DNA from: a bacterium
GTDB lineage: Bacteria > SAR324 > XYD2-FULL-50-16
Length of the DNA stretch: 64,000 bases
Assembly: GCA_024275165.1 (NCBI GenBank)
Contig: JAJRZQ010000025.1
Location: 62,001 to 126,000 of the forward strand
Direction: 5' to 3'
The translations under genes and the position numbers were made by a program. Under the pieces are notes generated by a model that saw nothing but the letters and a program-made list of their open reading frames with translations, was not told the DNA's origin and ran no database searches. Numbering within the stretch: position 1 is the first letter of the stretch; every line of letters starts with the position of its first letter. Shown here piece by piece: positions 1 to 64,000 of the stretch.

Positions 1-45
1 AATCTTTCTTAGAGGAAGGTTCATCGGCCCCCAACAGGGTAAATT

Positions 46-57
46 GAACAAATGTTC
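46..57. promoter_or_regulatory. LexA-like palindrome upstream of cmk
   Basis: GAAC-AAAT-GTTC is a perfect inverted repeat that fits the core of the Bacillus/DinR-type LexA box (GAAC-RNRY-GTTC). It lies 43 bases before the cmk start. No convincing promoter was found around it and cmk is not a usual SOS gene, so it may be chance or may belong to something upstream of the window. Confidence 0.2.
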
Positions 58-100
58 TGATTTAATCTAACCTCCTGGAGGGGGAAAGACAAGGGTTTTT

Positions 101-763
101 ATGATTATCGCGATTGATGGCCCCGCAGGGAGCGGAAAAAGCACCGTAGCCAAACTGTTAGCCCAAGAACTGGGGATCGAATACATTGATTCGGGCGCCA
201 TCTATCGCACCTTAGCCTACTTCGGGGTGCGACAATGGGGGGAGGCGCAAGGCCACGCAGAAGAGATTGCCGCATATTTTACGCAAGCCCCCTCAGCCTT
301 GCGGATTCTCTACCGAGACCACCGGCAAATCATGCTGTTGCAAGGCAAAGAACTACAACAAGAAATCCGCGGTTTAAAAGTAACCGCTCAGGTGCGCTGG
401 GTCGCCAATCATAAAGGATGCCGGGATTTTGCCAACGCCCAGATACGCGCTATCGCCAACCAATACGCTTGCGTGGTGGATGGTCGAGATATCGGCACGG
501 TGGTCTTTCCTCGTTCTCTCAATAAGTTTTATTTAAATGCCGACCCCCGGGTACGGGCTGTGAGACGGGCGCAAGAGCTCGGCATCGCTTTAGCGGGGGC
601 TGAGTTTGAAGCCTTGGTGAGAGAAATTCAAGAGCGGGATCAAAACGATATGCAAAGAGAGCTGGCCCCCTTGCAAAAAGCAACGGACGCCATCGAAATC
701 GACAGTACCGGCTTAACCCCTCAAGAAGTGCTGGCCTCCATTCGCCAACAACTTGTCTTGTAG
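101..763 (+). CDS. cmk: Cytidylate kinase
   Basis: Cytoplasmic (d)CMP kinase that uses ATP to make (d)CDP for nucleotide synthesis. The 220-residue product has the usual length. It begins with the P-loop GPAGSGKS (residues 7-14), and the conserved DGRDIGTVVFP segment sits near residue 126. A GGAGGGGG tract lies about 20 bases before the ATG, which is rather far for a ribosome binding site, but the protein start matches the family exactly. It faces the next gene, with only 9 bases between the stops. In many bacteria cmk sits next to aroA or rpsA; nothing of either is visible in the 100 bases upstream. The identification is firm. Confidence 0.97.
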   Translation: MIIAIDGPAGSGKSTVAKLLAQELGIEYIDSGAIYRTLAYFGVRQWGEAQGHAEEIAAYFTQAPSALRILYRDHRQIMLLQGKELQQEIRGLKVTAQVRWVANHKGCRDFANAQIRAIANQYACVVDGRDIGTVVFPRSLNKFYLNADPRVRAVRRAQELGIALAGAEFEALVREIQERDQNDMQRELAPLQKATDAIEIDSTGLTPQEVLASIRQQLVL

Positions 764-772
764 CCAAGGGGC

Positions 773-1258
773 TTAACCGGCTAAAGGCTTAGGCTTGCTG
801 AGGGTAAAGGCGGCAAAAATCCGTTTTGCCTCGACCAATAAGAACTTCCTCCCTCGCCAGGGCAGGTACCAGCCTAAAGCGGTGGTGGGCATCTTAGGGG
901 GAAGGCGTTTGATCGCTGTAATTTCTCGCCGGGGCGCCTTTAAACTGGACTTATCCAAATAGCCCAAGGTGTTTTCGATATAAAGTCCCAACAGAGGGTC
1001 TTTTTTGTCTTTTTGCTGAAAAAAGAACACCTGCCCTCCCTTGCTGAAGCTCAAGGGACTTAAACCGAGCAACTGCCCAAAGTGAAGCAAGTGCCCGGTA
1101 GGCGCTTTTGGGTTCGAGGAGGTAAATTGCCAAGCAAAGCCTTGATCTTGACTCGAAGAGATTTCCAACTCCCGCATAGATAAAGGCGGGGAATATTCTT
1201 CTGGGTCTAAAGCAAAATCAAACCCCGCTTGATGGAAAATTAAGTAATGCTGGTCCAT
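773..1258 (-). CDS. Possible CheW-like protein (orphan)
   Basis: 161-residue soluble protein without a signal peptide. The layout weakly resembles a CheW domain: an opening strand (HYLIFHQAGFDFALDPEEY), then a segment like the CheW 'lR..lgl' region (LLHFGQLLGLSP), then hydrophobic strands (QVFFFQQ, LLGLYIENTLGYLD). CheW domains couple chemoreceptors to the CheA kinase, but no che gene is nearby and sequence conservation is too weak for a firm call. It is a single gene convergent with cmk and divergent from dxs. It could equally be an uncharacterised beta-rich protein. The ATG start fits the end of the hydrophobic opening strand. Confidence 0.4.
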   Translation of the reverse strand: MDQHYLIFHQAGFDFALDPEEYSPPLSMRELEISSSQDQGFAWQFTSSNPKAPTGHLLHFGQLLGLSPLSFSKGGQVFFFQQKDKKDPLLGLYIENTLGYLDKSSLKAPRREITAIKRLPPKMPTTALGWYLPWRGRKFLLVEAKRIFAAFTLSKPKPLAG

Positions 1259-1373
1259 GAAAAAAAGGCTCCGGGCTTGCTTTGTTTCTTTCTGAGGTTT
1301 ATATTTCTATTTCGCCTCACAGGGTTTTGTCAAATTTCTCTGTCTAAAGGTTTAAACCACAATATCGCGCAGC

Positions 1374-3272
1374 ATGAATCAACGGACCGACCCCCCCTCT
1401 TACCCCTTGCTGGAACAGCTTTCTAGTGTCAAGGAGTTACAGGGCTATTCTATTGCCAAGCTGGAGCAACTAGCCCAGTCCTGCCGCGCGCGCATGATCG
1501 AGGTGACCAGTAAAAACGGAGGGCACTTAGCCAGTAGCCTAGGCACCGTGGAATTAACCCTGGCCTTGGCAAAGGTATTTGACCTTTCTAAAGACAAACT
1601 CATTTGGGATGTCGGGCACCAAGCCTATACTTATAAATTGATCACGGGGCGGCATGCCCAATTTGATCAATTGGGTAAAAAAGAGGGCATCGGCAAATTT
1701 TTAAAACGCAGCGAATCCCCCTTAGATCACTTTGGCGCGGGGCACGCTTCCACCTCGATCTCTGCCGGCTTAGGCATTGCCGTGGGCAATCGCCTGCAAA
1801 AAAAAGGGGATAAAACCATCGTGGTCATTGGGGACGGCTCCCTAACGGGCGGCATGGCCTACGAGGCGATGAACCACGCCGGGCACCTTTCCGAAGACCT
1901 AATCGTCATCCTCAACGACAATGAAATGTCGATTGATCCGGTGGTCGGGGCCTTGTCGAAAACCATCATCAACATCTCTGCCTCAAAATCCTTTAACCTC
2001 TTTCGAGGGGAAATCAGTCGCCTCTCGAAAGAGAGCATTCTCCCTCGCCCCTTACTCAATGGCTTAAAGCGGGTCAATGAATCCTTTATGGCCTTTTTTA
2101 CCCAAGGGGTTTGGTTTGAAAACCTAAATTTTCGCTATTTTGGTCAGGTCGATGGGCATAAGTTTAAAGATTTGATCAGCCTGTTCAAACATACCAAAAA
2201 CATCCCCGGCCCACTGCTGCTTCATGTTTCGACCCAAAAAGGAAAGGGCTACTCCTTTGCCGAAGAAGACGCCTTAAATTATCACGGAGTCAGCGCCTTT
2301 GACCCCAGTACGGGCCAAGCCCACGCGAAAAGCGCCAAGGGAAAGAGCTATACGGCGATCTGGGAGGAATGCTTCACCGAGATCATGAAAAAAGACGAGC
2401 AAGTCGTGGCGTTGTCCGCCGCCATGTTGGGCAACACCGGCTTAGCCGACTTGGAAAAAGAATACCCCACCCGCATCTTTGATGTCGGCATCGCAGAAGA
2501 GCACGGGGTTACTTTTTCCGCCGGTTTGGCCACCGAGGGGTTAAAACCTTTTGTGGTGATCTATTCCACCTTTTTGCAGCGCGCCATGGATCAAATCGTG
2601 CATGATGTGGCGCTGCAAAACCTGCCCGTGCGCTTTATCCTAGATCGGGCGGGCTTTGTCGGCCCGGATGGGGCAACGCATCATGGAGTTTTAGATTTAA
2701 CCTACTTGAGAATGATCCCCAATCTTGTTATTCTGGCCCCTAAGGATGGAGACGAGTTCAAAGCCATGATCCACTTTGTCCACCACTATGACCAGGGGCC
2801 CATTGCCTTGCGTTTTCCCAGGGCGAACTGCGAAAAGCAAAACATGAACACCGCTCCCATTCAATTGGGTCGGGGCGAATTGCTCGCTCCAGGAAAGGAT
2901 GTCTGCTTGATTGCCCTAGGCACCCTGGTGGAGGGGGCCTTAAACTTAAAAGCTCAATTGGCTGAAAAGGGGATCGAAGCAAGCGTAATCAACGCGCGCT
3001 TTGCCAAGCCCTTGGATGAAAAATTAATTTTGAGCCAAGCGCGTAACGCGCCCGCTTTGATCACCTTAGAAGAAGGCAGCGAGATCGGCGGGTTCGGCAG
3101 CGCGATTTTAGAGCTTTTGGCAAAACAAGGCCTGATGAAACCGGTTTTGCGTCTCGCGATTCCCGACCGGTTTTTTGAGCATGCCAGCCGTGACGAACAA
3201 CTTGAGGCGGCGGGGCTAAGTGAGAAACAAATGCGACGGCGCATTGAGGATTTTTTACAACAACTTAATTAA
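1374..3272 (+). CDS. dxs: 1-deoxy-D-xylulose-5-phosphate synthase
   Basis: First enzyme of the MEP isoprenoid pathway: thiamine-diphosphate-dependent condensation of pyruvate with glyceraldehyde 3-phosphate. The 632-residue length is standard. Visible marks are the N-terminal HQAYTYKLI segment (about residue 80), the ThDP/Mg motif GDGSLTGGMAYEA (from about 152), the transketolase pyrimidine-binding region with DRAGFVGPDGATHHG (about 422) and a C-terminal transketolase domain ending in the usual LEEGSEIGGFG region. It heads a plus-strand run and is followed 3 bases later by a small membrane protein gene. The product feeds undecaprenyl phosphate, quinone and, in some organisms, thiamine and pyridoxal synthesis. 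Confidence 0.97.
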   Translation: MNQRTDPPSYPLLEQLSSVKELQGYSIAKLEQLAQSCRARMIEVTSKNGGHLASSLGTVELTLALAKVFDLSKDKLIWDVGHQAYTYKLITGRHAQFDQLGKKEGIGKFLKRSESPLDHFGAGHASTSISAGLGIAVGNRLQKKGDKTIVVIGDGSLTGGMAYEAMNHAGHLSEDLIVILNDNEMSIDPVVGALSKTIINISASKSFNLFRGEISRLSKESILPRPLLNGLKRVNESFMAFFTQGVWFENLNFRYFGQVDGHKFKDLISLFKHTKNIPGPLLLHVSTQKGKGYSFAEEDALNYHGVSAFDPSTGQAHAKSAKGKSYTAIWEECFTEIMKKDEQVVALSAAMLGNTGLADLEKEYPTRIFDVGIAEEHGVTFSAGLATEGLKPFVVIYSTFLQRAMDQIVHDVALQNLPVRFILDRAGFVGPDGATHHGVLDLTYLRMIPNLVILAPKDGDEFKAMIHFVHHYDQGPIALRFPRANCEKQNMNTAPIQLGRGELLAPGKDVCLIALGTLVEGALNLKAQLAEKGIEASVINARFAKPLDEKLILSQARNAPALITLEEGSEIGGFGSAILELLAKQGLMKPVLRLAIPDRFFEHASRDEQLEAAGLSEKQMRRRIEDFLQQLN

Positions 3273-3275
3273 AGC

Positions 3276-3773
3276 ATGAACCAGAATTTTCTTTTTGCTT
3301 GGCCCATGGCCTGGTTGGCGCTCTCTACCCTCTATGGGTTTGATGGGGGTCTGCGGCTTTTTGGCCGCCCTTGGGTGGCGATTGTTTTGTTTTTCGGCTG
3401 CTGGTTTCTCTTAGAAAGCCTGCGCCAGCGACCCACAAACCAAACCAAGGGGCAAAACCCAAGCTTCAACCAGGCCAAGAGCAAAAAAAAGGTCTTGCGC
3501 CTCCAAGATTACCGCTTCCAAGACCCCCCCCCTGAATCGGGTTGGGTCTCGGTTTATCGCAGTGAAGACCCGGCCATGGTGGGCATGGTTCAATCTATCT
3601 TAGCCTCACGCGAAGTGGCGACCCAGGTGATCAATCTACATGCGGCCAGTTTTTTTCCCAATGTTGAAGGCATGGCCATGGAAATCTGTGTGGCCCCAAA
3701 ACAGTCAGGCCAAGCTTTACAAATCTTGAGGGATCACAACCTCATTCCTCCGGTGAAGGATCAATTTTCATGA
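3276..3773 (+). CDS. Membrane protein with DUF2007-like domain
   Basis: 165 residues. The N-terminus has two hydrophobic segments (about 5-22 and 31-48), followed by a basic, polar linker rich in Lys and Gln. From about residue 90 there is a domain resembling DUF2007 (putative signal-transducing domain): VSVYRSEDPAMVGMVQSIL followed by strands and a C-terminal helix. The domain probably faces the cytoplasm. The gene starts 3 bases after dxs and its stop overlaps the ATG of the phosphohexomutase gene (ATGA), so the three are probably cotranscribed. No function is known. The DUF2007 assignment is by pattern only. Confidence 0.6.
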   Translation: MNQNFLFAWPMAWLALSTLYGFDGGLRLFGRPWVAIVLFFGCWFLLESLRQRPTNQTKGQNPSFNQAKSKKKVLRLQDYRFQDPPPESGWVSVYRSEDPAMVGMVQSILASREVATQVINLHAASFFPNVEGMAMEICVAPKQSGQALQILRDHNLIPPVKDQFS

Positions 3774-5506
3774 TCGCAGAAGCTCTACTCAAAAAAGCCC
3801 AAACCTGGGCCGAAAATCCAGCCTTTGACCTTGCCTTTCGCCAAGAGATTTTAAATCTTATCGAGCAAAACCAGGAAACGGAACTGACAGATCGTTTTTA
3901 TAAAGATCTGGAATTCGGCACCGGTGGTTTACGGGGCATTATGGGCGCCGGCTCCAATCGAATGAATGTCTATACGGTGCGCCTCGCCTCGCAGGGGTTG
4001 GCCAACTACATCTTAAAGTCCGGGGCGCCCTCCCCCTCCATCGCCATTGCCTACGATTCCAGAAATCACTCCGCCTCCTTTGCCTTGGAAGTGGCCAAGG
4101 TAATGGCGGGCAACCAGATCACCGCTTGGTTGTTTGACGAACTGCGCCCCACCCCTTTGCTGAGTTTCGCGGTTCGCAGCTTGCAAACCACTGCCGGAGT
4201 CGTGGTCACGGCGAGTCACAACCCGAAGGAGTACAACGGGTATAAGGTCTATTGGTCCGATGGCTGTCAGGTAACAGCCCCCCACGATGGCTTGATTATT
4301 CAAGAGGTCAAGGCCTTGACCGATTTTTCCCAAATCAAGGTCGCCGAGGAGCAAGCCGCTAAAAAAGCGGGCCTTATTCAAGCGATCCCCACCTCTGTAG
4401 AAGAAGACTACTACCGGCAAGTCATTGCCTTAAGCCAGAGCCGAAAAGAAACCCATAGGGGCTTTGGAGTGGTCTACACCCCCCTGCACGGAACCGGCAA
4501 GACCCCTGTTGTGGAGGTCTTAACCCGCAGGGGCTTTGACCAATTGACGCTGGTGGCGCAACAAGCAGAACCGGATGGGAATTTTTCCACCCTGCGCAGC
4601 CCCAACCCCGAAGAGGCCGGCGCCTTAGAATTGGCCGTAGAAACCGCGACAGCGCAAGATTACTTAATCATCGCCACAGACCCTGACGCCGACCGCATCG
4701 GGGCTATGACCAAGCACCACGGGGAATGGGAACTCCTCAACGGCAACCAGATTGGGCAAATTCTGCTTTTTTATTACTTGAATAAATTAAAGGAAAGCGG
4801 GAATTTGCCCCAAAAAGGCGTATATGTCAGCACCATCGTGACCAGTACCTTAGGGGCGAAAATCGCCGGTAAATTTGGCTTAAAGGTTTATGAAACCCTA
4901 ACGGGCTTTAAATGGATCGGTCAGGTCATCGGTGAAATAGAAAAAAATCCCCAACGGGGGGAGACTTATGTCTTTGGCACCGAAGAAAGCCACGGCTATC
5001 TCTTTGGCGATTTCGTACGCGATAAGGACGCGATCAGCGCGGCGATGATCTTAGCCGAAGCGGCGGCGGAACTGCATGAATACGGTTTGAGCTTGATGGA
5101 TTTGCTCAACCAGATTCATCAAATCTACGACTTTCACACCGACGCCTTGGTCAACAAAACCATCAAGGGGAAAAGCGGACAAGAAAGAATCCAAAGGATC
5201 ATGCAGGGGTTGCGAAAGCATCCCCCCACTTTTATTGGGGGGATCGCGGTGGAGCGAATTTTCGACTACCAAACCCAAACCATCACGGCCAGTGAAGGGG
5301 GGGAAGAGGTCGGTTCTTTAGACCTGCCGCAATCGAATGTCATCGCCTTTTTGCTCGCCGATGGCAGCCGCATCACGGCGCGCCCTTCAGGGACCGAACC
5401 GAAGATTAAATTTTACTTCAATCTCTGCGGCGGCAACGCCAAGCAGTTGAGTATCCAACGAGAGCTTTATATTCGCGACTTCAACCACCTCATCAACGAG
5501 TATTAA
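3770..5506 (+). CDS. Phosphoglucomutase/phosphomannomutase family enzyme
   Basis: Alpha-D-phosphohexomutase that interconverts hexose 1- and 6-phosphates through a phosphoserine. All four family motifs are visible in 578 residues: the catalytic serine loop TASHNPKEYNGYKVYW (about 146), the metal loop DPDADRIG (about 304), the sugar-binding loop GTEESHGYLFGD (about 403) and the phosphate-binding RPSGTEPKIKFY (about 537). The long form and the YNGYKVYW sequence match the PgcA/PGM2-like subfamily, usually phosphoglucomutase or phosphopentomutase. It overlaps the upstream gene by 4 bases. Substrate (glucose, mannose or ribose phosphate) cannot be decided from sequence alone, so no symbol is given. 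Confidence 0.93.
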   Translation: MIAEALLKKAQTWAENPAFDLAFRQEILNLIEQNQETELTDRFYKDLEFGTGGLRGIMGAGSNRMNVYTVRLASQGLANYILKSGAPSPSIAIAYDSRNHSASFALEVAKVMAGNQITAWLFDELRPTPLLSFAVRSLQTTAGVVVTASHNPKEYNGYKVYWSDGCQVTAPHDGLIIQEVKALTDFSQIKVAEEQAAKKAGLIQAIPTSVEEDYYRQVIALSQSRKETHRGFGVVYTPLHGTGKTPVVEVLTRRGFDQLTLVAQQAEPDGNFSTLRSPNPEEAGALELAVETATAQDYLIIATDPDADRIGAMTKHHGEWELLNGNQIGQILLFYYLNKLKESGNLPQKGVYVSTIVTSTLGAKIAGKFGLKVYETLTGFKWIGQVIGEIEKNPQRGETYVFGTEESHGYLFGDFVRDKDAISAAMILAEAAAELHEYGLSLMDLLNQIHQIYDFHTDALVNKTIKGKSGQERIQRIMQGLRKHPPTFIGGIAVERIFDYQTQTITASEGGEEVGSLDLPQSNVIAFLLADGSRITARPSGTEPKIKFYFNLCGGNAKQLSIQRELYIRDFNHLINEY

Positions 5507-5508
5507 CT

Positions 5509-5727
5509 ATGGAAAAAGCAGATTTAACCCTCATCGAAAAGCACCGCAAGGACAATTACCAACTCGATAAACTGTTTAAAGAACACCTGGAGTTAAAAGA
5601 GCGCATCCACAAAATGGAAGGGGCAAAGGGGTTGGGCGCCAATGAGGAAAAAGAATTGCACCTGTTAAAGAAAAAAAAGTTGGATGGTCGCGAAAAGCTG
5701 GAAGACCTCTTAAAAGAATTACGCTAA
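5509..5727 (+). CDS. DUF465 (YdcH-like) small protein
   Basis: 72-residue, highly charged, all-helical protein: ADLTLIEKHRKDNYQLDKLF followed by a Lys/Glu-rich coiled-coil segment. The opening pattern (helix, then H-x-L-D/K...) and the size fit the DUF465/YdcH family, whose members form small helical hairpins of unknown function. It starts 2 bases after the phosphohexomutase stop and ends 4 bases before the prepilin peptidase ATG, so it is inside an operon. No membrane segment or catalytic motif is present. Confidence 0.65.
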   Translation: MEKADLTLIEKHRKDNYQLDKLFKEHLELKERIHKMEGAKGLGANEEKELHLLKKKKLDGREKLEDLLKELR

Positions 5728-5731
5728 GGGC

Positions 5732-6496
5732 ATGGAACCCCTTACCCTTTGGGGGTTCCTCTTTTTTTCCGGGGCCCTCTTCGGCTCTTTTATTTTTACG
5801 ACCGCAAAGCGGCTGGCCCAGGGGCAAAGCTTACTCACCCCTTCTCGCTGCGATGCCTGCGGCGCGCCGATCAGCCCCTTGGGGCTGGTTCCCTTTGTGG
5901 GCTGGCTCGTTCAACGAGGTCGCTGTAGGGCCTGCAAAACACCCATTTCCTGGAAATATCCCTGTTTTGAGTTGATCAACGGCCTTTGGGTTTGCTGGGT
6001 TTTTGCCCAAAACGGGCTGAATGGGGCCGGCTACTTTACCCTGGCCATCACGGAATTGTTTTGGCTGCTCGCGCTGCTCGATTTCCTCTCCTTGGAAATA
6101 GCCCTCACCCCTTTATTGCTCGCCCTTTTGCTGCGAGGGGCGGAGTTGACCTTTTTTGCCCCAGAGCAATTTATCGATGCCTTGATCGGTCTCTTTGCCG
6201 GGGCCGGGGTATTGCATTGGGTGCGGAGTCTGTATTTTTTCCTGCGCCACCGTGAGGGATTGGGGGAGGGGGACGCCACCCTATTGGGCTTAATCGGCTT
6301 TTGGCTCGGTTGGCAGGCTCTGTTGCCTGTTTTGTTTCTCGCCAGCCTATTGGGGGTTTTATTCGCCTTAACCCTTATATTATTTCGCTTTGCCACGATT
6401 CGACAAGAATTTGCCTTTGGCCCTTGGCTTATTTTAGCAAGCTTTGTATTCTGGTCTTTTCAGCCTCTATTGCAGCCGGGCCGCCTCTTTTATTAA
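5732..6496 (+). CDS. pilD: Prepilin leader peptidase / N-methyltransferase (A24)
   Basis: Inner-membrane aspartic peptidase that cuts type IV pilin and type II pseudopilin leaders and N-methylates the new N-terminus. The N-terminal cytoplasmic domain has the zinc site CDAC (Cys40, Cys43) and CRAC (Cys65, Cys68). Catalytic aspartates are Asp117 in LLDFLSLEIA and Asp181 in the GEGDATLLG motif. About seven to eight hydrophobic segments are present and the length of 254 is usual. No pilin gene is adjacent, but a type II secretion gene (gspC) is present at 47.1 kb, so GspO would be an equally good name. It belongs to the dxs-started run. Confidence 0.92.
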   Translation: MEPLTLWGFLFFSGALFGSFIFTTAKRLAQGQSLLTPSRCDACGAPISPLGLVPFVGWLVQRGRCRACKTPISWKYPCFELINGLWVCWVFAQNGLNGAGYFTLAITELFWLLALLDFLSLEIALTPLLLALLLRGAELTFFAPEQFIDALIGLFAGAGVLHWVRSLYFFLRHREGLGEGDATLLGLIGFWLGWQALLPVLFLASLLGVLFALTLILFRFATIRQEFAFGPWLILASFVFWSFQPLLQPGRLFY

Positions 6497-6507
6497 GGAT
6501 TCGATTC

Positions 6508-7551
6508 ATGAACCACAGCACCAAGGAAAAGAAAAATCTGAATTGGAAAAACTTAGGTTTTTCATACATTAAAACCGATTGGCGTTTTACCGCCTTGTGG
6601 GAAGACGGGAAATGGAACCAAGGGGAATTGGTCCGCTCCGAGGTGATGAACCTCCATGAAGGGAGCCCGGTTTTGCATTACGCCCAAAGCTGCTTTGAGG
6701 GGTTAAAAGCCTTTAGTAGTCCCGAGGGCAAGGCGCTGCTCTTTCGCAGCAACCTGAATTGGGAACGGATGAAAGAAACCAGCGCCCGTTTGATGATGCC
6801 TGAAGTTCCGGAAGAACTTTTTATGCGTGGCCTCATTGAGTGCATTAAGGCCAACGAGGCCTGGATTCCCCCCTATGGATCGGGAGCCAGCCTGTACATT
6901 CGCCCCATGTTGATCGGGATTGGGGAAAATCTAGGTTTAAGACCGGCTTCGAAATATGAATTTCGGATTTTCGCCTGCCCTGTAGGCCCTTATTACAAAA
7001 GCGGGGGGTTGAGTTTGATCCGGCTCGCGGTAACGGATTTAGATCGGGCCGCCCCCCAGGGAACCGGCGCGGTAAAAACCGGCGCCAATTACGCCGGGGG
7101 GCTGTTGGCTACCCATCGCGCCAAGGAGTTGGGCGCCACCGAGGCCTTGTATTTGGATTCTTCACAACGCCGGTATTTAGAAGAGGCTGGGAGCGCCAAC
7201 ATTGTGCTTAAGATGACTCGGAATCGCTTTGTCACCCCTAGTTCCAGCAGTATTTTACCGAGCGTAACCCGCAAAAGTCTGATGGTTTTAGCGGAACAGG
7301 AATTGGGGTTAACCCTGGAAGAGCGCCCTGTTGACCTGCGCGCCGAAATAAATGAAATCGAAGAATTCGGTGCCTGCGGAACCGCTGCGGTACTGAGCCC
7401 CGTCAGTCATGTCTTGCTCGATGGCCCCTGGCACGCCTTTTACAAAGAAGGTCAAGAGGTCGGGCCGGTGATGCAGCGGCTTTACCAGACTCTCACGGCC
7501 ATACAAAAGGGGGAGCAAGAAGACAAATACGGCTGGACTCTGCTCATTTAA
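6508..7551 (+). CDS. ilvE: Branched-chain amino acid aminotransferase
   Basis: Class IV PLP aminotransferase for the last step of leucine, isoleucine and valine synthesis. The ATG at 6508 gives 347 residues. The reading frame is open further upstream, but that part overlaps the prepilin peptidase gene in another frame and does not look like a protein of this family. The PLP lysine is in GTGAVKTGANYAGG (about Lys190), followed by the usual EEAGSANIV segment and the GTAAVLSPV region. The size and the Y-G-SGASLYIRP segment match the long BCAT subgroup. It is the last gene before a 139-base gap that contains an inverted repeat. Confidence 0.93.
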   Translation: MNHSTKEKKNLNWKNLGFSYIKTDWRFTALWEDGKWNQGELVRSEVMNLHEGSPVLHYAQSCFEGLKAFSSPEGKALLFRSNLNWERMKETSARLMMPEVPEELFMRGLIECIKANEAWIPPYGSGASLYIRPMLIGIGENLGLRPASKYEFRIFACPVGPYYKSGGLSLIRLAVTDLDRAAPQGTGAVKTGANYAGGLLATHRAKELGATEALYLDSSQRRYLEEAGSANIVLKMTRNRFVTPSSSSILPSVTRKSLMVLAEQELGLTLEERPVDLRAEINEIEEFGACGTAAVLSPVSHVLLDGPWHAFYKEGQEVGPVMQRLYQTLTAIQKGEQEDKYGWTLLI

Positions 7552-7584
7552 GGCAAGCTCCGGCCTGAGTTCTCCAGGTTTTTG

Positions 7585-7612
7585 CGAGCAAAAGTTTTTT
7601 GTTGCTTTTGCT
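7585..7612. repeat. Inverted repeat after ilvE
   Basis: GCAAAAG and CTTTTGC face each other across a short T-rich loop in the gap between ilvE and yacG. There is a T run in the loop but none after the stem, so it is not a classical rho-independent terminator. It may be an mRNA 3' structure. Confidence 0.3.
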
Positions 7613-7690
7613 TCAGGGCAGCGGCAACACCCCTCTTCTTGAGTCTCGACCAAAGGAGAAGGTGACCTTTTAACTCAGCGAAATTTGTTG

Positions 7691-7882
7691 ATGAAAGCAA
7701 TCAAAGTCAAATGCCCCCAATGTAAACGCTTGACCTCTTGGGAAAACAACCCCTATCGCCCCTTTTGCTGCGAGCGCTGCAAGCTAATTGATCTAGGCCA
7801 TTGGGCCGATGGCTCGTATAGCCTGCCCGCGCAGGATGAAGCCCCTTCCAAGGAGGAAGGATACCATGATGATGAAATTTAA
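7691..7882 (+). CDS. yacG: DNA gyrase inhibitor YacG
   Basis: 63-residue zinc protein. It has the family pattern CPQC, a conserved Trp, then RPFCCERCKLIDLGHW and a short acidic tail. In E. coli YacG binds GyrB and inhibits gyrase; here the same Cys4 zinc knuckle and the IDLGHWADGSY segment are clear. The ATG at 7691 is preceded in frame by two TTG codons and has no obvious Shine-Dalgarno sequence, so the start could be 7685. Its last 17 bases overlap the start of dsbD, which suggests translational coupling. Gyrase inhibition here is inferred from the family. Confidence 0.9.
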   Translation: MKAIKVKCPQCKRLTSWENNPYRPFCCERCKLIDLGHWADGSYSLPAQDEAPSKEEGYHDDEI

Positions 7883-9746
7883 ACTTTTCTTTTTTTGCCT
7901 GCTTTTGCTGCCCGCCCCCCTTTGGGCAAGTTATGCGCCCGGGCAAAAGGTGGTTTCCTTTCAAGCCCACCTCGACCCGGTAAACACGCGGGAGGGGGAA
8001 AACCTACGCTTGGTGGTTAAGGCGCGGATCAAGCCGGGGTGGCATATCTATTCGGTGATTCCCCAAGGGGAAGACGCCCCGCCTCCCACAAAGATAGACT
8101 ACCGGATTTTGCCCTTTGAATTCGACGGCCCCCTCTATGAGACCAAACCGGTAAAACGCTTTGACTCGGCTATTGGGCTCACTTTAGCCTACCACGAGCA
8201 GCAAGCCGTCTTTTATCAGAACTTTTGGGTTCCCGATGTGGATTTAGGCCCTTGGGACCTAGAAATCATTATCGTCTATCAGGCCTGCGACGCGCGCATC
8301 TGCCTGCCTCCCGTGGAAGAGACCCTGAGGATCCCCTTTGTGATGGAAGAAGGGGATATGCGAGAGGAGTACAAATCCCCCCAACGAGATATCGACCCGC
8401 TCTGGTCGAAGGGCATGGGCGGCACGGAGGCAAGCACCATCTGGGCCTTTTTGGGTTTGGCGGTCATGATGGGGCTCGCCAGCCTGGTCATGCCTTGTGT
8501 CTTCCCCATGATCCCCATTACGGTGACCTACTTTTCCAAACAAGCAGAAGGGAGCCACCGCCGCTTGCTGAAGCTCTCGGCCCTGTTCGGCTTAGGCATC
8601 ATGGGAACCTATACCGGTTTAGGGCTGGTGATCGCCGGTCTGTTCGGCGCCGGAACCGTGACCCGATTCGCCACCAATCCTTGGGTCAACCTAAGTATTG
8701 CCGGGCTTTTTATTCTCTTTGCCTTAAGCCTAATCGGACTGTTTCGGATTGATATTCCCGCCTCTTGGCAAAGTTACTTCGACCAGAAAGCCAGAAAGCT
8801 CGGTGGGGCCACCGGGGTTTTGCTGATGGGTTTTACCTTTACCCTAACCGCCTTTACCTGCACGGTGCAATTCGTGGGCACCTTGATGATCGCCGCCGCG
8901 GGGGGGGAATGGCTCTGGCCCTTGGTGGGCATGCTGGTGTACTCTTTTGTCTTTGCCTTTCCCTTTTTTCTCTTGGCTCTAGCCCCGGCCTTGGTGCAAC
9001 GGATGCAGGGCAAATCAGGGGAATGGATGGGCCGCAGCAAGGTGGTTTTGGGTATCTTGGAGCTGGCGGCAAGTTTAAAGTTTATCTCCAACGCGGACTT
9101 GGTCTGGCAGACCAACCGCTTAAGCCGAGACTTAAACCTGCAAATTTGGTTGGCCCTTTTGGGGGTCATTATTCTCTACCTGCTGTGGACGGGCTTGCGC
9201 CCTAAGCTTAATCGCTCTTTATGGCAATGGACAGCGGTCGGGGTTTTTACCCTCTTGCTCTATTGGACCAGTCAGGGGTTGGGCAATCATAGCTTGGGGG
9301 GAGTGGTCGATAGTCTTTTGCCGCCTCCTTCGGGCACGGCTCGTTTGAGCGGCGACTTTGCCAGTAAAGAAGAGGTGGAAGCCCTAACCTGGTATGACGA
9401 CCTCGATTTAGCCTTGCCCGCGGCCGCCTTGCGGGATAAACCGATCTTTGTGGAGTTTACGGGCTACACCTGTGTCAACTGCCGCTGGATGGAACAAAAT
9501 GTACTGGCGCAAAAACAGGTTCATGAACAACTCGCGAATGACTTTGTTTTGTTGCGCCTTTACACTGATGGAGGGGACCAGGCAGAACGCAACCAAGAGA
9601 TTCAAATCTCGCGCTACCGCACCGTGGCCCTGCCGCTCTATGCCATTATCGACCCAGAGGGGAGGGACTTGCGGCATTACATCGGCATGTCGCCGACTCT
9701 AGAAGAGTTTATCGCCTTTATGCGAGGGGATACAACTAAAGAATAA
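7866..9746 (+). CDS. dsbD: Thiol:disulfide interchange protein DsbD
   Basis: Inner-membrane protein that carries electrons from cytoplasmic thioredoxin to periplasmic disulfide isomerases and cytochrome c maturation. Start chosen at the ATG after AGGAGGAAGG, giving 626 residues with a signal peptide (MMMKFKLFFFCLLLLPAPLW). The N-terminal DsbD-alpha domain has YQACDARICLP. The membrane domain has the two redox cysteines in VMPCVFPM and FTCTVQFVG. The C-terminal thioredoxin-like domain has CVNC in EFTGYTCVNCRWM. All six cysteines are present. The many periplasmic c-type cytochromes encoded in this window would need such reductant. The start overlaps the yacG end by 17 bases. Confidence 0.95.
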   Translation: MMMKFKLFFFCLLLLPAPLWASYAPGQKVVSFQAHLDPVNTREGENLRLVVKARIKPGWHIYSVIPQGEDAPPPTKIDYRILPFEFDGPLYETKPVKRFDSAIGLTLAYHEQQAVFYQNFWVPDVDLGPWDLEIIIVYQACDARICLPPVEETLRIPFVMEEGDMREEYKSPQRDIDPLWSKGMGGTEASTIWAFLGLAVMMGLASLVMPCVFPMIPITVTYFSKQAEGSHRRLLKLSALFGLGIMGTYTGLGLVIAGLFGAGTVTRFATNPWVNLSIAGLFILFALSLIGLFRIDIPASWQSYFDQKARKLGGATGVLLMGFTFTLTAFTCTVQFVGTLMIAAAGGEWLWPLVGMLVYSFVFAFPFFLLALAPALVQRMQGKSGEWMGRSKVVLGILELAASLKFISNADLVWQTNRLSRDLNLQIWLALLGVIILYLLWTGLRPKLNRSLWQWTAVGVFTLLLYWTSQGLGNHSLGGVVDSLLPPPSGTARLSGDFASKEEVEALTWYDDLDLALPAAALRDKPIFVEFTGYTCVNCRWMEQNVLAQKQVHEQLANDFVLLRLYTDGGDQAERNQEIQISRYRTVALPLYAIIDPEGRDLRHYIGMSPTLEEFIAFMRGDTTKE

Positions 9747-9759
9747 CAAGTTGACGCGC

Positions 9760-10284
9760 CTATTTAAGGGCATTGTCTTGGAGTTCAAAGAGTTGTTCCA
9801 GTTGCTTGTCGCTCCGCTGTTCGCTGCTGAACCTCAAAATGACGGGCCGCACCAAGTCTAAATAATCTTGGGTCGAAAGCCGCAAGAGGTCGTTGAGATA
9901 ACCGGTGTTGCAGGTCATTTCAGCCTGCTTTGCCAAGGCCTCGGCCAAAAAGACCTTCATCCCCCAAAGGACCCCAAAGGGGGGGGAGGCCCCAACCTCG
10001 CAATCGGGAAAGCGGTACACGAATTCATCCTCTTTGACCAACTCCACCAGCTTAGCCCGGGCTCCTTTACGAATTTGTTCCAAGTCCGCCTGCATGGAGG
10101 CGGGCAACACCGCCATCACCAATTACCCATCAAGCCGCAAAATCAAGGTTTTAGCCAATGCCCGACCCGATACATGCGCCGCTTCGGCCACTTCTAAGGC
10201 CGTATAAGCGGGGGAATGCAGAATCAAGCGGTATTTAATGCCCTTTTTATCTAAAAAGCTTTTTAATTTTTCTACAATCATCAT
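9760..10284 (-). pseudogene. YbaK/ProX-type aminoacyl-tRNA deacylase, interrupted by in-frame TAA
   Basis: The family hydrolyses mischarged tRNAs (Cys- or Ala-tRNA(Pro)). The N-terminal part (10284 to 10126) starts after GGAGGT and reads [20 protein letters not shown], then [17 protein letters not shown], which includes the catalytic lysine region AKTL. A TAA at 10125-10123 then interrupts the frame. The same frame continues at once with LVMAVLPASMQADLE and runs to 9760, including DCEVGASPPFG, a typical region of this fold. The joined length (about 174 codons) is normal for the family. One base change (for example from AAA, GAA or CAA) explains the break. Either a recent nonsense mutation, a sequence error, or two separately translated pieces; a restart codon (TTG, GTG, ATG) follows directly. 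Confidence 0.85.
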
Positions 10285-10301
10285 ACCTCCAATTACAACT
10301 T

Positions 10302-10550
10302 CTAGCCCCACTTTTGGGCAAGGTAGTTGTAGATCAACGCAAAACAGAACCCCCCAACCAGAGCGTCGAGAAAAGCCCAAACCAGGCCGATTACACTGCC
10401 CAAGGGGCTGACTTGGTAACCAAGATAAAAATTTCCGACCCAGTTCAGGCTAAAATCGCCCTGCCACAGGGCGAGCCAGGTCAAAGTAAACAACCCCGCT
10501 CCCGCAAAGAGCCCACAGGTCAAACCAAAGGCTTTTGGATGGAGTTTCAT
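10302..10550 (-). CDS. Small membrane protein (holin-annotated family)
   Basis: 82 residues with two or three hydrophobic segments: [20 protein letters not shown], then a short periplasmic-type loop [13 protein letters not shown], then [20 protein letters not shown] and the end YNYLAQKWG. Similar short proteins with GY.VS..G...GL.WAF.D.....G..FA..YN are often labelled 'bacteriophage holin' in databases, but no phage context exists here and lysis is unlikely. GGAGGAACTC precedes the ATG. It lies 17 bases upstream of the deacylase gene on the same strand and may be cotranscribed with it. Real function unknown. Confidence 0.65.
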
Positions 10551-10625
10551 GAGTTCCTCCTAGATTTAAATCCGCATAATTACCTATGCTTAACCTAGCA
10601 CAATCACGAAAGAAATGAAAATATT

Positions 10626-11261
10626 TTATTGAGGTAAATCAGCGTAAAATTGACAATAGGTCTGGATACAGCAGTCGTCGCAGAGTGGTTTTCTAGCTTT
10701 GCAGATATAGCGACCATGCAAAATCAGCAGGTGATGCGCTTTGGGGCGAGCCCATTTGGGCACCACCTTGAGCAAGCTGGGTTCGGTGCTTTGGGGATTT
10801 TTGGTTTTCACCAGTCCCAAGCGGTTGGAGAGGCGAAAGACATGGGTATCCACCGGGATGGTGGGCTCTCCAAAGGCGATGTTCAAAACCACTCCCGCTG
10901 TTTTGGCGCCCACCCCGGCTAGGGCTTCCAGTTCCTTTCTGGTGTTGGGGACTTGTCCTTGATGTTGTTCGACTAAAGAGCGGCAGCAGCTTGCCAGGTT
11001 TTTGGCCTTGCCGTTAAAGAGGCCGATGGATTGGATGAAGGGGCGAATCCCCTCTTCACCAAGCTCCAGCATGGCTTGAGGCGTAGGAGCTCGGGCAAAG
11101 AGGGCGGGGGTGACCCGGTTGACCGATTGGTCTGTTGCTTGGGCAGAGAGGATGACCGCCACCAGCAATTCAAAGTGATTGCCATATCGCAGGTCCGATT
11201 GAGGGTTCGGGTGGGCGGTGTTTAAGGCTTGAAAAAGGGCCTCGATTGAATTGGCGTTCAC
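10626..11261 (-). CDS. nth: Endonuclease III (DNA glycosylase/AP lyase)
   Basis: Base excision repair enzyme for oxidised pyrimidines. The 211-residue protein has the helix-hairpin-helix with the catalytic lysine in LAGVGAKTAGVVL (about 118), the catalytic aspartate in VDTHVFRLSNR (about 136) and the C-terminal [4Fe-4S] site with exact C-x6-C-x2-C-x5-C spacing. The start is GTG, supported by GAGGAG eight bases upstream; it is 5 bases after the lysC stop, so the two are likely in one transcript. Confidence 0.95.
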   Translation of the reverse strand: MNANSIEALFQALNTAHPNPQSDLRYGNHFELLVAVILSAQATDQSVNRVTPALFARAPTPQAMLELGEEGIRPFIQSIGLFNGKAKNLASCCRSLVEQHQGQVPNTRKELEALAGVGAKTAGVVLNIAFGEPTIPVDTHVFRLSNRLGLVKTKNPQSTEPSLLKVVPKWARPKAHHLLILHGRYICKARKPLCDDCCIQTYCQFYADLPQ

Positions 11262-11266
11262 CTTGA

Positions 11267-12655
11267 TTACTCCTCTTCAATCATCGCGTGGACTACGGCC
11301 AAAGCCTTGTCTGCGTCGATATCCCGAATGGCGCAGGAGATGTTGATTTCACTGGCCCCCTGGCTGATCACCTCGATATTGATCCCCGCCTCGGCAAGTC
11401 GGCTAAACATCCTGCCCGAAACTCCCACCTTGTGCCGCATCCCGCGGCCCACTAAACTTAAGATAGCCATGTTTTTTTTCACCGTTACTTGCCCTAGGGT
11501 TTTCAACTCCTCCAAGGCGGGCTGAAATTCCTGATGCTCGGCTAAGGTCATGGAGATATTGACCTCGCTGGTAGCGATCATATCAATCACGATTTCATGC
11601 CGATTTAAAACCGTAAACACTTTGGTCATAAACCCATAGGCCATCAACATACGGTTGGAATAAAGGTTGATGAGGGTGACCCCTCGCTTGATCGTCACCG
11701 CCGTGGGGCGGTGGTCTCTATTTTTTTGCGTTAGGGGCCGAGGGTCGATTAAGGTGCCTGGTTTGGAGGGGTCAAAGGTGTTTTTGATGCGCACGGGGAT
11801 CAGTTCCCTCGTCACCTGTTCCATGGTAAAGGGATGAATCACCTCGGAACCGTAATAGGTTAGTTCCAAGGCCTCTTCCGGGCTGATGGAAGGTAGCACC
11901 TTGGCGGTTTTCACCTTATTGGGGTCCGCGGAAAAAATTCCATCCACCTCTTTCCAAATCTGCAATTCCGTTGCCTTGCAACCGGCAGCGATTAAGGCGG
12001 CGGTGAAATCGGTATATCCTCGACCAATGGAGCGGATAATCCCCCCCTCGACAAAGCCAAAAAACCCAGTGATCACCGGCACCTTGCTCCCGCACTCCGC
12101 TAAGCGCCCGCAGATTTCAGTTTGCAGGTAAACGCAAAATTCAAGACTTACTTCTTTGAATTTTTTGGAAATTATATTTTCTAGATTGACAAACTCCGCG
12201 TCAACCCCCAAGGAGTTGAGTAAGGCGGTAAAAATTCTCGCTGCCAGCTTTTCGCCTAGACTGACAATGACATCGTTGCTGCGAGGGCTGATCTCCCCAA
12301 TCACCGCGATGGCGTCCAAGAAAGATTTTAATTGATGAAAATCCTCACGAACCTCTTCTTGGACCAGCCCTTGAATTCGCCGATCCTTCACCGCTTCTTG
12401 GATGGTGGATAAATGCCGCTCTTCGAGATGGTCGATAAACTTATAATAGGTGCCCCCATGAATCGCCGCCTCGGCAGCGGCTAAGAGCTGGCTGGTGGTG
12501 CCTTCGGTCTTGACTTTGCTGCTCATGGCACTGAGAACGATGGCGACCTGATTCCCCTCTGCCAAAGTGCTTTTGACAATCTCCGCCACATTTATTAATC
12601 GTTCCGCGGTTCCAATAGAGGTTCCGCCGAATTTTTGCACCAACAATTTTTTCAT
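11267..12655 (-). CDS. lysC: Aspartate kinase (monofunctional)
   Basis: Phosphorylates aspartate, first step to lysine, threonine and methionine. 462 residues: the kinase domain starts with KFGGTS (8-13) and contains the GRGYTDFTAAL segment and the EVDGIFSADPN segment; two ACT domains follow, the last with VGRGMRHKVGVSGRMFSRL and the INIEVISQGASEINIS motif. Such ACT domains usually mediate feedback inhibition by lysine and/or threonine. The length and absence of a homoserine dehydrogenase domain point to the single-function LysC/ThrA2 class similar to E. coli LysC. It follows the PBP1A gene after a 73-base gap with a possible terminator. Confidence 0.94.
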   Translation of the reverse strand: MKKLLVQKFGGTSIGTAERLINVAEIVKSTLAEGNQVAIVLSAMSSKVKTEGTTSQLLAAAEAAIHGGTYYKFIDHLEERHLSTIQEAVKDRRIQGLVQEEVREDFHQLKSFLDAIAVIGEISPRSNDVIVSLGEKLAARIFTALLNSLGVDAEFVNLENIISKKFKEVSLEFCVYLQTEICGRLAECGSKVPVITGFFGFVEGGIIRSIGRGYTDFTAALIAAGCKATELQIWKEVDGIFSADPNKVKTAKVLPSISPEEALELTYYGSEVIHPFTMEQVTRELIPVRIKNTFDPSKPGTLIDPRPLTQKNRDHRPTAVTIKRGVTLINLYSNRMLMAYGFMTKVFTVLNRHEIVIDMIATSEVNISMTLAEHQEFQPALEELKTLGQVTVKKNMAILSLVGRGMRHKVGVSGRMFSRLAEAGINIEVISQGASEINISCAIRDIDADKALAVVHAMIEEE

Positions 12656-12664
12656 TTCTCTATC

Positions 12665-12705
12665 AAAAAAAGAGTTAACAAGACCGAGTTGAAAGGGGCT
12701 CTTTC
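12665..12705 (-). terminator. Possible rho-independent terminator after PBP1A gene
   Basis: On the minus strand AAAGAG pairs with CTCTTT and a run of seven T follows. The stem is short and the loop long (about 24 bases), so it would be weak. It would separate the scpB-proB-PBP1A transcript from lysC-nth. Confidence 0.35.
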
Positions 12706-12728
12706 ATTGTGTTTCGCAGGGGGAAGGC

Positions 12729-15257
12729 TTATAATTCTTCATCATAGGCCGCTTCTCCGGCTGAAGGTTCCGCCTCCGGGGGGAGGTCGTCGATCTCTTG
12801 TTCATGGCAGGCCACGGGCGCCGTTCCCGCGGCGAAATATTCAAAATAAGCGGTGGGGTTGCCTTCGCAATCGAGCAGGCCCGTTGAGGGGACGACCTTC
12901 ACCATTTGAATGCTATCGGGCTGCCTAAAGGGCTCGATCGGGTAATTGGCCACCGCGGATTGCATATAGTTCAGCCACACGGGCAAGGCGGTACGGCTCC
13001 CCGTTTCGAGTTCGCCGAGCGTTTTATGATTGTCGTCAAAACCCATGTAAACCCCGGTCATGAGTTGCGGCACCATCCCCATAAACCAAGCGTCGGTATA
13101 GTTGTTGGTGGTGCCCGTCTTGCCCGCTACGGGCCGCCCCAAGGCCCTGGCCCGCACGCCCGTACCGTACAGCACCGCGTCCCGTAAGGTAATGGTGGTT
13201 AAAAAAGCCACATCGGGGTCTAAGACCTGTTCCCCTTCTTGGGCAAGGTTTTCTTCCAAAACCTTGCCGTCCCGGGTGGTTACCTTACGAATATAACGGG
13301 GGTAAACCAGCTTCCCCCCATTGAGAAAAATCGCATAGGTTTTTACCATCTCGGCCAAGGTGACGCTGGCCGTGCCTAAGCCGATGGTCAGGTCGTCGGG
13401 CAATTCGGCCTTCATGCCCAGCTTGCGGGCATGCTCAATGATCCGTTCCGGGGTCAGACTCATCGAAAGGCGAATGGTGGGGATGTTTTTCGAATGGATC
13501 AAGGCCTCTTTTAAGGGCATGCGCCCCTTAAATCCCTTGGAAAAGTTGCCGGGCCGCCAATCGGAACCCTTAATCACCAAGGGGGTATCTTCCAAGGGGG
13601 TAACCCGGGTATAACCTTCTTGAAAAGCCAGAGAATATAAAATCGGTTTAAAACTACTCCCCGGCTGCCTGCGCGACTGGGTCGCCCGATTGAATTCGCT
13701 TTCGCGAAAATCATAACCGCCGCTCAAGACCCGGACCCCTCCGCTGAAGGGCTCCATGGAAAACAAGGCTCCATTGGCTTTGGGCCGCTGGTACAAAGCA
13801 AGGGAAAAGGCCTGGGCCGAGGGCAAATAGTCATCCACGGAAAGCTCGATCACATCCCCTACTTTTAAGATTTTACGCAAATCTCTCAGTTTGGTTTTCC
13901 AACTCAGAGGATGCTCGTAATCCACCGGCCTGGCCCATTCCATCCCCCGCAGATAAATCGTGCCTTGATGTGGGCCCAACTCCACCAAGGCTTTGGTCGC
14001 GGAAAGCTCTGAAACCACACCCGTTACCTGACCCCCAATGGTAAAGTGATTGGCTTGGGTCAATTCTTTAAGCTTGCTGGAGTAAAGGTGTTCTGCATGT
14101 TGTTTTTCTTCGGCAGGCAAAGCGTCAAAGCGGGCCTGGTTGAGCCCCGTCTCTTCTGCGAAGAATTCTTGGTCCATGGCGAGGTTCACCTCTTCCCAGA
14201 GATTGCCCATGGGGCCGCGGTAGCCCTGGCGCCGATCATGGGCGTCCAACCCGGCTACCAAGGCCATTTGCGCGGCAACCTGCTGCTCTAAATCCATCTC
14301 GGTATAAACTTGCAAGCCCCCTTGATAAAGCTGCTCCATGCCGTATTGATCGAGAATATACTGACGAATATGCTCTGTATAATAACTCGCTTCGTTCGCG
14401 TCTTGGTTTTTATTCAGTTTGAGGCGAATGGGGGAGGATTTCGCCTCCAGATACTCCACTTTGGTGATGAAATTCTCTTTGTACATTGCCGCCAGCACGA
14501 GGTTGCGCCGTCGGAGAGCGTTTTTTTTGCTGGAAGTCGGTGCCCAGCGGCTTGGGGCTTGGGGCAGGCCTGCCAGTAAAGCCACTTCTTGCAGGTTTAA
14601 GTCGCCCGCGCTTTTGGAAAAATATCCCTGCGCCGCTGCTTCTAAACCATAAGAGCCGTGGCCGAAGTAGGTCTTGTTTAAATAAAGTTCCAAGATTTCT
14701 TTTTTGGTAAAACGCATCTCCATCTGCACGGCAAGCAACAATTCCTTGATTTTGCGGATCAGCTTTTTTTCCGTACTCAGCAAAAACATCTTGGCGGTCT
14801 GCTGGGTTAAGGTACTGGCTCCCTGCACAAAGCTCAAATGAGCCACATCCACAATCAAGGCCTTGATGATGCGGATGGGGTCCACTCCGAAGTGATAATA
14901 AAAGCGGCTGTCTTCAATGGCCAGCAAAGCTTGGATCATCTGGGGGGGGACCTGTTTATAGGGAATCAAGACCCTGCGCTTGGTGTAAAACTCGGTCACC
15001 AGGCGGCCATTTCGATCATAGACCTGCGTGGGCAGGTCGTATTGGGGGCGTTCTAATTGCTCTAAACTGGGTAAGGTCAAAGAGAGGATATACAAAAAAA
15101 TCAAGAGCAAGGCCGTGCCCACTAAGGTAAACCATCCCATGGTCAGCAACAGCGCGGCCCGCTTGGGCTTACGGCGCTCTAGGGCTAAAAACCAGGCCCA
15201 ATAGGGCGCTGTTTTTTCTACAAGTAGGGCCTTGACCCTGAAATAATAGTTCTTCAT
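12729..15257 (-). CDS. mrcA: Class A penicillin-binding protein 1A
   Basis: Bifunctional peptidoglycan glycosyltransferase/transpeptidase anchored in the inner membrane. 842 residues: one N-terminal membrane helix (about 34-59), GT51 domain with EDSRFYYHFGVDPIRI (catalytic Glu near 111) and GASTLTQQTAKMFLL, an OB-like insert typical of PBP1A, then the transpeptidase with the active serine in PGSSFKP (about 534), SxN in HSKNIPTIRL and KTG in VAGKTGTTNNYTDAWFMG (about 712). The C-terminal tail is acidic. The ATG overlaps the proB stop by one base. All catalytic residues are present. Confidence 0.95.
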   Translation of the reverse strand: MKNYYFRVKALLVEKTAPYWAWFLALERRKPKRAALLLTMGWFTLVGTALLLIFLYILSLTLPSLEQLERPQYDLPTQVYDRNGRLVTEFYTKRRVLIPYKQVPPQMIQALLAIEDSRFYYHFGVDPIRIIKALIVDVAHLSFVQGASTLTQQTAKMFLLSTEKKLIRKIKELLLAVQMEMRFTKKEILELYLNKTYFGHGSYGLEAAAQGYFSKSAGDLNLQEVALLAGLPQAPSRWAPTSSKKNALRRRNLVLAAMYKENFITKVEYLEAKSSPIRLKLNKNQDANEASYYTEHIRQYILDQYGMEQLYQGGLQVYTEMDLEQQVAAQMALVAGLDAHDRRQGYRGPMGNLWEEVNLAMDQEFFAEETGLNQARFDALPAEEKQHAEHLYSSKLKELTQANHFTIGGQVTGVVSELSATKALVELGPHQGTIYLRGMEWARPVDYEHPLSWKTKLRDLRKILKVGDVIELSVDDYLPSAQAFSLALYQRPKANGALFSMEPFSGGVRVLSGGYDFRESEFNRATQSRRQPGSSFKPILYSLAFQEGYTRVTPLEDTPLVIKGSDWRPGNFSKGFKGRMPLKEALIHSKNIPTIRLSMSLTPERIIEHARKLGMKAELPDDLTIGLGTASVTLAEMVKTYAIFLNGGKLVYPRYIRKVTTRDGKVLEENLAQEGEQVLDPDVAFLTTITLRDAVLYGTGVRARALGRPVAGKTGTTNNYTDAWFMGMVPQLMTGVYMGFDDNHKTLGELETGSRTALPVWLNYMQSAVANYPIEPFRQPDSIQMVKVVPSTGLLDCEGNPTAYFEYFAAGTAPVACHEQEIDDLPPEAEPSAGEAAYDEEL

Positions 15258-16336
15258 CAGAGCAGATAAAGGTGGTTCGCGTGGATTACGATGGTGTTTT
15301 GAGGTTTATGCTTTTGCAGCCATTGGCCGATCTCCGGACTTGCTTGGTTGACCAAACCGGCACCGAGACGAATGCCCTTTTCATTTTGAATCAAGACGAC
15401 CTCTTTAGCGGCAAAATCCCCCCGGGCCTCGATTAAACCAACCGCCAAAAGGCTTTTTCTTGCTTTAAGGGCTTTTTCCGCGCCGCCATCAACGACTAAG
15501 GTGCCTTTATTTTGCGCCGCGGTCTGCACCCATTTGCCGTGAGCGGTCAGCTTGAGCCGCTTGCCTTGGGGGCGGAAATGCGTTCCTCCCCTTCCTTGTT
15601 GAATGGCAGAAAGGAGGCAATGGGACTTTTTCCCCGCTGTTACCCGGGTGGGGATACCGTAAGAGGTCGCCAGTTCGGCCGCTTTGAGCTTCGAATACAT
15701 CCCCCCCGTGCCGCCCTTGGCAAAACTGTCTTCACACATGGCCCACATCGCGGGGGTGATCTCTTCCACCTCTTCAATGAGGGTGGCTGCGGGATGAAGA
15801 TGAGGGTCGGCGGTAAAAAACCCTTCAATATCACTTAAGATAATCAACTGATCGACTTCCAGCAAGATCGCCGTTAAGGCGGCGAGTTGGTCGTTATCCC
15901 CAAAACTGTATTCGGCGTACGAAACCACATCGTTTTCATTGATAATGGGTAAAACCCCGTGGGCGAGCAGGTTTTCTAAAGTGGTTTTGATATTGTTGTA
16001 GCTGGTGGGGTCGTGAAAATCCTTCCGGGTCAGCAATGCCTGGGCGGGCATGACCCCCTGCTCGCGCAGAAAGTCGCCATAGACTTGAAAGATTCGCCCC
16101 TGGCCCACGGCAGAGAGCATCTGTTTTCTGATCAAGGGATCTTGTACCGTCGAAAATTCAAAAAACTCCCGCCCTGCTCCGTTGGCCCCCGAACTCACTA
16201 AAACAACCTCATAACCCTCTTTTTTCAAGGTGAGGATCTGTTCGGTCAGATCGGCCATGATGTTGTAATCGAGGCGACCATTGGCACGGGTCAATACATT
16301 GGTTCCCACCTTGACTAAAATTCTATCCTTCTTCAT
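15257..16336 (-). CDS. proB: Glutamate 5-kinase
   Basis: First step of proline synthesis: phosphorylates L-glutamate. 359 residues with an amino-acid-kinase domain (ILVKVGTNVL at 5-14; ALLTRKDFHDPTSYNN; PIINENDVV; FGDNDQLAALTA; GTGGMYSKLKAAELA) and a C-terminal PUA domain (from about 275, with VVDGGAEKALKARKSLLAVG). It overlaps scpB by 14 bases and the PBP1A gene by one, so the three are translationally coupled. No proA or obgE gene is adjacent, unlike the common obgE-proB-proA arrangement. Confidence 0.95.
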   Translation of the reverse strand: MKKDRILVKVGTNVLTRANGRLDYNIMADLTEQILTLKKEGYEVVLVSSGANGAGREFFEFSTVQDPLIRKQMLSAVGQGRIFQVYGDFLREQGVMPAQALLTRKDFHDPTSYNNIKTTLENLLAHGVLPIINENDVVSYAEYSFGDNDQLAALTAILLEVDQLIILSDIEGFFTADPHLHPAATLIEEVEEITPAMWAMCEDSFAKGGTGGMYSKLKAAELATSYGIPTRVTAGKKSHCLLSAIQQGRGGTHFRPQGKRLKLTAHGKWVQTAAQNKGTLVVDGGAEKALKARKSLLAVGLIEARGDFAAKEVVLIQNEKGIRLGAGLVNQASPEIGQWLQKHKPQNTIVIHANHLYLL

Positions 16337-16967
16337 GACTGGGCTCTAAGGTTTGCGGGGTCGCGGTGGACTCTAAGAGATCAAAATCCTCCGGTAGGGG
16401 GAGGTCTTGAAGCTTTTGAAAACCAAAAACCTCTAAAAAGAGCTTGCTCGTGCCGTAGATCAGGGGCCTACCGGGGATGTCCTTCTTGCCTTGAATCCGA
16501 ATCAACCCCTTATCCAGCAAACTTTTTAAGGCATAACTGGCATCTACCCCACGCACCTCTTCCACCTCCGCTTTGGTGATCGGCTGCTTGTAGGCCACCA
16601 CGGATAGGGTTTCCAAAGCCGAAACACTTAAACGCAAGGGTTTGATTTCTTTCGCTTGTACAATCCAAGGTTGGAAGGCTGCCAAGGTATGCAGCAGGTA
16701 CCCGTTCGCGGTTTTTTCCAAACAAAAGGCGCGGTTGTGCTTTGCGTAAAACTGACTCAATTCCTCTAGCGCTTTTTTCACCTCGGTTTTTTCCGCGCCG
16801 GAAAGTTTACCCAATTCGGCTAGAGTTAAAGGTTTGGCATGAGCGAAGAGAACCGCTTCGATAATCTGACTGACAGGGGGCGCGACCAAGTCTTCTCCTT
16901 TGAAGATGCATCCTTGTTTTTCTATCAGCCTTTCATTATCTTCGTCCAGAGCGCAAAGGCTCTGCAT
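16323..16967 (-). CDS. scpB: Segregation and condensation protein B
   Basis: Partner of SMC and ScpA in chromosome condensation; two winged-helix domains. Recognisable parts are IIEAVLFAHAKPLTLAELG, LRLSVSALETLSVVAYKQP, ITKAEVEEVRGVDASYALK and IQGKKDIPGRPLIYGTSKLF. The frame is open up to 17078, but that would overlap the divergent carbonic anhydrase gene; the ATG at 16967 gives 214 residues and avoids it. No strong Shine-Dalgarno sequence is visible at either. scpA is not next to it here. It leads the minus-strand transcript with proB and the PBP1A gene. Confidence 0.9.
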   Translation of the reverse strand: MQSLCALDEDNERLIEKQGCIFKGEDLVAPPVSQIIEAVLFAHAKPLTLAELGKLSGAEKTEVKKALEELSQFYAKHNRAFCLEKTANGYLLHTLAAFQPWIVQAKEIKPLRLSVSALETLSVVAYKQPITKAEVEEVRGVDASYALKSLLDKGLIRIQGKKDIPGRPLIYGTSKLFLEVFGFQKLQDLPLPEDFDLLESTATPQTLEPSHEEG

Positions 16968-17030
16968 GGACAGAAGCCCCACTATCGGGTAGGTTAAGGA
17001 ATCTTTAGGCAATCTAGATTGAGAAAAAGC

Positions 17031-17555
17031 ATGCAAGCTGAGCAAATTCAATTCGGCCAGGGGGTGCGCTTGGGTCAAAACGCCGTTTTAACGGGGCGGG
17101 TCACGGTGGGGGAAGAGAGTTCCTTGTGGCACAATGTGGTGATTCGCGGCGATGTGGAGCCCATTATCATCGGGAAACGGGTCAATATTCAAGATGCCAC
17201 GGTGCTGCATGGTCAATTGGGCAAGTACGGGGTCACCATTGGGGATGATGTCTCGATTGGGCATGGGTGCATTCTCCACGGCTGCGAGTTGGCGAGCAAT
17301 TCCTTTATCGGCATGGGGGCCATGGTGATGAACGGGGCTTATATCGGTCGCTTCGTGCTGGTCGCCGCGGGGAGCCTCGTCCCCGAGGGGAAACGCTTTG
17401 ACGAACCCTATACCTTGATTATGGGGCGGCCCGCCAAGGTGGCGCGCAAACTCAATGAAAAAGAAATCGCCTTGATTGAAGGCACCCCAAAGCGCTATGT
17501 GGGTTACGCCCAACAATGGTTGCCCCCCACTCCGGAAGAGTATGGGAAGGGATAA
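17031..17555 (+). CDS. Gamma-class carbonic anhydrase-like hexapeptide protein
   Basis: 174-residue left-handed beta-helix protein of the YrdA/PaaY/gamma-CA group. Repeated hexapeptide turns are visible, with the metal histidines in LHGQLGKYGVTIGDDVSIG, GHGCILHGC and the preceding strand. The fold trimerises and binds zinc or iron; some members hydrate CO2, many have unknown activity. It starts 63 bases from scpB on the other strand and its end overlaps the lipid A acyltransferase start by 14 bases. The in-frame TTG at 17019 is an alternative start. Confidence 0.9.
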   Translation: MQAEQIQFGQGVRLGQNAVLTGRVTVGEESSLWHNVVIRGDVEPIIIGKRVNIQDATVLHGQLGKYGVTIGDDVSIGHGCILHGCELASNSFIGMGAMVMNGAYIGRFVLVAAGSLVPEGKRFDEPYTLIMGRPAKVARKLNEKEIALIEGTPKRYVGYAQQWLPPTPEEYGKG

Positions 17556-18486
17556 AACCTACGACCAATACAAAAAACATAAATCCCCGAAACTCAAGGG
17601 GCTGCGCCATTGGGCGGAGTTTATCGCCTTAAGGGGCTTAGAGGGCTTTGCCCGTCTTTTTTCCCTCCGGCAAAACCAGGCCTGGGGCCGGGCCTTTGGC
17701 CGCCTTGCCTTTAAGCTGGCTAAAAAAGATCAAGGGATCGCCTTATATCAATTGAAGTTTGCCTTGCCCCATCTCACCGAGGCGGAGCAAAGGGATTTGG
17801 CGCGGCAATCTTTTGAAAATGTAGGGCAAACCCTCTTTGAAACCTTAGTCATTCACCGTTTTCGCCAAAACCCCAGCCAGTGGATTCATTTAGAAAACGA
17901 ATCCCTGGTTCACAAGGCCTTGGCCCAGGGCAAGGGAGCGATTTTTATTTTCGGTCACTTGGGCAACTGGGAACTGCTGCCTCTGGTTTACGAGATGCTG
18001 GGGATTGAAGGCTTTGCCATTGAAAGCCCCATCGGGGAAGATAAACTCGACGACCTACTGGCAAAAAAGCGCGCCAGCAAAAACATCACCATGATTCCCA
18101 GGGGGGATGCCAAGGCGGCAAAAAGCATTCTCTCTAATTTTCGCAGCAATCGGGTCATGCTCTTTGCCTTGGATCAAGACATGAAGGTCAAGGGGCACTT
18201 TGTTGACTTTTTTGGGAAAAAAGCAGCCACTGCCAAGGGAGCGGCCCATTTGGCGGTGAAGTTCTCCGCCCCCGTAATCGGCGCCTTTGGCCTGCGCCAG
18301 CAAGAGGGCACCCACCAATATCGCTTTGTCCCCCTCAGCAGCCCCCCCTACCAAGGGGGCGAGCTTGAAGAAATCAGCCTAACCCAAAGCTATACCCAGG
18401 CGATTGAAGCACAAATCCGCCAAGACCTGAGCCAATGGGTTTGGTTTCATCGCCGCTGGAAAACCCGCCCGCAAGAGGAGGGATAA
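17542..18486 (+). CDS. lpxL: Lipid A late acyltransferase (LpxL/HtrB family)
   Basis: Inner-membrane enzyme that adds a secondary acyl chain to Kdo2-lipid IVA. The ATG at 17542 follows a GGAAGAG sequence and overlaps the previous gene, giving 314 residues. The H-x4-E catalytic motif is in FGHLGNWELLP (His139, Glu144); IPRGDAKAAK and ALDQDMKVKGHFVDFFGK are further family segments. LpxL and LpxM cannot be separated safely by eye; a single copy is seen here. The next genes, lptC and an lptA-like gene, also serve LPS delivery, so this is a small LPS operon. Confidence 0.9.
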   Translation: MGRDKTYDQYKKHKSPKLKGLRHWAEFIALRGLEGFARLFSLRQNQAWGRAFGRLAFKLAKKDQGIALYQLKFALPHLTEAEQRDLARQSFENVGQTLFETLVIHRFRQNPSQWIHLENESLVHKALAQGKGAIFIFGHLGNWELLPLVYEMLGIEGFAIESPIGEDKLDDLLAKKRASKNITMIPRGDAKAAKSILSNFRSNRVMLFALDQDMKVKGHFVDFFGKKAATAKGAAHLAVKFSAPVIGAFGLRQQEGTHQYRFVPLSSPPYQGGELEEISLTQSYTQAIEAQIRQDLSQWVWFHRRWKTRPQEEG

Positions 18487-18489
18487 AAC

Positions 18490-19053
18490 ATGTTTCGTTA
18501 TCTGAGCATTTTTTTTATCTTGCTCGCCTTGGTCTTTTGGGGGGTGTTTCGATTGATGAACCGCCCCCAGCCCTTGGGGCTGAATTTGGCAAAAGACCTA
18601 GAACAAACGCGGGATTTAGAGCAGGCCCCCCCCTTGCAGCTTCGCCAGATGGAGCTGTACGAGTTTCAGGAGAATCAAGAATCCTTGCGGATCTTTGCCC
18701 AAGAGGCGTTGATTTATGAAGAGCAGGAAAAAAGTTTTCTCTTTGGGGTACTGGCAAAGATTTACGAAAAAAACCAAGCCAACCCCACTCAGGTCAAGGC
18801 ACAAAAGGCAAGCCTGAACGGAAAGACCGACATGGTCATTTTAAACGGCAAGGTGGAAGTAAACTGGGATCAAGAGAGCTTATTGCAAACCGACATTCTT
18901 TTTTACGATCACCAGGCAGAACGGCTCTTTAACCGCAATAAGGTTTGGCTTCGCTCCCGCTTAGACGAGGTCGAGGGGGATAGCCTGTCTTATGATTTGA
19001 AAAAAGGGCTTCTTTTGATCCAAAACCCGATCTTGACCTTATTTGAAGGATGA
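18490..19053 (+). CDS. lptC: LPS export protein LptC
   Basis: 187 residues: one N-terminal membrane anchor (YLSIFFILLALVFWGVFRLM) and a periplasmic beta-jellyroll domain (LRIFAQEALIYEEQEKSF, DMVILNGKVEVNWDQ, LSYDLKKGLLLIQ). LptC sits in the LptBFG complex and passes LPS to LptA. It starts 3 bases after the acyltransferase stop, and its own stop overlaps the ATG of the lptA-like gene. The family is poorly conserved, but anchor, length, strand pattern and neighbours agree. Confidence 0.85.
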   Translation: MFRYLSIFFILLALVFWGVFRLMNRPQPLGLNLAKDLEQTRDLEQAPPLQLRQMELYEFQENQESLRIFAQEALIYEEQEKSFLFGVLAKIYEKNQANPTQVKAQKASLNGKTDMVILNGKVEVNWDQESLLQTDILFYDHQAERLFNRNKVWLRSRLDEVEGDSLSYDLKKGLLLIQNPILTLFEG

Positions 19054-19910
19054 AAAAGCTACTGTTCAGCCTCTTTTGTTTGCTCCCCCTAAGCCTTGCC
19101 GCCGGGGACAAGGCACGGATTACCAGCGAGCGCATGCGGGTGGATAAGGATCAGGGGGTAATGATACTCGAGGGCAAGGTTCGCGGGCTCTTGCGCAATA
19201 AGGGAACCAAACTCCAAGCAGAACGCATGGAACTGAGACGCCCCCCCGAAGGGGGAAAGGTCAATTGGGGCCGCGCGGAGGGGAATTTATGGCTGAGCGA
19301 GGAAAACCACCTGGCTTTGGCCGATTACGCCATTTTTGATGATGCCATCGCCACCACCCACCTTCAGGGGCGGGTCTTTGTCACCACGGGAGAGCTTTTT
19401 TTAAAAGGGCATAAGCTCGATTACCAGTACGAGGTGGATAAGGGCCGACTGGTGGGGAAAAAGCAACCCTGCGAGGTCATCTATCATAAAAAAGACCCGG
19501 ATTCAACGGGGCAGCGCTTGCCCGTCGAGGCTTGGGCGGATGAGGTCTTGTTTAACCGCGAGCTTTCCAAGGTGGTTTTGCAGGGGAGAGTGAAGGTGAT
19601 CTACCAGGGGGATCGGTCCCAGATGCAGGCGAATCGGGTTACCCTGTATTTTAATGAGCAAGAGGAATTGGAGCGGGTCTTGGCGGAGGGGCATTTTCGC
19701 ATGACCCAACCCAAGCGCGCCTCTCGCGCTGCCCGGGCTTTGTTCGACTACGGCCCGCAAACCGTCAAGCTGATGGGGAAGGCCTTTGCGCAAGAGGTCG
19801 GGGAAGCGGCGGTGCGAGGCGAGGTCATTAAAATGCACATGAACGAGGACTTAGGGATTATCGAATCAGGGAGGCATCAGCCAGTGCGGATTGATGTCGA
19901 CATTAAATAA
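19050..19910 (+). CDS. lptA: LptA/OstA-like periplasmic LPS transport protein
   Basis: 286 residues with a signal peptide (MKKLLFSLFCLLPLSLAAG) and an OstA-like beta-jellyroll: ITSERMRVDKDQGVMILEG, LQAERMELRR, then strands with VVLQGRVKVIYQGDRSQMQA. It should form the periplasmic bridge that carries LPS from LptC to LptD. It is longer than E. coli LptA (about 185 residues) and seems to hold two successive OstA-like units. No lptB or rpoN gene follows, which is the usual neighbour order; instead the operon ends and faces pldA. Confidence 0.82.
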   Translation: MKKLLFSLFCLLPLSLAAGDKARITSERMRVDKDQGVMILEGKVRGLLRNKGTKLQAERMELRRPPEGGKVNWGRAEGNLWLSEENHLALADYAIFDDAIATTHLQGRVFVTTGELFLKGHKLDYQYEVDKGRLVGKKQPCEVIYHKKDPDSTGQRLPVEAWADEVLFNRELSKVVLQGRVKVIYQGDRSQMQANRVTLYFNEQEELERVLAEGHFRMTQPKRASRAARALFDYGPQTVKLMGKAFAQEVGEAAVRGEVIKMHMNEDLGIIESGRHQPVRIDVDIK

Positions 19911-19944
19911 GCAAAACCTACCCTGCCAAAAGGAAAAAGCCGGT

Positions 19945-20811
19945 TTAAGGAAAGGCAAAACCCAAAGAAAACTTCTCGATTTTTCGGTTGTAGTCTAACA
20001 GGCTTTCCCCATAACCTGAAAACCTTTGGAGGTACAACTCCACTCCAGGCGCCCTAAGGCCGAAGAAGAAGGCGAGAGGGAGACGCAGGTCCAATTGCGT
20101 GGTTTGATAACGAGCGTTCCACCCCTGGCGGTATTTCAAGAGGGCTCTCCAACTCTCCCCTTGAGCCTGGGCCTTTAGCTCCCCGTGACCTAGATATTGT
20201 TGAATATCAGGATTATCCTGCCCAAAGCTGCCGAAATCGTTTTTTTCTCGGTCCATGACCTGCCAAAGCTTTGCCCCGACCACAAACCTGGCCCCCAAGG
20301 CGCGCTCTACCTCGATATAAGAGCGATTCCAACTGCGTGAGAGGTTGATTTCTTCCCCCTGGGCCGTAAAATAGGCTTTTTGGCCGTTGGATTCATGCTC
20401 CCACAAGCCGAGCCGTAAAACTCGCCAATCCCCCATCGGGCCGAAATCCCAAAAAAATTGAGGATTATAATTGGCGTCTCGAAAAAGACGGGAGTTTTGT
20501 TTGTCCCATAGCTGCCAGTAAAACCGTTGGGTATAAGCGAAATAAAGCGACTCCCAAAGTTGTTTTTGAAAGCTTAACTGAACCTTCAACTCCGCATCCT
20601 TCATGCCTTGGTTCTGCCCTTCGCCTTGGAGAAAACGAGAATAGAGGATGAAGTTGGGCCGGTAGGCCTGTAAGCTTTGTAAAAAAGGGGAGGGCTCTTG
20701 GGCCTGTAAAGGCCGGGCCTGAAAGAAAAAACAGAGAAAAGCGAACCCGAGCCCGGCCCGCGAAAGCCGCCGCCCCCAGTGGGGCGGCAGAGAAAAACTA
20801 ATGCCCGCCAC
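19945..20811 (-). CDS. pldA: Outer-membrane phospholipase A1 (OMPLA)
   Basis: Outer-membrane beta-barrel that removes phospholipids misplaced in the outer leaflet. 288 residues from a GTG start, with a hydrophobic signal segment (about 13-37) ending in AQA/LQAQ. The catalytic triad motif is visible: His and Ser in EHESNGQ (about 139-141) and Asn in SRSWNRSYIEVE (about 159). Alternating hydrophobic strands and a C-terminal FSLGFAFP with terminal aromatic pattern support the barrel. It overlaps the cytochrome c peroxidase gene by 14 bases and is convergent with the LPS-transport operon, an arrangement that puts outer-leaflet maintenance genes side by side. Confidence 0.88.
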   Translation of the reverse strand: MAGISFSLPPHWGRRLSRAGLGFAFLCFFFQARPLQAQEPSPFLQSLQAYRPNFILYSRFLQGEGQNQGMKDAELKVQLSFQKQLWESLYFAYTQRFYWQLWDKQNSRLFRDANYNPQFFWDFGPMGDWRVLRLGLWEHESNGQKAYFTAQGEEINLSRSWNRSYIEVERALGARFVVGAKLWQVMDREKNDFGSFGQDNPDIQQYLGHGELKAQAQGESWRALLKYRQGWNARYQTTQLDLRLPLAFFFGLRAPGVELYLQRFSGYGESLLDYNRKIEKFSLGFAFP

Positions 20812-21841
20812 CGCTTACAGCGATGTTGGGGTAAGGGGTTTTATCTGTCCTTGCGGGAAGCACAGGATAAATAACGCGAGGCGCTTTGCCCGTCAAGCTC
20901 TTTAAAAAAGCCACGATGCGGCTGCGTTGCCGAGTCGTTAAATCCACCCCCAATTGTACCTTGGCCATAATGGTTACCGCTTCATCCAAGCGATGCACCT
21001 TGCCGGAATGAAAATAGGGTGCCGTTAAAGCGATATTGCGCAGGGTGGGCACGCGAAATACATATTTATCGGCGGCCTTCTTGGTCACCTTTTGCCGTCC
21101 CTTGTCCGCGGGTGGGCGAACTTGATCGCTCGGGGCCTTGACTACTCCGAATTTGGCGTACATTCCGCCGCCGATTCCCACCCCGTTATGGCAAGAATTA
21201 CAGCCTTTATCCAAAAAGAGCTGCAAACCCTCTTTTTCAGCTCGGCTCAAGGCGTTCTTTTTTCCCTTCAGGTAGGCGTCAAAACGGCTTGGGGTATTTA
21301 AGGTACTCTCAAACAGGGCAATGGCCTTGGCCATGTTGTCAAAAGTCACCGATTTTTTGCCGGGAAAGGCTTTTTTAAAGGCCCTGACATAACCGGGCAT
21401 GCTTTTTAGGGTTTCTTCCACCTTAGCGGGGCTGTTGTTCATCTCTACCCCAGCTTGCACCGGGCCCTTGGCTTGAGCTTCCAGACTCGGCGCGCGACCA
21501 TCCCAAAACTGAGCGAGATGAAAAACGGAGTTCAATACGGTGGGCGCGTTCCGCGGCCCCTTGGCCCATCCATGCCCAATGCTGGTTTCTTGTAGGTCCG
21601 CCCCTCCCAAACCGAGATTGTGGCAAGTGTTGCAACTGATCAATTGACTGGCGCTCAAACGGGGGTCGAAAAAAAGCATCTTGCCTAATTCTAAGCGAGC
21701 CCGGCTCATTTTATTGCCTTTCAGGGCCGGGGCCGATTTGGGCAAAGGCTTAAAGGAGGCCTTTGCCTGATCCAATAAGGCATCCGCCTGTAGAGGTAGG
21801 GCTAAACACAATAAAACAAGGCTCAACAGGGTTTTTTTCAT
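20798..21841 (-). CDS. Di-haem cytochrome c peroxidase family protein
   Basis: Periplasmic di-haem protein of the CcpA/MauG group. The ATG at 21841 gives 347 residues with a signal peptide (KKTLLSLVLLCLALPLQADA). Two CxxCH haem sites are present: CNTCH (about residue 70) and CNSCH (about 213). The FDPRLSASQLISCNTCHNLG and FRVPTLRNIALTAPYFHSG segments are typical of bacterial peroxidases. It would reduce H2O2 in the periplasm with electrons from a small cytochrome c, though MauG-like roles exist. The phospholipase gene overlaps its end. A strong promoter lies upstream. Confidence 0.9.
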   Translation of the reverse strand: MKKTLLSLVLLCLALPLQADALLDQAKASFKPLPKSAPALKGNKMSRARLELGKMLFFDPRLSASQLISCNTCHNLGLGGADLQETSIGHGWAKGPRNAPTVLNSVFHLAQFWDGRAPSLEAQAKGPVQAGVEMNNSPAKVEETLKSMPGYVRAFKKAFPGKKSVTFDNMAKAIALFESTLNTPSRFDAYLKGKKNALSRAEKEGLQLFLDKGCNSCHNGVGIGGGMYAKFGVVKAPSDQVRPPADKGRQKVTKKAADKYVFRVPTLRNIALTAPYFHSGKVHRLDEAVTIMAKVQLGVDLTTRQRSRIVAFLKSLTGKAPRVIYPVLPARTDKTPYPNIAVSGGGH

Positions 21842-21880
21842 ATTCAAACTCTTAAATATTAAAATGGTCTAAAAAAATAA

Positions 21881-21909
21881 AATATACTCTCCCTTAGGTT
21901 TCTTGCCAA
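21881..21909 (-). promoter_or_regulatory. Sigma70-type promoter of the peroxidase-pldA operon
   Basis: On the minus strand TTGGCA (21909-21904) and TATATT (21886-21881) are separated by exactly 17 bases. The predicted start of transcription is about 33 bases before the ATG, with an A/T-rich leader. Confidence 0.6.
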
Positions 21910-22055
21910 GCCCTCTCTTGCCAGAGGCGGTTTAAAGCCCCTAGACTAACGAGGTAAAACAAAAATTTTCCATGCTTTGACCGCGGTCGAGCCTCCCTCC
22001 ATGGAGCGCTTCGGTCTCTTTTGGAGTTGGATTAAAAAAAATCCCCCTCTGGTGG

Positions 22056-23069
22056 ATGCAAACCAAACGATACTTTATGAAATTGTATTTTTTTCTTGTG
22101 CTGACTCTGCTCTCGGCCTGCGACTCCTGGGACACCCCTCGTCGTGTCCATCTCACCATTGGTACCGGAGGCTTGACCGGGGTTTATTATCCCACGGGGC
22201 AAAGCATCGCGAAGTTACTCAACCAAAAGAAAAAACAACACAACTTAAAGGCCCAGGCCGAATCCACTGCTGGTTCGGTATACAATATCAATGCCCTGCT
22301 CGCGGGAGAAATGGAAGTAGCCCTTGCCCAAAGCGACCGGGTTTATCAAGCTTACCAAGGGGAAAAGGAATGGAAAGAAGCCGGGCCCCAGCGAGAGTTG
22401 CGCAGTCTCTTTGCCCTGCACAGCGAAGTGGTTACCTTGATCGTCTCCAAAGCAAGCGGAATCCAACAATTCCAAGACCTAAAAGGCAAACGAATCAACT
22501 TGGGCAACTTAGGCAGTGGGCAGTTGGCCAACGCTCAAGATGCCCTAAATGCCTTTGGCATTTCAGTCAACGACATTCAGGCAGAATATGTCAAAGCCAT
22601 TGAGGCCCCGGGACTACTCCAAGACGAGCGGCTCGATGCCTTTTTCTACACCGTGGGCCACCCCAATGGAAACATCAAGGAAGCGGCAAATGGCCGCCTC
22701 CCCATCCGTATCCTGCCCATCACGGGGCCGGAGATCAAGTTAATGATCTTAGAACAACCCTATTACAGCCTCGCGGGCATCCCTTTAAAATATTACCAAA
22801 AAGGGGCCATGGATGAGGTGGCGCAGAGTTTTGGAGTCAAGGCCATGGTCTTGACCCGGGCTCAGGTGAGCGACGAGATTGCCTATTGGGTTACCAAGCA
22901 AACCTTCGACAATTTAGAGGAATTTAAGGCAACCCATCCCGCTTTTGCGGGCCTAACGAAGGCAAACATGCTCCAGGGGTTGTTTGCCCCCCTGCACCCC
23001 GGGGCAATTCGCTATTATAAAGAGGTCGGAATGCGTATTCCTCCGAACCTGCTCCCTCCCCATGAGTGA
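22056..23069 (+). CDS. TAXI-type TRAP transporter substrate-binding lipoprotein
   Basis: Extracytoplasmic solute-binding protein of the TAXI family. N-terminal lipobox FFLVLTLLSAC predicts a lipoprotein. The family signature is visible: LTIGTGGLTGVYYPTGQSIA (about 30-50), followed by STAGSVYNINALLAGEMEVALAQSD, and DAFFYTVGHPNGNIKEAA. Two starts are possible, ATG 22056 and ATG 22077; the second puts the signal peptide directly at the N-terminus. It overlaps the fused permease gene by 8 bases. TAXI systems import organic acids (for example glutamate or succinate-type anions); the substrate cannot be read here. Confidence 0.92.
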   Translation: MQTKRYFMKLYFFLVLTLLSACDSWDTPRRVHLTIGTGGLTGVYYPTGQSIAKLLNQKKKQHNLKAQAESTAGSVYNINALLAGEMEVALAQSDRVYQAYQGEKEWKEAGPQRELRSLFALHSEVVTLIVSKASGIQQFQDLKGKRINLGNLGSGQLANAQDALNAFGISVNDIQAEYVKAIEAPGLLQDERLDAFFYTVGHPNGNIKEAANGRLPIRILPITGPEIKLMILEQPYYSLAGIPLKYYQKGAMDEVAQSFGVKAMVLTRAQVSDEIAYWVTKQTFDNLEEFKATHPAFAGLTKANMLQGLFAPLHPGAIRYYKEVGMRIPPNLLPPHE

Positions 23070-24990
23070 ATTGCCGCCAGAGGTCGAATCGACTTCAGCC
23101 CCTGTTTTAGGGCTGAAAACGAAGTGGCTTTATAGTGGCCTTGCCCTAAGTTGGGCCTTGTTCCAGCTTTCCTTAGCCAGTTGGCTGATTTTGGATTCCC
23201 TTGTCGCGCGGGCGATTCACTTGAGTTTTGGCCTGTTCTTGGCGTATCTGCTGTACCCTGCCCGAAAAAACGCCCCGGGCTTGCTCTGGATGGATTTGTT
23301 TTTTGCCGCGGCCAGCCTGCCGGTCGCCCTTTATGTGGTGTGGGATTTTCAAGGGCTGGCCTTGCGCATGGGCCGCCCCAGCAGCCTCGACCTAGGGATG
23401 GGGCTTTTGCTGGTCGCGCTTTTACTCGAGGCCACCCGCCGGGCGGTGGGCCTTGCCTTGCCTTTAATCGTCCTGGTAATCTCCGCCTATGGGTTTTTGG
23501 GCCCTTGGCTACCCGGCCCCTTCAGCCTGCGCGGGGTTAGCTTGGCCAAATATGTATCCCAGGTGAGTCTTTCCAGCGAAGGGATTTTTGGGATTCCCTT
23601 AGATGTCAGCGCCTCTACGATTTTTCTCTTTGTGCTGTTTGGAGCGATTTTAGAGCGGGGCGGAGCCGGTAAATTCTTTACCGACCTCGCCTTGGCTCTC
23701 TTGGGCCGGTACAAGGGCGGCCCCGCCAAGGCAGCGGTGGCCAGCAGCGGCTTGACGGGATTGGTGAGCGGTTCTTCCATCGCCAACATCGTCACCACCG
23801 GAACCTTTACCATTCCCTTAATGAAAAAATCGGGCCTGCCCGCCACCAAAGCGGCGGCCACGGAGGTCGCCGCCAGCACGGACGGCCAACTGATGCCGCC
23901 CATCATGGGGGCGGCCGCTTTTATTATCGCCGAATATGTCAATATCCCCTATTGGGAGGTCGTTAAGGCGGCCTTTATTCCTGCTTTCATCAGTTATTTT
24001 GCCCTCTTTTGGTTGACCCATCTCGAAGCCGGTAAATTGGGGCTCAAGGGCCTGCCCGCGAATCTACTCCCGCAAGCGAAAGCGGTTTTAAAAGAGGGGT
24101 ACCTGCACCTGCTTCCCTTAGGCGTGCTGCTTTTTGAATTGATGGTGCTGATGCACAGCCCGAAACTCGCTGTTTTTCGAGCGATTTTAATCGCCTTAGC
24201 CTTGATTTTATTGAAACATCGGGGGCGACCCGCCGCTTTTGTGTTGATCGCCCAGGGGATGATTCAAGGGAGCCGCAATATGGTCTCTTTGGCCCTGGCT
24301 ACGGCTGCCGCGGGGATTATTGTCGGGGTCGTGGGGTTGGGGATTGGGGGGATGCTCAACAGCTTGGTCGAGGCCTTAAGCGGGGGAAACCTCCTTTTAT
24401 TGCTCCTGATCACCGCGATAGTCAGCCTCATCTTGGGGATGGGGCTGCCCACCACCGCAACCTATATCGTGATGGCGAGCCTGACGGCGCCGGTGATTGT
24501 GCATGTGGGAGCAGCGCAAAACTGGGCGATCCCCCTTTTGGCGGCGCACCTTTTCTGTTTTTATTTTGGTATTTTAGCCGATGACACCCCACCGGTGGGG
24601 CTGGCGAGCTATACCGCCGCGGCCATTGCGGGTTCCGACCCCATTGCTACGGGTTGGCAGGGCTTTTTGTATGATCTGCGTACCGCCATCATTCCCTTTA
24701 TGTTTGTTCTCAACCCTGAACTGATCTTGCACGGGGTAACCCATTGGGGCGAGATTTTGCTGATCTTCTTTTTTGCCGCCATGGCCGCCATGGCCTTTAC
24801 CAGTGCCCTGCACGGCTGGTGGTTGCGACGGGTCAACCCGGTAGAACGAATCTTTTTATTTGCCGCCAGCTTGTTGCTTTTTTATCCTCAAGTCATGGGA
24901 TTCGAGCGGATGTTCGGTTATGGATCGGGGTTGCTGATTTTAGGTTTCGTCTTTACCAGTCAGCGCCGACTTCACCGCGAAAAATCCTAG
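23062..24990 (+). CDS. TRAP transporter fused permease (DctQM-type, TAXI system)
   Basis: 642-residue inner-membrane protein in which the small (4-helix) and large (12-helix) TRAP subunits are fused, the usual form with TAXI binding proteins. Start chosen at the ATG 23062 that overlaps the binding-protein gene. Conserved large-subunit segments are SGLTGLVSGSSIANIVTTG, AAATEVAASTDGQLMPPIMG, GMGLPTTATYIVMA and DDTPPVGLASYTAAAIAGSDP. It works as a sodium- or proton-coupled importer together with the upstream lipoprotein. Many hydrophobic helices cover the whole length. Confidence 0.93.
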   Translation: MSELPPEVESTSAPVLGLKTKWLYSGLALSWALFQLSLASWLILDSLVARAIHLSFGLFLAYLLYPARKNAPGLLWMDLFFAAASLPVALYVVWDFQGLALRMGRPSSLDLGMGLLLVALLLEATRRAVGLALPLIVLVISAYGFLGPWLPGPFSLRGVSLAKYVSQVSLSSEGIFGIPLDVSASTIFLFVLFGAILERGGAGKFFTDLALALLGRYKGGPAKAAVASSGLTGLVSGSSIANIVTTGTFTIPLMKKSGLPATKAAATEVAASTDGQLMPPIMGAAAFIIAEYVNIPYWEVVKAAFIPAFISYFALFWLTHLEAGKLGLKGLPANLLPQAKAVLKEGYLHLLPLGVLLFELMVLMHSPKLAVFRAILIALALILLKHRGRPAAFVLIAQGMIQGSRNMVSLALATAAAGIIVGVVGLGIGGMLNSLVEALSGGNLLLLLLITAIVSLILGMGLPTTATYIVMASLTAPVIVHVGAAQNWAIPLLAAHLFCFYFGILADDTPPVGLASYTAAAIAGSDPIATGWQGFLYDLRTAIIPFMFVLNPELILHGVTHWGEILLIFFFAAMAAMAFTSALHGWWLRRVNPVERIFLFAASLLLFYPQVMGFERMFGYGSGLLILGFVFTSQRRLHREKS

Positions 24991-25016
24991 CGCGCTCGTT
25001 TTTTAGAGGGTTTTTC
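24979..25016. terminator. Bidirectional terminator between TRAP permease and COX3-like genes
   Basis: GAAAAATCC pairs with GGGTTTTTC (one G-U pair) around a 20-base loop and carries T runs in both directions. It overlaps the stops of the two convergent genes. Confidence 0.5.
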
Positions 25017-25593
25017 AATAAAGACTGCAATAGACAAGCGGCCACATTCCCAGAACAAAATACCAGCCATATCGGGTCATTCTAAATATTTCCGCTTCCG
25101 CGGCCCCCCGCAAGCGGGTACGGATCCAAGCTAGGGCGGTTATGGCACTCAGGGCATGCAGCCCCAGCAAGCAGAGCAATAAACAACAGACGACCGCTTC
25201 CTTGTTGGAAATCCAATTCAGGCTTTGTTGGATCAGCATGACCCATTCATAGCCCTGAAAAAGCATAAAAAAACCGCCGAGCGCCAAGGTATAGCATAAC
25301 TGTTTTTTCGTTTTTTCCACCAAACCCTGAGAGAAAAAAAGCCCCCCAAGCCATAGACTGTACCCGCTATAGAGCAAAATTAGGCTATTGATGCCGGTGG
25401 TCCACAGGGGGAGGAAAACTTGATCGTTATGCCAGTGGGATTTAGCGGTGGTAAAACTCTGCCGCAGGCCGAGCAGAACCACGAAGAGAATCACCTCTAC
25501 CGCCAAAAAAGTCAGCAGGGCCAGCGTCTCGGTGGAGAGGGACGGTTTATAAGGGTCTAAAGAGGGAGTCTCTGGGCTTGGCTTTAAGCTCAT
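25015..25593 (-). CDS. Solitary haem-copper oxidase subunit III-like protein
   Basis: 192 residues, about five membrane helices. The C-terminal part, GLHALSAITALAWIRTRL followed by YGWYFVLGMWPLVYCSLY, and the N-terminal ETLALLTFLAVEVILFVVLL, match cytochrome c oxidase subunit III (CtaE/CyoC/NorE type). The first helix pair LLTFLAVEVILF resembles NorE/CtaE. No subunit I or II gene is adjacent, so it is an orphan; NorE-like orphans often go with nitric oxide reductase. GGAGAATGAA precedes the ATG. It is convergent with the TRAP genes and divergent from the copper-efflux operon. Confidence 0.75.
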   Translation of the reverse strand: MSLKPSPETPSLDPYKPSLSTETLALLTFLAVEVILFVVLLGLRQSFTTAKSHWHNDQVFLPLWTTGINSLILLYSGYSLWLGGLFFSQGLVEKTKKQLCYTLALGGFFMLFQGYEWVMLIQQSLNWISNKEAVVCCLLLCLLGLHALSAITALAWIRTRLRGAAEAEIFRMTRYGWYFVLGMWPLVYCSLY

Positions 25594-25693
25594 TTCATTC
25601 TCCAGTCCATTTACAGTGAGTCTACTCCGCTGTTGGCAGAGATTCGGTAGGGCATTTTACCGATTTAAAAAGCATATTTTATTCCTTTCTCGC

Positions 25694-25722
25694 TTGACCG
25701 AAAATTTAAATTAAGATAATTT
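25694..25722 (+). promoter_or_regulatory. Sigma70-type promoter of the copper-efflux operon
   Basis: TTGACC and TAATTT are separated by 17 bases, in an A/T-rich stretch. The start of transcription would be about 20 bases before the ATG at 25749. No clear CueR- or CusR-type operator was recognised around it. Confidence 0.55.
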
Positions 25723-25748
25723 GAAGGCTAAAAATAAATAAACACCTC

Positions 25749-26141
25749 ATGAAATCAACCCTTCCCATTAGCAAAACCTTCGCATTTACAGGCCTTGTCG
25801 CTCTGTTACTGGCGTTTTTTTGCTTTGGGTGGCATTCTTTGCAAAGCTTCAGCAAACAGGGCGCCTATGCATACGCTGCCCCGCAAATGGCTCAAACCGC
25901 CCAACCTGGGGAGCATCACTCCGAGCAGGCGACTTGCTGTGCGAAAATCCAACATTCCGTCTTTTCTACCTTAACTCAAGTCGAATTGCGTTGGCCTAGC
26001 GCTGTTGGGGTAGGGGGGATGATTTTTTCTCTGCTCTTTTTTTCCTCTTCTTTTGTTTTCAAGGTTGCCCCCTGGTTATCGGTTCCCCCACCGATTTATG
26101 CCCAAGGGTTAGTGCGCCAAAAAATCCAGCTCAATCAATAA
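25749..26141 (+). CDS. Small membrane protein at head of Cus operon
   Basis: 130 residues, not recognised. It has an N-terminal hydrophobic segment (FAFTGLVALLLAFFCFGWHS, about 11-30), a short periplasmic stretch with His-His and Cys-Cys (GEHHSEQATCCAK, about 55-67), a second hydrophobic helix (VGVGGMIFSLLFFSSSFVF) and a C-terminal tail rich in Gln. Two helices with a central HH...CC motif resemble small copper-operon proteins such as those of the DUF2946 type, but the family is not confirmed. It sits right behind the operon promoter and 65 bases before the adaptor gene, so a role in metal sensing or binding is an inference. Confidence 0.6.
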   Translation: MKSTLPISKTFAFTGLVALLLAFFCFGWHSLQSFSKQGAYAYAAPQMAQTAQPGEHHSEQATCCAKIQHSVFSTLTQVELRWPSAVGVGGMIFSLLFFSSSFVFKVAPWLSVPPPIYAQGLVRQKIQLNQ

Positions 26142-26206
26142 CCCCCCCTCTTAGGCTGAAGGGCGCGGATTCACCGCCCCCTGACTTTGCAACCTAGGAG
26201 GAGGCG

Positions 26207-27715
26207 ATGCGTCTACTTTTTACTCTATTTTTCTGTTTATTTTATGGGTTACCCCTCTGGGCAGAACCCAATGAGGTTTTTACCCAAAAGGGCTACCAAC
26301 TCAAGAACTTTGAACTCGATCCCAGCCCCGCGCAGGTTGGAGATTTGACCTGCTTTTTTGAGATATACGATAAAGAAGGCAACCCCTTAGAAGGGTTGGA
26401 TATCGAGGTTGAAATCTTCATGCCCGAAATGGGGACCATGCCCCGCATGGGCGCCGCTTACAAAGCGACCTCCATGGGTCAAGGCCGTTATGAGGTCGAG
26501 TTGGAAGTCGGGATGGGCGGGAGTTGGGAACTCCCCATCCGTATCCTGGACCAGGAAAAACAAATTATCGTCGCTTGGCCCTTCAGCTTTACGGTGGGGA
26601 CTCCCGGCATCATCTACAAGGGGCGTAGAGAAAAAAGCGCCTCCAACTCCGCCGAGGCGCAAGGCCCCACCATCTATTTAGCCGAGCCCCGCCGCCAGTT
26701 GATCGGGGTGGAGTTGGGCCAAGCGACCATGAAACCCATCAGCCGCAAGGTCCGCACCTTGGCGCGCATCGAAACCGCCGAGTCTCTAACCTTTGACCTG
26801 CAACTCAAATACGACGCCAACCTAGATAAACTCTACGCTGATCGGGAAGGGGAGTACATCACCAAGGGGCAACCTCTTTTTGAGGTCTATTCCGAAGAAC
26901 TCTACACCGCTCAAGACATCTACTTGGAACTCTTGCGAGGCAAACGAAAAAGCCGGATGGATAAACGGCTCTTGCAGTCTGCTAAGGATAAGCTTTTACT
27001 CATGGATTTAACCGAGGAAGAGATTCACAGCTTAGAAAAACGCAATCGCCCCCCCCGCCGCTGGCTGGTCAAAAGTCCGGTCTCCGGCTATTTGATGAGA
27101 AAGTACCAAGCCGAGGGCAGTTTTGCCAAAAAAGGACAGAATATCTTTCGCATTACGGAGCTGAAAAAGCTCTGGGCCTTAGCCGATGTCTTTGAATACG
27201 AATCTTGGATTGTCCATAAAAACGATCCCGTCATCTTGAGCCTCTCTTACAGGCAGGATATACAGATTCGGGGCCGAGTCGATTATGTTTATCCCTATAT
27301 GGAAGAAAAAACCCGCAGCATCAAGGTGCGAATCCTCTTGGAAAACCCGGATCTGGCCCTCAAACCAGGGATGTACGCCGATGCCCTGATCGAAAGCTAT
27401 TTGGGCGAACGGCTGGTGCTGCCCCGCCGCGCGGTTTTGTTTTCGGGGCAACATAAGTATGTCTTTGTCTCTTTGGGCGATGGGTACTTTGAGCCAAGGG
27501 AGATTGAAACGGGGGTGGAAGACGGCAATCTCTTTGAGGTAGTCAAGGGCTTGAAAGCCGGTGACTGGGTCAGTTTCTCGGCCAACTTTTTAATCAGCTC
27601 CGAGGCGCGACTGCAAAAGGCCCTGCCCCGTTGGGGGGCCCCGAAAGCGAAAAAGACCGAAATGGCCGAACCCATGCAGGGAATGGAGCATACCCCCTCT
27701 GAGGCCGCGCCATGA
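26207..27715 (+). CDS. cusB: CusB-like RND periplasmic adaptor with N-terminal YtkA-like domain
   Basis: Membrane-fusion protein that links an RND pump to an outer-membrane channel. 502 residues after GGAGGAGG, with a signal peptide (LLFTLFFCLFYGLPLWA). Residues about 25-130 form an extra beta-sandwich like YtkA/FixH domains (EIYDKEGNPLEGLDIEVEIF, MPEMGTMPRMG, YEVELEVGMGGSWELPI). The CusB part follows: RRQLIGVELGQATMKPISRK, GEYITKGQPLFEVYSEELYTAQ, a helical hairpin, SPVSGYLMRKYQAEGSFAKKG and the C-terminal VLPRRAVLFSG region. The Met-rich MPEMGTMPRMG may bind Cu(I). The stop overlaps cusA (ATGA). Confidence 0.9.
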   Translation: MRLLFTLFFCLFYGLPLWAEPNEVFTQKGYQLKNFELDPSPAQVGDLTCFFEIYDKEGNPLEGLDIEVEIFMPEMGTMPRMGAAYKATSMGQGRYEVELEVGMGGSWELPIRILDQEKQIIVAWPFSFTVGTPGIIYKGRREKSASNSAEAQGPTIYLAEPRRQLIGVELGQATMKPISRKVRTLARIETAESLTFDLQLKYDANLDKLYADREGEYITKGQPLFEVYSEELYTAQDIYLELLRGKRKSRMDKRLLQSAKDKLLLMDLTEEEIHSLEKRNRPPRRWLVKSPVSGYLMRKYQAEGSFAKKGQNIFRITELKKLWALADVFEYESWIVHKNDPVILSLSYRQDIQIRGRVDYVYPYMEEKTRSIKVRILLENPDLALKPGMYADALIESYLGERLVLPRRAVLFSGQHKYVFVSLGDGYFEPREIETGVEDGNLFEVVKGLKAGDWVSFSANFLISSEARLQKALPRWGAPKAKKTEMAEPMQGMEHTPSEAAP

Positions 27716-30700
27716 TTGAAAAAATTATTCATACCTCGGTTCGCCATTGGGTGGTGGTGATCTTCTTCTGCCTGCTGTTGGGTTGGACGAGCTGGCAGGC
27801 CATGAAGGCCACACCGCTGGACGCGCTGCCTGATTTATCCGATGTGCAGGTGATTGTCTATTCGGAGTGGACCGGGCAAAGTCCGGATCTGGTTGAGGAT
27901 CAAGTCACCTATCCCTTGGTCACCGCCTTGATGGGGGCGCCCAAGGTGCGCTATGTGCGGGGGCAGAGCTTTTTTGGCTTAAGCTTCGTCAATGTGATCT
28001 TTGAAGAGGGGACCGACCTCTATTGGGGCCGGACCCGGGTCTTGGAATACCTCTCCTCGATTCGCGCCGAACTGCCCCCGGGGGTCAACCCCGAGCTGGG
28101 GCCCGATGCCACCGGAGTGGGCTGGATTTATCAATACGCCTTGAAGGATACCTCGGGCAAACGCAGTCTGGCCGATTTGCGGAGCTTGCAGGACTGGGTG
28201 ATCCGTTACGATTTAAAAGGCCTCTCTGGAGTGGCCGAGGTCGCCAGCCTGGGGGGCTTTATCCGCCAGTATCAGGTGGAAATCGACCCCATCAAGTTGC
28301 GGGCCTATGACATCTCCATCGCCCAAGTGGTCAAGGCGGTGCAAAGCTCCAACCGGGATATGGGAGCCAAAATCTTGGAGGTTTCGGGTACCGAGCATTT
28401 CATCCGGGGAAGGGGCTATGTCAAGACCCCCGAAGACTTAGAAGTCATCCCCGTGGGGGAGTTTCAAGGCACCCCGATCTTTTTGCGGGAATTGGGACGG
28501 GTCACCTTAGGGCCCGCCATGCGCAGGGGCGCCGCTGACTTGGATGGATTAGGGGAAGCCGTGGGTGGAATCGTGGTCATGCGCTGGGGGGGAGACGCGA
28601 GAAAAATCCTCCAAAGCGTCAAGGACAAACTCACAGAGGTGCAAAAAAGCCTGCCCGAAGGGGTGGAGATCATCCCCGTCTATGACCGGAGCGAACTGAT
28701 CGACGAGGCGATTGAAAACCTGATGCACAAGCTTATCGAAGAGGTTGTCATCGTCTCCTTGGTGGTGATTTTGTTCCTCTGGCATTTCAAAAGCGCTTTA
28801 ATCGCCATCATCCCCTTGCCTTTGGCCATCATGGCAAGCTTCATCCCCTTAAGCGCCAGCGGGCTCAACGCCAATATCATGAGCCTCTCAGGAATCGCCA
28901 TCGCCATTGGGGCCATGATCGACGCCAGCATTATCTTGGTGGAAAACGCCCATAAAAAATTGGAGAAATGGGAAGAGACGGGCCGGAAGGAGGCCCGCAT
29001 CTAGGTGATTGCCAAAGCCATGGCCGAGATGGGGCGCCCTCTTTTTTTCGCCCTCTTGGTGATTACGGTAAGCTTTCTTCCCATCTTTGCCCTCACCGGG
29101 CAAGAGGGGAAGCTCTTTAAACCCTTGGCCTGGACCAAAACCTTTTCCATGGCTTGGGCCGCCATTTTGGCTATCACCCTGACCCCGGCCTTGGCCGTGC
29201 CCTTTTTGCGCGGCAAAATGCCCACCGAAGAACACCATCCTTTGAGCAAAATACTGCGGGCCGCTTATTTACCGGCTTGCAATTGGGCTTTGGAGCATAA
29301 GAAAACGGTCTTGATATTGGCCTTGCTCATGGTGTCTTCCATTCCCATCATTGCCGGCCGTTTGGGCAGCGAGTTCATGCCGCCCTTAAACGAGGGAACT
29401 CTGTTGTACATGCCCACGGCGGTGCCGGGCATGAGCATGGATGAAGGGATTGATGTGGCCCACCGCATCGGAGCCCGCATCATGACCGTGCCCGAGGTCA
29501 AACATGTCATGACCAAAGTGGGCCGGGCCGACAGCGCTACCGATGCCGCGCCCCTTTCCATGATCGAGGCGGTGATCAGTTTCAAGCCAACCGATGAGTG
29601 GCGCGAGGGCATGGATATGCCGAAACTCATCTCGGAACTGGATCAAACCAGCCAGATCCCCGGGATGCCCAACATCTGGTGGATGCCCATCCAAACCCGT
29701 ACCGAAATGTTGGCTACGGGAATCCGTTCCGCCATTGGGATCAAAGTTTTAGGGGCAGACTTGGCTCAGATCGAAGAGGTCGGGAAAAACATCGAAACCC
29801 TACTCAAAGACACCAAAGGAACCCGCAGTGTTTTTGCGGAACGCAGCACCGGCGGTTATTTTATTGATTTTGACATTGACCGCAAAGCCATCGCTCGTTA
29901 CGGCCTGACCGTGGGAGAGGTCTTAGACGCCCTTTCGGTCGCCATCGGCGGCAAAGAAATCGGTAAGGTAATCTTGGGTCGAGAACGCTACCCCATCCAG
30001 ATTCGCTACCAACGAGATTCGAGGTCCAACCTCCCTGACCTGTTGCAGGTTTTGGTTCCCACGCCTAAAGGAATACAAATTCCCTTGGCCCACCTGGCTC
30101 AAATGAAGGTCAAAACCGGCCCTCCCATGATTCGCGACGAAAACGGGAGGTTGGCGAGCTTCGTTTTTGTGGAGATCAACGGGGAAGTCAGCCTAGGCGA
30201 CTATGTGAGCCACGCTAAGGAGGTACTCGATCAAAACCTCACCCTTCCCGTAGGCGTAAGTTTGGTTTGGGCGGGGCAGTACGAACATATGTCCAGGGCT
30301 TGGGATAGTTTAAAACTCTTGATCCCCGTTACCTTTGCCTTGATTTTTCTTTTGATCTTTTTCAACACCGGGAGCGCTATTGAGACGGCAATCGTTTTAT
30401 TGGCGGTTCCCTTTAGCTTGATCGGAGCCTTTTGGCTTTTATGGATTTTAGGTTACAACCTCTCCATCGCCGTTTGGGTCGGGGTCATCGCGCTCGCGGG
30501 CCTGGACGCTGAAACGGGAGTGGTCATGCTGTTATACCTCAAGCAAAGCTATACCCAATGGCAAGCTGAAGGCAAGATGCGTAACCTGAAGGATCTGCAT
30601 GGCGCCATCATCGAGGGGGCGGTGCAGCGCATCCGCCCCAAAATGATGACCGCCGGAGCCATGCTGATCGGCCTCTTGCCCATTATGTGGGCAGGCGGTG

Positions 30701-30849
30701 TCGGGAGTCAGGCCATGAAACGAATCGCCGCCCCCATGGTGGGGGGAATCGTGACCAGTGTGGCTTTGGAACTCTTAATCTACCCGGTGATCTTTTCTCT
30801 TTGGAAAGGTCGCAAATTTAAAAAACCTCTTCTTGTGGAGAAAAAATGA
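27712..30849 (+). pseudogene. cusA: CusA-type heavy-metal RND pump, interrupted by in-frame TAG
   Basis: Inner-membrane proton-driven Cu(I)/Ag(I) exporter. Together, the frame covers 1045 codons, the normal CusA length. The N-terminal part (27712-29001, 430 residues) ends in the cytoplasmic loop after helix 4, which carries the proton-relay Asp of GAMIDASIILVENAH (about Asp404). A TAG at 29002-29004 then stops the frame, which continues with VIAKAMAEMGRPLFFALLVI to 30849. E. coli CusA has Gln at about this place, so a CAG-to-TAG change is likely. Substrate methionines of the Cus type are seen in APLSMIEA and TEMLATG. An AAGGAGG lies 11 bases before a GTG right after the TAG, so a separate C-terminal half (614 residues) might be made. 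Pseudogene, split pump, readthrough or sequencing error remain open. Confidence 0.88.
28987..29007 (+). promoter_or_regulatory. Shine-Dalgarno and GTG restart at the cusA break
   Basis: A perfect AAGGAGG (28987-28993) is followed after 11 bases, which include the TAG at 29002-29004, by GTG-ATT-GCC. The bases also encode GRKEARI, so the match could be chance, but it would allow re-initiation of the second half of the pump. Confidence 0.35.
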
Positions 30850-31319
30850 AAATCTTAATCTCAATCCTCTTAATCGCCTTGTTGCCTTTCTTTGCCTTTG
30901 CTGGAGCCCCCAATCACTCGGAAATGGGGCATTCCAAGATGGGGCACAAGGAGATGGGGCATGCGGATCATGCCAAAATGGTTACTTTAAAAAAAGCGAA
31001 AAAACCAAGCCGCAAAAGCAAAAAAGGGCATTTTCTGCTGACCCTGCCTGAGATTCCTACCGCGCCGGGCCTGGCCCACCTCAACTTAGCCTTGAGCCAT
31101 GCTGACGGCAAACCGATCAGCAACCAAGCGAAGCTGAGCATTACCCAAAAAATGCCGGGCATGGAAATGGACCTAACCCCCGTAAAAATCACCCCTAAAG
31201 GAGCAGGAGAATACGCCTTAGAAGTTCATTTGCCCATGCCCGGTTTTTGGAAACTTCAAGTTCAGATCACCGATGGCCCGGTCCAAGACCAGGGAACCCT
31301 AAAAATCATTCTACCCTAG
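30846..31319 (+). CDS. Met/His-rich periplasmic YtkA-like protein
   Basis: 157 residues with a signal peptide (MKILISILLIALLPFFAFA). The mature N-terminus carries a metal-binding repeat: HSEMGHSKMGHKEMGHADHA (about residues 24-43), three MGH units. The C-terminal half is a YtkA-like beta-sandwich (LALSHADGKPISNQAKLSIT, QKMPGMEMDLTP, GEYALEVHLPMPGFWKLQVQ). It stands where CusF, the periplasmic copper chaperone, stands in other Cus operons, so it probably delivers Cu(I) or Ag(I) to the pump. The domain resembles the extra N-terminal domain of the adjacent adaptor. It overlaps the cusA stop by 4 bases. Confidence 0.75.
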   Translation: MKILISILLIALLPFFAFAGAPNHSEMGHSKMGHKEMGHADHAKMVTLKKAKKPSRKSKKGHFLLTLPEIPTAPGLAHLNLALSHADGKPISNQAKLSITQKMPGMEMDLTPVKITPKGAGEYALEVHLPMPGFWKLQVQITDGPVQDQGTLKIILP

Positions 31320-31328
31320 AGAGGTCTT

Positions 31329-32585
31329 TTGAAACCCGTTGCTTTATTTTTGCTGCTCCTTTGTTTTGGAGCGCAATTTGTCGAGGCTGAAGAGACCGCG
31401 CCAACACCCCTAAAAAAACTGCTTGATCAAGCGATGAAGCAAAATCCCAGTTTAGCGGAGGCGCGCCTATCGAGCGAGCAAGGGCAGGTGGGCTATGAGG
31501 GGGCGGCGGCCTGGGCGCCGCCTCGACTCAGCGTAACCCAACTCTCCCAACCAATGGAAACGAGCATGGGGCTGCAAACTCGAACCTACAGCCTAACCCA
31601 ACCCGTGCCCTTTCCCGGTTCGGGCTGGTTGCTGGAAGACATTGCCCAAGCCAAGACCGAAGCCTTACAGCACCAAGAAGAATGGACAAAACGCCGGATC
31701 ATCGCTGAGGTGAAATCGGTTTATTACGACCTCTGGCAGTTGCAGGCTACCCCTGAATTGATTGAGGAAAACGAACAGATATCCGAAAAAATCGGGATTT
31801 TAGGCGGCCTGGAGCGCAGGGTAGAAACCCTAAAAGTCGTACTCACCGCGCAAGCGAAATTAGGAGAAAACGGAAAAATACTCTTTGACTTGGAACAAAA
31901 AGCCTTAGCGGCAAGGTATCATTTGAGTCACCTTTTAGGCCAAGGGAGTAAACTCTGGAACGGCAAGGTTCAAGACCCGGGGTTACCGGAACTCAAAACA
32001 AGCTTAAGCAAACTGCTCGCCGCTGCCCGGGATTACTTCCCCCGTTTGCGGGCGCAAGACAAAAAAGCTCAGGCCGCAAAGGCGCAAGCTCGTTACCATG
32101 AATACCAAGCCTGGGTGCCTGAGTTTTCATTTGGTTTAAACTACACCCAAAACGACCCCTTAAGCGATGGAACCAAGGGGCAGAACTCAACCAGCCTCAG
32201 CTTAGGGATGAGCCTACCCTTTGGCAATGGAGAGATCGGAACCAAGAAAAGACAAGCGCAACTAGAAGAGGAAAAACAACAACTCCAATACGAGGAAGAA
32301 AGCAACCAATTGGAAGCCGATTTAGCCCAAGCTTATGCCCAGGCCCAACAAGCTTATAAATTGGTCGCCCTTTATCAAGAAGAATTGTTGCCCCCGGCGC
32401 GCCAGCAAATCTCCATCGCGCAACGAATGTATAAAACCGGTAAAAGCGGGGCCATTGAAGCCTTAGCCGCGAGCGCCCAAATGATCGGGCTCAAGGTCGG
32501 CGAACTCCAGGCAAAAAGTGATTACCTTAAATCCTTAGTTCGCTTAGAACTCTTTACGGGGCTCATCCTTACTGAATCTGAATGA
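31329..32585 (+). CDS. TolC/CusC-like outer-membrane efflux channel
   Basis: 418 residues from a TTG start supported by GAGAGG five bases upstream. Signal peptide (PVALFLLLLCFGAQFVEA), then an OEP-type helical barrel: LLDQAMKQNPSLAEARLSSE, long helical regions with many Gln/Ala/Glu, and YKLVALYQEELLPPARQQIS with QRMYKTGKSGAIE, the family's second-repeat motif. It should form the exit duct of the Cus pump. It is the last gene of the operon and overlaps the SPOR gene on the other strand by 17 bases. Confidence 0.88.
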   Translation: MKPVALFLLLLCFGAQFVEAEETAPTPLKKLLDQAMKQNPSLAEARLSSEQGQVGYEGAAAWAPPRLSVTQLSQPMETSMGLQTRTYSLTQPVPFPGSGWLLEDIAQAKTEALQHQEEWTKRRIIAEVKSVYYDLWQLQATPELIEENEQISEKIGILGGLERRVETLKVVLTAQAKLGENGKILFDLEQKALAARYHLSHLLGQGSKLWNGKVQDPGLPELKTSLSKLLAAARDYFPRLRAQDKKAQAAKAQARYHEYQAWVPEFSFGLNYTQNDPLSDGTKGQNSTSLSLGMSLPFGNGEIGTKKRQAQLEEEKQQLQYEEESNQLEADLAQAYAQAQQAYKLVALYQEELLPPARQQISIAQRMYKTGKSGAIEALAASAQMIGLKVGELQAKSDYLKSLVRLELFTGLILTESE

Positions 32586-33318
32586 TTTTCAACTCACTCC
32601 CCATCCCTTTTAAATTGCGGTTGAGTTTGCTTTTAATCTGGGTGATCCGTTTTTTCGGCTCTCGCCCTACCCGAATGCGGTAGATGGTGGCGCTTTCCAA
32701 TTTCACCTCTTCTAAATAAGCGTCAAAGCCTTTGGTTCTCAGTTGATTGACTAAGGCTTGAGCCCGGTCGCGGCTTCTTGTGGCCATAACCTGTACGCTA
32801 AAGAGAGGCCCGGAGTGAGAAGGGGTATCGCTTAAGACTTGATCCGTCCAACTGGGTTTGAATTTCTCCACCTTTTTTGCGGGGGCTTTTTTCTTTGCCT
32901 TAGCAGGCTTTTCAGGCTCAATTGCCAATCCGCCCTGGCTTTGAGCCTGTTTTAAGACAGCGCGGCTTTTTTGCCTGCGTGTTTCTTCGCCTTGAACTTG
33001 ATCCGCCTCTTGAGTGATTTTTTCAAAATCCCGTTTTAAATCCTCCAAGCCGGTTTGATCTTTTTTCAGATTATAAATCGAGAGGTCTTCGTTTGAGCTC
33101 TCTTCTACCCTAGGGGCGGTGATTTGTTGTCTTTCAAGGGGGGGCAAGGCCTCTGGAACCCGCTGGGCCTTGCCGAAAATCACCCCAAGATAAAAAGCGG
33201 TCGCCAAAGAAAGCCCGGCTAAGACTAAGAGAGTGATTAGGCCCTTGGCATCCATATCTAAAGAGAATTGTGAGCCCTGAGCCCGCTTTTTGGGTTTGGG
33301 AGGGGGTATTGATGCCAT
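32569..33318 (-). CDS. SPOR-domain membrane protein
   Basis: 249 residues: a short cytoplasmic N-terminus, one membrane helix (LITLLVLAGLSLATAFYLGV, about 28-47), a charged Lys/Glu/Gln linker and a C-terminal SPOR domain (LFSVQVMATRSRDRAQALVN ... LRTKGFDAYLEEV ... IYRIRVG). SPOR domains bind denuded septal peptidoglycan; DedD, FtsN and similar division proteins have the same layout. It is the last gene of the mfd-tyrS-wcaJ run, 5 bases after the sugar transferase. Whether it is FtsN itself cannot be told from sequence. Confidence 0.85.
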   Translation of the reverse strand: MASIPPPKPKKRAQGSQFSLDMDAKGLITLLVLAGLSLATAFYLGVIFGKAQRVPEALPPLERQQITAPRVEESSNEDLSIYNLKKDQTGLEDLKRDFEKITQEADQVQGEETRRQKSRAVLKQAQSQGGLAIEPEKPAKAKKKAPAKKVEKFKPSWTDQVLSDTPSHSGPLFSVQVMATRSRDRAQALVNQLRTKGFDAYLEEVKLESATIYRIRVGREPKKRITQIKSKLNRNLKGMGSELKIIQIQ

Positions 33319-33323
33319 GATGC

Positions 33324-34703
33324 TTAGTATGCGTTAGGGTGAACAAAACCCTTGACCAGGGTGAGGAGCAGAATTTTTATGTCAAACCACAAAGACCAAT
33401 TGGTTAGGTAATAGATATCGTATTCGATCCGTTTTTCCAAGGAGGTATTTCCCCGCCAGCCATTCACCTGGGCCCAGCCTGTAATCCCCGCTTTCATCTT
33501 ATGGCGCAGCATGTAGTTGGGGATTTCTTTTTTAAATTCCTCAATCAAAACGGGTCGCTCCGGCCTGGGGCCGACCAAACTCATGTTGCCTTTAAAGACA
33601 TTAAAAAATTGGGGAATCTCGTCTAAACTGGTTTTGCGCATCAAGGCCCCGATAGGGGTAACCCGTTCATCCCCCGCCTTAGCCCAAACCGCGCCGGTAG
33701 CCTGTTCGGCGTCCATGCGCATGCTGCGGAACTTATACATCCAAAAGGTAACCCCATCGAGCCCGGTACGCTCCTGCCTGTACAGCACCGGCCCTTTGCT
33801 GGTCAACTTGATCCACAAGGGCAAACCCAAGAAAAAGGGACTAAACAGCACGATGCCCACCAAAGCGCCAAAAAGATCGAACAATCGTTTGAGCACTCGG
33901 TTCCAACCAGAAAGCGGGCTTTGGCGCAGGGCTAAAATCGGCATGCCCTCAAGGTCTAAAATCTCTGGATTGATGTTCAAGCTGTGCTGGATATCGGGCA
34001 CGCTAAACAGATCGGCCAGGGATTCGCGTAGATGAAAACTGATCTCGTCTAAGTCGGATTGATCCTTGGCATCGACCGCGATATAAACCTGCTGCACCCC
34101 CTCTTGCTCGATGAGGAGGGGCAAATCTCGATACTTCCCCAAATACAAGGCTCCCTTTAAGCTTGTCGTAGGAGCCACATAGCCATGTACCTTCAAACCC
34201 AAACCGGGATGAGCCGCGATTTTTTCCAAAAAGCTTTGCGCTGTCGCCCCTCCCCCGACCACCAAAATATGCAGGAGATTTTTTCCCTTACGGCGCACAA
34301 AGGCTAAAAACATCCGCGCGGCAAAACGCCCCGTTGCGAGAAACAATAGGGTAGACCAAGCAAAATGCAGGGCAAAAACCCGCGAAAAACTAAAGTCGCG
34401 ATAAAAGAAGGACAGACCCAAAAGCATGACCAAAAAGAGGCCGTATCCTTTAAACAACCGCCAGGCCTCATGACGAGAGCGCATGAGATTTTTATAAAGG
34501 CCCGAGAGCAAAGAACAAACCCCCGCTAAAGCGATGATCAAGGGAAGGGGGTCTAAGTAAGCGGAAAAAAGCGGCGGATCACTCACAAAAGGCCGATTAT
34601 GCCAATGAAATCGCAACTCGTAGGCAAAGAGCCACGCCGCTCCGACCAAGGCGAGATCCAGCAGGAACAGCAAGGAGATAAAAATTTGCGATAAACGAAT
34701 CAT
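33324..34703 (-). CDS. Undecaprenyl-phosphate sugar-1-phosphate transferase (WcaJ-like)
   Basis: Polyisoprenyl-phosphate hexose-1-phosphate transferase that starts synthesis of an exopolysaccharide or capsule unit. 459 residues: four N-terminal membrane helices, a CoA-binding-like Rossmann domain (HILVVGGGATAQSFLEKIAA), a fifth helix (LFDLFGALVGIVLFSPFFLG) and the catalytic C-terminus (PVLYRQERTGLDG, MYKFRSMRMDAE, RKTSLDEIPQFFNV, GNMSLVGPRPERP). Typical of EpsB/WcaJ proteins. It overlaps the glycosyltransferase gene by 4 bases; the other genes of a polysaccharide cluster are missing from this window. Confidence 0.92.
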   Translation of the reverse strand: MIRLSQIFISLLFLLDLALVGAAWLFAYELRFHWHNRPFVSDPPLFSAYLDPLPLIIALAGVCSLLSGLYKNLMRSRHEAWRLFKGYGLFLVMLLGLSFFYRDFSFSRVFALHFAWSTLLFLATGRFAARMFLAFVRRKGKNLLHILVVGGGATAQSFLEKIAAHPGLGLKVHGYVAPTTSLKGALYLGKYRDLPLLIEQEGVQQVYIAVDAKDQSDLDEISFHLRESLADLFSVPDIQHSLNINPEILDLEGMPILALRQSPLSGWNRVLKRLFDLFGALVGIVLFSPFFLGLPLWIKLTSKGPVLYRQERTGLDGVTFWMYKFRSMRMDAEQATGAVWAKAGDERVTPIGALMRKTSLDEIPQFFNVFKGNMSLVGPRPERPVLIEEFKKEIPNYMLRHKMKAGITGWAQVNGWRGNTSLEKRIEYDIYYLTNWSLWFDIKILLLTLVKGFVHPNAY

Positions 34704-35815
34704 GGGCGCTGTTCCATAAATTCTTTGACGAGTTGGGTGAACCTCACTAAAAAGGCGTCTTCGCCAAAGCCCCGCGCGTGGCTGCGAATCCAGATCGGGT
34801 CAAATTTTGCTTCTAGTTGCTCGAAATCTTCTAAGGCCTGGTTGACTTCACGGGCTTCTTGCCGCAAAAAAAAGATTCCGCTCGACTTATCTGGCTGTTG
34901 GCGGTTTTCGACTACCGTTTCCAACACCCCTCCGGCCTTGTAGGCGATCACGGGCAAGCCTTGGGCCATCGCTTCTAGAGGGATCATGCCAAAATCTTCC
35001 TCTCCCGCAAAGAGCAAGGCCTTAGCCCCCTGAATCCAGCTTTTTACTTTTTCCAGGGATTGATAGCCCACAAAGCGGATGTTGTCCTTTGCCGCGGCCT
35101 TTAGTTTTGCTTTTTCGGAGCCCTCCCCAATCACCACTAAGGGTTTGCCGGTCTGGTTGAAGGCTTGGACTAAGAGGTCCACTTTTTTATAGGGGGTCAA
35201 GGCCCCGAAGCTAAGGTAGTATTCCCCTCCTAGTGGTTTTACTTCTCCCATAAAGAGGTCCAACTCAATGGGGGGATAACAAACCTTGGCCTCTTTGCGC
35301 CAAAAGCGGCGTATTCGCTCTTGCACATTGACCGAGTTGGCCAAAAAGGCATCGACATTGTCCACCGTGGTTTCATCCCACTTGCGCAAGGCAACAAGCC
35401 GATTGGCCGCCAAGTTGCGCAGCAAAAAGGGAAGGGGCTCTAGGTAGGCCCGCTCAAAGCCGTAGCAATAGCGCATGGGGGTATGGACATAACACAAGTG
35501 CGGGGTATTTTGGTTGAGTTTCCCCCGGGGGATACCCTTGGCGGGGCCGGACTCGGAAGAAAGGATTAAATCGTATTTTTTCTTCAGTTTTAAGCTTTGG
35601 ACCCCTTTGGGGTAGAGGGGAAAGACTTTTTGGTGGTGTTTGCGCAAAAAGGGGGTATTGATCACCGAAGCTTGAACCTCATGCCCTTGCAAATGGTTTT
35701 TCATCTTGGCTTCATCGTAAAAGAGGGTGTAGATGTCTGCCTTGGGGAACAGCTTTAAGAGGCTCTCGATTACTTTTTCCCCCCCCCGCCAGGTGACAAA
35801 CCAATAATGGATCAC
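34700..35815 (-). CDS. Family 4 glycosyltransferase
   Basis: GT-B type glycosyltransferase, probably using a nucleotide sugar for extracellular polysaccharide. The start is set at GTG 35815, preceded by GGAGGT, giving 371 residues beginning VIHYWFVTWRGGEKV; the frame runs on upstream into the dut gene but the product there is not family-like. Motifs are RGGEKVIESL (donor-loop region), the LSFGALTPYKKVDLLVQAF segment, VVIGEGSEKAKL and the E-x7-E of EEDFGMIPLEAMAQGLPVIA. It lies between dut and the WcaJ-like gene, with a 4-base overlap with the latter. Confidence 0.88.
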   Translation of the reverse strand: MIHYWFVTWRGGEKVIESLLKLFPKADIYTLFYDEAKMKNHLQGHEVQASVINTPFLRKHHQKVFPLYPKGVQSLKLKKKYDLILSSESGPAKGIPRGKLNQNTPHLCYVHTPMRYCYGFERAYLEPLPFLLRNLAANRLVALRKWDETTVDNVDAFLANSVNVQERIRRFWRKEAKVCYPPIELDLFMGEVKPLGGEYYLSFGALTPYKKVDLLVQAFNQTGKPLVVIGEGSEKAKLKAAAKDNIRFVGYQSLEKVKSWIQGAKALLFAGEEDFGMIPLEAMAQGLPVIAYKAGGVLETVVENRQQPDKSSGIFFLRQEAREVNQALEDFEQLEAKFDPIWIRSHARGFGEDAFLVRFTQLVKEFMEQRP

Positions 35816-35846
35816 CGCCACCTCCAACTCGGCTAGGTTGAGCGCA

Positions 35847-36287
35847 TTACCGTCCGCTGCTGCCAAAACCGCCCTCGCCTCGTTGCGTGTTTTTGATTTC
35901 TTCAACCTCTTGCACCTCAAAGGGTTCTAGTTTGCGCAAAATCAATTGCCCAACGCGGCTTCCGATCAAGGCCCGGGCCTCTTCCAATCCGTTCCCTCGG
36001 CCCAAGTAGCGCATGGGCATGAACAAGCGGCCCCGATAATCCGGGTCGATGATGCCCAAACCGTTGCTCATCATAAAATCATGTTTATAGATGGAAGAGC
36101 GAGGGAGCAACTCGGTATAGTAGCCCGCGGGGGGCTCGATGGAGATGCCGCAATCGAAAAAAAAGATGCCGGCTCTTTTTTCCACGACCTCCATCAAGGT
36201 TAAATCCAACCCGGCGTCGCTGGCATGGGCCTTTTGGGGGGTGTCCATCCCCGAATAATGGAGTTTGACCTTTAAAACCAAGCTCAT
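35847..36287 (-). CDS. dut: dUTP diphosphatase
   Basis: Trimeric dUTPase that hydrolyses dUTP to dUMP and keeps uracil out of DNA. 146 residues with the five family motifs: ASDAGLDL (1), PRSSIYK (2), NGLGIIDPDYRGRL (3, catalytic Asp), RVGQLIL (4) and RGEGGFGSSGR (5) at the C-terminus. It overlaps tyrS by 4 bases (ATGA), and the glycosyltransferase start follows 31 bases downstream. Confidence 0.95.
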   Translation of the reverse strand: MSLVLKVKLHYSGMDTPQKAHASDAGLDLTLMEVVEKRAGIFFFDCGISIEPPAGYYTELLPRSSIYKHDFMMSNGLGIIDPDYRGRLFMPMRYLGRGNGLEEARALIGSRVGQLILRKLEPFEVQEVEEIKNTQRGEGGFGSSGR

Positions 36288-37540
36288 ACAACCTCAACAA
36301 GGCGGTAGTTTTTCTTACCTGTTCGTAAAACCAAGTATGTTTCGCTGGCAAGGTTCTCTAAGGTTAAGCGATATTCCAAAGAGCCTTGGGGTTGGTTGTT
36401 CACATAAGTCCCTCCCTGCTCGATCAACTTTCTCGCCTGCCCCTTCGAGGCGCAGGCTCCGGTTTCCACTAGAGCGTCGATCAGGCTCCAACCCTGTTCC
36501 AGGGTCGCTTTTTTAATCCGGCTACCGGGGATATGGGCAAAGATCTCGCTCAAGGTCGGGTCGTCTAGGTTTTCAATTGCCGCCCCAAACAGCACCTTGC
36601 TCGCTTGAATCGCCTTGGCGAGCTGCTCGGGCCCATGCACCCGGCCGGTGACTTCTGCGGCGAGGCGTTGTTGCGCCTTTCTCAAATGGGGTTCTTTTAG
36701 GGTTGCTTGGGCCAAGTCTTCAATCTCTGCCAAGGGCACCTCGGTAAAAACCTTCAAAAAGCGGATTACATCCTCATCGGCTTGCCGCAGAAAAAACTGA
36801 TAAAAAGCGTAGGGGCTGGTTTTTTCCGCCGAGAGCCAGATGGTACCCTTTTCCGACTTGCCGAATTTGCTCCCGTCGGACTTGGTGATCAAGGGCATGG
36901 TCAGGCCATAAAGAGGGTCTGCTCCTCCCATGCGGCGAGAGAGGTCAATGCCGCTGACGATATTGCCCCACTGGTCGGAGCCGCCAACTTGCAGCGTCAC
37001 CCCCCTGCTTTGATTGAGTTCATAAAAGTCATAGGCCTGCAACAGCATATAACTGAATTCGGTGTAGCTGATTCCGTTGCCCTCTAAACGGCTTTTTATC
37101 GAATCGCGAGTCACCATTTGGTTGACGGAGAAATGCTTGCCCACATCACGGAGAAACTCAATATAGCTGAATTTACCCAGCCAATCGGCATTGTTGACCA
37201 CCTCGGTGGAGCCCTTTAAAAACAGGTTGATTTGGCTTACAATACCTTGAATGTTGGCGGCAATCTGCTCTGGCGAAAGCAGGTTTCGCTCAGCGCTCTT
37301 CCCCCCCGGGTCGCCGATCATTCCCGTGGCCCCGCCCGCCAAGCCAAGGGGCTCATGCCCCGCTTTTTGCAGGATCCCCATTAAGTTAAACAGGGCGAGC
37401 TGCCCCACATGCAGGCTGTCTGCCGTGGGATCAAAACCCACATAAAATTTCAATCCCCCTTGATTAAGCTTTTCTTCCAGCTCTGCATGGGTCATGTTTT
37501 CAATCAAGCCTCGGGCTTGCAGTTCTTCGCTCAGTTTCAT
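36284..37540 (-). CDS. tyrS: Tyrosyl-tRNA synthetase
   Basis: Class I aminoacyl-tRNA synthetase, 418 residues. The HIGH-like motif is in GFDPTADSLHVGQL and the KMSKS-like motif in SDGSKFGKSEKGTIWL; LQAYDFYELNQSRGVTLQVGGSDQWGNI is the tyrosine site region (quoted in parts: LLQAYDFYELNQ, QVGGSDQWGNI). A C-terminal S4-type RNA-binding domain ends the protein (ARKLIEQGGTYVNNQ). It matches the TyrS type with a GFDPTA start, as in E. coli. The stop overlaps dut. Confidence 0.96.
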   Translation of the reverse strand: MKLSEELQARGLIENMTHAELEEKLNQGGLKFYVGFDPTADSLHVGQLALFNLMGILQKAGHEPLGLAGGATGMIGDPGGKSAERNLLSPEQIAANIQGIVSQINLFLKGSTEVVNNADWLGKFSYIEFLRDVGKHFSVNQMVTRDSIKSRLEGNGISYTEFSYMLLQAYDFYELNQSRGVTLQVGGSDQWGNIVSGIDLSRRMGGADPLYGLTMPLITKSDGSKFGKSEKGTIWLSAEKTSPYAFYQFFLRQADEDVIRFLKVFTEVPLAEIEDLAQATLKEPHLRKAQQRLAAEVTGRVHGPEQLAKAIQASKVLFGAAIENLDDPTLSEIFAHIPGSRIKKATLEQGWSLIDALVETGACASKGQARKLIEQGGTYVNNQPQGSLEYRLTLENLASETYLVLRTGKKNYRLVEVV

Positions 37541-37554
37541 GGATCGTTTTCCGG

Positions 37555-38049
37555 TTATAGGGCGCGAATGATTTCGGTGACGATTTTCTGTTTGCTCAAG
37601 CCCTTGGTTTGGACTTGAATATCCGCCTGTTCATAGATGGGGCGGCGTTTTTGATAAAGTTCGATCAGGGTTTGCGTGGGATCGTCTGTTTGCAACAGAG
37701 GGCGGGTGTTTTTTCTCGCTACCCTTTCTTTAATATCTTCAAAGTCCGCGTCTAAAAAAACGCTGGGGCCCAAGGCCTTGACCTTTTCCCAGTTCCCCTC
37801 GGTAGCGACCATCCCGCCGCCTGTAGAAATCACCAGGTTTTGGTAATGACTAAAAGCAAAAAGGGTTTCGGTTTCTTTTTTTCGAAACCAGGGCTCACCC
37901 TTTTCCGCAAAAATCTGCGAGATGCTCAAGCCCACATCGGCCTCAATCAACTTATCGGTATCCACAAAGCGATAACCGAGCCGCTCGGCAAGCTTTCTCC
38001 CAATGGCGCTTTTTCCCGCTCCCATAAAACCCACTAAAAAAATGCGCAT
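37555..38049 (-). CDS. aroK: Shikimate kinase
   Basis: Fifth step of the shikimate pathway. 164 residues with the P-loop GFMGAGKSAIGR (residues 7-18), the shikimate-binding DTD(K) segment in RFVDTDKLIE, the GGG in ISTGGGMV, and the LID region. Standard length. It shares a base with the surA-like gene's stop, indicating coupling within the mfd run. No aroB follows. Confidence 0.95.
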   Translation of the reverse strand: MRIFLVGFMGAGKSAIGRKLAERLGYRFVDTDKLIEADVGLSISQIFAEKGEPWFRKKETETLFAFSHYQNLVISTGGGMVATEGNWEKVKALGPSVFLDADFEDIKERVARKNTRPLLQTDDPTQTLIELYQKRRPIYEQADIQVQTKGLSKQKIVTEIIRAL

Positions 38050-39014
38050 TAAAAGCCCTCTTCACTCTGGAGCATCTCTTGGTCGATCTGAATGGTTGCC
38101 CTTTCTTTAAGCTTCGCCATCCAAATGGCGTAGGCCTTGGGTTGTTTTTGGCGGATTAAGGTCTGCTTGATCAAGGAGCTGGCTTCCTCTTGCCGCAGGC
38201 GTTTTCTGGCTCGATATTTGACATAAAAGAAAATATGGTAGCCATCTTGCGAATGCACCACCTCGCTCACTTTATTTTGATAATTGAGGGCAAAAATGGC
38301 GTTTTCCATCTCTAAGGGGAGCTCACCCCGCTCCACGAAACCCATGTCTCCGCCCGCGTCCCGGTCGGGGCTGATGGAATATTGCGCAATCGCCTTGTCG
38401 ATTTTCCCCTTGCGAATCAGTTGCTGGCGCAAGCTGTTTGCCTCGGCAAGAGTGGAAAGGGTGATGTTTTTTACCTTAATGGCTTTGGGCTGGATCAATT
38501 TTTTTCGATTCGCCCGGTAGTAGGCATTGATTTCTCGCTTGGTAATGGGGATGCGGCTCACCACCTCTTGATGGAGCAATTTTCTGGTTAAAATGATGAG
38601 GCGCAAGCGTTCCACCCATTCATCCCGGGTGAGGCCCTGTTGTTTTAAAATTCGCTCAAAACCCGCTTGGGGGTAAGGGGACAAGGCGGCTTCGACCTCG
38701 GATTGCAGTTCTTTATCCATCACCTGCACCCCGCGGCGAGCCGCTTCTTGCTGAATCAGCTCTGCTTCGATCATGCGCTGGATGACTAAGCTTTTGACGG
38801 CCGGTAGATGTTCCTTATCTTGCTGCAACAGCTTGGAATAATTGTTTACAAATTCCTGTACCTTGGTCTGAAAGCGTTTGAGGGGGATTTTTTTATTGTT
38901 GACCACCGCAATGGTTTCGTCTTCAATCCCAATCCCGCGTTCCAACTGGGCTGAGTCACAGGCCGTCAGCAAGAACAAGGAAAGGCAGAACAAGAAAATT
39001 CGCTTTAATCTCAT
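38049..39014 (-). CDS. SurA-like peptidyl-prolyl isomerase lipoprotein
   Basis: 321-residue periplasmic folding factor. N-terminal lipobox (LSLFLLTACDS) suggests a lipoprotein. A SurA-N-like helical domain (VQEFVNNYSKLLQ, IQRMIEAELIQQEAARRGVQ, LTRDEWVERLR) precedes one parvulin domain (AKNITLS-like strand IKVKNITLS, ISPDRDAGGDMGFVERGELP, VVHSQDGYHIFFY). It is a PpiC/SurA-type chaperone with one PPIase unit. The ATG overlaps the mfd stop (ATGA). Gene order mfd-surA-like is common in some Deltaproteobacteria. Confidence 0.88.
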   Translation of the reverse strand: MRLKRIFLFCLSLFLLTACDSAQLERGIGIEDETIAVVNNKKIPLKRFQTKVQEFVNNYSKLLQQDKEHLPAVKSLVIQRMIEAELIQQEAARRGVQVMDKELQSEVEAALSPYPQAGFERILKQQGLTRDEWVERLRLIILTRKLLHQEVVSRIPITKREINAYYRANRKKLIQPKAIKVKNITLSTLAEANSLRQQLIRKGKIDKAIAQYSISPDRDAGGDMGFVERGELPLEMENAIFALNYQNKVSEVVHSQDGYHIFFYVKYRARKRLRQEEASSLIKQTLIRQKQPKAYAIWMAKLKERATIQIDQEMLQSEEGF

Positions 39015-42000
39015 GGATTCGCTGGGGCTATAACCTGACTGAAAAAATCGAGCAGCCTTTGAGCGATGGCCTTGGGGGCCGGCTCTTTAAGTTGAAACTT
39101 CAGTCCGCCTTGGGGCAACAGCCTCGCCCCCCTTTGCCCCTGGAGCCAAGGCATGAGCAGGGCCGGATCGGGGTTGAAGGCTTCACTAAAATAAAGGGTC
39201 AATTCTGTTTTTTGCTGCGCCAATTGGATCAATCCCATTTCCTTGGCTAAAAGGCGAATCTGCATCACATAAAATAGATTTAAGGCCTCCAGGGGTAAGG
39301 GGCCGTAACGGTCTTCCAAGTTGCTCCGTACTTCCCACAGGCCAGCTTGATTTTTCGCCGCAGCGATTGCCTTGTAAGCCTCTAACCTTTGATTCATACT
39401 TGGAATGAAGGGTTCTGGCAAGCTGCCTTGCTGCTCTAAATGCAGCTTGAACTCCGCCTGGGGCGCGGTTTCAAGCGGCTCGTCCCCGGTTAGTTTACCC
39501 ACCGCCTCTTCAATCATCTGGGTGTAAAGCTCAAAACCCAATTGATTGATATGCCCCGATTGCTTTGAGCCCAAAAGATCCCCGGCCCCCCGCAATTCTA
39601 AATCGTAACTGGCAAGCTTAAACCCCGCGCCCAAATGATTGAGTTCGCTTAAGATATTTAGGCGTTTCTTGGCCACCTCGCTTAAAAGCTTTTCCTTAGG
39701 GGTTAAGAGATAGCAGTAAGCCTGCTCCTTGGCGCGGCCCACTCGGCCCCGCAACTGATAAAGCTGGGAGAGGCCGAGTTGATCGGCATTGTTGATTAAG
39801 ATGGTATTGGCATTGGGGATATCCAACCCCGACTCGACAATGGTGGTGGCCAGCAAAAGATCGGTTTTTTTATGGATGAAATCGAACATGATTTTTTCCA
39901 ATTCATGTTCGTGCATCTGCCCATGCCCAATCGCGATACGCACCTTAGGGAGAATTGATTTTAAGAAATTCCCCACCTCGTGAATGGATTCCACCCGATT
40001 GTGGATAAAGAAAATCTGCCCCCCTCGGCGGAGTTCTCGACTCACCGCCTCTTTGATGACAAACTCGTTAAGCTTCATCAAACGGGTACGCACGGCGCGG
40101 CGGTCTAAAGGGGCGGTGTTGATGATGGAGATATCGCGAATCCCCATCAAGGCCATGTGCAGGGTACGGGGGATGGGAGTGGCAGAGAGGGTGAGGCAGT
40201 CAATCGAGGTCCGCATCTGCTTGATTCGCTCTTTGTGTTTCACTCCAAAGCGTTGTTCCTCGTCCACCACCAACAGGCCTAGGTTTTTAAACTCCACATC
40301 CTTGGATAAAAGCCGATGGGTGCCCACGAGAATATCGACCTTGCCTTGTTTCAGGTCTTGGAGGGTTTCATTGATTTGTTTCGGAGAGACAAAGCGGCTG
40401 ATCAAGGCGACCTTTACCGCTTGATCCCGCATGCGCTCTTTAAAGGTATCAAAATGCTGCTGCGCCAAGATGGTCGTCGGCGCCAAAATCCCGACCTGCA
40501 TCCCCCCCACAACGGCTTTAAAGGCGGCGCGCAAGGCGATTTCAGTCTTGCCGAAGCCCACATCCCCACAAACGAGGCGATCCATGGGTTGCTCGCTTTC
40601 CATGTCTGTCTTGACCTCTTCAATGACCTTGGTTTGGTCTGGAGTTTCGGCAAAGGGAAAGGCCAAGGCGAACTCCTGACCCAGTTCCCCATCGGGGGCA
40701 AAGGCGTGACCCCTTCGCGCCGCTCGTTTTGCGTAGAGTACCACCAACTCCTGAGCGAGTTCATCCACCTCGGCTTGAATCTTGGCCTTGGTTTTGACCC
40801 AGGCCCGATCCCCCAACTTCGCCAAACGGGGGCGCTGCCCCTCAGCCCCCTTATATTTTTGCACCAAGTGAAATTTTTCCACGGGAACATAAACCTTGTC
40901 GCTCCCTTGGTAGTTCAACACTAAAAAATCGGCTTCTCCGCCGTTACCGGTGGATATTTTTTTCAAGCCCTCATACGCCCCGACCCCATACTCCACATGG
41001 ACAACAAAATCCCCCTCTTTTAAATCGCCTAGGCTGGACATGAAATATTTCAGGCTCGATTCCTTGACTCTGCGCTTTTTTTCCTTGGGGCCGAAGATAT
41101 CTTCTTCGGTCACCACCGCGAGCGAGCACTGCCCCTCTGCCCCCACAAAACGGTAGCCCTGATTAAGCCCCTGGGTATCTAAGATCAGCCCCGGGCTGCT
41201 GGGGCTGGAGGGCAAGAGCATCCAGGCTAAGCGTTCCTCAGGGCTCACTGAAGATTGAAGGGTGGGGCTGATCTGATAGGATTCTAAGAATTGGCGTAGA
41301 TGATCGGCCCTGGATTCACTCCCCGCGGCGATCCATACCTTGGCCCCCTCTTTTTGCCATTGGATCAACCGCTCCAATACTCGTTGGGCCGAGCTTTTCA
41401 TCGCCTGATCGGGTTGCAGGGCGTAGGCCGCGATCTCGCCGGTTCCGCTTGCCTGTAAGTCCAAGCCGGAGGGGCCCTCTTCATGGAGGGGAGTCAAGTC
41501 AATCCTCTGCAAGCCAAAGAGCTGGGAAAACATTTCCGTATCCGAACGATAAAGCCGTTGCGGCTCCAAAGAAGGCTCCCCCTGCTCCAAGGCGTATTGG
41601 TATTCTTGCAACACCTGCTCAAAGGCTTGTTTAGCTTGGTTTTGGGTTGTTTCTTGGTCTAAAAACAGCAGCAGAGGCGGAGTTAAAAAATATTCTTCCA
41701 AGCCGCGAGTGGTTTCATAAAAAAGAGGTAAAAAGGCTTCGATCCCTGAAAAGAGTTGCCCGGCCTCTAAGGCTTCACGAATCTGAAAAAAACGGTTTTT
41801 TTCCGCTCGTTCACGGGTTTCATTGAGCCCCTGCGACCCCCGCCGAGCATAGGGATCCGCTAAAATCACCTCGCTGGCGGGAAAGAGTTTCACCCGCTCT
41901 AGACTCGCCCCGCTGCCTTGGGTTTCAACGGAAAAATGCCGCAGGCTTTCGATTTCGATATCAAAAAAGTCCAAGCGCACCGGTTCATCCAAATCCAAGG

Positions 42001-42544
42001 GGAAAAGGTCGAAAATTCCTCCCCGGCGGCTGAACTCACCTTTTTCTTCCACCATCTCCACTCGGTTGTAGCCCAATTGGATCAAGCGGTGGGCGAGGTC
42101 TTCGGGGTCGATTTCCTCCCCCACTTGCAAGTCAAAGGCAAATTCCTGTAAGGGCTCTGGGGGCAAAAGCCGTTGCAATAAGGCCTGCGCCGTGGTCACC
42201 AGAATTTTCACCTCTCCTTGTCGCAAGGCCATCAGGGTTTTGAGCCTTAAAGCGGTGACCCCCTTGGAAGGGGATTGATTGTCATAGGGCAGGCAGTCTT
42301 GATGAGGGAAAAAACCGATCCGGCAGGGAGGAAAATAAAAACGCAGGTCTTCATAAGCTTCCAACCCCTCTTCATAGGTGGGGGCGATGAGCAACAAGTC
42401 TTTCGGGGTTTCTTTGGCTAAGAGGGCCGCAAAAAGCAACCCCGCCCCGCCGGGGGCGGAAAAAATTCTAGCCCCCCCCCTAGAGCTGTTTATGGCTTGA
42501 CTGGAAAGGGATTGCAGGTGCTGAGTTAAAGAAAGCTTGCTCAT
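39011..42544 (-). CDS. mfd: Transcription-repair coupling factor
   Basis: ATP-dependent DNA translocase that removes stalled RNA polymerase and recruits UvrA. 1177 residues: UvrB-like N-terminal module (ISAPGGAGLLF, LTALRLKTLMAL region), CarD-like RNA-polymerase-interaction domain (GDFVVHVEYGVGAYEGLKKI), RecG-like motor with Walker A GDVGFGKTEIALRAAFKA, DEEQRFGVKHKE (motif II), SATPIPRTLHMALMG, GRVGRAKEQAYCYLL, and a TRCF C-terminal domain. Full length without visible gaps. It is the first gene of the long minus-strand run and is divergent from guaB. Confidence 0.96.
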   Translation of the reverse strand: MSKLSLTQHLQSLSSQAINSSRGGARIFSAPGGAGLLFAALLAKETPKDLLLIAPTYEEGLEAYEDLRFYFPPCRIGFFPHQDCLPYDNQSPSKGVTALRLKTLMALRQGEVKILVTTAQALLQRLLPPEPLQEFAFDLQVGEEIDPEDLAHRLIQLGYNRVEMVEEKGEFSRRGGIFDLFPLDLDEPVRLDFFDIEIESLRHFSVETQGSGASLERVKLFPASEVILADPYARRGSQGLNETRERAEKNRFFQIREALEAGQLFSGIEAFLPLFYETTRGLEEYFLTPPLLLFLDQETTQNQAKQAFEQVLQEYQYALEQGEPSLEPQRLYRSDTEMFSQLFGLQRIDLTPLHEEGPSGLDLQASGTGEIAAYALQPDQAMKSSAQRVLERLIQWQKEGAKVWIAAGSESRADHLRQFLESYQISPTLQSSVSPEERLAWMLLPSSPSSPGLILDTQGLNQGYRFVGAEGQCSLAVVTEEDIFGPKEKKRRVKESSLKYFMSSLGDLKEGDFVVHVEYGVGAYEGLKKISTGNGGEADFLVLNYQGSDKVYVPVEKFHLVQKYKGAEGQRPRLAKLGDRAWVKTKAKIQAEVDELAQELVVLYAKRAARRGHAFAPDGELGQEFALAFPFAETPDQTKVIEEVKTDMESEQPMDRLVCGDVGFGKTEIALRAAFKAVVGGMQVGILAPTTILAQQHFDTFKERMRDQAVKVALISRFVSPKQINETLQDLKQGKVDILVGTHRLLSKDVEFKNLGLLVVDEEQRFGVKHKERIKQMRTSIDCLTLSATPIPRTLHMALMGIRDISIINTAPLDRRAVRTRLMKLNEFVIKEAVSRELRRGGQIFFIHNRVESIHEVGNFLKSILPKVRIAIGHGQMHEHELEKIMFDFIHKKTDLLLATTIVESGLDIPNANTILINNADQLGLSQLYQLRGRVGRAKEQAYCYLLTPKEKLLSEVAKKRLNILSELNHLGAGFKLASYDLELRGAGDLLGSKQSGHINQLGFELYTQMIEEAVGKLTGDEPLETAPQAEFKLHLEQQGSLPEPFIPSMNQRLEAYKAIAAAKNQAGLWEVRSNLEDRYGPLPLEALNLFYVMQIRLLAKEMGLIQLAQQKTELTLYFSEAFNPDPALLMPWLQGQRGARLLPQGGLKFQLKEPAPKAIAQRLLDFFSQVIAPANP

Positions 42545-45468
<2,924 letters not shown>

Positions 45469-45472
<4 letters not shown>

Positions 45473-45741
45473 CCGGCAGGTAAAATAGAACCAAAATGCT
45501 TCGCGATCACGATAGCAAAGCAAAAAACGCAGACTTGCACCCAGACCACGGTCAGAAATAACCCGGCCTCTCCACTGCGGAAACTAAAAAAAACGCCTCG
45601 CATGGAAAACTCATCGGACTTCGTTGCCATTCCAGGTTGCACCTCGGTGCTGCGGGTTTTGCCCAAAAACTGGAGCAAGATGGTTCCCGCGACAGCTCCG
45701 GTGAGCCAAAACATCCAACTATCTACAATCGACTCAATCAT
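45469..45741 (-). CDS. Small two-helix membrane protein, unknown
   Basis: 90 residues with hydrophobic segments at about 9-25 and 56-80 (FLTVVWVQVCVFCFAIVIA). The loop between them is polar. Not recognised. It follows a four-helix protein gene by 8 bases on the same strand and both lie downstream of a coiled-coil protein gene, so a three-gene unit is likely. Stops of this gene and of the D,D-carboxypeptidase gene overlap by 4 bases. Confidence 0.6.
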
Positions 45742-45749
45742 TTTTCCCT

Positions 45750-46118
45750 TTATTGAGGCGGTGATTTAAAATGCACGCTCAAGGCGATAAAAAAGAGCAG
45801 GGTCGCGCCGAGGTGAATCTCACTGATCGGGCTGATTCGCTTTGAGCCATAGAGGTACAAGACAAAACCGCTCAACAGCAGCGTCAGCCCTAAAACAACC
45901 TGCAAACTTCCCGTTAGGTTGCGGCGGTGGCCGGTTTTTAATAAAGCCTGATGCTGACTGAGATGATCATAACAAAAAAGCAGAAAAATCACGCTGTAAA
46001 AAAAACCTAAGATCAGGTGCCCCCAAGTAAGTAGGTCGTTCCCTTCCAAAACCCAGGGGGTGAGGGCAAAGCCGCTCAGGGTCAAAAGCAGGGTTAAGGC
46101 TTGTAAAAGTCGTTTCAT
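45750..46118 (-). CDS. Four-helix membrane protein, cytochrome b-like features
   Basis: 122 residues, four hydrophobic helices. Histidines sit in or near helices in WGHLILGFFYSVIFLLF and SEIHLGATLLFFIALSVHF, an arrangement seen in small haem-b four-helix bundles (b561/DUF4405-type), but no family match is certain. A signal-like first helix (LLQALTLLLTLSGFAL) is present. It lies 8 bases upstream of the two-helix gene and 18 bases after the coiled-coil gene. Haem binding is an inference from the histidines. Confidence 0.55.
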   Translation of the reverse strand: MKRLLQALTLLLTLSGFALTPWVLEGNDLLTWGHLILGFFYSVIFLLFCYDHLSQHQALLKTGHRRNLTGSLQVVLGLTLLLSGFVLYLYGSKRISPISEIHLGATLLFFIALSVHFKSPPQ

Positions 46119-46136
46119 AAAACCGCTGGCATCCCC

Positions 46137-46538
46137 TCAGCTTTTTTGCTTGCGCAATAACATTTCCACCCCTTCTAAGAGCATTTTATTTTCCTGTTCG
46201 CGCAGTTCCAATTGCCTGCTTCGGCTCTGATTTTCAAGTAAGAGTTCCCGCTTGTTGGACTCTAACTCTTCGATCTGAGTGCTTAGGGTCAGCTCTTTTT
46301 GTTGTTGCGCAGCCGGATCAAGCTTTGTCTTTTCTCGTTGGACCCAAGCGCGAATGGATTCCCGCAAAAGCTGAGACATTCCGTTGAGCTCTTTGCGCAC
46401 CGTGCTGCGAAGATGTTCTTTCATGCGTTCTTGAAAGGAATCTTCAAAAAAAACATCCAATATCCGTTGTTCCATCGGATTGGTCGGGCTCATCCCCGCA
46501 GGGGGAAGAGGCGGATGAAGGTTGCGCTCGTCGCTCAT
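46137..46538 (-). CDS. Coiled-coil protein, unknown
   Basis: 133 residues, mostly helical and highly charged, without signal peptide or membrane helix. The N-terminus is Pro-rich (HPPLPPAGMSPTNP); the C-terminal two thirds form a likely coiled coil rich in Glu, Gln and Leu (TQIEELESNKRELLLENQ). Not recognised. It is the first of three small genes on this strand and stands after the MITE-bearing gap that follows gspC. Confidence 0.6.
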   Translation of the reverse strand: MSDERNLHPPLPPAGMSPTNPMEQRILDVFFEDSFQERMKEHLRSTVRKELNGMSQLLRESIRAWVQREKTKLDPAAQQQKELTLSTQIEELESNKRELLLENQSRSRQLELREQENKMLLEGVEMLLRKQKS

Positions 46539-47119
46539 ATCACATGCCGAATTAGAGGCTATTTAAAAACCCCGCCCTGGACTTTTCAGGTTCGAAGGGT
46601 TGGGGAGTGCGTTCACCACCCCATCATTCATTCATTTTTTATGGTTCACCTTGGGCTTGCGAGCCCTTGGCCTAGCGCAAAAGACTCACCCAGCAGGGCT
46701 CTCTTTGCCAATGCAAAGACCCCGCCAAAACATAGCCTTACCAAGGTGGTTGGACCTTTTTATAGTATAGGAACCTCTGAAAAACTCCTTGCCTACCGCT
46801 TGCTCAAACGGTAGGTTCGTGCCCTTCGGGCTGATTATGGCCCCTGGGGCGCGTCGAGTTTTTCCGTCTTTTCTGCTGGGAATGAAATCCACAATCCCAA
46901 CGCGAATCAATAAGTCGCGCTTTTTGATTTGGCAAGGCATCCCTGCCTTGCTGGGAAACTCCGCGTTTTTCAGGGTTTCCTATACTCCACCTTGCGGTAA
47001 ATGCCATGCGGCTTCTTTGTCCATTGAAGACGCAGTCACAGCCCCTTACCGGTTCAATGCTCCGTCCTGGAGGTTCAAAGTCGCGGTAGCCTTGCATAAA
47101 ATTGAATCCCCAAACCAGC
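46539..47119. other. 581-base gene-free stretch holding a MITE-like element
   Basis: The middle (46770-46980) is the repeat element described separately. The left part has a small hairpin GGGCTTGCGAGCCC (46653-46666) but no convincing terminator. The right part (46981-47119) is unique sequence before the gspC stop. Open frames here are short, unlike any family and overlap the repeat, so none is called. Confidence 0.5.
46770..46980 (+). mobile_element. MITE-like element, copy 1
   Basis: 211 bases bounded by imperfect terminal inverted repeats: GGAACCTCTGAAAAACTCC on the left and, on the other strand of the right end, GGAAACCCTGAAAAACGCG (15 of 19 match). TATA lies on both sides, a possible target duplication. 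Inside are three hairpins, one with CCTACCG/CGGTAGG, one GCCCTTCGGGC, and one GGCAAGGCA/TGCCTTGC. No transposase frame. A second copy of the same length lies at 55.9 kb in reverse orientation. Confidence 0.75.
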
Positions 47120-48064
47120 TTATTGCACATGATAGGTCAAATTCACCGGGTCGCCACCCCGCTGTAACTTAAGACTAAAATTCTTTTCACTGCGGAGTAC
47201 CTTGAACAATTCCATGGCTTTTTCCGGACTGTCGATCTGGTTGCCGTTCACCTCTAAAATCACATCTTCGTTTTTTAAGCCTAGTTTATCATAGAGGCTA
47301 CCGGGGTCAATCGCTTTGATTTGATAGCCCTCAAAGCCGCCATCCTTTTCAAAAGGAACGACTCTCGCCTGATTGAGCAGTTTGGTGAAATTGTTCAACT
47401 CCGCGTCCAACTCTTCAGAGCGGAGAAAAAATTCATTGCCCTGTTGGCGCACCTTCATGTCCCCTTTTTGAGCGGTAGAGGGAGGGGCGCTCCCTTGAGC
47501 CGTCGCGCTTTGCGCTGGGGCCTTGGCCCCGCTGCGATCCACCAGGTTTAGACGCAAGGTTTCCTCTCCTTGACGAATCTCAACATAATTCTCAGCCGCC
47601 ACGACCCGCCCTAAAAAAGCGGAACCAAGCGCATCCCCAGTACCATAAGGCGATTCTTGCTTGGTTTTTTTATCATAGATAATGGCAAAACCCAAAAAAA
47701 AGCCCCGCAACTCCAAAGTGGAGACCATCTGATTTAAACCCACGCTGCTTTGGGTCGGCTTAGAGGGGGCGGCGTTGGCAAAGCTCCCTACCTCCACTTG
47801 AAACAGGTTCGCGCGCAAAATACCGGCATACTGCTCGAGGTGTTTTGTCGTTGCGGGAGCGGGGCGCCGGTTGCCAAGTCTCATTGTTGCGCTGGAGGTT
47901 TGCTCCAACAGCTCGTATTCGATAAGCTTAGCCCCCCAAGTCGCGCTTTGCCACAAGACCCCGAGCAAAAAAAGGAGATTGATCCAGCGAATCCCTACTT
48001 CTAAGGTGAGCTTTCCTTTGAGTTGAGACCCAAATTGAGCCCCCATTTGCGCCCATTGTTCCAT
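47120..48064 (-). CDS. gspC: Type II secretion protein GspC with PDZ domain
   Basis: Inner-membrane component of the type II secretion machine that contacts secretin GspD. 314 residues from ATG 48064 (a GTG lies one codon upstream). One N-terminal membrane helix (IRWINLLFLLGVLWQSATWG), a homology region with LRGFFLGFAIIYDKKTKQES and GDALGSAFLGRVV, and a C-terminal PDZ domain (YQIKAIDPGSLYDKLGLKNE, DVILEVNGNQIDSPEKAMEL). It stands alone here: no gspD or gspE follows, since the next stretch is the MITE region. The prepilin peptidase at 5.7 kb could serve the same system. Confidence 0.88.
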   Translation of the reverse strand: MEQWAQMGAQFGSQLKGKLTLEVGIRWINLLFLLGVLWQSATWGAKLIEYELLEQTSSATMRLGNRRPAPATTKHLEQYAGILRANLFQVEVGSFANAAPSKPTQSSVGLNQMVSTLELRGFFLGFAIIYDKKTKQESPYGTGDALGSAFLGRVVAAENYVEIRQGEETLRLNLVDRSGAKAPAQSATAQGSAPPSTAQKGDMKVRQQGNEFFLRSEELDAELNNFTKLLNQARVVPFEKDGGFEGYQIKAIDPGSLYDKLGLKNEDVILEVNGNQIDSPEKAMELFKVLRSEKNFSLKLQRGGDPVNLTYHVQ

Positions 48065-48165
48065 CACCCTTTCCTTTTCCCTTTTGCATTGCCTTTAAAA
48101 CCCCCTGAGTTCGCACCAGGAATTGAGATTTTATTGTACAACGCTCAACCAAAGCAAGCAATCCC

Positions 48166-49101
48166 TTAACCTCGATAGCTTTTTCCCTGCCAACTTTGGG
48201 CTTTTTTGAGGTTGTTTAAAATATAGTTCTGGGTTTTGCGTTTTTCCAAACACCAATTGGGGGCAACGAGCTGAGCGGGGTCTTCTACGCTGGCGGCGAG
48301 CCGTTGCACGGCGATCTCCGGATTGAGCCCCTCTAAAAAGAACTTCACCTTGTCGGTATAAACTTCCAGGTTATCGGGGGTAAATTCCCCTTGTTGGTAC
48401 ATCTCTGCTAAAGGGGTGCCGGTCAAGACATGCAGGTTATGCAGCTTCACACTCTCTAAGGGGAGGCCGTTGCAAATCTCTGCCGCCTCTCGCACCTCCT
48501 TGAAGTCTTCATTGGGAAAGCCAAAAATCAGGTGAACCCCGACCTCGACCCCGGCCTCTTCCCTTAACCGCGTCACCGCGTCCAAGCTGGCTTGGGCACT
48601 GTGCCCCCGTTTGAGCCAAGCTACCCGGCCCTCTCTAAAGGACTGGGCGCCGATTTCAATGGAGAGGTAGGCCTGCTCGGCGATGCGGCGAAAAAGCGGA
48701 AAAATCCCCTTGGGTAAACAATCGGGCCTGGTGCCGATCACCAGCCCCTTTACCCCGGGCTGGCTGAGCGCGTCCATGAGGTTTTTTTCCAAATGCCGCA
48801 AGCGACCAAAGGTGCTGGTATAGGGCTGAAAATAGACCAAAAAGGCGTCAATGCCCATTTTATCGCGCATTCGTTTTGTATTAACGCGAATCTGGGTTTC
48901 CAAAGATTGCCCATAGATCACCTGCTGCCCCCCGGCGCCCCAATCGTCGCAAAAAATACAGACTTCTTTCGCCTCTCTGACCGGGCAGGTCTCGCTGATC
49001 TGTACCGAGATTTTACGCACCTTTTGCCCAAAGCGCTTGCGATAATACTGCCCAATGGAATAATAGGGTAGGCCGCCTTCAAAAACCACGGTAGGCCCCA
49101 T
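48166..49101 (-). CDS. Radical SAM protein, YhcC-like
   Basis: 311 residues. The iron-sulfur site is Cys39, Cys48 and Cys51 in CPVREAKEVCIFC, a YhcC/TIGR01212-like spacing where a first Cys is followed further on by CxxC. Further marks are the family start YYSIGQYYRKRFG, IGTRPDCLPKGIF, IEIGAQSF and GVHLIFGFPNEDF, and the C-terminal region with PNWCLEKRKTQNYIL. Reaction unknown for the family; a role in tRNA or protein modification is suspected elsewhere. The start overlaps the helicase gene by 23 bases. Confidence 0.88.
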   Translation of the reverse strand: MGPTVVFEGGLPYYSIGQYYRKRFGQKVRKISVQISETCPVREAKEVCIFCDDWGAGGQQVIYGQSLETQIRVNTKRMRDKMGIDAFLVYFQPYTSTFGRLRHLEKNLMDALSQPGVKGLVIGTRPDCLPKGIFPLFRRIAEQAYLSIEIGAQSFREGRVAWLKRGHSAQASLDAVTRLREEAGVEVGVHLIFGFPNEDFKEVREAAEICNGLPLESVKLHNLHVLTGTPLAEMYQQGEFTPDNLEVYTDKVKFFLEGLNPEIAVQRLAASVEDPAQLVAPNWCLEKRKTQNYILNNLKKAQSWQGKSYRG

Positions 49102-50470
49102 GTTCTCTGCGTTTTTTGCTGGTGTAGATCTCGGTGGTGCCGAGGGTGACCAATTCGTATAAAATAGCTTGCTTGCCGGTTTGGGGCCGCAAGATACGGC
49201 CTAGGCGCTGTACATGCTCGCGGGTCGTGCTGCTGCCCGAAACCACAATGGCCACCCCTGCCTCGGGGACATCCACCCCTTCGTTCAATACTCGAGAATT
49301 CACCAAGTAGGGCCAACGACCAGAACGAAAGTGAGCTAAAATCTTCTTGCGCTCCTTGGCTTTGGTTTCGTGGGTGATCAAGGGCAATAAAAAAAGGGAA
49401 GCGATTTTTAAAGCGGTTTTATTGTCTTGGGTAAAAATCAATATTCGGTCTTGTTTGTGTTGGTGCAACAGGGCGGCGATTTGTTCCAGCTTCGCCCCAG
49501 AACTGGTTGAAATCTCTTTTTGACGGCGAAAGGCCTGTAAGGCTTCCCTTCCTTCGGGGCTGCGATAGGCGCGCGTGACAAAGCGTTCCCAGGCACCGGG
49601 AAAGGAAAAATTTTCCCCCCGCTCATCGCGAAAAGCGAGGTAGATGCCCCTGGCGTATTCATACTCCTCTCGTTCTTCTTCGTTCAGTTCGACCTCCACC
49701 ACGCGCGTCTCATAGGGGGCCAAATATTGACCGCTCATCTGCTGAATCTGCTGCTGGTACACCAAGGGGCCGCAGACCTCGTTCAACAAAAGCAACCGGT
49801 CGGCCTCTTCATTGGGAGTGGCGGTCAGCCCTAAGCGATAGGGGGCTAAGTAACTGCGGGCCATTTCTCCATAACCGGGGGCAGGCAAATGGTGGCACTC
49901 GTCGAAAACCAAAAGGCCAAATCGCCTCCCCAACGATTCGGCGTGAATCCTCGCGGAGTCATAGGTGGAAACGGTGAGAGGTAAAATCTCCTTCGCTCCC
50001 CCACCCAACAAACCCACCGGTTGCTTAAATTGCTCGCTCAAAATCCTTTGCCATTGTAAAATAAGATCAATCGTGGGGGCCAAAACCAAGGTGGAGCGTC
50101 CTATTTTTTCCATCACCATGGCGGCCAAATAACTCTTTCCCGAGCCGGTGGGCAATACGCAAACCCCTCTTTTAGCCTTTTGCCAAGCCTTTAAGGCGGC
50201 AAGCTGATAGGCATGAGGGGGAAAGGGGTTGTGCAGTTTTAAGTTGAGATGAGCATAGTTTGGCGCGGAATCTGAATAGCTTAGCCTGTTTCGATGCAGA
50301 TAACGAATCAACTCGCGATATTGGTAGGCGTGAGCTAGATATAGCCCTTGCCGATCATCCCAAGTTAGAAAAGAAAACTCCTGGGGTAAGGGTTTGCGCC
50401 CAGAAAAATCAACCTGGAGGCTACCTGCGGCAAAGGTGATGGTGGGAGCAGTCCAGTTTGAAAAAACCAT
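49079..50470 (-). CDS. XPB/Ssl2-like superfamily 2 helicase
   Basis: 463-residue ATP-dependent DNA helicase like bacterial XPB. N-terminal DNA-damage-recognition-like part (TITFAAGSLQVDFSGRK and YQYRELIRYLHRNR), then motif Ia region with Walker A VLPTGSGKSYLAAMV (about 110), DEAD-like DECHHLPAPGYGEM (about 193), LGLTATPNEEADR, and in the second RecA domain ILIFTQDNKTALKI, LVNSRVLNEGVDVPEAGVAI and QRLGRILRPQTGKQ. XPB homologues act in nucleotide excision repair or transcription elsewhere; in bacteria the role is unclear. It starts 9 bases from the divergent Hfq-like gene. Confidence 0.9.
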   Translation of the reverse strand: MVFSNWTAPTITFAAGSLQVDFSGRKPLPQEFSFLTWDDRQGLYLAHAYQYRELIRYLHRNRLSYSDSAPNYAHLNLKLHNPFPPHAYQLAALKAWQKAKRGVCVLPTGSGKSYLAAMVMEKIGRSTLVLAPTIDLILQWQRILSEQFKQPVGLLGGGAKEILPLTVSTYDSARIHAESLGRRFGLLVFDECHHLPAPGYGEMARSYLAPYRLGLTATPNEEADRLLLLNEVCGPLVYQQQIQQMSGQYLAPYETRVVEVELNEEEREEYEYARGIYLAFRDERGENFSFPGAWERFVTRAYRSPEGREALQAFRRQKEISTSSGAKLEQIAALLHQHKQDRILIFTQDNKTALKIASLFLLPLITHETKAKERKKILAHFRSGRWPYLVNSRVLNEGVDVPEAGVAIVVSGSSTTREHVQRLGRILRPQTGKQAILYELVTLGTTEIYTSKKRREHGAYRGF

Positions 50471-50479
50471 GAGCGGTCA

Positions 50480-50686
50480 ATGGAAAAAAAAGATAAAAAC
50501 ACCGTCCCCCATGAGGCGATTTTACTCAGTAAATTGATTACCGAACAACGCAGCATAAAGATCACCTTTCCCGATGGGGAGTACTTGATTGATCAGCTCC
50601 GATGGCATACCGTAAATCAACTGGGCCTCGTCTCGGGAAAAGTCGTCAATAAACAGGCGATTAAATATTGGGAGCCTGTCATATAG
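50480..50686 (+). CDS. Hfq/Sm-like small protein, divergent
   Basis: 68 residues. The pattern follows Hfq: helix (AILLSKLITEQRSIK), Sm1-like strands with a central Gly (ITFPDGEYLIDQLRWH), loop, and an Sm2-like end VNKQAIKYWEPV in place of Hfq's YKHAISTVVP. The length and strand order fit an Sm fold, which forms RNA-binding rings. Key Hfq residues (the YKH motif, the Gln near residue 8) are changed, so RNA binding is uncertain. It is divergent from the helicase with 9 bases between starts and lies 38 bases before a DUF2254-like gene. No Shine-Dalgarno is clear. Confidence 0.5.
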   Translation: MEKKDKNTVPHEAILLSKLITEQRSIKITFPDGEYLIDQLRWHTVNQLGLVSGKVVNKQAIKYWEPVI

Positions 50687-50724
50687 GCTACCCCAAGCAC
50701 AACACCTTGAAAAGCCGTTTCCCC

Positions 50725-52380
50725 ATGTCTAGGCTGAAAAAAACAAAATATTCCAAAAGCACTTTTGAGGTTTTAACCGCAGAAGAACAGGCAGAGATGC
50801 GAACTCGGCCTAGGCTGGTTGAAAAAACCTCCTTCAGGGCTAAGCTTAATGAATGGTTTATGCCCACCAGCCTGCTCTTAGGCTTTACCTTGGCCTTTTA
50901 TCTGTTGCAGGTGACCTTGAGCGTGGGGTGGTCGAACCCCTTTGCGCTCCTTTCCCGCTCCTTGGGGGTCACCTTAGAGAACATGGACAACGCCACGAGC
51001 TTTTTTGTGGAGGCTTCGGCGGCGATCTTAGGCATTGTCATCACCGTGGTCGCGATTGTGCTGCAATTGGCGGCGCAGCGCTATGGCGCGCGCTTGGTTG
51101 ATTTGTTTTTGGCCGACTCGATCAATCGGATTTATTTCTTTTATATGGTTTCGGCGTTGCTGTACGCGATCATGACCGCCTTTAGCCCCAAAGAGGGGTT
51201 CTTTCCCCAATACGCTATCGAAACCTTGCTCTTTGGCACCTTGGTGGAAATCGCCCTGTTGGCGCCTTACTTTCTTTATATGTTTCGCTTTTTGACCCCC
51301 ACCAATCTGCTCAGCGCGATTCAGGAGTCCAACCAAGAAGCAATGAAAAAAGCCTGCGCCGCCACCAATCAAACTGAATTGAGGAAGCTGCAACTCGAAT
51401 CGGGTCGAACCATTGAACAGGTCACCGATACCGCCCTTTCGGCGACCAGTCAGATGGATCGAAATTTAGGCCTCATGGCGATCAATCAGATTCGAGAAAT
51501 CGGGATGGACTATTTGGAGATGAAAAACAAACTCCCCGAAGAATGGTTTGCCATTGGCCCCGAGATGTTTATTGGAATCAGTTCGGAGTTTTATAAAGAA
51601 ATCTGTGAAAAAAAACTTTGGTTCGAAGCCAAAGCCTTCATGGATATGGAGCTGATTTATAAATCCTCCATTCGTACCATGCCCGACGCGGTCTCCGCCA
51701 TTGCTTACAATATTCGGGTGTTGGGCCTTGAGGCCATGAAAATCAAAGACGATGATTTATTAGACCTCGTGGTTCAATTCTTAAATACCTTTATCCGCAT
51801 CAGCCTCAATGAAAAAAATGTCCGGGCTATTTTCAATCTCTTTTACCAATATCGGCTTTTGGCAGAAGAAATCTTCATCTATAACCCGGAAATGTCGCAA
51901 AAAATTCTCTTTTATTTTAAATATTACGGGGAAACCTGTTTGCAGCAAGGCCTTTTTTTCGTCATGTATACCGCTGCCTACGACATGGAGACCATGGTAG
52001 CCGCCGCTTTTGACCGAGAAGCCACCAATATAAAAGAATTGCTTTTGATTTTTTTAGGGCTCGAAGATAATGTGGATCGAAAAAAGGATGTTTTCGCTTT
52101 TACGGGGATTCGCAAAGCGCAGCTTATTTTGGCGACTTATTTTTACTCCAAGGGAGACCGAGAACTGATCCAATTGATTCTAAACGACCTGAAATCAGAA
52201 ACCGTAGAGCAGTTGACGGCTTGGCGCGATGGCCTGCTCGCCGTGCAAAGTCGAAAATTTTGGGAAGTCACGGATCGGGGGGTTAATTTAGAATATATCG
52301 ACTTGGAACAAAAAAAACAATTGAAGCTCTTTTATAATGAATTTATTCTAGCCCATGCAGATCAATTTAAGAGTTCGTAA
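50725..52380 (+). CDS. DUF2254-like membrane protein
   Basis: 551 residues from ATG 50725. Four membrane helices near the N-terminus (MPTSLLLGFTLAFYLLQVTL; ASAAILGIVITVVAIVLQLA; FYMVSALLYAIMTAF; LVEIALLAPYFLYMFRF) surround AAQRYGARLVDLFLADSINR, like the DUF2254 signature. The remaining 350 residues are a soluble alpha-helical domain (with AIAYNIRVLGLEAMKIKDDD). DUF2254 members are of unknown function. The next gene overlaps its end by 26 bases. The open frame extends to 50668, but the ATG used here fits better. Confidence 0.72.
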   Translation: MSRLKKTKYSKSTFEVLTAEEQAEMRTRPRLVEKTSFRAKLNEWFMPTSLLLGFTLAFYLLQVTLSVGWSNPFALLSRSLGVTLENMDNATSFFVEASAAILGIVITVVAIVLQLAAQRYGARLVDLFLADSINRIYFFYMVSALLYAIMTAFSPKEGFFPQYAIETLLFGTLVEIALLAPYFLYMFRFLTPTNLLSAIQESNQEAMKKACAATNQTELRKLQLESGRTIEQVTDTALSATSQMDRNLGLMAINQIREIGMDYLEMKNKLPEEWFAIGPEMFIGISSEFYKEICEKKLWFEAKAFMDMELIYKSSIRTMPDAVSAIAYNIRVLGLEAMKIKDDDLLDLVVQFLNTFIRISLNEKNVRAIFNLFYQYRLLAEEIFIYNPEMSQKILFYFKYYGETCLQQGLFFVMYTAAYDMETMVAAAFDREATNIKELLLIFLGLEDNVDRKKDVFAFTGIRKAQLILATYFYSKGDRELIQLILNDLKSETVEQLTAWRDGLLAVQSRKFWEVTDRGVNLEYIDLEQKKQLKLFYNEFILAHADQFKSS

Positions 52381-52930
52381 AATACTGACCCGGTTGTCGC
52401 TCACAGCAGGGCTGATCGGGGCCTTGAGCGGCGTTCTTTTGGCGGCCCCCAACCCTTATGAGTCCGCTATCATCAAAAAGCAGGTGCAAGCTTCCTTTCG
52501 CATTTTTATCGACATGTGGAAAGAGGAACTCTATTTTGACATGTATGACCAAGGACAAGGATTTTCGAAAAAAAAGCTCTCCAAGGCTGAATTTTCCCAG
52601 CGGATGGTGGATTTGCCTTGGCGGCCCTCGCTGCGAAAAATTCGGATTATCGACATCAAGACCGATTATCGCAATTTCACCTCCATCTATTTTATCATGG
52701 AGATGGAAAATAAAATCAACCCGCAGCGCAAACTGCTCAAGCAATATACCTTTCACGCGATTATGGAGAAAAAGGGTTGGGTTTTTGACCTCACTCAAAT
52801 TATCCGCGTCCCCTTTATCGGCAAGCATGTCGATTATGAAGAGGAGGCCAAGGAACTGGCTCTGCAAGCGAAAAAAGCGCAACAACCAACCCCAGGCACG
52901 CCGCCGGCAGCGGCGCCAACACCACCCTAA
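52355..52930 (+). CDS. Secreted protein of unknown function
   Basis: 191 residues. A signal-like hydrophobic segment (LTRLSLTAGLIGALSGVLLA, about 11-30) precedes a compact domain with alternating charged and aromatic residues: FRIFIDMWKEELYFDMYDQG, KIRIIDIKTDYRNFTSIYF, KGWVFDLTQIIRVPFIGK. The end is Pro/Ala-rich (TPGTPPAAAPTPP), probably disordered. The pattern recalls small NTF2-like periplasmic proteins, but that is only a suggestion. It overlaps the DUF2254-like gene by 26 bases and ends 12 bases before the next gene. Confidence 0.6.
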   Translation: MQINLRVRKILTRLSLTAGLIGALSGVLLAAPNPYESAIIKKQVQASFRIFIDMWKEELYFDMYDQGQGFSKKKLSKAEFSQRMVDLPWRPSLRKIRIIDIKTDYRNFTSIYFIMEMENKINPQRKLLKQYTFHAIMEKKGWVFDLTQIIRVPFIGKHVDYEEEAKELALQAKKAQQPTPGTPPAAAPTPP

Positions 52931-52942
52931 GCCACCGACACC

Positions 52943-54607
52943 TTGAACTTAAAAAAAACTATCGTGGGACCTCATTTTTTACTCAAAGAAATTTTAAAGG
53001 TCGAGATCTTAGGCCATGCGCAAGAGTTAAGCCCCTTTGCCTTAGATGACATCTTCCAGCGGCTTGGCGAATTGCAAAAAAAAATCCGCGACCGGGCCTT
53101 AACCGGGGATCAGCTTTACGACCTCGCTTTTAGCGCCTCGATGTTTACTACCGGCCTACCGGCCTCCATACAGGGGGAGGCCTTGGCAGAAACTGTTTCC
53201 ATGCTGTTTTTTGCCCAATGGGCGGAGGTGGATAGCCGGGTGGGGTTTGAACTCTTACAAAACCTGGCCTGCTGCAGGTTGCTGCTGCGCTTTAATCAAG
53301 AGGGCCGCTATGATCAAATCCTAGAACAACTCAGCCAAGGGAGCTTGCAAGGGGTTTTATCTCCCCTGGACCCCCGTGGGCCGCTACATTCCGCGGAGCC
53401 GATTCAGTATAGGCAAACAGCGGATAAAATCTCTCTCCAAGGGAGTGAAACCGTTTTTTTTACCCCCTCGGCGCGGGCAAAACTCATTTTAACCCTGGCC
53501 CAAAAGCCGAATCGAGATTGGGCCTTGGCGCTGGTTTACGATCAGGGGCTCGCCCTGCAGCCACTCGCTGAAGGCAGCTATTTCAGCCCGATTCAATTGG
53601 GGTTTTCCTCCGCTTGCCAAGTGGAAGAAGTCGCCATATTGCAAGGGGAGGACATCTACGAAATCAGTGGATTCCGCAAATATATCAACCTTCTCTACAT
53701 GGTGCAAAGTCGGCTAAACTATAAGCGGGCCTTGGGTTGGGCCCAGTCTGAGCAAATTTATCCGAGTTGGCGCAAGACAGAGCAGGCGCAAAAACGGGTT
53801 CCCCTGTCACATCACCCTAGGGTAGCCGATAGCCTGATCGGGATGATGGCAATTTGCCAGGGGCTGGAATCTTTATTTTACCATTCCGTTTTTTATACAG
53901 ACTGCCTGCGTCATGGGGCAAGCAGTCAAAGCCGCTATTTTACCGACCTCAATCAGATTTTTGATCTCATCTTTAAGTTTTACGCCCCGAAGTTGGCCAA
54001 CCGGGTTGCCGTGGGAACCCGCCACATTTTAGGAGCGCGGTACTTTCAGCAAGTAGATTGCGACTTGCTGGCCCAATTGGAACTCATGGGGGGGAGCCCC
54101 TTGGAATTGAGCGGTCAATTGATCCTCCAGACCCTGCAAGCCAACGGAGGGATCGCCTTGCAAACCCTGCTCAAAGAGTTTGAACAGGTCGATGCCCATT
54201 TGGCGATCAGCGAAGACCTAAAAGAAACGATTAATATTTGGCGCGATTTTGTGGGAGGGCTCTTTTTGCTGCATGCCGACCTGTTAGAAGAAGGCGGAGA
54301 GGAAAAAACCTGGGCGAGCGCAATCTACTCGGAAAAAATCGCCACCCTGTTGGGGGATGTGATCCTAGCTCACCTTTTGATTAAGGAGGCCCTGGCAGGA
54401 GAAAAGGAACTCGCTAAACTAGAAGTGAGCTTTTTTAACCTAGAGCAAGAAGCCATCAATCGCCCCGAAGCCCGCCCTTGGTATAATAAAATCCTGCTTG
54501 CCTTGTATTTCACCCACATGGAGCTTTCGGGGCAGGACGCTCAGATTCGCATGATCCAAGAGGCGAAGCTTATGCCTGTGGAGTTGATGTTGGCCGAGAG
54601 CGACTAA
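52943..54607 (+). CDS. Divergent acyl-CoA-dehydrogenase-like protein
   Basis: 554 residues, mainly helical; start is the TTG at 52943 with no clear Shine-Dalgarno. The middle follows the ACAD layout: TADKISLQGSETVFFTPSA (like the family's beta-domain 'lnG.K.fi..'), then LNYKRALGWAQSEQIYPSWR and DSLIGMMAICQGLESLF where ACADs have 'R..aa.alG.a....' and the R..fG..l segment. The usual FAD-binding and catalytic Glu motifs are not recognisable, and the C-terminal 100 residues are extra. It may have lost enzyme activity. It ends a four-gene plus-strand cluster and overlaps the next gene on the other strand by 4 bases. Confidence 0.5.
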   Translation: MNLKKTIVGPHFLLKEILKVEILGHAQELSPFALDDIFQRLGELQKKIRDRALTGDQLYDLAFSASMFTTGLPASIQGEALAETVSMLFFAQWAEVDSRVGFELLQNLACCRLLLRFNQEGRYDQILEQLSQGSLQGVLSPLDPRGPLHSAEPIQYRQTADKISLQGSETVFFTPSARAKLILTLAQKPNRDWALALVYDQGLALQPLAEGSYFSPIQLGFSSACQVEEVAILQGEDIYEISGFRKYINLLYMVQSRLNYKRALGWAQSEQIYPSWRKTEQAQKRVPLSHHPRVADSLIGMMAICQGLESLFYHSVFYTDCLRHGASSQSRYFTDLNQIFDLIFKFYAPKLANRVAVGTRHILGARYFQQVDCDLLAQLELMGGSPLELSGQLILQTLQANGGIALQTLLKEFEQVDAHLAISEDLKETINIWRDFVGGLFLLHADLLEEGGEEKTWASAIYSEKIATLLGDVILAHLLIKEALAGEKELAKLEVSFFNLEQEAINRPEARPWYNKILLALYFTHMELSGQDAQIRMIQEAKLMPVELMLAESD

Positions 54608-55242
54608 AAGGTCAACAAGGCCCCGACCCCGTTGATCTTAAGGTAGTGGGCACCTGCCTTGAGCTGGATTTGATCGACCCGCACCCGCAAGCCGTCAAAA
54701 ATCAGATCAAAGCCCCAGCGCATATAAGGGACTGTTTTTTTAAAAGCATAATCTACCTTATTGAGGGTAAAACTCTCTTCAATTTGAGAGAGACCACCAC
54801 CAAAAAAGAACCCGGCTAAATCGCGAGACATCTCGTAATTGAGCCCGATTCGGGCCTCCTTCATCCGCATTTCAATCCGTTGGCTGGCTAAAGCCCCTGC
54901 AGGCTGAATCTCACTCGGGTAAGCCCAGTCCGCCGTTTCGTATAATCCCGTCCAATTATCGACCTGAATCCCGATCCATTGGTTATCCGCCAAGGTGCTG
55001 CTCATCGGGTTCGGTTGATAGGTTAGCTTGCCTTGGGGGCTTTCATAAGTTTGCAACCCCGCGCCTAGAGCAGGGCGGCTTTTTTTGACTCCCACCTGAA
55101 AATCCCAAGCCGTCAGGGGCTGACTGAAGAAGAACAAAGCAACAACGCAGCAGGCCCCTTGCCGAACAGAGCAAAGCCCCATGCTTAAACCGCGCAAAAG
55201 GCCCTTTAGGGGGGCAAAAAAGCTCTGTGGTGAATGCAACAT
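54604..55242 (-). CDS. Possible outer-membrane beta-barrel protein
   Basis: 212 residues, not recognised. A signal peptide ending at LTAWDFQVG follows an N-terminal hydrophobic region (GACCVVALFFFSQPLTA). After it the sequence has alternating polar/hydrophobic strands (WIGIQVDNWTGLYETADW; RIEMRMKEARIGLNYEMS; FFFGGGLSQIEESFTLN; MRWGFDLIFDGLRVRVDQIQ) and ends in GVGALLTF, like a small porin with an aromatic C-terminus. The start is ATG 55242 or, 60 bases inside, ATG 55182, which gives a more normal signal peptide. Single gene, divergent from the 55.4-kb gene. Confidence 0.6.
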   Translation of the reverse strand: MLHSPQSFFAPLKGLLRGLSMGLCSVRQGACCVVALFFFSQPLTAWDFQVGVKKSRPALGAGLQTYESPQGKLTYQPNPMSSTLADNQWIGIQVDNWTGLYETADWAYPSEIQPAGALASQRIEMRMKEARIGLNYEMSRDLAGFFFGGGLSQIEESFTLNKVDYAFKKTVPYMRWGFDLIFDGLRVRVDQIQLKAGAHYLKINGVGALLTF

Positions 55243-55437
55243 TTTTTATATCAGCTCATTGGTTTGTTTCATTGGGTGAGGCTTTACTCAAAGGCGTTGG
55301 CAAGTTATGTTTTTTTTATTTTCTTTTAATTTTATCTTCTTTTAAGTTTTGCAAATTTCTAGCCTTTTGCCTAGTCCTTGCCTTTTTTCTTGCCAATTAC
55401 CTCGCTCTGGCTAAAGATATTTCTTTAAAAGGAAAGC

Positions 55438-55803
55438 ATGGACAATCCTCGAAAATGCGCGGTTTACTTTGAAGCCGACTTGACCCCCGAAGCCATCGAG
55501 CAAAGAATTGCCGCGATTCGCCTGCTGCAAGGGGTGCGCTTGGTCACCACCGATCAGACCTCGGTCAAGGTGCCGAGGAGAGAAGAAGAAGTGATTTACG
55601 ATACCTCCCCCGACACCACGGCCCAGCGGCATACCATTGACCGCGCCTTGTTATGGGGGGTCGAGCAGGGCAAAATCAACGCCAACCAACTCGCCAAATT
55701 GGATGCCCAACAACTCATTGATCTCGCCTTTGGTTTTTTAGAAATTATGCCGGAAGCGGAAAAAAGAAAACTCGGTGATGAGATCAGTCATTTTATGAAA
55801 TAG
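55438..55803 (+). CDS. Soluble protein of unknown function
   Basis: 121 residues, no signal peptide or membrane helix. The first half looks like an alpha/beta unit (CAVYFEADLTPEAIEQRIAA; LLQGVRLVTTDQTSVKVP) and the second is helical (LLWGVEQGKINANQLAKLDA; LIDLAFGFLEIMPEAEKRKL). AAAAGGAAAGC precedes the ATG. Not recognised. It stands alone after a pyrimidine-rich, T-rich gap and is followed by the second MITE copy. Confidence 0.6.
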   Translation: MDNPRKCAVYFEADLTPEAIEQRIAAIRLLQGVRLVTTDQTSVKVPRREEEVIYDTSPDTTAQRHTIDRALLWGVEQGKINANQLAKLDAQQLIDLAFGFLEIMPEAEKRKLGDEISHFMK

Positions 55804-55882
55804 CCGCAAACCCTAGTCCAGTCTCTATTGACGAATAAGCTTAAGGCTTGATCCGGTTGGTCGGCTTAAAAAGTGGATTCAA

Positions 55883-56093
55883 GGAAACTTTGAAAAACGC
55901 GGAGTTTCTTCGCAAGGCAGGGATGCCTTGCCAAACCAAAAAGCGCGACTTATTGATTCGCGTTGGAGTTGTGGATTTCATTCCCAACCGAAAAGACGGA
56001 AAAACTCGACGCGCCCCAAGGGCTATAATCAGCCCGAAGGGCACGAACCTACCGCTTGGACCAGCGGTAGGCAAGGAGTTTTTTAGAGGTTCC
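55883..56093 (-). mobile_element. MITE-like element, copy 2
   Basis: 211 bases, the same length as the copy at 46.8 kb and about 92 percent identical to it over the full length when reversed (about 17 mismatches, no gaps, counted by eye). Terminal inverted repeats GGAAACTTTGAAAAACGCG and GGAACCTCTAAAAAACTCC are imperfect. The internal hairpin stem is longer here (CCTACCGCT/AGCGGTAGG). No clear flanking duplication. The right end lies 12 bases before the -35 of the cytochrome gene promoter. Confidence 0.75.
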
Positions 56094-56104
56094 TAAAATA
56101 GGTT

Positions 56105-56133
56105 TTGCCCATTCTTTTTTTTTAACATAAGAT
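56105..56133 (+). promoter_or_regulatory. Possible sigma70 promoter of the b561-DHC genes
   Basis: TTGCCC and TAAGAT are separated by 17 bases, with a poly-T spacer. It begins 12 bases after the MITE end, so the element may influence it. Confidence 0.4.
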
Positions 56134-56153
56134 TTTTCATATTCATCCTGGTT

Positions 56154-57296
56154 GTGACCTTGCGTTTAAAGCCCCAAAGCAAAATAAAGGTTTGGGAATC
56201 AATGATTCGGTTTTTTCATTGGTCCTTGGCTCTGTTGGTCAGCGGCCTGCTGGTCACCTCTCAGGTAGAGCGGTTTTTACCGCTCCACGCTTGGTTTGGG
56301 CAGGCCTTGGTTCCCTTGCTGCTCTTGCGCCTGCTCTGGGGGTTTGTGGGCAACGAATACGCCCGCTTCAGCGATTTTATCAAGGGGCCGAAAGAGACCC
56401 TAGAGCACCTCAAAGCCCTGAAAAGGGGGCAAAACGAACGGTTTTTAGGTCACAACCCTCTGGCTGGCTGGGTCTTTATCTTGATGGGTTTAAGCTTATT
56501 GGCGCTGACCGTCAGCGGGTTGGTGTTGCTGGGGGGGCAAGAAGAAATCGGTGTTTTCGCCGCCTTGTTTACCCCTGCCCTGGCAGCCCGCTTCGCGCCC
56601 TGGCATGAGGCCTTTGCCTGGGGAATGGGGCTGCTGGTGCTGGCGCATTTAGCGGGGATGCTGAAAGAAAGCCTTTTGCAAAAAGAAAACCTCCCCCTCG
56701 CGATGTTGACGGGGAAAAAGGCACTGAGGAACAATCAACCCAAATCACAGCTTACCCCAAAGCCTTGGCTACAGGCCCTGTTGATCTTGGGTATCTTAGG
56801 GGGCAGCGGGTATTATTTAACTCTCGGCCCCATGCAAAGTCACAATGCAGAAACCTTAAGGGCAGACCGGAAAGAAAAAGGGAAGTATTTCGCTTTATAT
56901 CAAGAAGAATGCGGTGACTGCCATTTTGAATTTCCTCCCAACCTGCTCCCCCGGCGTAGCTGGGAACGCATGATGAAACCCGAAGAGCTGGAGGCTCATT
57001 TTGAGGAGGATGTTTCTTTAGAAGAGGAAACAAGAGTCAAGATACTCTCTCATTTAACGACCTATGCCCAAGAAACCAGCCACTCTGAAGTGGCTTATTA
57101 TTTAAGTGAAGAAATCGGCCCCACCCAAAGCCCCTTGCAATTTAGCCACACCAACTGGTGGAAAGAGCGACATGAAGATATTGACGCAGAAACCTATAAA
57201 AAAGAAAAAATAGGGGGCAAACTCAACTGTAAGGCCTGTCACGCCAAGGCGGCTTATGGTTCTTTTGAAGACCGGGATATTTACATTCCTGATTAA
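56154..57296 (+). CDS. Cytochrome b561 fused to a C-terminal di-haem DHC domain
   Basis: 380 residues from a GTG start (TTG or an internal ATG are alternatives). The N-terminal half is a four-helix cytochrome b561-like domain with the start KVWESMIRFFHWSLALLVSG and further histidines in PLHAWFGQ, PWHEAFAWGMG and VLAHLAGM as haem-b ligands. A membrane anchor follows (LLILGILGGSGYYLTLGP), and then a periplasmic domain with CGDCH (about 253-257) and CKACH (about 359-363), like DHC (di-haem cytochrome c) proteins. It resembles the b561-DHC part of the SHP/DHC electron-transfer genes, here as one polypeptide. The next gene is a related cytochrome. Confidence 0.85.
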   Translation: MTLRLKPQSKIKVWESMIRFFHWSLALLVSGLLVTSQVERFLPLHAWFGQALVPLLLLRLLWGFVGNEYARFSDFIKGPKETLEHLKALKRGQNERFLGHNPLAGWVFILMGLSLLALTVSGLVLLGGQEEIGVFAALFTPALAARFAPWHEAFAWGMGLLVLAHLAGMLKESLLQKENLPLAMLTGKKALRNNQPKSQLTPKPWLQALLILGILGGSGYYLTLGPMQSHNAETLRADRKEKGKYFALYQEECGDCHFEFPPNLLPRRSWERMMKPEELEAHFEEDVSLEEETRVKILSHLTTYAQETSHSEVAYYLSEEIGPTQSPLQFSHTNWWKERHEDIDAETYKKEKIGGKLNCKACHAKAAYGSFEDRDIYIPD

Positions 57297-57333
57297 ATGG
57301 CGACACTTTTGAATTGAAAAAAGGTATTCTATA

Positions 57334-57927
57334 ATGTCTATGAAAAATCTACTTTGGGCTTTCTTGCTCATCACCCTTTTCCCGCTCTATGCCGGGGCCA
57401 ATAATTTTAAGGAAAAACGACGACTGATGGCAAAAAGGCCCGGTCACTCTCACAGCCCTCAGCCTTGTGAAATTTGCCACTTGGCCCGCAACCCGGAGCT
57501 GGTTCCGAAATTAAAGCGGGTTACCTATGAGCTTTATAATGAGGAATGCGGTGCCTGCCATTTGGCCTATCAGCCAGAATTGCTCCCACGCGCGAGCTGG
57601 AAAAAAATCATGGGAGACCTCTCCCAACATTTTGGCGATGATGTGCAGGTTGCCGATAAAAAACAATCCGCCCTAGCGAAGTATATCTATAACAACACGG
57701 CGGACCATTCCCGGGCGGTGCGTGCCAAGGCGGTCATGAAAAGCCTCAAGGGGGCCGCTCCCATGCGGATTACCGAGGTGCCCTACATTAAAAAGCGACA
57801 CCAGGAGATCACCCCTGAAGTTTTTGCCAGAAAGTCGATTCGCAGTTTTGCCAATTGCGAGGCCTGCCACCTCAGTGCTGATGGGGGGTTGTATTACAAG
57901 CCCCACATTCATATTCCCGCTGAATAG
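57334..57927 (+). CDS. Tri-haem DHC-like periplasmic cytochrome c
   Basis: 197 residues with a signal peptide (KNLLWAFLLITLFPLYAGAN). Three CxxCH sites: CEICH (45-49), CGACH (72-76) and CEACH (about 175-179). The part after the second haem, CHLAYQPELLPRASWKKIMG then a helical stretch and the third haem, is clearly similar to the C-terminal half of the preceding protein (CHFEFPPNLLPRRSWERMM), so one arose from the other or both from a DHC ancestor. The extra N-terminal haem is the difference. It probably passes electrons between the b561-DHC protein and a periplasmic partner. Confidence 0.85.
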   Translation: MSMKNLLWAFLLITLFPLYAGANNFKEKRRLMAKRPGHSHSPQPCEICHLARNPELVPKLKRVTYELYNEECGACHLAYQPELLPRASWKKIMGDLSQHFGDDVQVADKKQSALAKYIYNNTADHSRAVRAKAVMKSLKGAAPMRITEVPYIKKRHQEITPEVFARKSIRSFANCEACHLSADGGLYYKPHIHIPAE

Positions 57928-57977
57928 ACCAAGCTCAAGCGCGCCTCGGCTTTGACCTCTAAGCCCTTGCGCTCCTC

Positions 57978-58022
57978 AAAAATCCCTCTCTCCACCCTGC
58001 TGAGCGCGGGGTTGGGATTTTT
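57978..58022 (+). terminator. Terminator after the DHC-like cytochrome gene
   Basis: AAAAATCCC pairs with GGGATTTTT, which ends in five T; inside, a second stem CC...GG is possible. It separates the cytochrome genes from the flagellar operon. Confidence 0.5.
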
Positions 58023-58154
58023 CCGGACAAGCGCCTTCTAGCCCCAAGCCCTCAAAGGCTCTCCGCCATCCTCTTTTTTCGTCTCTGCTCAGGTTTGTTT
58101 CATCTGCACGCTTTTTGCATAACTTTTTTGCGGTCCATTGCGGCAGGGAGCCGC

Positions 58155-58170
58155 TGGCATGGGCAATGCA
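58155..58170 (+). promoter_or_regulatory. Sigma54-type (-24/-12) promoter before flgF
   Basis: TGGCATGGGCAATGCA matches the RpoN consensus TGGCACG-N4-TTGCA. The invariant GG and GC are present with the required 10 bases between them; two other positions differ. It lies 61 bases before the flgF ATG. Flagellar hook and rod operons in many proteobacteria use RpoN. No rpoN or bEBP gene is seen in the window. Confidence 0.5.
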
Positions 58171-58231
58171 TTTCTTTTTTACAGACCACCGCCAACGACT
58201 CTTGAAGTCTAGCCGAACCAAGGAAGGTATT

Positions 58232-59002
58232 ATGGATTCGATTTTTACCCTTTTGAGCGGGTTGAAGGGCCAGCAGCGGCAAATGGACGCTACGGCCAAC
58301 AATATCGCCAACGCCAATACTCCCGGCTACAAAAAAGACACCGTACTCTTTCGCGAAATCTACAGCGAATTCGCCACCCAGGACTTAGAAAGCGAGCAAG
58401 AAAGCTTTGCCCATGATGAGTTCATCAACCCCTTAAGCCGAGGCGGAAGCAGCTTTGTGATGCCCGATCATGTGAGCCCTCAAATGAGTTCGGGGAGAAT
58501 GATCCCCACCAACAGCCCCAAGGACTTAGCCTTGCAAGGAGAGGGGTTTTTTGTCGTTGAAACCCCCTACGGCACTCGCTACACCCGTAGCGGCCAATTC
58601 ATGGAAGACGCCCAAGGTTATTTGATCACCCCCGAGGGGGATCGAGTTCAAGGGGAGAAAGGCCCGATCTTAGTGAAAAACCGTGAGTTTTCCGTGGGCC
58701 AAGAAGGCACCATCATGATTGATCGCCAAAGGGTAGATAAACTCAAAATCATGAAATTTGAACAACCTGATCGCCTCACCAAATTGGGGAAGGGCTATTG
58801 GGTTCCGGGCAGTGATCGGCAGGTCCCCATTGCCATGAAAAATCCGCAAGTTCATCAAGGGGTCTATGAACGCTCGAATGTGGAAATCGTAGAGGAAATG
58901 GTGGATATGATTGCCATCAACCGCTCTTACGAAGCCAGTCAAAAGGCCATGAAAGCCTATGACGACCTCGACAGTCAAGCCATTTCCCTGGCTCGTATTT
59001 AA
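58232..59002 (+). CDS. flgF: Flagellar proximal rod protein FlgF
   Basis: Part of the flagellar rod in the periplasm. The ATG at 58232 follows AAGGAAGG, giving 256 residues; the open frame begins earlier but the protein start DSIFTLLSGLKGQQRQMDAT is the rod/hook N-terminal helix. The ANNIANANTPGYKK motif is present, the central DUF is short, and the C-terminal MIAINRSYEASQKAMKAYDD helix is typical. Compared with FlgG it lacks the longer core. It is the first gene of the flg operon. Confidence 0.93.
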   Translation: MDSIFTLLSGLKGQQRQMDATANNIANANTPGYKKDTVLFREIYSEFATQDLESEQESFAHDEFINPLSRGGSSFVMPDHVSPQMSSGRMIPTNSPKDLALQGEGFFVVETPYGTRYTRSGQFMEDAQGYLITPEGDRVQGEKGPILVKNREFSVGQEGTIMIDRQRVDKLKIMKFEQPDRLTKLGKGYWVPGSDRQVPIAMKNPQVHQGVYERSNVEIVEEMVDMIAINRSYEASQKAMKAYDDLDSQAISLARI

Positions 59003-59026
59003 TCTAATTCAACTGAGGACCCAGCT

Positions 59027-59815
59027 ATGATGACCAGCCTTTTCACCTCCGCAACGGGGATGAGCGCTCAACAAAGCCAAATCGACACCATTTCCAACAA
59101 CTTGGCCAATGTAAATACCAACGGCTTTAAAAAGAGCCGCAACAATTTTCAAGACCTGCTTTATTCCAACGAAATCGTTCCCGGCTCGGCAACCAGTTCC
59201 AATACCATCTCTCCCACGGGGTTGCATAAGGGGCACGGGGTCAAACTGATCGGCACCCAAAAGGTATTCACCCAAGGAAACCTAACCCATACGGGCAACG
59301 AATTGGATCTCTCCATTGACGGAGACGGCTTTTTTCAAGTGCTGCGCCCCAACGGCTCGATTGCCTACACCCGGGATGGGGCATGGCAACGAGACAACAA
59401 TGGTCGTATCGTCAACTCCGATGGATATCCCTTAGAGCCGGAAATTATTGTTCCCCCAGAGGCAACCAAACTGATTGTCAGTCAAGACGGGGTGGTACAG
59501 ATTTTAGTGGGAGACGACCCCAACCCGGTGCGAATCGGCAATATCCAACCGGCAAAATTCATCAATCCCGCGGGCTTAAACCCTATCGGCAAAAACCTCT
59601 ATATGCCGACTTTAGCCAGCGGACAAGCCGTCAGCACCGACCCGGGGCAAGAGGGAATCGGGTTGTTGAGCCAAGGCTTTTTGGAAAAATCCAATGTGAG
59701 CGTGGTCGATGAAATGGTGAACATGATTGTCGCCCAGAGAGCCTATGAAGTGAACTCGAAATCCATCCAGACCTCCGACAACATGCTGCAAACCGCCGTC
59801 AATCTTGTTAGGTAA
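59027..59815 (+). CDS. flgG: Flagellar distal rod protein FlgG
   Basis: 262 residues of the distal rod. N-terminal MTSLFTSATGMSAQQSQIDT with ISNNLANVNTNGFKK, the core with SIDGDGFFQVLRPNGSIAYT, and the C-terminal MIVAQRAYEVNSKSIQTSD are all standard. Length matches the family. It begins 24 bases after flgF and is followed 2 bases later by flgA. Confidence 0.95.
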   Translation: MMTSLFTSATGMSAQQSQIDTISNNLANVNTNGFKKSRNNFQDLLYSNEIVPGSATSSNTISPTGLHKGHGVKLIGTQKVFTQGNLTHTGNELDLSIDGDGFFQVLRPNGSIAYTRDGAWQRDNNGRIVNSDGYPLEPEIIVPPEATKLIVSQDGVVQILVGDDPNPVRIGNIQPAKFINPAGLNPIGKNLYMPTLASGQAVSTDPGQEGIGLLSQGFLEKSNVSVVDEMVNMIVAQRAYEVNSKSIQTSDNMLQTAVNLVR

Positions 59816-59817
59816 TC

Positions 59818-60801
59818 ATGAAACAGCTTATTTTTTTTCTTTTGCTGAGCTGGGTTTTGTTATTTCAGGCCCCCCTACAGGCTGAAAACGCGCTGGAGGG
59901 AATCGACCTGATTGAAATCAAGGTCATGGCTCACCCGCAAGTAATCGGCAGAAACTACCGCTTAGGCGAAATCGCTCAATTAGACGGGTTTGATGTGGAT
60001 CTCATCTCTCAATTGGCGGAGTTGAAAGTCGGCCTTTCCCCCCGGCCCGGCAAAAGCCTCCCCTTGAGCAAGGGCTTGCTCAACAGCAAGCTGAGAAAAA
60101 TTTTAGCTCCGAACCAATACCGGTTGCATCTACCCAAAAACACCAAGGTGACAAGGGCCTACAACTTGATTCCCGCCCAGGAAGTGGCCGACAAACTCAA
60201 AGCGGAGATTCAAAAGGGCTACCCCAACTATGATCAGGTAAAAATTGAGATTAAAAGCCAGATCAAAGACCAAGCCGTGCCCCAGGGGAAAACGGCCTTC
60301 TCCTTTGAACGGGTGGGGAAAACGGATCAAATCGGCGGTTGGTCTTCTTGGAAGGTAAAAATCCTCAGCAAAGGCAAGGAATTCAAGCAGATGATTGTTC
60401 GGGCCAAGGTCGAAGTGGTCAGCCAGGTGGTGGTCGCCAAGAGCCCGATCAAAAAAGGAAAAACCATTGCCAAAGAAGACCTCATTATGGTGCCCAAAGA
60501 TATTTCGAGGGAGAGAAAAGGCTTTAAGCCAACCTCGGACTTGATCGTGGGCCAGCAGGCAAAAAGAGATATTCTGCAAATGGAAACGCTGAAACCCAGT
60601 TTGGTGGAAGAGCCCGTCATCGTAATCAAGGGGGCCCCCCTGCGCATCGTTTACCAAAGCGCATCTTTGAGGTTTACCAACTTAGGCGTTGCCATGAAGG
60701 CGGCGCGCAAGGGAGAGATGATCCCTATTCGCACCCTGCAGAATAAAACCACGATCTACGCGGTAGTCAAAGACTCCAAAACCGCTGAGGTGGCCTTATA
60801 A
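59818..60801 (+). CDS. flgA: Flagellar P-ring assembly chaperone FlgA
   Basis: Periplasmic chaperone for assembly of the FlgI P-ring. 327 residues with a signal peptide (IFFLLLSWVLLFQAPLQA). The C-terminal half is a SAF-type domain (VVVAKSPIKKGKTIAKEDLI; QQAKRDILQMETLKPSLVEE) followed by GAPLRIVYQSASLRFTN and NKTTIYAVVKDSKTAEV. It is longer than E. coli FlgA (219), with an added N-terminal domain. Located between flgG and flgH. Confidence 0.88.
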   Translation: MKQLIFFLLLSWVLLFQAPLQAENALEGIDLIEIKVMAHPQVIGRNYRLGEIAQLDGFDVDLISQLAELKVGLSPRPGKSLPLSKGLLNSKLRKILAPNQYRLHLPKNTKVTRAYNLIPAQEVADKLKAEIQKGYPNYDQVKIEIKSQIKDQAVPQGKTAFSFERVGKTDQIGGWSSWKVKILSKGKEFKQMIVRAKVEVVSQVVVAKSPIKKGKTIAKEDLIMVPKDISRERKGFKPTSDLIVGQQAKRDILQMETLKPSLVEEPVIVIKGAPLRIVYQSASLRFTNLGVAMKAARKGEMIPIRTLQNKTTIYAVVKDSKTAEVAL

Positions 60802-60819
60802 CCCCTGGGGGAAAACGAT

Positions 60820-61632
60820 ATGAAACAGCTATTTTTTTTACTCTTGATTCTGACCACGCTTTCGGGCTGCCTAAAGCACCGCATGCCCCTGCCCAAAGCG
60901 CCGGAGCCCCCACCGCCACAGACGAAGCCGGAAATTGACTATACCGATGTGCGCGAATACAGTTACCGCAGCCGCTCGGAAGTACCGGCGGAGCAAAACC
61001 GCTACGAGGGCAGCCTTTGGCAGGATGAATCCAGTTGGGGCAACCTCTTGCGCGATCACCGCGCCCGCTTTAAGCATGATGTGGTGACCATTGTGAACCT
61101 GCAAGAGTTGATCGTAGTGCCCAAGCCCGAACCCAAACCCGTTGCCCCCACTCCCGCCCCGGGGAGCCCTGCCGCCACAGGCGAGGCCGCCGCTGCGCAA
61201 GCCAATAAAGCTTTGGATATCCTGCAGGCGGCATCGGGTAGAGACACCGAAAGACAAGCAGAAGAAGAGCAAAACGAGGTTTTATCCAGTTTGAAAACCA
61301 TCAGTGCCCGGGTGACCAATGTACTGCCCAACGGGAACATGGTGATCCTAGGAGAAAAGGTAGACTACCGGCAGCAAAACTCGATTCGCTATGTCACCAA
61401 GATCAGGGGGGTAATCCGCCCTGAAGATGTAACCGAAAAAAACGAAATCGAATCTTTAAAACTCGCTTCCAGCGAAGTGAAGATCAAGCGGCAGGTGCAG
61501 GCCAGGAAGCTCAATTTAGGCGCGCTCGCCCCGGTCATCGGGGGGCAAAAGGCCGGTTTTCTCGATCGCTTGAGCCATTTGGCGACCCCCAACGCAAAGA
61601 AAAAAACCGCTCCCGTAACCACAACGAAATAA
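60820..61632 (+). CDS. flgH: Flagellar L-ring protein FlgH
   Basis: Outer-membrane lipoprotein of the L-ring. Lipobox LLILTTLSGC. The family parts are SLWQDESSWGNLLRDHRAR, HDVVTIVNLQELI (replacing the usual VGDIVTV), VTNVLPNGNMVILGEKV and IRYVTKIRGVIRPEDVTEKN. Between the two it carries an unusual Pro/Ala-rich insertion (PAPGSPAATGEAAAAQ, about 100-125), raising length to 270, about 40 more than usual. A terminator follows. Confidence 0.9.
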   Translation: MKQLFFLLLILTTLSGCLKHRMPLPKAPEPPPPQTKPEIDYTDVREYSYRSRSEVPAEQNRYEGSLWQDESSWGNLLRDHRARFKHDVVTIVNLQELIVVPKPEPKPVAPTPAPGSPAATGEAAAAQANKALDILQAASGRDTERQAEEEQNEVLSSLKTISARVTNVLPNGNMVILGEKVDYRQQNSIRYVTKIRGVIRPEDVTEKNEIESLKLASSEVKIKRQVQARKLNLGALAPVIGGQKAGFLDRLSHLATPNAKKKTAPVTTTK

Positions 61633-61643
61633 CCCCCCACCGC

Positions 61644-61669
61644 AAAAAGGGTCTTGACGCCCTTTTTTT
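61644..61669 (+). terminator. Rho-independent terminator after flgH
   Basis: AAAAAGGG pairs with CCCTTTTT around an 8-base loop, followed by T. It would end the flgFGAH transcript, partly or fully, before flgI. Confidence 0.6.
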
Positions 61670-61789
61670 ATCCGCTTTTTTAAACAAGGTATAGCAAATG
61701 CATTGTTCATAGAAGCAATAATGGGTTGAAGGAATGGGGTTTCTTTCCAGCCCTTGCAGACTATTCTAAACTTTTGACCTGACTCCGGC

Positions 61790-62914
61790 ATGAAACAAAC
61801 TCAAACCTTAAAAATTCTGACCCTGACCCTCCTTTTATGGCTTGGGGTTGTCGAGTCGGCACTGGCGGTGCGGGTTAAGGACTTAGCGGGGATACGGGGA
61901 ATGCGAGAAAACCAACTGATTGGTTTTTCCATCGTCATCGGTCTCAACGGCACCGGAGACAGTCAAGAATCCCTCATGGCCAAAAAACCTTTAAGGAACT
62001 CCTTAGAGCGTATGGGAATCTCGATTAACCTAAATGAGATCAAAGGGCGCAGTCTCGCCGCGGTCATGGTGACGGCCAAACTCCCCCCCTTTGCCAAACA
62101 GGGGCAGAAGCTCGATGTTACGGTGAGTTCTTTAGGGAATTCTTCCAGTTTGCGCGGCGGGGTATTGATCATGACCCCTTTGCGGGGCCCGAACCGTGAG
62201 GTTTACGCAGTGGCCCAGGGGCCGATTATCGACATTCCCATGGGGGTGGAGCTCCCCGACGCCAGGAGTACAATCGGCTCGGAAAAATATAAATTCGACC
62301 CCCGCAGAAACATCGTCCCCACGGTGGGGCGGGTTGTGGGCGGCGCCTTGGTCGAGCGAGAGGTGGAAATCGACCTCAACGCGAGAACCCGCCTCTTTTT
62401 AAACTTAAAAGAACCCGATTTTACCACCGCGTACCGTTTGGCGAAAGTCATCAACCGCAGTTTAGGCGACGGCTCCGCTCGGGCATCCGACGCGGGAACC
62501 GTAGAGGTTTCGGTTCCTTCCAGTTATTTAGGTCAAGCGGTTGAATTGATCAGTCGAATAGAAAACATGGAAATCGAGCCCGACGCCATTGCCAAGGTCG
62601 TCTTAGATGAACGAACCGGTACCATTGTCATGGGCACCCATGTGCGCATCCTGCCCATTGCCATCTCTTATGGAAACCTAAACATTCAAATCGGGCAATT
62701 TCAATCCCAGACCGAGCCCAGGCGTGGTCAAAGGGCCTTGAAACCCGCGGCGAACCGACAAGAGAACAATGTGATTCTATTTAAGGGCGGAGTCGACATC
62801 AAAGAAGTGGTCGATGGCTTGAATAAAATTGGCATCTCCAACTCCGACTTGATCGAAGTCTTAAAAACCATTAAGTCCGCCGGCGCCTTGCAGGCGGAAT
62901 TGATCATCAAATAA
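61790..62914 (+). CDS. flgI: Flagellar P-ring protein FlgI
   Basis: Periplasmic P-ring subunit, 374 residues. Signal peptide (LTLTLLLWLGVVESALA), then VRVKDLAGIRGMRENQLIG and FSIVIGLNGTGDSQES, the family start. Further: LDVTVSSLGNSSSLRGGVLI, MTPLRGPNREVYAVAQGP, and the C-terminal IKEVVDGLNKIGISNSDLIE. The 157-base gap before it holds a terminator, so flgI may have its own promoter; none is clear by eye. Confidence 0.95.
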   Translation: MKQTQTLKILTLTLLLWLGVVESALAVRVKDLAGIRGMRENQLIGFSIVIGLNGTGDSQESLMAKKPLRNSLERMGISINLNEIKGRSLAAVMVTAKLPPFAKQGQKLDVTVSSLGNSSSLRGGVLIMTPLRGPNREVYAVAQGPIIDIPMGVELPDARSTIGSEKYKFDPRRNIVPTVGRVVGGALVEREVEIDLNARTRLFLNLKEPDFTTAYRLAKVINRSLGDGSARASDAGTVEVSVPSSYLGQAVELISRIENMEIEPDAIAKVVLDERTGTIVMGTHVRILPIAISYGNLNIQIGQFQSQTEPRRGQRALKPAANRQENNVILFKGGVDIKEVVDGLNKIGISNSDLIEVLKTIKSAGALQAELIIK

Positions 62915-62921
62915 AGGCAAC

Positions 62922-63263
62922 ATGATCTCTCGATTTTCCAATCTCAATGCCGAAGCGATTGCCTTGAGAATGCGCCACCAAAACCAACTCAAAACAGCGG
63001 CGGAAGCTCCCACCAGTGATAACGACAAAAGCAAGCGCAATCAAAAACTTCGAGAAGCCTGTGATGGATTTGAAGAACTTTTTGTTCACAAGATGATCCA
63101 AGTCATGCGAGAATCCAGTCAACCAGAAGACAACATTCTCAGTGGCGGGCACGGAGAGGAAATCTTTCAAGACATGCTCGACGAGCAATACGCGAAGATC
63201 TTTACCCAAACAAAGTCGCTGGGTCTTGCGGATATGATCTACAAAAACACCAAAGAGGGTTAA
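62922..63263 (+). CDS. flgJ: Rod-binding protein (FlgJ N-terminal domain only)
   Basis: 113 residues with the Rod-binding domain: ACDGFEELFVHKMIQVMRES and GGHGEEIFQDMLDEQYAKIF, then SLGLADMIYK. The muramidase domain found in E. coli FlgJ is absent, as in many alpha- and deltaproteobacteria, where a separate hydrolase is used. The ATG follows AAAGGCA, 7 bases after the flgI stop. It may help rod assembly without cutting the wall. Confidence 0.9.
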   Translation: MISRFSNLNAEAIALRMRHQNQLKTAAEAPTSDNDKSKRNQKLREACDGFEELFVHKMIQVMRESSQPEDNILSGGHGEEIFQDMLDEQYAKIFTQTKSLGLADMIYKNTKEG

Positions 63264-63286
63264 GTTTTTTACTCTCTTGCCGATAA
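63260..63286 (+). promoter_or_regulatory. Sigma28-type promoter 1 before flgM
   Basis: TTAAGTTT and GCCGATAA with an 11-base spacer, very close to the FliA consensus TAAAGTTT-N11-GCCGATAA. It lies just at the end of flgJ. Confidence 0.65.
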
Positions 63287-63295
63287 GAAAGAGAG
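63272..63295. repeat. Inverted repeat across sigma28 promoter 1
   Basis: CTCTCTT and AAGAGAG flank the -10 element. It could be an mRNA hairpin at the end of the flgJ transcript or a binding site; no more can be said. Confidence 0.3.
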
Positions 63296-63338
63296 GAGCA
63301 AAAAGAATCCCTTTTTTTTAATTGCTCCAAAAACGGTT

Positions 63339-63366
63339 TAAGTTTTTCTCGTGAAGAACCGATAAG
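63339..63366 (+). promoter_or_regulatory. Sigma28-type promoter 2 before flgM
   Basis: TTAAGTTT and ACCGATAA with a 12-base spacer, about 45 bases before the flgM ATG. A second FliA-like site in tandem with promoter 1. Confidence 0.6.
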
Positions 63367-63411
63367 AAGAAAAAAGCCTTTTGACCTAAACTGTATGACA
63401 CAAAATTGATC

Positions 63412-63711
63412 ATGAAAATTCAAGGCAATCAACCTAAACTGACGGGACAGGAAAAGGCGACCCAAGGCGATAAGATTCGCAATGAGGGAGGCCGTCTCCA
63501 GGCGGATCAAGCTCAGTCGCAACGAAAATTAAGCACCGACCTGCCGAACTTGAGCGTCAGTAAGATGCGTGAACGCATCCAAGCCGAGCCCGATGTAAAC
63601 CTAGATCGGGTAAAGGCGCTGAAAGCAAAAATCAAAGAAGGGGCTTATAAAATCGATACCGCCAAGTTGGCGGGGAATCTTTTGCAAGCATCGACATCCG
63701 AAGACATTTGA
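63412..63711 (+). CDS. flgM: Anti-sigma28 factor FlgM
   Basis: 99-residue inhibitor of FliA (sigma28) that is exported when the hook is ready. The C-terminal half has the FlgM pattern: LSVSKMRERIQAEPDVNLDR then VKALKAKIKEGAYKIDTAKL and AGNLL. The N-terminal half is Gln- and Lys-rich and probably disordered. The ATG at 63412 is preferred to the TTG two codons earlier. Two sigma28-type promoters precede it, so FlgM may control its own transcription. It is followed 10 bases later by flgN. Confidence 0.9.
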   Translation: MKIQGNQPKLTGQEKATQGDKIRNEGGRLQADQAQSQRKLSTDLPNLSVSKMRERIQAEPDVNLDRVKALKAKIKEGAYKIDTAKLAGNLLQASTSEDI

Positions 63712-63721
63712 GCAAAAAACC

Positions 63722-64000
63722 ATGCTTTACGATCAACTGATTCGTAATTTACAAGCCCAAGCAATAGGCTACACCAGCATGCTCGAAGCCTTAGAGGCCG
63801 AGGCCATGCTGCCTGCGGCAGCCGACTTGGAAGACTTGATCGCCTGCCAACAAGAAAAAGAAAAGGCCGCCCATCAGGTGCGCGAACTCGAAGAGGATCG
63901 AGCGCGTACCGTGGCTCAACTCGCAGGGCCTTTAAACCTCCCCTTAAATTCCAAATTAGAAGTCTTGGCGCAAACCACCGATGAGTTGCGAGGGCAGAGA
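63722..64000 (+). CDS. flgN: FlgN family export chaperone (partial, cut by window end)
   Basis: First 93 codons of a helical, Gln/Glu/Leu-rich protein starting MLYDQLIRNLQAQAIGYTSM and LEALEAEAMLPAADLEDLIA. The pattern of long amphipathic helices, with a Q.EKE..... segment (CQQEKEKAAHQVRELEEDRA), is typical of FlgN, the cytoplasmic chaperone for hook-associated proteins FlgK and FlgL. The gene continues beyond base 64000. Position after flgM is the usual order flgM-flgN-flgK-flgL. Confidence 0.8.
   Translation, partial: MLYDQLIRNLQAQAIGYTSMLEALEAEAMLPAAADLEDLIACQQEKEKAAHQVRELEEDRARTVAQLAGPLNLPLNSKLEVLAQTTDELRGQR

Follow-up and report, generated by a model that had tools for sequence, protein, structure and literature searches.

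Within the window, that is, the whole stretch of 64,000 nucleotides that was analysed, an operon in the order cusB-cusA-ytkA-cusC is found, and the pump gene at the locus, a heavy-metal RND gene of the CusA type, is an ordinary one. A 130-residue open reading frame (25749–26141, +), to which no family was assigned, precedes cusB (26207–27715, +), which encodes a CusB-type periplasmic adaptor (HlyD_D23) with a YtkA-like domain at its N-terminus; a YtkA match in the cusB region also occurs in two other genomes, G002 and G013. Downstream of cusA lie the gene of a YtkA-like protein (30846–31319, +), which overlaps the cusA stop in the sequence ATGA, and that of a CusC/TolC-type outer membrane factor (OEP; 31329–32585, +). 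It had been predicted that the members of the operon other than cusA are intact and, indeed, the CusB, YtkA-like and CusC-type genes are all uncut. The same order, with identical start and stop overlaps, surrounds the nearest intact CusA gene (genome G004), which is 70% identical. The E. coli CusA operon likewise has adaptor and outer membrane factor genes, and the locus here differs from it in the YtkA-like genes.

The cusA frame itself (27712–30849, +) comprises 1045 codons and is interrupted once, by a TAG at 29002–29004 (+). The N-terminal part (27712–29004, +) begins with the ATG at 27712 and runs for 430 codons plus the TAG, covering TM1–TM4 and the first periplasmic domain. The C-terminal part (29005–30849, +) has 614 codons from a GTG, ends with the TGA at 30847–30849 in the same frame, and covers TM5–TM12. 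On the basis of hydrophobicity and of knowledge of the RND fold, the TAG is placed in the cytoplasmic loop that connects TM4 with TM5, and by alignment it stands at the position of Gln437 in E. coli CusA. The claim that the frame is open on either side of the TAG is borne out by consecutive profile matches, to positions 2–422 and 424–1019 of PF00873, and to positions 1–427 (504 bits) and 441–1040 (588 bits) of TIGR00914, although neither half reaches by itself the whole-protein cut-off of 701 of the latter model. Taken together, the two parts match TIGR00914 collinearly and in full length, as expected for the CusA/CzcA family; the one uninterrupted reading frame that is also expected is, in the sequence as given, broken at 29002–29004. 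Apart from the TAG, no further lesion was found in cusA. In a comparison with relatives that addressed constraint on the C-terminal part, pN was similar in both parts, with dS saturated.

E. coli CusA, a member of the HME-RND group (TIGR00914; PDB 3k07/3t51), gives a full-length, collinear match of 1030 bits to cusA, the difference being the TAG that interrupts the present frame at the Q437 position. Residues D405, E939, K984, and T987 of CusA form the proton relay, and M573, M623, and M672, with E625, the Cu(I)/Ag(I) site (PMC8092243). The relay residues align with D, E, K, and T in cusA, and all four residues of the metal site are kept; the equivalent of D405 is in the first part, and those of the Met triad, E625, E939, K984, and T987 are in the second. 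The transmembrane pair M410–M501 of the E. coli protein is Leu/Ala here.

Initiation signals at the break and the TAG column in relatives

The original prediction had pointed to an AAGGAGG before the TAG and a GTG directly behind it, and both are present. The AAGGAGG (28987–28993, +), Shine-Dalgarno-like and also read as the codons Lys-Glu, lies 11 nt before the GTG (29005–29007, +). Its pairing with the anti-Shine-Dalgarno sequence amounts to −11.7 kcal/mol, the best value among the in-frame starts of cusA. This would suit a genuine two-piece RND pump, in which TM1–TM4 and TM5–TM12 would be made as separate chains by termination and reinitiation at the GTG. The functional residues are kept in both parts, and the cut falls in a cytoplasmic loop that tolerates changes of length in relatives: between TM4 and TM5, L161 (G034) and L053 (Methylobacter marinus) carry insertions of some 26 to 33 residues. 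Nevertheless, we regard such a pump as very unlikely. Of the three intact genes nearest to cusA, two (those of G004 and G002) already have the GTG, as a plain Val codon, the AAGGAGG is not kept in relatives, and a spacing of 11 nt is long. In addition, the genes of the window contain 4364 codons that a single base change would turn into a stop, and 1.4% of these have an in-frame start in their vicinity whose Shine-Dalgarno reaches −10 kcal/mol or better; because of this chance level the combination at the break is unusual yet not remarkable.

The host is related to Candidatus Lambdaproteobacteria, and its nearest CusA, that of G004, matches RIFOXYD2_FULL_50_16 (Candidatus Lambdaproteobacteria; L010/L029) in identity, span, and site context. 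The search gave 51 genomes related at the level of class or more closely, but none at that of genus. No cut is seen in the three nearest CusA genes (70, 68, and 65% identical), in which the column of the TAG holds Glu, Thr, and Glu, respectively; the first of them, unlike cusA here, has neither the stop nor the AAGGAGG. An alignment of 105 relatives across the site shows no stop at this column. Gln, earlier taken as the family residue, is correct for E. coli CusA (Q437), but the column is variable, with E (19), D (19), A (14), R (12), T (7), Q (7), and others among 90 relatives.

A search of related genomes for split CusA pairs, the check that accompanied the original prediction, was carried out and returned none at the TM4–TM5 loop. 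It covered 58 relatives, 80 loci, and 291 further genomes of another phylum, about 350 genomes in all, and brought up no split CusA. With the GTG ordinary in relatives, the AAGGAGG unconserved, and the split absent, the idea of a two-piece pump finds no support. The CusA-like frames listed in the 291 genomes of the other phylum have no internal stop, with the exception of G252, whose gene is broken near residue 750 by a TGA, together with a frameshift; in G139, a TAG is at the normal end of the gene. An internal TAA is present at residue 375 of the query in the CusA of L069 (Nitrospirales NPIRA01) and, together with G252, this puts broken CusA-like genes at about 1% elsewhere. A plasmid search gave 3507 records with a match; among the 60 matches listed, nearly all are in one piece (mostly SilA/CusA), and two records, H53 and H60, have two-piece matches without annotation. 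No literature on split RND pumps was found.

Single in-frame stops in other genes of the assembly

A second case first came to light when response-regulator domains were scanned: a REC-REC-HD-GYP-like gene has an in-frame TAG. Stops flanked on either side by coding-like sequence of one frame were then collected, and the candidates were judged by eye. By this list, chosen partly by eye, a single in-frame stop cuts each of at least 18 genes, counting cusA, in the roughly 828 kb sampled of the genome. Twelve come from a scan of 435 kb: cusA, rplE, bioA, argD, and the genes for a YbaK-like protein, a TPR protein, an MlaD/MCE protein, the response regulator, a LysR regulator, an M28-like peptidase, an ABC permease, and an ArsR/rhodanese protein. 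At least six more come from a further 393 kb: leuA and the genes for a nitrite/sulfite reductase, an aldo-keto reductase, an HTH-like protein, a TPR protein, and a flagellar protein (the M28, HTH, and flagellar names come from reading the sequence only).

The YbaK/aminoacyl-tRNA editing gene is in the window (frame 9763–10311, −), with a TAA at 10123–10125 and halves that match PF04073 at positions 1–28 and 35–123. In rplE, a TAG follows 58 codons (G000:C15:16412-16414, −; L168 16412-16414). The sites in the 15 genes beyond cusA, rplE, and the YbaK-like gene, bioA, argD, and leuA among them, are at C41 60902, 63533, 27820, 8327, and 96950; C14 44810 and 38117; C15 37183; C22 46720; C47 192764, 153526, and 34762; and C16 124874, 156287, and 139562. 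Family models match across the stop in L5 (positions 3–57 and 61–180), BioA (1–63 and 65–418), acetylornithine transaminase, ArgD (5–83 and 88–393), and LeuA (3–193 and 197–444), and solved homologues align across the stop for LeuA, BioA, ArgD, the nitrite reductase, and the aldo-keto reductase.

These genes resemble cusA in that one in-frame stop interrupts a frame that is open apart from it. They differ from it in that TAA and TGA occur as well as TAG, and in that none of the other 17 combines a strong Shine-Dalgarno with a start codon following its stop. The chance of finding one such site in 18 genes is 22%, and this also argues against two separately initiated halves of the pump. Over the 18 genes, the stops are 7 TAG, 10 TAA, and 1 TGA, which fits uniform substitutions (chi-square p 0.32). 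The rplE gene, with its one TAG, is present in a single copy, and its counterparts in 13 relatives show no cut. Since E. coli cannot do without L5, the cut in rplE cannot be a tolerated loss.

When G004 was scanned in the same way by eye over 391 kb, gene junctions were seen and no clear cut gene; the contrast of 12 cut genes with 0 or 1 has a p of 0.0006 or 0.004. In a comparison of orthologues restricted to filtered genes, 4 of 86 are cut here versus 0 of 92 in G004 (Fisher p 0.053), frameshifts are seen in neither genome, and the four cut genes aligned to G004 show no other lesion. Two points count against sequence error: the implied substitution rate, about 7e-4 per base, is high, and the assembly, in 47 contigs of which several exceed 140 kb, is contiguous, which speaks against very low coverage. 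Residues that are odd for invariant columns of ribosomal proteins number 19 of 1585 here, not clearly more than the 16 in G004 and 13 in G002, although about 2 would be expected; these columns neither support nor exclude sequence error. With regard to G-to-T damage as a candidate sole cause, the codons of relatives are compatible with it in cusA and bioA, no such fit was established in the other genes, and no excess of G-to-T is seen in the ribosomal proteins. An S7 ending in HYMW was also taken up as a candidate base error and was dropped, the same ending being present in G004 and G003.

Decoding, mutation, or base calls

Might the stops be read through? The TAG in the response-regulator gene had brought up pyrrolysine or suppressor decoding of TAG, which was rejected: pyrrolysyl-tRNA synthetase was not found in the genome (PylS 20 bits, cut-off 178), nor was MttB or a stop-reading tRNA, all 42 of the tRNA genes found carrying sense anticodons, and the other genes are cut by TAA and TGA too. 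Both RF1 and RF2 are present and are uncut in the stretch examined. TAG, TAA, and TGA all end normal genes in the genome, and TAG terminates 9 of the 51 main open reading frames in the list for the window (a figure that includes the cut cusA). Given the sense-only tRNAs, the two release factors, the missing PylS and MttB, and the normal use of TAG as a terminator, a TAG-specific change of the code is excluded as far as these tools reach and is unlikely, in agreement with the original prediction, which had judged it so from the use of TAG as a stop elsewhere.

A broader readthrough, in which cusA, rplE, and the other cut genes would be translated in full, is suggested by an in-frame TAG within an essential gene, by the variable positions at which the stops fall in cusA and rplE, and by the lack of other lesions in the four genes aligned to G004. 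That all three stop codons are involved, that each of them terminates normal genes, and that release factors are present and stop-reading tRNAs are not, make it very unlikely. The most far-reaching form of this idea, in which dozens of genes, rplE and cusA among them, would be translated across in-frame TAG, TAA, and perhaps TGA with no dedicated suppressor tRNA, is likewise very unlikely. Were the stops real and translated, they would mean a broad tolerance of stop codons, and we know of no bacterium with tolerance of this kind.

A real and recent nonsense mutation deserves more weight. By this explanation, cusA would be a young pseudogene, tolerated by virtue of a second CusC-CusB-CusA cluster in the genome (G000:C16:57000-63104; L155). 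The paralogue in that cluster (C16:60000-63104) is uncut, full-length, and 48% identical, and adjoins CusB- and CusC-like genes. A single step separates the TAG from the codon that the nearest relative has here, and CusA-like genes are occasionally broken elsewhere, as described above. However, the rest of cusA and the other members of the operon are intact, and a mutation in cusA leaves unexplained the many other single stops, above all that in the single-copy rplE, as well as the absence of frameshifts. We thus consider it rather unlikely. A further point against sequence error is that several of the cut genes (bioA, argD, and leuA) can be spared where nutrients are rich, so that their loss could be real.

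The missing frameshifts, the mix of stops, and the cut in rplE point instead to substitution errors or template damage. It is therefore probable, in our judgment, that the TAG in cusA is one of many consensus errors, or sites of template base damage, in the assembly, and that it is not the junction of a two-piece pump. Sequence error was the last named of the four options in the original prediction, and it is favoured by the at least 17 other cut genes, while the split pump drew no support; comparable lesions recur over unrelated genes, with all three stops and an essential gene among them, and it is this recurrence that places the error ahead. Single-base nonsense calls scattered over the assembly would then stem from errors in the consensus or from damaged bases in the template DNA, and the TAG in cusA would belong to this genome-wide set. 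That the calls are wrong we infer, rather than observe, from the impossibility of losing L5, the unrelated nature of the genes cut, and the likeness of the stop types to random substitutions. Since the TAG is most likely one of many erroneous base calls, the cell most likely makes the full-length pump, and the stop in cusA, as found, is most likely not a real feature. The main value of the case is as a caution: a local story made of a stop, a Shine-Dalgarno, a start codon, and a helix boundary dissolves at genome scale.

Two tRNA genes of the same genome are odd. One is a tRNA-Arg (G000:C1:1939-2012; L131) with the predicted anticodon GCG, where the bacterial tRNA-Arg anticodon is usually ACG; the other is a second tRNA-Cys (G000:C44:4400-4470; L149), of low score and with an odd T-loop. 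Both are possibly further base errors.
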